A DNA stretch of 27,080 nucleotides. Source: a virus. The translations under genes were made by a program, and so were the position numbers. Under the pieces are notes generated by a model. It worked only from the letters and a program-made list of their open reading frames with translations, did not search any database and had not been told where the DNA came from. The stretch spans positions 1-27,080 of the IMG/VR virus record IMGVR_UViG_3300021197_000667, one strand, 5' to 3'. Shown one piece after another: positions 1 through 27,080 of the stretch. Each line of letters starts with the position of its first letter. The stretch's first letter is position 1.

Positions 1-135
1 AAGCAAACCGTTCTTATACACCCTCATTAAGTCATACACTACTGGTGATGGATCACAAGGAACCTGTATCTGTATCATATCCGCATTTGCTGTTGTTGTC
101 ATTAGCCCTAACGCTAATGCTACTTTCTTTAGCAT
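1..135 (-). CDS. Secreted small protein, partial (C-terminus beyond window edge)
   Basis: The frame opens with ATG at 135 and runs off the left edge after 45 codons without a stop. The first 19 residues (MLKKVALALGLMTTTANAD) form a typical Sec signal peptide: two lysines, a hydrophobic stretch, then an ANA-D type cleavage site. The mature part starts MIQIQVPCDPSP and has one cysteine. A strong ribosome binding site, AGGAGA, lies about 6 bases upstream. The export signal is seen; the function is not recognised. It follows the hydroxylase-like gene at 145 with only 9 bases between. The target compartment is inferred to be the periplasm or outer membrane. Confidence 0.7.
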   Translation of the reverse strand, partial: MLKKVALALGLMTTTANADMIQIQVPCDPSPVVYDLMRVYKNGLL

Positions 136-144
136 AATAATCTC

Positions 145-639
145 CTAGCTGTAAACACATCCTACTATATGAACTCTTGAATTCACAGATGCATTTACTG
201 CAGTGTGGCGTAGAGTTGTGTTTGTTAAATATACTTTCCCGACTTCAAGGTTATAAATCCTATCTTCTATTATCATCATACAATCATCATTTGTGATGAG
301 AGGTATGTGTATGCGCTTGCTCATGTCCTGATGAAATGATAAGCAAGTCTTAGGGGTACTCTGCATAATCCTTGTACGTAACATCCCATACTTTTCCATC
401 AATCTGTTTATGGTTGGGGTTTCAAACAAAGAATATTTGAAGTAAGTCTCAGGGTATTGTAACTTACTTACCCTACCAATAGAAGATTTATATGCAATCA
501 TAGGATCTAGGTTTGGCTTGTGTCCTTGGATTCCTACTTGACCAATATTAGCCCATCCTTTTTCCAACATTACCTTGATTGTGTTGGCTTCTTCTAAAAG
601 CTTTTTATGGTCTATTTCTTCTAGTACTTCTATGTGCAT
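145..639 (-). CDS. Aspartyl/asparaginyl beta-hydroxylase-like (2OG-Fe oxygenase fold) protein
   Basis: A protein of about 164 residues. The C-terminal half has the order expected for the aspartyl/asparaginyl hydroxylase-like double-stranded beta-helix: FHQD followed by KRIHIPL, then a glycine turn (EVGKVYLTN), then RHTAVNASVNSRVHIVG near the C-terminus. The first His and Asp plus the later His would bind Fe(II), and the final Arg would bind 2-oxoglutarate. The substrate is unknown. Two ATGs are adjacent; the one at 639 lies 6 bases after AGAGG (646-650), the one at 642 only 3, so 639 is preferred. It sits just below a terminator and above the secreted protein. Confidence 0.6.
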   Translation of the reverse strand: MHIEVLEEIDHKKLLEEANTIKVMLEKGWANIGQVGIQGHKPNLDPMIAYKSSIGRVSKLQYPETYFKYSLFETPTINRLMEKYGMLRTRIMQSTPKTCLSFHQDMSKRIHIPLITNDDCMMIIEDRIYNLEVGKVYLTNTTLRHTAVNASVNSRVHIVGCVYS

Positions 640-650
640 CATATACCTCT

Positions 651-682
651 AAATTAAAAAGAGGGGCTTACCATGGCCCCTC
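651..682 (-). terminator. Rho-independent terminator after the outer-membrane-like gene
   Basis: Read on the minus strand, GAGGGGC (682-676) pairs with GCCCCTC (667-661) around an 8-base loop, followed by TTTTT and an AT-rich tail. It lies 38 bases after the stop of the barrel gene and would end the transcription unit containing the tmRNA, the 78-residue membrane protein and the barrel. Confidence 0.85.
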
Positions 683-720
683 ACGCACTTATTAAGTAGT
701 GACCCTAAGTATATAGCATA

Positions 721-1113
721 TCAGAAAGCGAAGGTAGCACCTACTTTTGAGCTTACTGTATCAGATGCGTCTACATCCCATGTTGTTTCACCGAACAACG
801 AAAGCCCACCAAACAGTTCGTAAGATGCTCCAAGATTAATTTTTGGGTTATCAAACGCTGTGTCCAACTTGAACTCTTCGTTATTATACACAGGCAGATC
901 CATATCAGCAGTAAGACCGATACCGAACATTGTATATCCGATTTCAGGAGTAATCTTTACACCAAAATCTTCTACTGCATTGCCAGCCGCATCATTGATT
1001 GTGAATGCTGCTTCTGATTCGACACCCCAAGTGATGCCTGTTGCGCCAATCTCATTTGCTGAGACTGATGTTGCTGCTAATAGTGCTGCTGCTGTGATTG
1101 CTGCAATTTTCAT
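721..1113 (-). CDS. Small outer-membrane beta-barrel-like protein with signal peptide
   Basis: A 130-residue protein starting MKIAAITAAALLAATSVSAN, a clear signal peptide with an SVSA-N cleavage site. The mature part alternates polar and hydrophobic residues in short glycine-ended strands (for example INLGASYELFGGLSLFGETTW) and ends in GATFAF. A C-terminal phenylalanine is the usual BAM recognition signal of outer membrane barrels. An AAGGAAA ribosome binding site lies about 8 bases before the ATG. The barrel nature is inferred from strand pattern and ends; at about 111 mature residues it would be a small 6- to 8-strand barrel. A receptor-masking or permeability role is possible but unproven. 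Confidence 0.65.
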   Translation of the reverse strand: MKIAAITAAALLAATSVSANEIGATGITWGVESEAAFTINDAAGNAVEDFGVKITPEIGYTMFGIGLTADMDLPVYNNEEFKLDTAFDNPKINLGASYELFGGLSLFGETTWDVDASDTVSSKVGATFAF

Positions 1114-1131
1114 TATTTTTCTTTCCTTATT

Positions 1132-1368
1132 TTAAGTTTGTGATCTGTTCCAGATTGCATATAGAACCCAAATAGCGATCAAGCCCATTAGACCTTCAGC
1201 GCCTAGAGTACCAAGCATACCGCTTACGTTAGCGACTACACTTGTTTCAGGGAAAAAGGGGATAGCCCCAAGACCTAGTACTTCTACTACGATCATCAAA
1301 GCTGCAATGCTGATACCAACATCAGCGAGATTGCTTGCCCACGATTTTACCTTTGTTAGAATTTCCAT
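1132..1368 (-). CDS. Small two-helix membrane protein
   Basis: A 78-residue protein with two predicted membrane segments: roughly residues 17-40 (ADVGISIAALMIVVEVLGLG) and 56-73 (GAEGLMGLIAIWVLYAIW), joined by a short loop and with charged ends. An AAGGGAA site precedes the ATG. It lies between the tmRNA gene and the barrel gene on the same strand and has no promoter of its own that I can see, so it is probably transcribed with the tmRNA. Size and topology would fit a holin-like or envelope-modifying protein; no family-specific motif was recognised. Confidence 0.6.
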   Translation of the reverse strand: MEILTKVKSWASNLADVGISIAALMIVVEVLGLGAIPFFPETSVVANVSGMLGTLGAEGLMGLIAIWVLYAIWNRSQT

Positions 1369-1390
1369 ATGTTTCGTTCCCTTAGTTGTT

Positions 1391-1690
1391 AATCTGCTAC
1401 TTTTCTGTTGCTAGGTAAGTAGCCAACCCCCTGTGTTATGCAGCTAGTGCGTAACCAGATGGTGCAAAGTTATCGTTTGCATTTAGTTTGTTTGACCTAA
1501 TATCGTCAGTCACCACGGTAAACTCCACTTCACTTTCACACCTGTCGATCCTAGTTCGCCCCCATCATAAACACACTTTATGTTAACGAGGTTCTTACGT
1601 TATGTGGACTGCCTCAATAGTGTGTTTATGGTGGAAGCGTTGGGTACTGCCCCCAAGTCCAGTATGTGTTCACGTTGCTTCAACGTTTAC
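1391..1690 (-). ncRNA. ssrA: Circularly permuted (two-piece) tmRNA gene
   Basis: The RNA would rescue stalled ribosomes by trans-translation. On the minus strand the acceptor piece comes first (about 1690-1629) and ends in an encoded CCA (1631-1629). A 65-base intervening segment follows, then the coding piece from 1563 (GGGGGCG, then GGATCGACAGG). The acceptor stem pairs 1563-1557 with 1639-1633 over 7 pairs, with G-U at position 3 as AlaRS requires. The T arm is TTGGG/CCCAA (1656-1652 with 1644-1640). Helix P2 joins 1544-1537 to 1668-1660 with one bulged A. A perfect 12-base inverted repeat (1566-1577 with 1619-1630) closes the intervening loop. The tag frame, resume codon GCA at 1480 to TAA at 1436, reads ANDNFAPSGYALAA. 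A 7-base stem (1396-1402 with 1417-1423) marks the 3' pseudoknot area; exact outer ends are estimated. Confidence 0.93.
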
Positions 1691-1697
1691 AGATATA

Positions 1698-1726
1698 CTT
1701 ATATCAAAAAAGGGGAGTATAGTCAA
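1698..1726 (-). promoter_or_regulatory. Sigma70-type promoter of the tmRNA unit
   Basis: On the minus strand TTGACT (1726-1721) is followed after exactly 17 bases by TATAAG (1703-1698). The expected start near 1691 matches the beginning of the tmRNA acceptor piece. The -35 lies in the loop of the terminator that ends the preceding transporter gene. Confidence 0.8.
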
Positions 1727-1736
1727 CCCCCCTTTT
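1705..1736 (-). terminator. Terminator after the PiT-like gene, overlapping the tmRNA promoter
   Basis: Minus-strand AAAAGGGG (1736-1729) pairs with CCCCTTTT (1715-1708) around a 13-base loop that contains the TTGACT -35 box, and runs into TTTTTT. The run of T also forms part of the promoter spacer. The plus strand also ends in TTTT, so it could act in both directions, but no plus-strand gene precedes it. Confidence 0.75.
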
Positions 1737-1763
1737 AGCTTATTATTGTTTGTGTCTATTATG

Positions 1764-2735
1764 TCACAGACCTGCAGGTACAATCATATAATGAATCATG
1801 AGCACTAGTGCAACACTTGCGCCTAATCCAACCATCATCTTACCAAAGTCTTTTGCGACTAATGGAAACACACTCTTTGTTTTCTTCTTACCAAAGTAAG
1901 TAGCCATTGCTAGTTCTCGTCCTGCTAACAAGCCTACAAACACCCATGTTGTTGACATAGGAATATCATTAAGCTCTTTGAAGAAGTACAAGCATAGCCA
2001 ATAGAACAAGTCAATCAGTGTCGCACTACGCACATAACGTGTGTTGTGTTTCTCTAATACAATCTGTTGGATCTTACCACCACGTTCTCTGAACATGAAG
2101 AATAATCCTGCTACAAATACCACAGAAATCATTATCATCAAATCAACTGGTACTATACGTGGCAAGAACACTGCAATGTTAGCAATATCATGCGATAGCC
2201 ATGTCCACCACAATCCACCTGTTGCAACCCACTGAGCAATACGCCAATAGTTCTTGTTGCTTTCTGTTACAGGTTTTGTTTCATCATACCATTGTCCAAA
2301 GTATTTGTGTATTGCAAACCATACAGCATATGCAAATGCGGCGGCAACACCATAACCCATGATTGATTTCATCAACATTTTTTCCAACACAAAGGTTGAC
2401 GCAAATACTGATAACACCAAGAATGAAGTTGACACAGGAACACCAAGCCTTGTTAGTGCAACCAAGATTGCAGGTGCTGCAGCGTGATACCATTGTACTT
2501 CTTGCCATGGAATCTTGTTTAGTCTGCCGTAACTGATGTCGCCACCATTTACACTCCAGCCATACCACAAGGTTGCAAGCAGTACTGCGCTTGCGGCTCC
2601 CCATAATACTTTATAGTTAAATCTCTCATTGTTTGATGCCATCCATGTGCCAAGAGTCTGCACTGAATCGTTTGCTATAACTGCATATGCAGCAAGCAGG
2701 AATCCGATAAGACTCCACATTGTGAGCAGTTCCAT
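1764..2735 (-). CDS. PiT/PHO4-like inorganic phosphate transporter
   Basis: A 323-residue polytopic membrane protein with about eight hydrophobic segments. Two inverted half-repeats carry the PiT family signatures: ANDSVQTLGTW near residue 21 (compare GxNDxxNxxG) and GVPVSTSF near residue 98 (compare PVSTT), with a second copy, MSTTWVFVGLLAG, near residue 268. PiT proteins import metal-phosphate driven by ions through the inner membrane. It is shorter than typical bacterial PitA, which has a large central loop, so this is a minimal form. AAGGAGA precedes the ATG. It stands alone between two terminators; no convincing promoter was found in the 48 bases between the upstream terminator and the gene. 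A shuffled substrate specificity (sulfate, other anion) cannot be excluded. Confidence 0.72.
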   Translation of the reverse strand: MELLTMWSLIGFLLAAYAVIANDSVQTLGTWMASNNERFNYKVLWGAASAVLLATLWYGWSVNGGDISYGRLNKIPWQEVQWYHAAAPAILVALTRLGVPVSTSFLVLSVFASTFVLEKMLMKSIMGYGVAAAFAYAVWFAIHKYFGQWYDETKPVTESNKNYWRIAQWVATGGLWWTWLSHDIANIAVFLPRIVPVDLMIMISVVFVAGLFFMFRERGGKIQQIVLEKHNTRYVRSATLIDLFYWLCLYFFKELNDIPMSTTWVFVGLLAGRELAMATYFGKKKTKSVFPLVAKDFGKMMVGLGASVALVLMIHYMIVPAGL

Positions 2736-2781
2736 ATAGTTCTCCTTTATTGTTTGATGGATTTACCCCATCACTCACACT

Positions 2782-2811
2782 AAAAAAACGCAAGGCTTTT
2801 ACCCCCTTGCG
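2782..2811 (-). terminator. Rho-independent terminator after the small-gene cluster
   Basis: Minus-strand CGCAAGG (2811-2805) pairs with CCTTGCG (2795-2789), followed by seven T. It ends the cluster that starts at the early promoter 4323-4351, four bases after the stop of the 36-residue protein. Confidence 0.85.
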
Positions 2812-2814
2812 CTG

Positions 2815-2925
2815 CTATTTAGATATAATACGCTTTATAATATTTCTATCAGTTGTTATGACAATAACTTTATCGTTACTGTCTAAAAGTACCCACTTAC
2901 CCCTTTTCCGCTCTTCTAGCTTCAT
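2815..2925 (-). CDS. 36-residue basic protein
   Basis: An ATG at 2925 opens a 36-codon frame ending TAG at 2815, overlapping the end of the preceding gene by 29 bases in another frame. The sequence has an alternating beta-type core, WVLLDSNDKVIVITTDRN, with basic ends. The codons after the overlap fill the gap up to the terminator exactly, which supports a real gene. The ribosome binding site is weak (GAAGAAGC), so translational coupling to the upstream gene is likely. Function is not recognised. Confidence 0.5.
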   Translation of the reverse strand: MKLEERKRGKWVLLDSNDKVIVITTDRNIIKRIISK

Positions 2926-3097
2926 ACGCTTCTTCAAAGCCTTCTTCGTGAACTCCATTCTCATGGTTACCCCATTTACGTTTGAAATAAGAATGATATA
3001 TTTGTTCTACAACAAAGTCACTTTCGGATTCGGGAATAAGCATTCCCTTGACTATCCAGTTGAGTCGATTAGCTTCTTTTCTAGTTTTTTCATCCAT
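2897..3097 (-). CDS. Small protein of a local paralogous family (member A)
   Basis: A 66-residue soluble protein. Its central part, IVKGMLIP then YHSYFKRKWGNHENGVHEEG and FEEAYEA, matches the protein at 3414-3641 (IVKGHIVD, YFKRMWGNHE, HEDGFEEAY). This copy lacks the GWxPSYxGEEPPF tail of the other two members. AAGGA lies 9 bases before the ATG. It overlaps the YdcH-like gene by 46 bases. Function unknown; the WGNHE and HExGFEEAY blocks are the conserved parts. Confidence 0.65.
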   Translation of the reverse strand: MDEKTRKEANRLNWIVKGMLIPESESDFVVEQIYHSYFKRKWGNHENGVHEEGFEEAYEARRAEKG

Positions 3098-3267
3098 GCG
3101 ATATGATCCTTCAATCTAAGCTTTTCTTTCTTAGCTTGTCGAAGGAGAGTTTGTGCCTTGGTACTTCGATCAAGCCTACGATCTTGCTCAATCCTTTCTA
3201 CCGTTAAGTGCGTTTCTTCGTGCCGCTTCTCTAGCCATTCTATTTTGTGTTGTAGTTCGTTTTCCAT
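3052..3267 (-). CDS. YdcH/DUF465-like coiled-coil protein
   Basis: A 71-residue, highly charged, fully helical protein with heptad spacing. The pattern LQHKIEWLEKRHEE, then LRQAKKEKLRLKDHIAWMKK, resembles the DUF465/YdcH family, small coiled-coil proteins common in Proteobacteria with no firm function. The ATG at 3267 is preferred because GAGG lies 7 bases upstream; a TTG two codons earlier would sit on the binding site. It overlaps the preceding DUF1289 gene by 80 bases in a different frame, an unusually long overlap where both readings look real. Confidence 0.6.
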   Translation of the reverse strand: MENELQHKIEWLEKRHEETHLTVERIEQDRRLDRSTKAQTLLRQAKKEKLRLKDHIAWMKKLEKKLIDSTG

Positions 3268-3439
3268 AGCCAAGCCTCTTCATTACTTGCATGCGCTCAT
3301 AGTGCGACATTCTGGTCCATGTAGCAATCTCTCTTGAAGTTCTGCCACATCCTATACACTCACCTGTAAAAGCATCTAGCTGACATTTGCTTTGACAAGG
3401 AGAGACGAACATATCAGAAGGGTGGTTCTTCTCCGTCAT
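3188..3439 (-). CDS. DUF1289-family small cysteine protein
   Basis: An 83-residue protein with the DUF1289 signature: SPCQSKCQLDAFTGECIGCG then RTSREIATWTRMSHYER. The four cysteines, spaced C-x3-C-x8-C-x2-C, suggest a bound metal, probably zinc or an Fe-S centre. DUF1289 proteins are common in Proteobacteria and their role is not settled. The basic tail (residues about 58-83) overlaps the start of the YdcH-like gene. GGAAG lies 7 bases before the ATG. It is a host-like gene in a phage early cluster. Confidence 0.75.
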   Translation of the reverse strand: MTEKNHPSDMFVSPCQSKCQLDAFTGECIGCGRTSREIATWTRMSHYERMQVMKRLGYGKRTTTQNRMAREAARRNALNGRKD

Positions 3440-3641
3440 AACTTGGCTTCCATCCTTGTGATACTTTAGTTAAATAATCCTTATATGCTTCTTCGAATCC
3501 ATCTTCGTGATAACATATCTCGTGGTTGCCCCACATACGTTTAAAATAGCCTTCATAGCAATCTTCCATAGTTTTTTTATCTACTATGTGTCCTTTAACA
3601 ATATAGAACATTAAAGCGATATCTCTATCACTAGGTTTCAA
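3414..3641 (-). CDS. Small protein of a local paralogous family (member B)
   Basis: A 75-residue protein combining the core of member A (IVKG, YFKRMWGNHE, HEDGFEEAY) with the tail of member C (GWKPSYDGEEPPF). The start is a TTG at 3641 that shares a TTGA overlap with the stop of member C; the GAGGA about 9-10 bases upstream and alignment to member A support this start over the internal ATG at 3611. Function unknown. Confidence 0.65.
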   Translation of the reverse strand: MKPSDRDIALMFYIVKGHIVDKKTMEDCYEGYFKRMWGNHEICYHEDGFEEAYKDYLTKVSQGWKPSYDGEEPPF

Positions 3642-3838
3642 AAGGGAGGTTCCTCACCTTCATACGAAGGCATCCATCCCATCGATATACCAGTACGCAC
3701 AGCATGTTCATGTGGAGTTTCTTCTTTAGGCCATACAACATCAGCGTTGCTACCGTATATACTATATCTATCTTCTGTAGACAGTATACCCCATTTCAGC
3801 ATCCAACATTCCAGTTCAATAGGAACTGTATCAATCAT
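3638..3838 (-). CDS. Small protein of a local paralogous family (member C)
   Basis: A 66-residue protein that ends GWMPSYEGEEPPF, nearly the same tail as member B, but whose N-terminal part (MIDTVPIELECWMLKWG) differs. The ATG at 3838 is chosen because GGAG lies 6 bases upstream and the overlap with the preceding lysis-type gene is then only 8 bases; an upstream in-frame ATG at 3877 would overlap that gene by 47. Function unknown. Confidence 0.6.
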   Translation of the reverse strand: MIDTVPIELECWMLKWGILSTEDRYSIYGSNADVVWPKEETPHEHAVRTGISMGWMPSYEGEEPPF

Positions 3839-4313
3839 CCCAAACTCCATCCCATGTATAAAATAAATGATTACCAATAACCTTAGATAGATCCATTTGA
3901 TCTGCCCAATCAGGGTTTACCCAATTTGCATGATAGAAGACTGCCCCTAAACTAGGATCTTCAACATTGCCTATCATAACATCTCTGGCAATAACTTTGG
4001 CGCTATTCCACGCTTTAGCTTCTATTGGAGATGGATCTTTAATTAGATGGGTCCAACTAAACTGATATGGTTGGTAAACTACTTCGCAAATAGAAGAAGG
4101 CCACTCCTTATGATTTACACGATTAATCGTGACTTGAGCAACAGCTATCTGACCTTCTACACGTTCACCTCTAGATTCATGATAGACGTTCAAAGCAAGA
4201 CATTCATGCTCTTTAACATCTACAATGGGTGCGCTCATGATAGCTGCAGCAACAACACCTGTCAATACTGCCATGGACATTATTCCACTTATTATGTTTG
4301 TTTTTCTGCTCAT
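3831..4313 (-). CDS. SleB-like cell wall hydrolase (Hydrolase_2)
   Basis: A 160-residue protein with an N-terminal membrane segment or uncleaved signal (residues about 8-28, IISGIMSMAVLTGVVAAAIM), then a SleB/Hydrolase_2 domain: CLALNVYHESRGERVEGQIA, VTINRV, ICEVVYQPYQFSW and AVFYHA. The Glu in YHESRGE is the expected catalytic residue of this peptidoglycan-cleaving family. It probably acts in the periplasm in lysis or envelope remodelling. The in-frame ATG at 4334 lies upstream of the -10 box and cannot be used by the early promoter, so the ATG at 4313 is taken; no ribosome binding site precedes it, suggesting a near-leaderless mRNA. Confidence 0.8.
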   Translation of the reverse strand: MSRKTNIISGIMSMAVLTGVVAAAIMSAPIVDVKEHECLALNVYHESRGERVEGQIAVAQVTINRVNHKEWPSSICEVVYQPYQFSWTHLIKDPSPIEAKAWNSAKVIARDVMIGNVEDPSLGAVFYHANWVNPDWADQMDLSKVIGNHLFYTWDGVWDD

Positions 4314-4322
4314 TACGAATCT

Positions 4323-4351
4323 ACTATACTTCATATTTATCCTAATGTCAA
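4323..4351 (-). promoter_or_regulatory. Early sigma70-type promoter
   Basis: Minus-strand TTGACA (4351-4346), a 17-base spacer, then TATAGT (4328-4323). It faces the SleB-like gene and the small-gene cluster. The spacer TTAGGATAAATATGAAG closely resembles that of the promoter at 5744-5772. Confidence 0.88.
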
Positions 4352-4362
4352 GAGCCTTTTTT

Positions 4363-4370
4363 TATAAATA
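4363..4370 (+). promoter_or_regulatory. T4-type late promoter box
   Basis: TATAAATA on the plus strand, the T4 late consensus read by the gp55/gp33 system, sits 24 bases upstream of the gene at 4394 and 11 bases from the -35 of the divergent early promoter. Confidence 0.8.
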
Positions 4371-4393
4371 ATAAAAATATGTAGGAGAATGAA

Positions 4394-4654
4394 ATGGCTG
4401 AAGAAAAATTACCTAATGTAGTTAGAGATGAAGATACCCCTGAGGGTAAAATGGAACTGCAGTTTAGAGTTCTGGGAAATGAAATGATCGGCATTAAAAT
4501 GATCGTGGATGATATGAAAATGAAGTGGGTCTTTATTGGTTTGTTAGCAATCCTAGTAATGACTTGGGCTGCTGCAGAGTTTGGAAATGCAATCACTGGC
4601 GGTAACTCTGATGATGTTTATATGTTAGAAGAAGAGCCGTATAACGATGGCTGA
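4394..4654 (+). CDS. Late small membrane protein
   Basis: An 86-residue protein with an acidic cytosolic N-terminus, a helix (MELQFRVLGNEMIGIKMIVD), one membrane segment at about residues 49-66 (WVFIGLLAILVMTWAAAEFG), and an acidic tail. TAGGAG precedes the ATG and a late promoter box lies just upstream, so it is expressed with structural genes. From memory, similar small proteins occur in marine T4-like phages; no function can be assigned. Its stop overlaps a possible start of the next gene. Confidence 0.7.
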   Translation: MAEEKLPNVVRDEDTPEGKMELQFRVLGNEMIGIKMIVDDMKMKWVFIGLLAILVMTWAAAEFGNAITGGNSDDVYMLEEEPYNDG

Positions 4655-4676
4655 TAAAAACACATTTGGAGTAGAA

Positions 4677-5063
4677 ATGGCAACTAAAGAGTCTAAAAAA
4701 CAAGAAGCTAAAGTGATGCAAGCTGATAGTATCTATGCTCATCTAGATGCAGATGGGGATGGAGTTATCACTGATGAAGAAATGGCACGTGCCAAGGAAA
4801 TAGCAGAGTGGGAACACAAAAAGAAGATGCAAGAGAATGAAGATGCCAAGGAAGATCAGATTAGATCTATGGCATGGTTCGCTCTGTGGGGCATGCTTCT
4901 GTACCCTGTACTCATTATGATTACATCTGTGCTAGGTATTGAAAGTGCTGCAAAAATAGTCGGAGACATTGCCCCGACTTACTTTGTTGCTATTGCAGGT
5001 TTGGTAGCTGCGTTCTTTGGCGCACAGGCATACTCAAAAGGTAAAGCTACTAAAGGAGACTAA
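4677..5063 (+). CDS. Late membrane protein with an EF-hand
   Basis: A protein of 128 residues with a canonical EF-hand loop near the N-terminus, DADGDGVITDEE, in which all calcium-coordinating positions (D, D, D, the I backbone, E at 12) are present. A charged helix follows (about residues 35-65), then two membrane segments (AWFALWGMLLYPVLIMITSV and YFVAIAGLVAAFFGAQAYSK). The ATG at 4677 has a strong GGAG five bases upstream; an in-frame ATG at 4647 would add ten residues and overlap the previous stop. It is transcribed from the late promoter. Calcium binding is a strong prediction; a holin-like or virion membrane role is only inference. It meets the next gene tail to tail with a 4-base overlap. 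Confidence 0.75.
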   Translation: MATKESKKQEAKVMQADSIYAHLDADGDGVITDEEMARAKEIAEWEHKKKMQENEDAKEDQIRSMAWFALWGMLLYPVLIMITSVLGIESAAKIVGDIAPTYFVAIAGLVAAFFGAQAYSKGKATKGD

Positions 5064-5275
5064 GCACCTAAGATCCTACGGATGGCTACAGGGTCATCCG
5101 TAAACAGATTACCACCATCATTAATATGCTCTACGATTTGCTCAAAGAAGAACTGTGCATCAGTGTCTTCTTCTACAACCTTTGCCGCTGTACGAAAGAA
5201 GTTGCGTAACTTCATGTCATTGTTACCATCAGACATAGCTGCTGGCTTCCACTTACCTGAACGTTGATTACTCAT
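5060..5275 (-). CDS. Small conserved-type phage protein
   Basis: A 71-residue soluble protein. The N-terminus is basic (MSNQRSGKWKPAAMSDGNND), followed by a helical region (LRNFFRTAAKVVEEDTDAQF) and a short end domain (GGNLFTDDPVAIRRILGA). GGAG lies 8 bases before the ATG. The start overlaps the MazG-like stop by 8 bases. No function recognised. Confidence 0.6.
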   Translation of the reverse strand: MSNQRSGKWKPAAMSDGNNDMKLRNFFRTAAKVVEEDTDAQFFFEQIVEHINDGGNLFTDDPVAIRRILGA

Positions 5276-5528
5276 ATAGACTACTCCATGCCATTAGTTT
5301 GTTTTGTTTGCGCATCATAGCATCATCCGTGCTACTAGTCAATACTCCAAATGTATCATGCAACAACTGAATCATCAGACGAACATCACCCATCTCTTGG
5401 ATAAGATGCTCTGCTTTATCTGTGGTGTACCCAAACCTAATAAGTTTGGATAACACCTGAGTTAACTCTGCCATTTCTTCCATGGCAATCACTACAGTTT
5501 CCTGCTGTTGTTTACTTAGATGGTTCAA
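5268..5528 (-). CDS. MazG-like nucleotide pyrophosphohydrolase
   Basis: An 86-residue all-alpha protein with the MazG-type metal-binding pattern: EEMAELTQVLSKLIRFG in the first helix pair and HLIQEMGDVRLMIQLLH in the second (ExxE then ExxD). Such enzymes hydrolyse non-canonical or alarmone NTPs and may reset host nucleotide signalling. The start is TTG at 5528 in a TTGA overlap with the previous stop, with AAGGAG 8 bases upstream. A second MazG-like gene lies at 8381. Substrate not predictable. Confidence 0.7.
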   Translation of the reverse strand: MNHLSKQQQETVVIAMEEMAELTQVLSKLIRFGYTTDKAEHLIQEMGDVRLMIQLLHDTFGVLTSSTDDAMMRKQNKLMAWSSLYE

Positions 5529-5737
5529 TGTGTGTACTCCTTATCTACAGCACTTGCATCCCACACATAGGGGCAATACTTGTATATTGGACCAAAGATA
5601 ACTACGTCACTATCTCCAACTTCGGAGAAAACTCTATCATCATAGTCTCTGTGTATCATTACAGGTCCACCAAAGATCCTATGCGCTCTCGCATACTCAT
5701 CACCTCTGAAACCTACGTAGTGTACTGTTCTCATCAT
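5525..5737 (-). CDS. Small phage protein (VHYVGFRGDEY family)
   Basis: A 70-residue protein beginning MMRTVHYVGFRGDEYARAHR, followed by FGGPVMIHRDYDDRVFSEVG and a beta-strand, DSDVVIFG. The fold looks like a small alpha/beta domain. I have seen this type of sequence in marine T4-like phages as a conserved hypothetical. The in-frame ATG at 5755 is inside the early promoter, so the ATG at 5737 is chosen; it falls on the predicted transcription start and has no ribosome binding site. Confidence 0.65.
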   Translation of the reverse strand: MMRTVHYVGFRGDEYARAHRIFGGPVMIHRDYDDRVFSEVGDSDVVIFGPIYKYCPYVWDASAVDKEYTH

Positions 5738-5743
5738 AGAATC

Positions 5744-5772
5744 ACTATACGACATTTTTATCTTAATGTCAA
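5744..5772 (-). promoter_or_regulatory. Early sigma70-type promoter
   Basis: Minus-strand TTGACA (5772-5767), 17 bases, TATAGT (5749-5744). The spacer (TTAAGATAAAAATGTCG) matches the promoter at 4323-4351 at most positions. The expected transcription start falls on the A of the ATG at 5737. Confidence 0.88.
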
Positions 5773-5782
5773 GCCTCTTTTT

Positions 5783-5790
5783 TATAAATA
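5783..5790 (+). promoter_or_regulatory. T4-type late promoter box
   Basis: TATAAATA on the plus strand, 26 bases before the gene at 5816 and 10 bases from the divergent early -35 box, in the same arrangement as at 4363-4370. Confidence 0.8.
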
Positions 5791-5815
5791 GGTTTGAAGG
5801 AATGGGAGAACGAGT

Positions 5816-6292
5816 ATGATAGATCCAGTAACGGCTATCGGTTTAGCCACAGGTGCATTTAATTCCATCAAGACAATGATTGCCACAGGCAAGGATATCC
5901 AAGACATGGCAGGTCAGCTAGGTCAATGGGGCAAGGCAATAAGTGATTTGGATTACGCAAGTCAAAAGGCTGATAAGCCTAAATGGTACAAAGCATTAGG
6001 CGGTGGAGTACAAGCCAATGCTGTCGAAACCTGGATGCACAAGAAAAAAGCAGATGAAATGCGTGATGAACTCAAGGGTTATATATCGGCTGTCTATGGA
6101 CCATCTGCATGGAAAGAAATCGTACACCTAGAAGGTGTCATGAGAAAAGAACAGAAAGAAGCTGTGTATGCCGCTCAAGAAATGAAAGAGAATATTATTG
6201 CTTGGATTGCCGGTATCTTATTGACACTTTTGGCTGTATCTGTAATGGGCGGTATTGTATATTGGTTAGGTCTCTCCCAAGGTAGATGGTAA
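5816..6292 (+). CDS. Late membrane-anchored phage protein
   Basis: A 158-residue protein: an N-terminal glycine/alanine helix (DPVTAIGLATGAFNSIKTMI), a middle region with WGKAISDLDYASQKADKPKW and a YGPSAWKEI block, a charged helix, and one C-terminal membrane segment at about residues 128-152 (IIAWIAGILLTLLAVSVMGG). GGGAG lies about 8 bases before the ATG. A late promoter drives it. Similar proteins are, from memory, common in marine T4-like phages without a known role; late expression suggests a virion or lysis function. It ends directly against the minus-strand gene at 6293. Confidence 0.7.
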   Translation: MIDPVTAIGLATGAFNSIKTMIATGKDIQDMAGQLGQWGKAISDLDYASQKADKPKWYKALGGGVQANAVETWMHKKKADEMRDELKGYISAVYGPSAWKEIVHLEGVMRKEQKEAVYAAQEMKENIIAWIAGILLTLLAVSVMGGIVYWLGLSQGRW

Positions 6293-6529
6293 CTAAAAAC
6301 GCCTAGAAAGATTAGTCACGAAAGATCCTTCAGGTGATTGCCAAGCTTCCATAAGTTCTGCGTACATCTCAGGAGTCATTACAATCAAATCCCACTTATT
6401 TCTTTTTTCGTTGAACTGTCTTATGTAAAGAGTATCATCATATGAGAAGACCTTCACATCTTCACACCGTCCTGTATCATCCAATACAGTAATCTCTATT
6501 TCGTCAAGGTCCATCTCTACTGTGTACAT
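6293..6529 (-). CDS. Small acidic phage protein
   Basis: A 78-residue acidic protein (EMDLDEIEITVLDDTG, then VKVFSYDDTLYIRQFNEKRN, WDLIVMTPEMYAELMEAW). It looks like a small beta-rich domain with a C-terminal helix. AGGAAA lies 6 bases before the ATG. It follows dam by 9 bases. No function recognised. Confidence 0.6.
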   Translation of the reverse strand: MYTVEMDLDEIEITVLDDTGRCEDVKVFSYDDTLYIRQFNEKRNKWDLIVMTPEMYAELMEAWQSPEGSFVTNLSRRF

Positions 6530-6538
6530 AATGATTTC

Positions 6539-7435
6539 CTAACATAGTGTTATTGGTGCTAACCTAGAACTATATAGTAAAATCTCTTTTGCAGCTTTGG
6601 CACTCTTAGTACCATCATCATTAGTCTTACGTCTACCTGCAGTATATTTTATATCGTAGTTTTGAGTTGATAACAAACCTTTGTTGACATCAAAGAAACC
6701 ATCACCTGAGTCATCTCTGTTACAATAGAATACAAGATCACCTTGTTTATCTTTTTGCTTACAGAAGTCTATGAGTTTAGTATGCTCAATGTCATCAAAC
6801 ACTCCACCATAGGAAGTAAAGCTATCTCTATATGGTGGGTCCATAAAGTAGAATGCTTTGCCTCTAATATTTGCACATGCACTACGCCAATCAGTATGAT
6901 ACAGATCTGCCAACTGAAGAAACTTGTACCACTCTAAAACGTTCTCTTTATCATATACAGTGTCTTTTTGGTTAAGTAACCCACAGGGAGTAGCAAACCT
7001 TCCCTGTGCGGCTTGTGTGCTCTGCCAGATACCATTAAACGCAGTTTTCATAAGAAAGTACAATGTAGCAGATTCTATCGTGTATGACCACTTTGTCCAA
7101 TCTGTAGTGTATTCTGTTCTAAGATCATAGTAGAAAGCTTTACGTCCTGCCTTGTCCAAAGGTAGGTATAAAGCACTGAGTTCATCCATTCGTTTTAAGA
7201 ACAACTCACAGTCTTCTTTGATTGCCTTGTATATACCCATGATCTCATGCTTGACATCATTGATTACAAACCTCTTAACATCAGGACAGTTTTTGTATAT
7301 CCATATAGTCATAGCGCCACCACCAAAGAAAGGCTCGACAAAAGTGTCGTAGCCTGTCTTAGGAATATTAGGTGTTTCTAGGTATTTGGGGATCATCTTG
7401 TTCTTACCCCCTGCCCACATGTATAGTGGCTTCAT
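6539..7435 (-). CDS. dam: DNA adenine (N6) methyltransferase, Dam type
   Basis: A 298-residue class alpha N6-adenine methyltransferase. The SAM-binding motif is split between the N-terminal YMWAGGKNKMIPKYL and FVEPFFGGGAM (about residues 31-41). The catalytic motif IV is DPPYRDSFTSYG near residue 199. The Dam family methylates adenine in short palindromes such as GATC, protecting phage DNA or masking host sites. The C-terminal RRKTNDDGTKSAKAAKEILL is typical of the family end. It lies one base from the PD-(D/E)XK-like gene upstream, so the two are almost certainly translated together. Confidence 0.9.
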   Translation of the reverse strand: MKPLYMWAGGKNKMIPKYLETPNIPKTGYDTFVEPFFGGGAMTIWIYKNCPDVKRFVINDVKHEIMGIYKAIKEDCELFLKRMDELSALYLPLDKAGRKAFYYDLRTEYTTDWTKWSYTIESATLYFLMKTAFNGIWQSTQAAQGRFATPCGLLNQKDTVYDKENVLEWYKFLQLADLYHTDWRSACANIRGKAFYFMDPPYRDSFTSYGGVFDDIEHTKLIDFCKQKDKQGDLVFYCNRDDSGDGFFDVNKGLLSTQNYDIKYTAGRRKTNDDGTKSAKAAKEILLYSSRLAPITLC

Positions 7436-7436
7436 A

Positions 7437-8312
7437 TTAAATCCTTACGTTAACATAACCATCTGCAATAGCTTGTGTATCACCTTTCCGCACAAACTTA
7501 GGAGTGAACTTTAGTCCTAACTTTGAAACATCTGAAGTATCAGCAATGTTCACAATCTCTAACTTCTTATGGTCAATATATATGATATTGTTCCAATCAT
7601 CAACCGATTGATACTGAGCCAAAGCAAACTCGCCAACTGCAGTGTTGAATGCTTCAGGATCATCATAGCACACTTGTGCATGGGCCGCAAGTTCAGTAGT
7701 GTCACAACCGACATAAAGTTCTGCAAAGTAATCAGCATAGACTGAACTATCTTTTACTTGAGCAATATGAGCAGCAAACTTTTTCTTATCACGCATACCG
7801 GGTTGAGTTCCGTTAAAGTACTTTTTATTTAGCGTATCAACCAAACCCTTGTGAGTGATACCTGACTTGACAGGCTTCAAACTAGCGCCATTCTTTTTGA
7901 TTTCAACTTTATTATCTTCACCAAAAACACCATCACTCTTATTTGCAAAACGATAGTCGCTAAAGATAAGAGGTAATGCTAGTTCTGCAGCACCAATACC
8001 TTTACCGTTGTTGTCCATAAGAATAGGGAATATAGCCATGAACAAAGGATCACACCGTAAAGGTCCACTGATCAGAGAATTTAGTGAACAACGAAAGTTT
8101 GTATTGAGTATATTTGAATCTGTAAGATTGTCATCATTTTCTAGAAGACTCATTGTATGGTTTGCATCACCTATACCCTTGTAGTGGAAGTAAAACATGT
8201 ATGCTTTAAAATCAGAACAAAAACGATCTGCAGCCGTATGGCCTGAGATACCACGGCTCTCTAGCAGAGTGTCGCAACGATCTTCAAAACTTTTAGCGTC
8301 AAGTAGAATCAT
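7437..8312 (-). CDS. Putative PD-(D/E)XK-fold protein paired with Dam
   Basis: A 291-residue soluble protein of unknown function. Around residues 107-150 it has KGIGAAELALPLIFSDYRF, then SDGVFGEDNKVEIKKNGASL. A GxGExxL-like helix followed by GD/SDG, then hEIKK, is the usual layout of PD-(D/E)XK nuclease cores (D, E-x-K). The N-terminal part is helical. The gene has its own promoter (8340-8368) and immediately precedes dam, the arrangement of a restriction-modification pair; however, an infecting phage may use such a protein otherwise, and many marine T4-like phages carry unannotated proteins of this size. The nuclease call is weak. Confidence 0.4.
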   Translation of the reverse strand: MILLDAKSFEDRCDTLLESRGISGHTAADRFCSDFKAYMFYFHYKGIGDANHTMSLLENDDNLTDSNILNTNFRCSLNSLISGPLRCDPLFMAIFPILMDNNGKGIGAAELALPLIFSDYRFANKSDGVFGEDNKVEIKKNGASLKPVKSGITHKGLVDTLNKKYFNGTQPGMRDKKKFAAHIAQVKDSSVYADYFAELYVGCDTTELAAHAQVCYDDPEAFNTAVGEFALAQYQSVDDWNNIIYIDHKKLEIVNIADTSDVSKLGLKFTPKFVRKGDTQAIADGYVNVRI

Positions 8313-8339
8313 AATATAAACCTTTCATGTTACAGAATC

Positions 8340-8368
8340 AAACTAGCATAAAAAAAGAGGGTTGTCAA
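8340..8368 (-). promoter_or_regulatory. Promoter with -35 in a terminator loop
   Basis: Minus-strand TTGACA (8368-8363), 17 bases, TAGTTT (8345-8340). The -10 keeps only the key TA and final T. It faces the PD-(D/E)XK-like gene and dam. The arrangement repeats that at the tmRNA promoter. Confidence 0.6.
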
Positions 8369-8376
8369 CCCCCTTT
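8350..8376 (-). terminator. Rho-independent terminator after MazG-like gene
   Basis: Minus-strand AAAGGGGGTT (8376-8367) pairs with AACCCTCTTT (8363-8354) around a 3-base loop GAC, ten pairs with one G-U, running into a T tract. It starts five bases after the MazG-like stop. Confidence 0.85.
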
Positions 8377-8380
8377 ATTT

Positions 8381-8743
8381 CTAAGTCCAATATAAGAACT
8401 CTTCAAGTTTCGGTTCCTTCCAACCTTCAGGTTTGAGAACCTTACCGTCTTCACGCTTACGTACCTTGCCAGTTTCCTTATCAATCTTTGCAAAGTTCGT
8501 ATCCATGACTTCTTTCCATGCACCCTCACCATTCATACCACCTGCCCTAATAGCACCAATAGTAACAACAAGGATATCAATCAAAGCATCAAGCTGTTCG
8601 ACCTTATCGTCTGCAGCAACAGCTTCTAATAACTCATCCATCTCTTCATCAATCAGAGTCAAATACATTTTGTAGTTTTCGGGTGATGGTTGTTGATCAC
8701 ATGCCTCTTGGAACGTGTCAATATCTTTAAATACATTAGTCAT
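8381..8743 (-). CDS. MazG/PRA-PH-like nucleotide pyrophosphohydrolase
   Basis: A 120-residue protein. Residues 1-70 contain YKMYLTLIDEEMDELLEAVA and KVEQLDALIDILVVTIGAIR, the ExxEExxE ... DxxxD arrangement of all-alpha NTP pyrophosphatases of the MazG/phosphoribosyl-ATP pyrophosphohydrolase superfamily. The C-terminal part is charged (KIDKETGKVRKREDGKVLKP), as in phage versions. Likely role: hydrolysis of unwanted or signalling nucleotides. The ATG at 8743 gives an ATGA overlap with DUF3310, preferred over a GTG six codons upstream. A terminator follows. Confidence 0.75.
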   Translation of the reverse strand: MTNVFKDIDTFQEACDQQPSPENYKMYLTLIDEEMDELLEAVAADDKVEQLDALIDILVVTIGAIRAGGMNGEGAWKEVMDTNFAKIDKETGKVRKREDGKVLKPEGWKEPKLEEFLYWT

Positions 8744-8967
8744 GGATGTGTCTCTACCCACCTATCTCTCATTCTGTTTAAATACCAAAGTGCCTTGTCA
8801 ATATCCTCAAGGCCGTTCTTACGTTCACAACGCCACACATATTTTAGGACATTTGCAGCGTGTGGTGCAATGGCTCCCGACATAGTTTTTGTCATAGCCT
8901 CAATAGCGTCAATCGCTTCAATATCAGTACTAGCATAATGTGATGGCGAGTTTACCATATCTGTCAA
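8740..8967 (-). CDS. DUF3310 family protein
   Basis: A 75-residue protein with the DUF3310 pattern: VNSPSHYASTDIEAIDAIEA, then NVLKYVWRCERKNGLEDIDK and ALWYLNRM. This family is widespread in phages, sometimes annotated as nucleotide kinase-like, but no activity is established. The start is TTG at 8967 in a TTGA overlap with the previous gene, with AAGGAA 7-8 bases upstream; an ATG three codons later lacks spacing. Confidence 0.82.
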   Translation of the reverse strand: MTDMVNSPSHYASTDIEAIDAIEAMTKTMSGAIAPHAANVLKYVWRCERKNGLEDIDKALWYLNRMRDRWVETHP

Positions 8968-9197
8968 AGTAAAGTTCCTTCATACTGTGGATCTATTCGT
9001 TTTATACCTAAAGCCCAATTCTCAGCAGCATCTTCAACATATCGCATAGCCTTACCACGAAAATCTTCTTGATGATACCACTTAGATGAATCGACCTTAT
9101 AGTACTTAATATACAATAGTTCTTCTTTTAAGTCAATATGTATTTCACAATATTCTTCTTCATTGTCATGATAATATGTCGAAAGTTTTTTGCCCAT
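8964..9197 (-). CDS. Small conserved-type phage protein
   Basis: A 77-residue protein: STYYHDNEEEYCEIHIDL, a beta core ELLYIKYYKVDSSKWYHQED, and YVEDAAENWALGIK at the C-terminus. The VEDAAENWALGIK block is one I recall from marine T4-like phages. No function known. It starts one base after the 2OG oxygenase stop and overlaps DUF3310 by 4 bases. Confidence 0.65.
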   Translation of the reverse strand: MGKKLSTYYHDNEEEYCEIHIDLKEELLYIKYYKVDSSKWYHQEDFRGKAMRYVEDAAENWALGIKRIDPQYEGTLL

Positions 9198-9860
9198 TTA
9201 AATCTCCGATTCTATATCTTCTATAAGTTGATCCTTCATAGCCAAAATCTGATCTTTTAAATGTGGTTTATCCCACCATCTAAAGAGAACACAAATAGTA
9301 ATACGTGGTACATTAGTGTACGCAGAATGCCAACAATGATCAGGCTCATCTTTACCAAAGTGATAATATCTAGCTTGCCATCCAGATTTATCTTTTAGTC
9401 GTACTATCTCTTTTTTCTTCTTATCATAGTACTGAAAATATCCATCTCCCTTTTCAGACCAAGAAAATATAAACTGATATCCTGAGTTGTTTTGATTAGT
9501 GTGCCAACCAACAAATCCACCTTTAGGGTAGTATAAAAATACCGCACTTGAATTACCCCCTAGATTTGAAATAAAATCAACACGGCTAAAGTCAAGAACT
9601 TCTTTTAACTTAGGGTCTTTATCTCTAAGACCCTCAATAGGTATTGAACTATGCTCCACAGGAAACCCTTGATGCTCAAGGTCATCCATGTGTGTATCTA
9701 ACCATTCTTTAGTCAGATACGACTCGCCATTAGTTTGAGCATCTTCAGGGTGAAATCTAAAACCTTCGGGATATTGTTCAACATCAGCATTCATCACAGT
9801 AGAGCGTACATACTCTAAATGATCAAGTATACCTTGATTACGAAGTACTAGTTCCGTCAT
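9198..9860 (-). CDS. 2OG-Fe(II) oxygenase-like protein (HxN variant)
   Basis: A 220-residue protein. The C-terminal two thirds have a double-stranded beta-helix pattern: AVFLYYPKGGFVGWHTNQNN, then YQFIFSWSEKGDGYFQYYD, GWQARYYHFG, HCWHSAYTNVPRITICVLFR. The His of GWHTN, the His of CWHSAY and the Arg of PRITI fit the Fe(II)/2OG H...H...R positions, but the usual Asp of HxD is Asn here, so activity is uncertain. GGAG lies 7 bases before the ATG. It overlaps thyX by 23 bases. Substrate (protein, nucleobase or metabolite) is not predictable. Confidence 0.6.
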   Translation of the reverse strand: MTELVLRNQGILDHLEYVRSTVMNADVEQYPEGFRFHPEDAQTNGESYLTKEWLDTHMDDLEHQGFPVEHSSIPIEGLRDKDPKLKEVLDFSRVDFISNLGGNSSAVFLYYPKGGFVGWHTNQNNSGYQFIFSWSEKGDGYFQYYDKKKKEIVRLKDKSGWQARYYHFGKDEPDHCWHSAYTNVPRITICVLFRWWDKPHLKDQILAMKDQLIEDIESEI

Positions 9861-10539
9861 CTACAAACTCCATTACTTTTGGATATATATCACTTATTCC
9901 TCTGGCAATTTCCACCGCCAAGTCTGCGTGTTCCTTTTGAGTCCCATTAGCTGAACGTAACTCGACATAATGTATCCAGGAGCGAACAGTACCATTAACA
10001 TATAACCTACTGATCGTATTGCCTTCTGGTAGTACCGATCTTGCTTGTTCTTTTGCGATTCCATTTTTGATTGCCCACTCATATGCTTGCATGGCAGAAT
10101 TCCATACATTGCGTTGATGTTGTTCCCAAGCAATATGTAAGCTAGTATCGTCCGTGATAACACTGGCCTGTCTATTTTTAGGGTCTTGTAATCTTGCCTT
10201 TCTGATTACAACACTATTATCTAGGTCTCTAATATCAGCGTATCTTTGGGAAAACTCTTGAAATGAAAATGAACGGTGTCGCAAAAACTGTCTAGCAATA
10301 TCACGTGTAGTTTCAACTTCAATACAAATGGAAGCCATTTCGAATGGTGACCAGTGTTTATACTTGATCAAATAGTCCAACAACTTTGGCGTGGTTTTAG
10401 TATTCGCCTGATTTGAAGGATTAGAAACTCTAGCGCAATATGCAATCAAGTCTTGAATGTTATCCAAACCCATAATACCAAGATCACCTGAGTGAACATG
10501 CCTTACTGGTTGACTATATGATATAAGTCTCGCCTTCAT
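9838..10539 (-). CDS. thyX: Flavin-dependent thymidylate synthase
   Basis: A 233-residue enzyme converting dUMP to dTMP with FAD and methylene-THF. The ThyX signature RHRxxSxxxxSxRY is at residues 87-100 (RHRSFSFQEFSQRY). Other family blocks are HWSPFEMA (62-69) and ARSVLPEG plus VNGTVRSWIHYVELR in the C-terminal half. It supplies thymidylate for phage DNA. The ATG at 10539 overlaps the stop of the 39-residue basic protein (TAATG). Confidence 0.95.
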   Translation of the reverse strand: MKARLISYSQPVRHVHSGDLGIMGLDNIQDLIAYCARVSNPSNQANTKTTPKLLDYLIKYKHWSPFEMASICIEVETTRDIARQFLRHRSFSFQEFSQRYADIRDLDNSVVIRKARLQDPKNRQASVITDDTSLHIAWEQHQRNVWNSAMQAYEWAIKNGIAKEQARSVLPEGNTISRLYVNGTVRSWIHYVELRSANGTQKEHADLAVEIARGISDIYPKVMEFVDDGTSTS

Positions 10540-10658
10540 TAACCTTGACCCCGATTCTTTTTATAGCTACGCTTCTTACTCTTATTCATAGAAGACATCT
10601 TCACGTTACGTTTGCCAATACTCGTCTTCTTCTTAAATGTTAAACCTTTTAGTGCCAT
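10539..10658 (-). CDS. 39-residue very basic protein
   Basis: ATG at 10658 to TAA at 10539, preceded by GGAG at good spacing. About a third of the residues are Lys or Arg (MALKGLTFKKKTSIGKRNVK at the start, RSYKKNRGQG at the end). It resembles short basic proteins I recall between gp41 and thyX-type genes of marine T4-like phages. Nucleic acid binding is inferred from charge only. Confidence 0.7.
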   Translation of the reverse strand: MALKGLTFKKKTSIGKRNVKMSSMNKSKKRSYKKNRGQG

Positions 10659-10661
10659 TAT

Positions 10662-12035
10662 TTACTCCATCTTAAAATCTTTAAATCGTTCTGCAGTGTT
10701 TGTTTTATCAAAAGTTGCTGTATCATCTATTAGTCCACCTTCAGCATCATCAACATCAAACAACTTCATCTTTGACCTGTCAACACCAACTACAAACCTT
10801 TTATTGCTACTAGGATCGTTGTACCTATTCTTGAGTTGCTTTACCATGATCTGACCAAGTGATTCTAGCTCTTCACTTGAAATCAAAGCAAACATCAAGT
10901 CTGCCGTAGCGGGTAATCCAAAAGACTCACTCGTATCTTCAAGCCCAACATCTGAGTTAGAGTAACCACTACGAGTCGTTTGCGTTGCAGTGATAATCGG
11001 TACTTCGAACTCGACTGCGAGTCCACGTAGTTCTTCTGCAATAGCCTTAATATAAGTGTACGAATTGATCGATCCCCCCATGCCTTTCATTCGACTAGAT
11101 GCACATATGTTGAGATAGTCAATGAAGATCATCTCAGGTACAAAGTCTCTCTTCAACTTAAGTTCATTTAGTAATGCTCTGAAGTGACCTGTATGTGCTG
11201 AACCTGTCGGATATTCTTTTACAATAAGTTTACCGTTATTTTTACCTGCAATATTATGCACTTTGTCTATCAGCATTTCTTTTGATAGAGTTTCTAGTTG
11301 ATCAAGAGGTATGTCTAACAGGTTTGCATCAATGCGTTCAGCAATACGTTCTTCTGCCATTTCCATTGTAATATATAGCACATTACGACCTTGTGTCATG
11401 GCATTAGCTGCCACGTGACACATGAAAAGAGATTTACCAACACCTGTACCTGCTAGTGCAACATTCAGTGTTTTGTTAGGTAATCCACCTTTAGTAATCT
11501 TATTGAAATACTCTAAGTCGAATGGAATACGTTCTTCTTGCTCATGATAGAAATCATAACGATCAGAAACATTGTCCACATAGTCGTGTCCAATATTCGC
11601 ATCAAAAGAAACTGCCAAGGCTTTAGTCAATAGATCAGGGAGTGCGTTCTTAGTAAGCTCCCTATGCTTACCATCAATAATGGAGATAGACTCCATGATA
11701 GCATTATGTATCGCTCTATCCTGACACCACTTCTCAGTAGTATCTTCTAACCACTTGTCATTTGCCTTGGCAGTTTCTTTATCAAATATATTCGGAAGTA
11801 TTTCAAGTGCAGCAGTATATTGATCTTCTGTGAACTTTTCACTCAGATCTATCTCAATCTTAAAAGACTCTTGAGTTGGTAGCTTGTTATACTTGGCTAC
11901 ATACTTTGCAATCTGGTTAAATATTTGATTGTAGACTCCTTGAAAGTATTCTGGTTTCACAAAGGGAAGAACCTTACGCATATAAGGTTCATCGATTAAT
12001 AGGTGTCGTAATATGACTTGTTCTACATTGCTCAT
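10662..12035 (-). CDS. 41: Replicative DNA helicase, T4 gp41/DnaB type
   Basis: A 457-residue DnaB-family helicase. An N-terminal helical domain (about 1-130) is followed by a RecA-like motor: Walker A GTGVGKS near residue 189, then YITMEMAEERIAERI, Walker B EMIFIDYLN, and TATQTTRSGYSNSD. It unwinds the lagging-strand template and loads primase at the fork. The ATG at 12035 is chosen; the in-frame upstream ATG at 12053 would be above the likely promoter and lacks a binding site. A putative TATAGT promoter lies 6 bases before the ATG. Confidence 0.93.
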   Translation of the reverse strand: MSNVEQVILRHLLIDEPYMRKVLPFVKPEYFQGVYNQIFNQIAKYVAKYNKLPTQESFKIEIDLSEKFTEDQYTAALEILPNIFDKETAKANDKWLEDTTEKWCQDRAIHNAIMESISIIDGKHRELTKNALPDLLTKALAVSFDANIGHDYVDNVSDRYDFYHEQEERIPFDLEYFNKITKGGLPNKTLNVALAGTGVGKSLFMCHVAANAMTQGRNVLYITMEMAEERIAERIDANLLDIPLDQLETLSKEMLIDKVHNIAGKNNGKLIVKEYPTGSAHTGHFRALLNELKLKRDFVPEMIFIDYLNICASSRMKGMGGSINSYTYIKAIAEELRGLAVEFEVPIITATQTTRSGYSNSDVGLEDTSESFGLPATADLMFALISSEELESLGQIMVKQLKNRYNDPSSNKRFVVGVDRSKMKLFDVDDAEGGLIDDTATFDKTNTAERFKDFKME

Positions 12036-12041
12036 TCTATA

Positions 12042-12070
12042 ACTATACCACAATCATTCAGGAGTTACAA
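12042..12070 (-). promoter_or_regulatory. Possible promoter for helicase, leaderless type
   Basis: Minus-strand TTGTAA (12070-12065), 17 bases, TATAGT (12047-12042), with the helicase ATG six bases later. It lies inside the end of the preceding gene. The -10 equals the two strong early promoters, the -35 is weaker. Confidence 0.5.
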
Positions 12071-12341
12071 TATCTTTTTCTTGTCTTTCTACCTGTTGTT
12101 CTAGTATGTCATACAATATTTCTCCTGTAGTGTGGTGCCAATCAATATCTTCATGAGGTTTCCACCACTCACCAAGAACGTCATACACAACATCTGACGT
12201 AAATGTTAGTGTCTCACCATCTTCTCCGACCTTAAGTTCACCAAAATTAAATACTGTTTCTATGTAATATCCACTTTTAATTCTAATATTCCAGTGATCA
12301 TTTTCTCCTGGGATTAGTTCATAATCTTCATTTTGTTTCAT
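12054..12341 (-). CDS. Conserved-type phage protein of unknown function
   Basis: A 95-residue acidic protein starting MKQNEDYELIPGENDHWNIR, then a beta region (YIETVFNFGELKVGEDGETL) and a helical acidic tail (GEILYDILEQQVERQEKDIV). The DYELIPGExDHWNxR opening is one I recall from marine T4-like phages next to uvsX and gp41. GAGG lies 7 bases before the ATG. It overlaps the 2OG oxygenase by 14 bases. Confidence 0.68.
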   Translation of the reverse strand: MKQNEDYELIPGENDHWNIRIKSGYYIETVFNFGELKVGEDGETLTFTSDVVYDVLGEWWKPHEDIDWHHTTGEILYDILEQQVERQEKDIVTPE

Positions 12342-12939
12342 ATTTAAACCTCAATGATAGTCCTAATTTTTCATAATCATCATGTGATGTACAATGTATT
12401 CTACGATTGTCAAATATAACCGCTTGACCCTGAACAAAATCAAATATATCAGCAGTCATTCCCTCTAGTAAAGATATATCAAAATAGTGTAGGTGTTTCT
12501 TATGCAACTCACTATCAAAAGGATCTTTAGTTTTGTTAGTGATATCAAACTCGTTAGGGGAGCCTTTAGTCAGCGTGTTAACTTTAAATTCAGGGATAGG
12601 TAAGTTCATGTTCCAAGTCACAGAATCTTCCATCCACATCTGATCAAAAATAACTAAACTTGCATCCCCCCTAATATTCAGAGGGATAACAAAGTTTATA
12701 CTATTATCTAAATGTTTTTTGTAATCAGTGTGTGGCATATATGGCATAGAATGCTTATAGTAGTTTCCACTAACAAAAGATACTTCTTCTTTTAAAGTTT
12801 CTGCCACAATATCCGTAAAGTAATCTATATGTACTCTTGGATCAGCCTTTGCCATATGTTTAGTTCTATATTCACTATAAGATTCATAATCGTCTATACA
12901 TTCCATAATAACATTACTGTCGATTGGAACTACTTTCAA
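12328..12939 (-). CDS. 2OG-Fe(II) oxygenase-like protein
   Basis: A 203-residue protein. The motif PYMPHTDYKKHLDNSINFVI gives the HxD iron ligands near residue 90, and GQAVIFDNRRIHCTSH with LGLSLRFKYE at the C-terminus gives the distal His and the 2OG-binding Arg. This is a complete facial triad. Such phage enzymes may hydroxylate proteins or nucleobases; the substrate is unknown. The start is TTG at 12939 in a TTGA overlap with the uvsX stop, with GGAAG upstream; an ATG at codon 12 is an alternative. Confidence 0.7.
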   Translation of the reverse strand: MKVVPIDSNVIMECIDDYESYSEYRTKHMAKADPRVHIDYFTDIVAETLKEEVSFVSGNYYKHSMPYMPHTDYKKHLDNSINFVIPLNIRGDASLVIFDQMWMEDSVTWNMNLPIPEFKVNTLTKGSPNEFDITNKTKDPFDSELHKKHLHYFDISLLEGMTADIFDFVQGQAVIFDNRRIHCTSHDDYEKLGLSLRFKYETK

Positions 12940-13991
12940 TACACCACTTCCTCATCAACAATATCGTTCATATCCACAACAGATTTGTACCCAATCTGAT
13001 ATTGCTTCTTTAAGAAATCTTTAAAATCTGTTTCAGCAAAGATTGGATTCCAGAAAGATTCATCAAGAGTGGCATCGTACCGTACCTTAGGTCCAAGCTC
13101 TCCAGTTTTCTGATCAACCACAGCATACCAGCCATTGGAAGGCTTAGTAGCATAACCACCAGCAAGAGCACAATCGAGAAGGCCAGAATAATGTTTGACA
13201 CCACCATCCCAAGACACAGTGATAGGAATCTTTGACTTCTCTTTAACAAATCTGCTTTTGTCCACATTAATAACAAAATGATACCCCTGTATTTCAGTTC
13301 CTTTTTTATCTTGTTGTCTACCAATAATCCAAACGGTATCTGCGCTATAGTAAACACCTGTACCACCTGATACAATATCCTTTGGAAACAAACCAATCTC
13401 TTTATACGTATGGTTGATAGCAATCACTGGAATATTTTTTATCGTCAACGTTGTCGTAATCATACGAAACAAACTTTTAAGTGCTTTTGCACGTGTCATG
13501 TCTGCTACCGACTTACCGTCTTTAGCATCGTCTACTTCTTTCTTAGATGCAAGGTTACCAATAGAGTCAATAATGATAATAACCTCATCATTACGTTCAA
13601 GACCATCTAACTGAGAAACAATATCAAACTTTAACTCTTCTATATTGGTGATAGGCACATGCAGCACACGATTTGTATCCACATCAAACTGATCAAAGTA
13701 TGCCTGAGGTGAACCAAACTCTGAGTCATAAAAAATCACCACTGCATTAGGCTTTGCCTTCAAATACGAAGAAGCCATCATCAAAGCAAATGATGTTTTA
13801 AAATGTTTAGATGGTCCTGCTAGAACTGTTACACCTGAATACAGTCCACCATCCACATCACCAGATAGTGCCACATTCAGCATAGGCACATTCGTAGGAG
13901 TCATTTCTTTTTCATTGAAGAACTTAGATTCAGTCAGAACTTCCGTTGTCTTGATCTTGCTGTTCTTCTTCAGTTTGTCCATAATTGACAT
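12936..13991 (-). CDS. uvsX: RecA-like recombinase UvsX
   Basis: A 351-residue recombinase. The Walker A region GPSKHFKTSFAL (near residue 59) is of the T4 UvsX form (GPSKSFKS), Walker B is VIIIIDSIGNL, and the DNA-binding part includes KDIVSGGTGVYYSAD. It catalyses strand exchange for recombination-dependent replication and repair. The acidic C-terminal tail (VVDMNDIVDEEVVY) is typical. Its start overlaps the dehydrogenase gene by 62 bases. Confidence 0.95.
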   Translation of the reverse strand: MSIMDKLKKNSKIKTTEVLTESKFFNEKEMTPTNVPMLNVALSGDVDGGLYSGVTVLAGPSKHFKTSFALMMASSYLKAKPNAVVIFYDSEFGSPQAYFDQFDVDTNRVLHVPITNIEELKFDIVSQLDGLERNDEVIIIIDSIGNLASKKEVDDAKDGKSVADMTRAKALKSLFRMITTTLTIKNIPVIAINHTYKEIGLFPKDIVSGGTGVYYSADTVWIIGRQQDKKGTEIQGYHFVINVDKSRFVKEKSKIPITVSWDGGVKHYSGLLDCALAGGYATKPSNGWYAVVDQKTGELGPKVRYDATLDESFWNPIFAETDFKDFLKKQYQIGYKSVVDMNDIVDEEVVY

Positions 13992-14859
13992 TTTGTTCTC
14001 TTTCTCTATCGTTTAAATCGTATTCACTACGTATCTCATTGTTTAGATTTTGTACTGTCTTCCAAATCTCAGAAGACTGATCAGTTTTATTATCAATAAA
14101 ATTAATAAATGCAGACAGGTCTTTTGGAAAACATGCTCCACCAAAACCATCACGTCCATCATGACCGGGGATCTTCATATGACTGTGACCTATACGTTGA
14201 TCTACCATTAAAGCACGTGACAACTGATTGTAACTACCACCATAATCATCCATAACTTTCTTGAGTTGGTTCATGAACGTAACCTTCATAGCAAGATAGT
14301 TGTTCACAGTATACTTGAAGAATGAAGCTTCTACAGGAGACATTATGATAGTTTGTGCAGGGTTAGCCAAAGAGAAGTAGTTATATAATCCTTCTAAGTG
14401 TTTTCCTGCTTCTTGCTGTTGCACACCAAAGATTCTAAAACGTGCATTAGTCATACCTTCTTTGGCATTACTCTCATTTAAGAACTCAGGCTCATAAACA
14501 ATACGACCATCGATACGTGATAAACGATCAATAACGTCAGGTGTGACAGTTGATTTGATTACAATAAATGCATCAGTCTGATTTACTAAACGCATTACAG
14601 CCTCATCAATAGCCTTAGTATCAATGCCACCGTCATCAGATGCAGGTGTGGGCAAGCAAATAAACACACAGTTTGGTTGCCATGCACAAAGATCTTGTAG
14701 TGTGCTATCACTAACCTTTGGATCTATAATAAACTTCTCAACAGAGTTTGTAGAGAAAATATAATCAACGGCTTTACCTACAAAGCCATGTCCAATAATA
14801 CCTAGTTTAAAGTTTTGCTCTCTGCGTTTTACTACAGGTTGCAGTTCAGGTTCTTCCAT
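13930..14859 (-). CDS. Truncated UDP-glucose/GDP-mannose dehydrogenase-like enzyme
   Basis: A 309-residue protein with the NAD-binding motif GIIGHGFVGKAV (residues 20-31), the VFICLPTP strand, EPEFLNESNAKEG, the lysine/asparagine helix FKYTVNNYLAMKVTFMNQLK, and the catalytic loop GFGGACFPKD whose Cys forms the thioester intermediate. This family oxidises UDP-hexoses to uronates in two NAD steps. The C-terminal UDP-binding domain of full-length enzymes (about 400-450 residues) is absent; a Glu/Gln-rich tail replaces it and overlaps uvsX. It may act on another sugar nucleotide or need a partner. Confidence 0.8.
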   Translation of the reverse strand: MEEPELQPVVKRREQNFKLGIIGHGFVGKAVDYIFSTNSVEKFIIDPKVSDSTLQDLCAWQPNCVFICLPTPASDDGGIDTKAIDEAVMRLVNQTDAFIVIKSTVTPDVIDRLSRIDGRIVYEPEFLNESNAKEGMTNARFRIFGVQQQEAGKHLEGLYNYFSLANPAQTIIMSPVEASFFKYTVNNYLAMKVTFMNQLKKVMDDYGGSYNQLSRALMVDQRIGHSHMKIPGHDGRDGFGGACFPKDLSAFINFIDNKTDQSSEIWKTVQNLNNEIRSEYDLNDREREQNVNYGQTEEEQQDQDNGSSD

Positions 14860-15286
14860 CTTCTATATCCTTCATAAGCTCTTTGTTATATACTCTTTCC
14901 CTCAAGTCAGTAGAGGAAAATCTATGATCTCTTTTGTTATACTTTATCTCAATACCCCTTTTGGCACATATCTTTCTGCCTGTAAAGGTAGTATCTTTAT
15001 ACTCTTCTCCGATTATTCTAACATGTATTTCAAACAATTGCAAGATGTCTTCTAAATCTTTTTCAGATTCATAAGGAATTATTTCATCCACATACTTAAC
15101 CCCCTGTAGTTGAGTCCATCTCTCAACTAGACTTTGAACTGGTGGATTTTTTTCTTCTCTGTCTTTAGATGGATCTACCTGCAATCCACATATCAAATAA
15201 TCGCAATGGTTTTTTGCTTCTCTTAACATAGCAATATGACCTGCGTGAAGCAAGTCAAATGTGCTAAATGTGATACCTGTAATCAT
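14846..15286 (-). CDS. Cytidylyltransferase-like nucleotidyltransferase (TagD type)
   Basis: A 146-residue protein with the HxGH motif in TFSTFDLLHAGHIAMLREAK and the second signature HRFSSTDLRERV near residue 120, as in glycerol-3-phosphate cytidylyltransferases. It joins CTP to a phosphorylated alcohol or sugar (or ATP to a sugar, as in HldE-like domains). GEEYKDTTFTG fits the family. The start overlaps the cupin stop as ATGA. It belongs to the sugar-nucleotide set; exact substrate unknown. Confidence 0.82.
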   Translation of the reverse strand: MITGITFSTFDLLHAGHIAMLREAKNHCDYLICGLQVDPSKDREEKNPPVQSLVERWTQLQGVKYVDEIIPYESEKDLEDILQLFEIHVRIIGEEYKDTTFTGRKICAKRGIEIKYNKRDHRFSSTDLRERVYNKELMKDIEDGRT

Positions 15287-15765
15287 GTCTTTAAATATGG
15301 TCCATCTTCATCACGATCAATGGTAAACGTCACTGAGCTTCCGTCTCCTCGCTGAAAGCCAAGGGCAGTTTCATCATATAAGGTAGAAGTGTTGATAGTT
15401 ATAGTTTCCTCATCGTTGTCATCATCCATATAACCTACTGTCTCTCTTACAATATCGTGATGATTAAACTCAGCCCAATACAATTCATAAGCAACACCTG
15501 ATTCTAAACATTCAAACTGATGATATAGCCCCGGCTTTACCTTATGATATTCACCTGCTTTAAGACGAGTAATGTCACAAAGATCATAATCTTGTTGCCA
15601 TGTGCGAATAAGCATCTTACCTGACTCTACATAAAATCCATTCCACTTATAGCGGTGCAAATGCTTAGAGCATACACCACCTTCTTCCATTTCGATACGA
15701 TGAAACTCTAAAGCGCCATTTGCTTCAATCAGTTCTGTCGTACCCCATACTTTACCTGCTTTCAT
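15283..15765 (-). CDS. Cupin-domain protein, phosphomannose isomerase type II-like
   Basis: A 160-residue protein whose first 110 residues form a cupin: EFHRIEMEEGGVCSKHLHRY with the H-x-H metal ligands, GFYVESGKMLIRTW, then KAGEYHKVKPGLYHQFECLE with the final His. The C-terminal 50 residues are acidic (GYMDDDNDEETITINTSTLY). Cupins in such sets are often sugar isomerases or epimerases. GAGG lies 7 bases before the ATG. It overlaps kdsB by 14 bases. Confidence 0.75.
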   Translation of the reverse strand: MKAGKVWGTTELIEANGALEFHRIEMEEGGVCSKHLHRYKWNGFYVESGKMLIRTWQQDYDLCDITRLKAGEYHKVKPGLYHQFECLESGVAYELYWAEFNHHDIVRETVGYMDDDNDEETITINTSTLYDETALGFQRGDGSSVTFTIDRDEDGPYLKT

Positions 15766-16429
15766 TCCATATCCTCACATCTTCTGGTTTATTAATCTCA
15801 ACTCCATTAAACACGCATGGCAATACACCGATATCCCATCCATTCTTTAGCCAACGCAGTTGCTCTAGTTCTTCAATACGTTCTTCACGAGTGCCTGTCA
15901 AACTAGGATACATTTCTAGTACATTCCGTTTGTATCCATAGATTCCTAAGTGCCAATCACCATATCCTTTCATACCTCTTCCAAACCACAAACATTTATC
16001 AGAAGCTCTTACTAGCTTAACAGTATTAGGATCATTCAGTTGTTCCTTCGGCATCATTGCACACATGGTAGTAATACTGTAGTTTTTTAAATGCCAAACA
16101 GTCTTTTCAATCATTTCTTGTGTTACATCAGGCATATCACCTTGCACATTTATAAACTGATTATACTTATTAAAAAAGTCATTAGTGATTGCGCCAGAAC
16201 ATCGATCAGTACCATTATCATAATCGGTTTGATCAATCCAACACTTCTTAGGTCCAAATAGATTATAGATCCTCAAGTCATCTGTTAGTACAAAGGTGTC
16301 TAATCCAGATTTCTTACATTCATTATAAACACGAACAACCATAGGAATGCCATCTAACTCAGCTAATGGCTTGCCAGAAAAACGTGTGCTACCATATCTA
16401 GCGGGTATAAGAATAGCGGTAGATGTCAT
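15752..16429 (-). CDS. kdsB: CMP-KDO synthetase (3-deoxy-manno-octulosonate cytidylyltransferase)
   Basis: A 225-residue enzyme that makes CMP-KDO from CTP and KDO. The opening ILIPARYGSTRFSGKPLAEL is the family signature for CTP binding; later blocks are FVLTDD, DNGTDRCSGAI, FINVQGDMPDV (metal and product site) and WHLGIYGYKRNVLEMY. It is slightly shorter than bacterial KdsB (about 245). It overlaps kdsA by 32 bases with AAGGA 7 bases before the ATG. With KdsA it would supply an activated KDO-type sugar. Confidence 0.92.
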   Translation of the reverse strand: MTSTAILIPARYGSTRFSGKPLAELDGIPMVVRVYNECKKSGLDTFVLTDDLRIYNLFGPKKCWIDQTDYDNGTDRCSGAITNDFFNKYNQFINVQGDMPDVTQEMIEKTVWHLKNYSITTMCAMMPKEQLNDPNTVKLVRASDKCLWFGRGMKGYGDWHLGIYGYKRNVLEMYPSLTGTREERIEELEQLRWLKNGWDIGVLPCVFNGVEINKPEDVRIWNESR

Positions 16430-17162
16430 TCACTGTCCTTTCAAAATCTTCTAATCTTAACATATTAGGACCATCACTTAGAGCATTATCAGGGTCTGCA
16501 TGTACTTCTAGGAAAAAGTTTTTAACGCCCATAGCAGAGGCAGCACGAGCAAGACTTGGAACGTAATCACGATTACCGCCACTTGATTTCCCCTTTCCTC
16601 CTGGTTTTTGGACAGAGTGGGTAACATCAAAAACAATAGGTACATCGTAATAGTCAAGCATATACTGAATCCCAGTAAAATCAACAACCAAAGTATTGTA
16701 TCCAAAACTCGTACCTCTTTCTGTGATCCAGACTTCTTCGGCTGCTCTTGTCTTAGAGAGAACACCATGCATATCCCATGGAGCTAAGAACTGACCTTTC
16801 TTGATGTTGACAATCTTACCTGTTAAACAGGCGGTTAGCAATAGGTCTGTCTGCCTACATAAAAATGCAGGTATTTGTATCACATCAACGAAATCTTTGA
16901 CTATATCAATGTCATCTTCTGAATGTACATCAGTGAGGATCTTAACATCAGGAAAAGTTTTCTTTATCTCTAAGAAATCCTGTATAGTCTTGATCATACC
17001 TCTACCACGAAATCCATCAATATGGGTTCTATTGGCTTTGTCGTATGATGCTTTAAAGATGTATTCAATATTCAGTGAATCGCATACACGCTTACACTCC
17101 TTGGCAATCTCTAACGATTGCTTTAATGTTTCATGTTGACATGGACCAGCAATAATTCTCAT
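16398..17162 (-). CDS. kdsA: KDO-8-phosphate synthase
   Basis: A 254-residue TIM-barrel aldolase joining PEP and arabinose-5-phosphate. Blocks seen: IIAGPCQHE at the N-terminus, FKASYDKANRTHIDGFRGRG (PEP/metal loop), ILTDVH, VIQIPAFLCRQTDLLLT, NIKKGQFLAPWDM, TERGTSFGYNTLVVDF, FDVTHSVQKPGG and FLEVHADPDNALSDGPN. All hallmark residues of KdsA, including the metal Cys/His/Asp set, appear present. The start overlaps the coiled-coil protein as ATGA. The pathway's KdsD and KdsC steps are not in the window and must come from the host. Confidence 0.94.
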   Translation of the reverse strand: MRIIAGPCQHETLKQSLEIAKECKRVCDSLNIEYIFKASYDKANRTHIDGFRGRGMIKTIQDFLEIKKTFPDVKILTDVHSEDDIDIVKDFVDVIQIPAFLCRQTDLLLTACLTGKIVNIKKGQFLAPWDMHGVLSKTRAAEEVWITERGTSFGYNTLVVDFTGIQYMLDYYDVPIVFDVTHSVQKPGGKGKSSGGNRDYVPSLARAASAMGVKNFFLEVHADPDNALSDGPNMLRLEDFERTVNDIYRYSYTR

Positions 17163-17308
17163 TTGATGCTCAGTTCTGTAATACGCTTGTGTGCAGAGTT
17201 TAGCTGTTCTTGTAAATCTCTTACGTTTTTCTTTAACATTTCTATTGTTTTACCTTGAGAAATAATGATCTTTCTATTTTTCTCTGCTTCCATTTCATCT
17301 GGTAACAT
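17159..17308 (-). CDS. 49-residue coiled-coil protein
   Basis: ATG at 17308, preceded by GGGAG and AGGA, to TGA at 17159. The protein is a single charged helix with leucine heptads (IEMLKKNVRDLQEQLNSAHK). It fills the gap between the glycosyltransferase and kdsA, with an ATGA overlap onto kdsA. It may oligomerise or tether a partner; function unknown. Confidence 0.7.
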   Translation of the reverse strand: MLPDEMEAEKNRKIIISQGKTIEMLKKNVRDLQEQLNSAHKRITELSIK

Positions 17309-17311
17309 GTC

Positions 17312-18220
17312 CTACTCCCAATAATCATCAATAGTACGTCTACCAATGTTCTCTCTACCGATATCTATAAGCTTCATGCCATACTCAGGATCTTTAGAGT
17401 ATTCTACGCCATCAACTTTTATTAATCGGTTCTTTCTAAATGGCCTGTAGTCAACATGATGATGCCACCGATTAAACTTCCAAACCACTTCTGTAACATC
17501 AGGATGCATTTCCTTTAGCATTTCTGACTTAGGTAGCGTACCCTCTTCAGCATAGAACTCTTTTGTATTACCACCACCTACACGTTGAGTTGTACCCTTG
17601 TCAGCTAGAAAGGCATTGAACTGTACAGTACACCAACCATCCTTTAATGCTCTTAGAGACAGATCAGTATCTTCATTATATCTGCCACGCCATCTGTAAG
17701 GAATATCATTACGGATCAGCAGACACGAATATATTCTTGTATTAAAGATAAGAGGTGGCACAGGATCAGTAGCCTTACAAAACTTACTATAGTTTGGTCC
17801 TGCAATAGCAACATTAGTATACCTATCACAGAAGTCTTCCATAGCCCTGAACCATGACAGTGTTCTGACCGCAACCTTTACGTTCCTATTTAGACGGTGA
17901 AAGTCATAGATGTTGTCATCCATAACCCAATGCCATTTAGAACCATACGTCTGTATAGAATGATCACGTGCAAAGTTCCTAGCAGCGCCTGGCCCCTTGC
18001 TCTTAGTATCCTCTAAATCATCAAACGTATCATAAGTATTCTGATATATCGGATCAAGAACCAATAGCTTATCACGATCAAAGTGCTCTGCATATCTGTC
18101 TAGCTGATCTTCTTCAACCACGATATGATAGTCCACAGAAAGTCTATCAAGAAGCTCTGCAGTCTTGCACTGATCCCAACGGTTCTTGGAAACCACATAT
18201 ACAGGATATTTATTTCTCAT
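17312..18220 (-). CDS. GT-A glycosyltransferase of the TET-associated (TAGT) type
   Basis: A 302-residue protein starting MRNKYPVYVVSKNRW, then KGPGAARNFARDHSIQTYG, WHWVMDDNIYDFHRLNRN (DxD-like metal and donor site) and a late RGRYNEDTDLSLRALKDGW. This pattern matches what I know of the phage TAGT family, predicted to glycosylate hydroxymethylated pyrimidines in phage DNA. The protein has no signal peptide or membrane segment, so it acts in the cytoplasm. It overlaps a DNA methyltransferase gene by ATGA and stands next to KDO genes. No Tet-type or hydroxymethylase gene is identified in the window, so the target is unproven. Confidence 0.75.
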   Translation of the reverse strand: MRNKYPVYVVSKNRWDQCKTAELLDRLSVDYHIVVEEDQLDRYAEHFDRDKLLVLDPIYQNTYDTFDDLEDTKSKGPGAARNFARDHSIQTYGSKWHWVMDDNIYDFHRLNRNVKVAVRTLSWFRAMEDFCDRYTNVAIAGPNYSKFCKATDPVPPLIFNTRIYSCLLIRNDIPYRWRGRYNEDTDLSLRALKDGWCTVQFNAFLADKGTTQRVGGGNTKEFYAEEGTLPKSEMLKEMHPDVTEVVWKFNRWHHHVDYRPFRKNRLIKVDGVEYSKDPEYGMKLIDIGRENIGRRTIDDYWE

Positions 18221-18723
18221 TGCGGATTATTTACCCAATAGATTGTGTTTGGTGGCAGGAACCCATGAATAAACCAAGCGTTGCCAAACATAGGAGACCC
18301 ACCACCTGTGAAGTCCACACGATTATTATAAACCAGTGCAGACATACCATAGTCCATGAACATTTGTCCACGTCTTTTACCTTGAAATGATGCTACAGGC
18401 AAGAACAACGCAAACGGCTTGTCTAGATCATAACAATGTCTGATAAACTTATCCTTTAGACTGTAGGGTGGATTTGTAATAACACCATCATACACATCAC
18501 CATACACACAATCAAAGAAGTCACGTCCATCAGACCCAACCATATTATAGCCGTATTTGTGAAATCCGTCAAGTATATTCGAACTCTTTCCACTCGTAGC
18601 TTCGTAGTAGGTTTTATCTTTATCTAAGTATTCTAGTAATGGCAGAACTTGATCTGATGGCGTATAGCACTCATCACTCTCTGCAGTATTAGAAAGTTGT
18701 TTCAGAATGTTAAGACTAGTCAT
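18217..18723 (-). CDS. SAM-dependent DNA methyltransferase-like protein (NPPY)
   Basis: A 168-residue protein. It begins with DECYTPSDQVLPLLEYL, followed by an EATSGKSSNILDGF block (SAM pocket, variant of motif I), DGRDFF, and the catalytic motif ITNPPYSLKDKFI (NPPY, N6-adenine or N4-cytosine type). No target-recognition domain is evident. The ATG at 18723 is chosen, with GGA 6 bases upstream and a short overlap with the previous gene; an ATG at 18747 is possible. Base-specificity unknown. Confidence 0.72.
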   Translation of the reverse strand: MTSLNILKQLSNTAESDECYTPSDQVLPLLEYLDKDKTYYEATSGKSSNILDGFHKYGYNMVGSDGRDFFDCVYGDVYDGVITNPPYSLKDKFIRHCYDLDKPFALFLPVASFQGKRRGQMFMDYGMSALVYNNRVDFTGGGSPMFGNAWFIHGFLPPNTIYWVNNPQ

Positions 18724-18982
18724 CGTCTGTCCATCGTAATCCTGCATTCATACCATGCTCTAATTTTGGATGCCAAATACTTTTTGTTTTAACATTAACT
18801 TTCTGTCCGATAAGTTCACCAAACTCTTTAAGATCCTCTTTGGTTTCAAAACGAACAATGATCTTTGCATATGGTTCAGATTTCTCCTGTACAAACTCAG
18901 GCATGTTTACCCATTCTTCTTCAGGAAGATTACCTGTTTTTAACTCACCATCAGAATCTAAAAAGTCTAATAAAGTACTCAT
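18716..18982 (-). CDS. Small phage protein of unknown function
   Basis: An 88-residue protein with a ferredoxin-like pattern: EPYAKIIVRFETKEDLKEFG, ELIGQKVNVKTKSIWHPKLE. The KIIVRFETKEDLxEFxxLIGQ(K) then KTKSIWHPK block is one I recall in several phage replication clusters, often beside methyltransferase or ParB-like genes. GGAG lies 7 bases before the ATG, which overlaps the previous stop as ATGA. No activity predicted. Confidence 0.65.
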   Translation of the reverse strand: MSTLLDFLDSDGELKTGNLPEEEWVNMPEFVQEKSEPYAKIIVRFETKEDLKEFGELIGQKVNVKTKSIWHPKLEHGMNAGLRWTDDD

Positions 18983-19926
18983 GATATAACTCCATTCTTG
19001 TATGCGTACTCTAGAGCGTTGTTTGCCTCTACATGTAAAGGTCTGTGCTCATATCTATTTCCAGTGTCTCTGTCTATCTGTCTACACAGAGTTTCTATCT
19101 CAGTTGCAGTGATAGCGTACTGCTTCTCAACAGCATTGCTTGCTATGGATACCATAATCTTATAGATCATAGCATACCTACCACTATTGTCTATCCCTGC
19201 AATACTCTTGAAGTCACGCACAAGGTTCTTGTTTACGAATGGACAGTCTTCATATGACGAATAAACTATGTTGTTATTAGTCATCTTATCTTTACGGTAG
19301 TCTAGGATCTGTCTCTGCCATTCCTCAGGTAAACGATCCATAAAGTTCTTACTATCTTTCTTTTCATTATACTCCCACTTTGACATTAAGTCAATAGGGT
19401 TTATATAGCTACCGCTAGTATTAGTAAAAATAAAGTTGAAAGCGTCATTGTACGCAGCAGGGATATAATACATTCTAGATAGATCTTTAGTTTGTTTATC
19501 TCCAATCGAATCGAGTTCGGAGTTGAGTGCGAACCAGAAATGTTTGATAGACTCTCTTTGCACAGTTGCTCTAAGAGGGAAGACAAGTCTAAACTTCGGT
19601 AGACCATGCTTGCTGCTTGCAGTAGAATAGCAAACAAAATAGTACTTACCATAAGTGCTAATAAGCTCATCTTTTAGATCCCCCTCAAACGTGTGATCAT
19701 CAACATCAACAGCAGCCCAACCTGCCCAATGCAATACATTTTTGTTGGATCGTGTAGTTCCAGTTTCATAGACAGCAGGAGAAATAAGTTCCGCATTTTT
19801 CTTTCCTTCTAGTGGTCTCTCTGAAAGCTTGTACAGAAACTTCTCAAACTTATCCCACTCATCGAAGTCTAGCTTACGATGAGTTTGATTGTCATATTGG
19901 CTTTCAAATATAGTTGCTGAATACAT
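18979..19926 (-). CDS. Primase-polymerase (AEP)-like replication protein
   Basis: A 315-residue protein. The block HWAGWAAVDVDDHTFEGDLK gives a DxD motif on a beta-strand, followed by YFVCYSTASSKHGLPKFRLV (S/T-x-H-type motif II strand) and LSRMYYIPAAY (Arg/Tyr motif III region). These three fit the order of archaeo-eukaryotic primase cores. The C-terminal third is helical, like PriCT domains. The ATG at 19926 shares a base with the polymerase stop (TAATG); an upstream in-frame ATG would overlap the polymerase by 46 bases. It could serve as the primase or as a plasmid-type replication initiator. Fold call by eye only. Confidence 0.5.
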   Translation of the reverse strand: MYSATIFESQYDNQTHRKLDFDEWDKFEKFLYKLSERPLEGKKNAELISPAVYETGTTRSNKNVLHWAGWAAVDVDDHTFEGDLKDELISTYGKYYFVCYSTASSKHGLPKFRLVFPLRATVQRESIKHFWFALNSELDSIGDKQTKDLSRMYYIPAAYNDAFNFIFTNTSGSYINPIDLMSKWEYNEKKDSKNFMDRLPEEWQRQILDYRKDKMTNNNIVYSSYEDCPFVNKNLVRDFKSIAGIDNSGRYAMIYKIMVSIASNAVEKQYAITATEIETLCRQIDRDTGNRYEHRPLHVEANNALEYAYKNGVIS

Positions 19927-22415
19927 TATGTAAAGAAGTCTTCTAGTGTTGCTCTGGGTTCTACATGCCACCCTATAGCGTCTAGAATAAACTTCAAGGG
20001 TTCGATGAATGATTTCTCAAACATTATATCATAGTCAACGTATTTATGCAACTTTATTTCTGCAGGTAATACTGCAGGAAACGATATCACATTTTCTCTG
20101 ATAGGGTTTGGCTTACGTAGATAAATGAACTTAATCTTCTCGCCATTCTTGATGGTTTCGTACCTCTTATCCAAGCCATTTTCTTCGATTGATTTGTTGT
20201 ACAACAAAGAACCTCGCACATGAATGGGTGTACCCTTTTTGTAAATATCTTGATTGGATATCCACTTATCAACATCACTTACACCTCTTGGGAATGCTAC
20301 TGCCTCAGGTGGTAGAGACTTAAACTCTGCCCTAAACCGTGAAATATAATCTTGTGTCTCTTGCTCTGTGCCTTCGATAATCACACGAAATATCTCTTTA
20401 AACTTATTACGAACAACTTCAGGTGTAGATGACTTGATAGCCTCAATGCCCATCATCTTAAGCTTTGGTTGTGCGTACTGCACTCCTTCGTTATTATGAA
20501 CGTTTAGGATATACCGTTTCTTGGCAGTCCATATTCCACGATCAGCAATAGCCTCTCTTGCCATAACCATACGTGGTTTATAAGCATTCATCTTCTTGAA
20601 TAGTTTATCATAAGACTTCTCAAGAACTTTCTCAAAGTGTTCCTCACAGATCTTACTTAGTGTCTTGACAGTATCTTTGGGGTTTAGCTTGTCAACCAAA
20701 GGACCAAAGTTAATGTACAGTGAGTCAGTATCGATAGCGATAACATAGTCTTGTCCTAGTGTATCCATGAGTTTATTCATCTCATCGTTGATGGCGTTCT
20801 CTGCCCAACGAATAGACAACTGACCTGATAGTGTAATGCCTTCTGCAATACGCATATCGAAGTAGCGAAAGTATTGATTGCCTAACGCACCATACAAAGA
20901 GTTGAGCAAGATCTTAATAGCCATCTGTCTATTCTCTAGCTGGTTGATCTCACGTTCTAATTCAATAGTCTTATTCTTTTCGTATGCCTGTTGAGCAAGT
21001 AGCATAGACTTCTTGATGACACTACGCTCTTCATAGTAGTTCTCAATAATCTTTGGAAGAATGCCTTGAAACTCTTTTGTGTATGCTGAACCATTTGCAG
21101 CAACAGACACGCCTTCAGTATCACAATCCTTTTCGAGATAGTAGTCAACACCATGTTTAAAAGTCTTACCGCCTATCAGCGTCTCAGGTGACATGTTATA
21201 TTGTACAATCAAGTTAGGATACAGACTGTTCAAGTCAAACGATACCACCCAATCATGAGCACCAACATAGGGATCTTTTACGTATCCTCCGGGGTAAGAA
21301 GATTTTATTTTCTTTTTGTTTGGTGGAACAATAATACCATTGGCATTTAGTTCACGATAAATGATAGAATCCCATATAGCAGTAGTGCCAAAGGTATCGC
21401 TATAGTTGACACCACCACGATATGCCATAGTCATAGCAAGAGTGATTAGACCCATCTTTTCTTCGAGTCGCTCAATGAGTTCCACGTCACGAATGTTATA
21501 GTCAATAAACTTCTGATGATCTTCTTTGTACAATGTGTATAGGTTACCATGTTCTTCATAGGATAGCTTGCGCTCACCTAATACCACATATGCAATATGA
21601 TCTAACTTATAAGACTCCTGTGCTCCATACGAATATCCAAACTTCTGAAACAGATCATAGTAATCAAGTTGCTGAACGCCAGTGATCTCATAGGCATCCA
21701 TACGTTTACCTTTGATATAAAGTTCACGTTGAGACACTAGCCCCCATGGAGATAGCCGCTTGACTGCTTCCTCAGATCCAATACGTCTGATACGATTGAC
21801 AAGATATGGAATGTCAAATAGTCTGACGTTCCAACCCGTAATAGCATCAGGACAGTTGCTAGACCACCATTCTATAAACTTAGCAAGGAGTTCCGTTTCA
21901 TTCTTACAGTGCCTATACTGTACAATAAGATCGTCTTTGTACACATTCTCAGCATCATACTCATCAAGACCCCACACATGATATACCTCACTTAGGCTTG
22001 ACTTGAGTGCAATAGAGATAACAGGGTGTGCTGCGTCTTCAGGAAAAGGGAAGCCCTCATCAGAAGCAACCTCAATGTCGATGTTGCACACATCAACTTT
22101 GCTTTGATCAAACTTTATTTCTGAGGGAAACTTATCTGTGATAAACTGTTGCACGAAGTTCTGATTTCCGTACACATCTAGGTTATCAACATCTTTATAT
22201 CTTTGTATGAAGTCTTTTGTTTCAGACATAGAAGAGAAGTGGATCTCTTCAAGCTGAACACCATCCATTGCTTTATGTTTGGCTGTTTTCTTATTGGACG
22301 GTAAATACAGTTTTGGTTCAAACTTGTACTTGGCCTCTATTCTTTTTCCGTAGTTATTCACTCCACGATACAGGATAGAGCTACCGTATCGATTAACGCT
22401 AGTATAAAAGTTCAT
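19926..22415 (-). CDS. 43: Replicative DNA polymerase, family B, T4 gp43 type
   Basis: An 829-residue polymerase with 3'-5' proofreading. Exonuclease motifs: CNIDIEVAS (Exo I), [15 protein letters not shown] (Exo II) and [13 protein letters not shown] (Exo III). Polymerase motifs: [16 protein letters not shown] (motif A), [14 protein letters not shown] (motif B) and [11 protein letters not shown] (motif C), then [10 protein letters not shown]. The C-terminal end [10 protein letters not shown] probably holds the sliding clamp peptide. It is somewhat shorter than T4 gp43 (898). No intein or split is seen. GGAGG lies 4 bases before the ATG. Confidence 0.97.
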
Positions 22416-22434
22416 ATATCCTCCAAACTTACAC

Positions 22435-23154
22435 TCAGCTATTATAATATAGTTTATCTAGAAAGTCAACCGCTTTTGGATGCATTTGTTTATTACATCC
22501 TTTGCACGGAGATTTTTCTCTTTTTCCTTTTAGTAAATCTTTTTGAAATGATTTCAAAATATCGTTCTCAGACAAGTATTCTTTTATTGTTTGTGTATGA
22601 ACATTCTCTAACACAGTTGGATTGAACCACTCATTACAACACAGATTGTAATCGCCATTGTAGTTTATGTATACAACATAAAAGGGCTTTTCACAAAACA
22701 GCCCATACTTAGGGTGTCTAGGATTAGATTGTGTTAGTTCATTTTCGATTGCGCCAGCTCTGTTATGATATACATTTTTTACGCTAGTGCGTTTGTCTAC
22801 AACATGAAAATCGTATTTATCTGTAGCTTCTTGTGGCGTTAGTTTAGACTCGTCATAAATGCTATAGTCTACTTTATATAGTTTATTTATCTTATCAAGG
22901 TATTTGTCTACTCTATTTCCATTAGTAGAAAGCTTTACCTTAAAGGTAGAAAGCCTGTCAAGCATATCTGAAAAGTTTGGATGTAGTGTTGGTTCGCCCC
23001 TTCCTGATATGTGAAAGGTAACACTTTGCATTTCTTTTGCATGTTTTATAATAACATCTAAAGTATCCAAAGACATGTTTAGATTTGAGTTAGGATAACC
23101 AGAACTCCTTGGACAAAAAGCACATTTCATGTCACAGAGTTCTGTTATATTCAA
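22435..23154 (-). CDS. Radical SAM protein with SPASM/twitch-like C-terminus
   Basis: A 239-residue protein. The CxxxCxxC motif (CDMKCAFCP, residues 7-15) binds the SAM 4Fe-4S cluster; [11 protein letters not shown] matches the GGE-type SAM loop. Further cysteines in LFCEKPF, NLCCNEW and SPCKGCN suggest auxiliary clusters, as in SPASM/twitch proteins that modify peptides or sugars. The start is uncertain: the first usual codon is TTG at 23154, only six residues before the first Cys, and it cuts the expected first beta-strand ([12 protein letters not shown]). The frame is open for nine more codons upstream without ATG, GTG or TTG, but with ATA and ATT at good distance from GGAAGA. Substrate unknown. 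Confidence 0.8.
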
Positions 23155-23165
23155 TTCAATAATAA

Positions 23166-23297
23166 TTATAGATTTCTTCCATCAATCGTATGAGTTCCCG
23201 AATTGTGTAAAGCCCATCTAAAGCTATCCCACATATCCCACCCTTCTGATCTAAGTTTGGTATACCATTGTTTAAATCTTCTATATCGTAGGATCAT
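23166..23297 (-). CDS. Small basic phage protein
   Basis: A 43-residue protein beginning MILRYRRFKQWYTKLRSEGW, then MWDSFRWALHNSG. It is rich in Trp and Arg and has an amphipathic helix. The start could be any of the in-frame ATGs at 23297, 23309 or 23336; 23297 gives the shortest overlap with the preceding gene. No function recognised. Confidence 0.5.
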   Translation of the reverse strand: MILRYRRFKQWYTKLRSEGWDMWDSFRWALHNSGTHTIDGRNL

Positions 23298-23478
23298 ACT
23301 GTTCGCCATTATATCCGGGGTAACTTTGACCTTCATGTACCCCTGAGTTACAGCCCACAACTACTATAAGTAATAAGATTATAGACCAGAGAGTAACCCT
23401 TTTGCTCCACATAATGAATGCATCAAAGGTTCTCTCTGCTTCAGCCTGTGCCGCCGCTCTTACTTCTTCGGCTGTCAT
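23281..23478 (-). CDS. Small single-span membrane protein
   Basis: A 65-residue protein. An N-terminal helix (MTAEEVRAAAQAEAERTFDA) leads to one membrane segment at about residues 29-42 (TLWSIILLLIVVVGC), then a polar tail GYNGEQYDPTI. The VVGC end of the span looks like a lipobox, but it lies 40 residues in, too far for a standard lipoprotein signal. The ATG overlaps the previous stop as ATGA. Function unknown. Confidence 0.6.
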   Translation of the reverse strand: MTAEEVRAAAQAEAERTFDAFIMWSKRVTLWSIILLLIVVVGCNSGVHEGQSYPGYNGEQYDPTI

Positions 23479-23654
23479 AAAGATCTTGTTCCATAGTATG
23501 AGCGATATATCTCAGATAGTTCGTGCTGATCAGTAGATTTTTGTACAACATAATCTTCTTTATCAATCCTGTGACCATCTGCGATAGCCATAGCATCCTC
23601 TAAACGTGAAGCTATGGCTAATATTTCTCCATCTTTTTTTCTGATTATATGCAT
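23475..23654 (-). CDS. Small phage protein of unknown function
   Basis: A 59-residue soluble protein, MHIIRKKDGEILAIASRLED, then AMAIADGHRIDKEDYVVQKS. The ATG at 23654 forms a TAATG overlap with the preceding membrane protein gene; an in-frame ATG 18 bases upstream lies inside that gene. The pattern is a small beta-beta-alpha domain. No function recognised. Confidence 0.6.
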   Translation of the reverse strand: MHIIRKKDGEILAIASRLEDAMAIADGHRIDKEDYVVQKSTDQHELSEIYRSYYGTRSL

Positions 23655-23824
23655 TAGTTTAAACCAAAACAAGGAAGTATATTAAGATTGCAATACCGAC
23701 CATAATCCTCAAGACCTACCATTGCCATCAGCATTAGTACTGGCACAACAGCAATCATAAAAAATATAACTAAGAAAGCCCATCCCAATCCTTTAGTTGT
23801 ACAATAATGTGTTTGCTCACTCAT
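23654..23824 (-). CDS. 56-residue single-span membrane protein
   Basis: ATG at 23824 with GGAG 7 bases upstream, to TAA at 23654. The protein has one long hydrophobic segment, about residues 13-37 (LGWAFLVIFFMIAVVPVLML), flanked by polar ends. It fits exactly between its neighbours, with TAATG coupling downstream. Function unknown. Confidence 0.65.
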   Translation of the reverse strand: MSEQTHYCTTKGLGWAFLVIFFMIAVVPVLMLMAMVGLEDYGRYCNLNILPCFGLN

Positions 23825-23825
23825 A

Positions 23826-24062
23826 TCAACGCTCCACTAATATTATAGTATTCTGAGAATCATGGTAATCTCCGCTTTCATAGTAATCACGAAAAGCTTC
23901 TTCTTTTATCATTACACCATCTTTTACACGATAGGTTATGATTTCTCTACGAACAACTCCATTAGTATTTGCATCGAATATAGATTTAAATGGACCTTCA
24001 TCACTCATTTTCATAAAATCACCTGCTGTAGTAAACTTCAAATCTTGCATTTCATTATTCAT
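23826..24062 (-). CDS. Small conserved-type phage protein
   Basis: A 78-residue protein, MNNEMQDLKFTTAGDFMKMS, DEGPFKSIFDANTNGVVRRE, IITYRVKDGVMIKEEAFRDY, ending DSQNTIILVER. It resembles a conserved hypothetical protein I recall from marine T4-like phages (KFxTAGDxMxxxDxGP ... VRREIITYRxKDG). The ATG at 24062 overlaps the previous stop. Soluble; function unknown. Confidence 0.6.
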   Translation of the reverse strand: MNNEMQDLKFTTAGDFMKMSDEGPFKSIFDANTNGVVRREIITYRVKDGVMIKEEAFRDYYESGDYHDSQNTIILVER

Positions 24063-24480
24063 GTTCGCCGCCAAGACCTCTCCCATTATAAAAACCATAT
24101 GGCTTGCGCTTTGCTACTTCAAAGGTAGCCACGGTTATTGCAACTGCGGCTAGTAGTAATGCGTGTAGCATCATGCTAACTACTCCTGCCCACATGCTAC
24201 CTGCAATAATACCAAACACAATACACCACATCCAAGCTAGTACTTGCATGATCATGTGGCGTGTATTTAAATCAGGAATATTCTTTAATGGATTAGTATT
24301 ATGATCCATTACTACATTCCAACAGTTATGTACCCATTCTCTCATTGATATAACCTTTCTAAAAGTTACTTTTAAAGGATAGTGTGCATCAACATCGTCA
24401 CGAAATTCAATGGCATCGTTAATGTCATTAAACTTTTCAGAGACTTTGCGATCTCTAAAAAATGCTGTTACCTTATACAT
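24055..24480 (-). CDS. Membrane protein with two central spans
   Basis: A 141-residue protein. The N-terminal 70 residues are soluble (TAFFRDRKVSEKFNDINDAI), followed by two membrane segments (MIMQVLAWMWCIVFGIIAGS and AGVVSMMLHALLLAAVAITV), and a polar tail ending GRGLGGEHE. The ATG at 24480 is chosen for its TGATG overlap with the previous stop and a GAGAG site 6 bases upstream. I recall similar proteins with a GEHE end in marine T4-like phages. Function unknown. Confidence 0.65.
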   Translation of the reverse strand: MYKVTAFFRDRKVSEKFNDINDAIEFRDDVDAHYPLKVTFRKVISMREWVHNCWNVVMDHNTNPLKNIPDLNTRHMIMQVLAWMWCIVFGIIAGSMWAGVVSMMLHALLLAAVAITVATFEVAKRKPYGFYNGRGLGGEHE

Positions 24481-24710
24481 CACTTTCTCTCTGATACAAA
24501 CTCGTAAAGTTTTTCAGCTTGGGATTTTATTTCATCTGGATTTAAAGCTTTTGGTACATACTGTTTCCAAGCTTCTAGTGCTTGTTCAGTATCTTCCTTA
24601 TACATTCCTAACATTTTATTGGCAAGTTCTACTTGCATGTCGTAATGTTTGTCTGCGATTTCTTTTGCCATGTTTAATACATCATAGCGGATTTGATACG
24701 GATTTGACAT
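24480..24710 (-). CDS. Helical phage protein of unknown function
   Basis: A 76-residue protein beginning MSNPYQIRYDVLNMAKEIAD, then KHYDMQVELANKMLGMYKED, ending IKSQAEKLYEFVSERK. It is almost entirely helical. I recall closely similar proteins in many marine T4-like phages. A late promoter box lies about 90 bases upstream and a stable hairpin is in the leader. AGGAGA lies upstream of the ATG. Function unknown. Confidence 0.68.
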   Translation of the reverse strand: MSNPYQIRYDVLNMAKEIADKHYDMQVELANKMLGMYKEDTEQALEAWKQYVPKALNPDEIKSQAEKLYEFVSERK

Positions 24711-24746
24711 TTAAGTCTCCTATTTTTTGTGTTGTGTGTGTGACTA

Positions 24747-24768
24747 AGAGGGCGATCTCCCGCCCTCT
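24747..24768. other. Stable hairpin in the leader before 24710
   Basis: AGAGGGCG (24747-24754) pairs with CGCCCTCT (24761-24768) over 8 pairs with a 6-base loop. On the plus strand it is followed by AACTTTTT; on the minus strand it has no T tract. It may be a weak terminator or a leader structure. The rest of 24711-24788 holds nothing else I can name. Confidence 0.6.
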
Positions 24769-24788
24769 AACTTTTTAAGGTCTTCTCA

Positions 24789-24938
24789 TTATAAAGATGT
24801 ATTTATAATACATTCACTTTCTTGGCTGTACGCATCATATACTGCATAAAAACCTATTAATATACAGACAAGAATCAGCGTAGACATTACTGCAAAGCAT
24901 GCCAAACCAAGTCTTTCGACCAACTCTGATGTCATCAT
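24789..24938 (-). CDS. 49-residue single-span membrane protein coupled to atpE
   Basis: ATG at 24938 shares a base with the atpE stop (TAATGATG); stop TAA at 24789. One hydrophobic segment covers about residues 12-35 (LACFAVMSTLILVCILIGFY), with a short N-terminal [11 protein letters not shown] and a polar tail. The tight coupling to atpE suggests linked expression; a role in assembling or regulating the rotor is only a guess. A second ATG is at 24935. Confidence 0.6.
   Translation of the reverse strand: MMTSELVERLGLACFAVMSTLILVCILIGFYAVYDAYSQESECIINTSL
24800..24807 (-). promoter_or_regulatory. T4-type late promoter box
   Basis: TATAAATA on the minus strand, inside the last codons of the 49-residue protein, about 90 bases before the gene at 24710. 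It could give late expression to the small membrane-protein cluster. Confidence 0.55.
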
Positions 24939-25159
24939 TATACGGCAAACATTAGTAGAAGTGCAACAAGAAATGCAAAGATTCCTAATGCTTCTGCAAA
25001 TGCTATACCAACAAACATTGTTGAGTTGTCAGCCTTTTTAGGCATGTGCTTTAATACACTACCCACTACCATTGAAACTCCGATAGCTGCACCGCCCATT
25101 GCGAAGGTTGCTAGTCCTGCGCCAATATATGCGCCCATTGTTGCGATATCACCGGTCAT
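24938..25159 (-). CDS. atpE: F-type ATP synthase subunit c homologue
   Basis: A 73-residue hairpin protein of two membrane helices, the proteolipid of the F0 rotor ring. Helix 1 has the glycine repeat [20 protein letters not shown]; helix 2 has [20 protein letters not shown], with the proton-carrying Glu at residue 56 in the AEALGIF motif typical of alphaproteobacteria. The polar loop, [11 protein letters not shown], lacks the conserved RQP/RNP arginine that contacts F1 gamma/epsilon. The second ATG (25159) is preferred, 7 bases after GGGAG. Neighbours: a small helical protein overlapping upstream and a membrane protein coupled downstream. Expressed from the hsp20 promoters. Assignment is strong; whether it enters the host ring is inference. 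Confidence 0.88.
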
Positions 25160-25328
25160 CATGTAACTCCCGAATTTGCAACATACAACGTTTGGCTTCC
25201 TCGTGGTAACCCATTCTTGCGAGTTCCGCTGCCGCTCTCGAATATCCCACCGTCTGCGTGAAGCGATCTAATGAAGACCACAAACCCGACAAGGGTGAGA
25301 AGACATAGTTTGCTACTAAAGCTGTCAT
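25149..25328 (-). CDS. Small helical protein upstream of atpE
   Basis: A 59-residue protein starting [20 protein letters not shown], then [20 protein letters not shown]. Its middle, two short helices with AAAELARMG, recalls DUF1127-type proteins, but it is too divergent to assign. The ATG at 25328 gives a TAATG overlap with the DUF1127 gene, AAGGA 8 bases upstream. It overlaps atpE by 11 bases. Confidence 0.6.
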
Positions 25329-25555
25329 TATACCCATCCTTTTAGATTAGGATTTGAACGTGCAACGTGATGAATGTCGCCACGACCAAGACCAATATCT
25401 GCTAACTCATAATCAGTTAACTTGGATAGTTCTCTTTCAGTTTCACGGATCATTTTGCGATTCGCTCTATGCTGAATAAGAGTTCTTAGTGCTTCGATGA
25501 TAGTTTCAATTGCCCTCGTTGAGTAGCTGTGGGCTGCTAGTATTGCTTGTGTCAT
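25328..25555 (-). CDS. DUF1127 (YjiS-like) protein
   Basis: A 75-residue protein: basic N-terminal helices (TIIEALRTLIQHRANRKMIR) and the DUF1127 signature ELSKLTDYELADIGLGRGDI. DUF1127 proteins are small, common in alphaproteobacteria, and in some species take part in sRNA, phosphate or stress responses. The ATG at 25555 has GAGGAAA 7 bases upstream. It overlaps hsp20 by 50 bases. A host-derived gene in a phage. Confidence 0.82.
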   Translation of the reverse strand: MTQAILAAHSYSTRAIETIIEALRTLIQHRANRKMIRETERELSKLTDYELADIGLGRGDIHHVARSNPNLKGWV

Positions 25556-25976
25556 TTTGTTTCCTCGTTTGACCAATATTGATTTTACGAGGACGCATTT
25601 CTTCAGGGATCACATACTGCAAATCAATTGCCAGAATGCCATCTTGAATATCTGCTCCGTTTACATTTACATGTTCGGACAGCCTAAAGGTTCGTTTAAA
25701 TTTCTTTGTCGAAATGCCACGATGGATAAACTCTCTACCTTTAGAGACATGTTCCCCTGTAACAGTCAAGGTTCTATCTTTAACTTCTACAGTTATCTCA
25801 TCTTGTGAAAAACCTGCGATAGCAAGTTCAATCAAGTAATCCGACTCAGATGTTCTAATGATATTATGAGGTGGATAATGATCTTGAGCATGTTTCGCTG
25901 TGAACTCTAGTTCACTGAACAGATGGTCAAAACCAACAAAAGATGAACGTGGGAATAGTTGTTGTAAGCCTGTCAT
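25506..25976 (-). CDS. hsp20: Small heat shock protein Hsp20/IbpA type
   Basis: A 156-residue alpha-crystallin chaperone. After an N-terminal part (LFPRSSFVGFDHLFSELEFT) comes the crystallin domain: YPPHNIIRTSESDYLIELAI, AGFSQDEITVEVKDRTLTVT, GISTKKFKRTFRLSEHVNVN, DGILAIDLQYVIPEE, then the IxI motif in RKINIG. It holds unfolding proteins, in T4-like phages probably aiding capsid or photosynthetic proteins. The ATG at 25976 follows AAAAGGAGATAACA. Both early and late promoter elements precede it. Confidence 0.93.
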   Translation of the reverse strand: MTGLQQLFPRSSFVGFDHLFSELEFTAKHAQDHYPPHNIIRTSESDYLIELAIAGFSQDEITVEVKDRTLTVTGEHVSKGREFIHRGISTKKFKRTFRLSEHVNVNGADIQDGILAIDLQYVIPEEMRPRKINIGQTRKQNDTSNTSSPQLLNEGN

Positions 25977-26037
25977 TGTTATCTCCTTTTGAGCAAGCAA
26001 GATTATATTACAGCCAGATTATTCTGCACTGCAACAT

Positions 26038-26045
26038 TATTTATA
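26038..26045 (-). promoter_or_regulatory. T4-type late promoter box upstream of hsp20
   Basis: TATAAATA on the minus strand, 62 bases before the hsp20 ATG and 6 bases below the early -10 box. Confidence 0.65.
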
Positions 26046-26051
26046 ACATAT

Positions 26052-26080
26052 AATATAGTACAAGTTATGCTATTTGTCAA
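26052..26080 (-). promoter_or_regulatory. Early sigma70-type promoter of hsp20/atpE unit
   Basis: Minus-strand TTGACA (26080-26075), 17 bases, TATATT (26057-26052). It gives a leader of about 70 bases before the hsp20 ATG. The 123-base gap 25977-26099 is otherwise AT-rich and contains the late box. Confidence 0.85.
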
Positions 26081-26099
26081 TACCTAATATGCAAAAAAG

Positions 26100-26621
26100 T
26101 TAAGACCAACCAAAAGAAAATCCAACTCTAGAGCTATCAGGCACTGCACAATGAAATACGCCTGTAGGCACATATACAAAATCACCCTGTACTAGTCTTT
26201 TAGAGAACGTAGACTTCGTAGTCATACTCTGTGTACTATCATTATAGTCACAACCATTCTCAAAGATTTTCCAAGGCATAGATCCTTTTATCATTACAAA
26301 GAATACTTCCATTCCATCTTTGTGAGGTGGAGATGCTAGAGCGTTAGGACTAAACCCCGCATAGCAATGGCAAGATATATGTAAAGTGTTAAGTATCTTT
26401 CCTAATTCAACTTTGACATGTCTAACAATAGGAAAATCATTAGTTTCAACATTAGCCCATATCTTATGCGGATCTCTTGCTCTAGTATTGCCATTAAGAA
26501 ATGATTGATCGAAGTACGGTACTAGATCATCCCAACTAGGAAAAACATTTCTAGAAAGATCTAACTGTCCATGAAATGCTTTCCTATTTGCTATAGCCTC
26601 TGCTAGTCCGTCTGGGATCAT
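26100..26621 (-). CDS. JmjC/cupin-8-like Fe(II)/2OG oxygenase-like protein
   Basis: A 173-residue protein. SPPHKDGMEVFFVMIKGSMP gives the HxD ligands and a strand, followed by WKIFENG, QGDFVYVPTGVFHCAVPDSS with the distal His, and GFSFGWS at the end. This is the cupin-8/JmjC layout of protein or RNA hydroxylases. At 173 residues it is a minimal jelly roll. The ATG at 26621 follows the regA stop by two bases; the GGGAA site is distant. Substrate unknown. Confidence 0.62.
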   Translation of the reverse strand: MIPDGLAEAIANRKAFHGQLDLSRNVFPSWDDLVPYFDQSFLNGNTRARDPHKIWANVETNDFPIVRHVKVELGKILNTLHISCHCYAGFSPNALASPPHKDGMEVFFVMIKGSMPWKIFENGCDYNDSTQSMTTKSTFSKRLVQGDFVYVPTGVFHCAVPDSSRVGFSFGWS

Positions 26622-26623
26622 TG

Positions 26624-27034
26624 CTATTTATTCCCAATATTATACTTTGGGCAAAGCTCCCAATCACTTTTTTCTTTGTATGGAATGATTTTAATCAGAC
26701 GTAATGGAGCACATGGATATTCAGCATCCTTATTTGCCCAATCAAGCAACCCCCAATCACTTAGTAATGTAGCGATTGTGTTTCTGCGTTCAATGTCTGT
26801 TTGTTCTAGATTTGCTTTTTTGCCATCAAGCATAAACAGTTCTTTAAAGTGGACTATAAAGTATCTACCCTGTTTATGTAAGATATGACATGATTGGAAC
26901 AACTTCTTGTCTTTACGTGAAGCTACACCAATACGTGTAAGTGTTTCTCTTATTTTTAAAAAATCATCTGGTTCATTTAAAGTGACTTCAAGCATATCGC
27001 TTGGCACCCATTCGACAATGTTATTTTCTTCCAC
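26624..27034 (-). CDS. regA: RegA translational repressor
   Basis: A 136-residue homologue of T4 RegA, which binds early mRNA start regions and blocks their translation. The core LNEPDDFLKIRETLTRIGVA, KKLFQSCHILHKQGRYFIVH, FKELFMLDGKK and ERRNTIATLLSDWGLLDW follow T4 RegA closely, as does the end SDWELCPKYNIGN. The start is GTG at 27034 after AAGGTGAG; T4 RegA starts at the position of the ATG at 26995, so this form has 13 extra N-terminal residues or the true start is internal. It sits, as in T4, in the replication region. Confidence 0.93.
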   Translation of the reverse strand: MEENNIVEWVPSDMLEVTLNEPDDFLKIRETLTRIGVASRKDKKLFQSCHILHKQGRYFIVHFKELFMLDGKKANLEQTDIERRNTIATLLSDWGLLDWANKDAEYPCAPLRLIKIIPYKEKSDWELCPKYNIGNK

Positions 27035-27080
27035 CTTTGCTCACCTTCTTTTTTATTATTATTATTTGTTCAGGTGATAA
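27021..27080 (-). CDS. C-terminal end of an upstream gene (partial)
   Basis: The minus-strand frame entering at 27080 reads LSPEQIIIIKKKVSKGGRK and stops TAA at 27021, overlapping the regA start by 14 bases. In T4 the gene before regA is clamp loader 62, so that is a possibility by position only. Too short to identify. Confidence 0.4.
   Translation of the reverse strand, partial: LSPEQIIIIKKKVSKGGRK

Follow-up and report, generated by a model that had tools for sequence, protein, structure and literature searches.

Two small probable late-gene islands in the early region of a marine T4-like phage, each bordered by a putative divergent early/late promoter pair

Nearly all the genes in a fragment of a marine T4-like phage are on the minus strand, and the plus strand holds only two blocks, p4394-p4647 and p5816. 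How would these be transcribed, and why do the sequences ahead of them look so alike? The fragment (hereafter the window, the whole 27,080-nt stretch that was analyzed) covers the early and replication region and has genes for a gp43-type DNA polymerase, UvsX, a DnaB-type helicase, a primase, thymidylate synthase, a Dam-type methylase, Hsp20 and a RegA-type repressor. The closest complete phage, as judged by the polymerase, is C48C1 (58% identity), in which the local order is similar (repressor, Hsp20, polymerase, primase, UvsX-type gene, helicase, endolysin); no isolated phage gave a near-identity DNA match to the query sequence. From the sequences, their geometry, conservation, strand layout and motif recurrence, we consider it likely that the two blocks are T4-type late islands lying in the early region, with a divergent early/late promoter pair at the border of each, the boundary thus being used twice.

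Table 1. Features of the two junctions and their surroundings. Positions are those of the window, except in the last row, where they are given for each relative named.
Feature	Position	Strand	Remarks
Lysin: cell wall hydrolase (Hydrolase_2 endolysin) gene	3831..4313	-	Start codon predicted at +4 of early transcript
Copy 1 early sigma70 promoter	4323..4351	-	-35 TTGACA 4351-4346, 17-nt spacer, -10 TATAGT 4328-4323; predicted start 4316
Copy 1 gap, 11 nt, T/A tract	4352..4362	.	On minus strand, A-rich stretch at -41 to -47
Copy 1 T4-type late box TATAAATA	4363..4370	+	Predicted start 4376
p4394: 86-aa protein, one apparent membrane stretch	4394..4654	+	Membrane stretch read from sequence
p4647: 138-aa EF-hand-like membrane protein	4647..5063	+	
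m5060: small early-strand gene, convergent with first island	5060..5275	-	
NTP pyrophosphohydrolase-like early-strand gene	5268..5528	-	
Small early-strand gene, first behind copy 2	5525..5737	-	ATG predicted at first transcribed base
Copy 2 early promoter	5744..5772	-	-35 TTGACA 5772-5767, 17-nt spacer, -10 TATAGT 5749-5744; predicted start 5737
Copy 2 late box TATAAATA	5783..5790	+	10-nt gap from early promoter; predicted start 5796
p5816: 158-aa protein, C-terminal membrane stretch (phrog_32327)	5816..6292	+	
Palindromic TATTTATAAATA sites	L220 5237-5248; L221 5531-5542; L222 5706-5717; L237 5297-5308		

The original prediction placed a minus-strand sigma70 promoter and a plus-strand T4 late box back to back at 4323-4370, with the same order and spacing again at 5744-5790. 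Sequence, shuffles and relatives bear out the first statement; the second also holds, with gaps of 11 and 10 nt and spacers identical at 13 of 17 positions. The two late boxes stand ahead of the only two plus-strand gene blocks in the window. Both early promoters have sigma70 -35 and -10 hexamers, a spacer of about 17 nt and an A-rich upstream tract, and among the sigma70 matches of the first 14 kb both rank in the top three, at 11/12. The A-rich gap of copy 1 sits where T4-like early promoters carry an UP-like element and might act as one. On the plus strand TATAAATA, or a one-off variant of it, falls at -13 to -6 of the predicted start; T4-like phages have late boxes at these positions and early promoters with A-rich tracts at -40 to -44 (PMC1524935). 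The sequence downstream of the box is A/T-rich in copy 1 (ATAAAAATATG) and less so in copy 2 (GGTTTGAAGG). In both, a start codon preceded by a ribosome site comes 18-20 nt past the predicted late start; for p4394, the first gene behind the copy 1 box, this site is AGGAG.

Could such a pattern arise by chance? An 11/12 promoter with a divergent TATAAATA no more than 12 nt away was observed twice in the window and not once in any of 400 dinucleotide shuffles. Across the whole viral collection the bare pattern occurs in 113 stretches against 83 with a reversed-box control; because this excess is modest, the counts were set aside as proof. We take both window sites to be real because they are conserved in relatives, not because of the pattern alone.

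With the lysin gene as anchor, the junction is kept in relatives at 61-98% lysin identity, given a divergent plus-strand gene. Both junctions are kept in the same-species contigs L083, L127 and L174 and in a 36-kb one (L135, G005). In a close 60-kb relative, where the early strand encodes 17,997 aa and the other strand 1,138, the island is bordered by the same junction. The original prediction of a late-gene island set into an early region and bordered by a divergent pair thus draws support from sequence, strand layout and conservation. Among 12 aligned copy 1 loci the late box is the best-conserved element of the junction (1.92 bits per column, followed by the -35 at 1.24, the gap at 1.00, the -10 at 0.99 and the spacer at 0.72); two relatives have the variant CATAAATA. 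Eleven of the 12 loci have a copy 1 gap of 10-11 and L226, whose -35 is degenerate, one of 12; the copy 2 gap is 10-11 in the window, L238, L240 and L230. Junction geometry is not absolute, since the gap of L230 copy 1 is 2 by best match and those of L223 and L377 copy 2 are about 32. It is also of note that four relatives have, near their p4394-p4647 genes, a palindromic TATTTATAAATA that amounts to two late boxes overlapping on opposite strands (Table 1).

The other side of the junction has a conserved feature of its own. The lysin ATG lies 6-10 bases past the -10 in 11 of 12 loci, although the sequences differ, and from this spacing a leader of only 0-4 bases is predicted for the lysin mRNA at these 11 loci; some -10 hexamers in this set (L379, L228) are weak. 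A longer lysin ORF reaching 4334 is not a likely start because the -10 falls within it. The early transcript of window copy 2 is likewise predicted to begin on the ATG itself, whereas the leaders of the lineage's ordinary early promoters include a ribosome site. The conserved near-leaderless start predicted for the lysin gene is a new detail and may bear on lysis timing.

Is the whole junction, then, a selected composite? The A/T tract could double as the early promoter's UP element and the upstream edge of the late box, held at a nearly constant 10-11 bp, with the clamped late polymerase shutting the early promoter directly and the leaderless lysin mRNA perhaps being read only in certain ribosome states. 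We regard this elaboration as tentative and on balance unlikely.

The preferred reading, late islands bounded by a boundary used twice, has to account for the likeness of copies 1 and 2. One possibility is that an ancient duplication or repeated gene conversion keeps the two junctions of a genome alike. Within-genome similarity is indeed high in the window (34/45) and in L238 (30/45) against a null mean of 15, and the L223 junctions are also alike if aligned on the -35. However, anchored on the box, L223 scores only 18/45 and L230 only 13/45; window copy 1 matches copy 1 of L238 (35/45) as closely as it does its own copy 2; and the shared motif is common to other early promoters of the same genomes. 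We therefore hold this explanation to be quite improbable.

The original prediction went further and saw in the equal order and spacing and the shared spacer a regulatory cassette duplicated as a unit, bringing a late island into the early region. The sharing itself stands, but not as a sign of duplication: the stretch common to both spacers is CTTGACATNANGNTAAA, an extended early-promoter motif of the window's lineage. With up to two mismatches allowed, the 36-kb contig and the 60-kb relative each have five CTTGACATNANGATAAA sites, every one of them on the early strand; the opposite strand and the reversed controls of these two sequences gave no match. Downstream of the three extra sites in the former and most extra ones in the latter come a -10-like hexamer and then a leader of the ordinary kind that includes a ribosome site (for example GATTCTGTAATAAGGAG). 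The search for further copies that the prediction called for therefore finds the early motif elsewhere in the relatives' contigs, but in neither of these two is there a late box beside the extra sites. This recurrence makes the shared spacer a lineage-wide early-promoter motif. The sister lineage (L223, L377, L380, L381) has AGTTGCACTTA instead, on one strand only, at both its junctions and at other early promoters; early-promoter motifs thus appear to change together across the genome from lineage to lineage.

Copy 2, moreover, is present in L223, L377, L238, L240 and L230, with p5816 (54-79% identity) behind its own late box; its occurrence in several divergent lineages means that it is older than the window's lineage and not a recent copy. 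In L118 copy 2 is absent and a compact p4394-p4647-p5816 operon places p5816 within the operon of copy 1. Since the lysin tree joins L118 to the window (99/97), within a set in which most other members have m5060, the operon of this close relative is best read as a deletion of the early genes between the islands together with the second box. A duplicated cassette would be a repeat unit that spans both promoters and whose early half never occurs alone; here that half does recur alone, and with a different motif in the sister lineage and an old copy 2, recent duplication of a cassette was rejected and is very improbable. Copies 1 and 2 are most likely alike because both hold the early-promoter consensus of the lineage.

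Does the box act as a late promoter? Of 23 TATAAATA sites in the 150 kb of C48C1 that were read, 10 stand 21-78 bases ahead of genes for the virion (sheath, tube, head-tail adaptor, baseplate and others), against one of four reversed boxes within 100 nt upstream of such genes. C48C1 is annotated with late sigma factor (gp55), late-promoter regulator (gp33) and clamp (gp45); none of the three is in the window, which is a 27-kb fragment. A sigma70-region profile found gp55 in HTVC008M and Melnitz only, and the HTVC008M protein as query found homologs in three more records. In HTVC008M and Melnitz the p4647 homologs are flanked by gp51 and a large late gene. C48C1 also has an unrelated minus-strand late island (103535-104644), with the same junction layout (104390-104724), in which a late box and TTTACA-17-TATAAT diverge across a gap of 9; the LFDFGF protein start of this island recurs behind similar junctions in contigs from the whole-collection pattern search. 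The box by itself is not diagnostic, since several TATAAATA sites in the 60-kb relative are intragenic on the early strand, and its distribution in the 60-kb and 36-kb relatives is uninformative because the genes annotated there are early or metabolic. It is barely credible that TATAAATA is merely part of the A/T-rich UP element of the early promoter, with the plus-strand genes read from elsewhere: its place at about -47 to -54 is near that of such an element, but the box is kept letter by letter (one position being T or C) while its flanks change, it is followed by the ribosome site and start codon at the spacing given above, it persists in L379 and L381, where another plus gene lies downstream, it is absent from other early promoters of the lineage, and no good plus-strand sigma70 promoter was found at the junctions.

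For the late islands with divergent promoters we infer transcription starts, timing, exclusion and gp55 dependence as follows. Early in infection the host sigma70 polymerase would read leftward from 4316, into the lysin gene and the early genes that follow it, and from 5737, into three small early genes. Once gp55, gp33 and the gp45 clamp had been made and replication had begun, the late polymerase would become active and read rightward from 4376 (p4394-p4647) and 5796 (p5816), so that small membrane-protein genes embedded in the early strand would be expressed late. The predicted divergent starts are 60 and 59 bp apart; with this distance and the position of the box, both polymerases are unlikely to bind at once, and the sigma70- and gp55-polymerases probably exclude each other at the junction. 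The clamp of the T4 late complex extends the footprint upstream by about 13 bp and displaces the alpha C-terminal domains (PMC2988020). The competition and early-to-late switch of the original prediction are plausible from the promoter overlap. Islands and early genes converge with almost no gap (5060/5063 and 6292/6293), so each programme would also read antisense through the other unless terminated. Inside p4647 and antisense to it, about 80 bases beyond the end of the copy 2 early genes, is a terminator-like hairpin (4979-4958, minus) that looked like a candidate end of the copy 2 transcript.

Some further features of the window deserve mention. Terminator-like hairpins at 8376-8353 (minus) and about 1700 (minus) take in the -35 (TTGAC) of the promoter that follows, so that terminator and promoter overlap. 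Ahead of the Hsp20 gene (26080-26038, minus) an early promoter, TTGACA-17-TATATT, and a late box TATAAATA are in tandem and in the same direction. A permuted tmRNA gene of alphaproteobacterial type (1345-1730, minus; Rfam RF04321, RF01849; tag ANDNFAPSGYALAA) has its own early-type promoter, and its type suggests an alphaproteobacterial host. Between 3831 and 6292 the Hydrolase_2 lysin stands beside small membrane proteins; p5816 has relatives in HMO-2011-like roseophages and Limnohabitans phage DC31, and the DC31 relatives of the small proteins adjoin a peptidoglycan peptidase. This is probably a lysis neighbourhood.

T4-type phages would thus keep tiny late islands in early regions by means of a compact two-way promoter that holds its geometry as its sequence changes. 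Lineage-wise early motifs would aid annotation of marine T4-like phages; in pelagimyophages late-promoter prediction failed earlier (PMC7029224). How does the arrangement compare with known systems? The TATAAATA box with a ribosome site close downstream is like the gp55/gp33/gp45 late promoters of T4, as are the late sigma factor, regulator and clamp of C48C1. Putative late genes of opposite polarity inside the early strand are also T4-like; T4 late transcripts have both polarities, and early and middle ones a single polarity (PMC2988020). Unlike T4 late promoters, the putative late promoter box here is separated by only 10-11 bp from the -35 of an early promoter that points the other way. Early and late promoters are likewise packed together in RB49 and S-PM2, where the overlapping pairs are thought to replace middle promoters, but there both promoters serve one gene whereas the window pair points in opposite directions (PMC2984593). 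The sigma70 hexamers, 17-nt spacer and upstream A-tract resemble T4-like early promoters with their A-rich UP-like element; unlike these, the lineage-specific motif of the window extends into the spacer (PMC1524935). The arrangement is ordinary T4-style genome organization, with some conserved detail.
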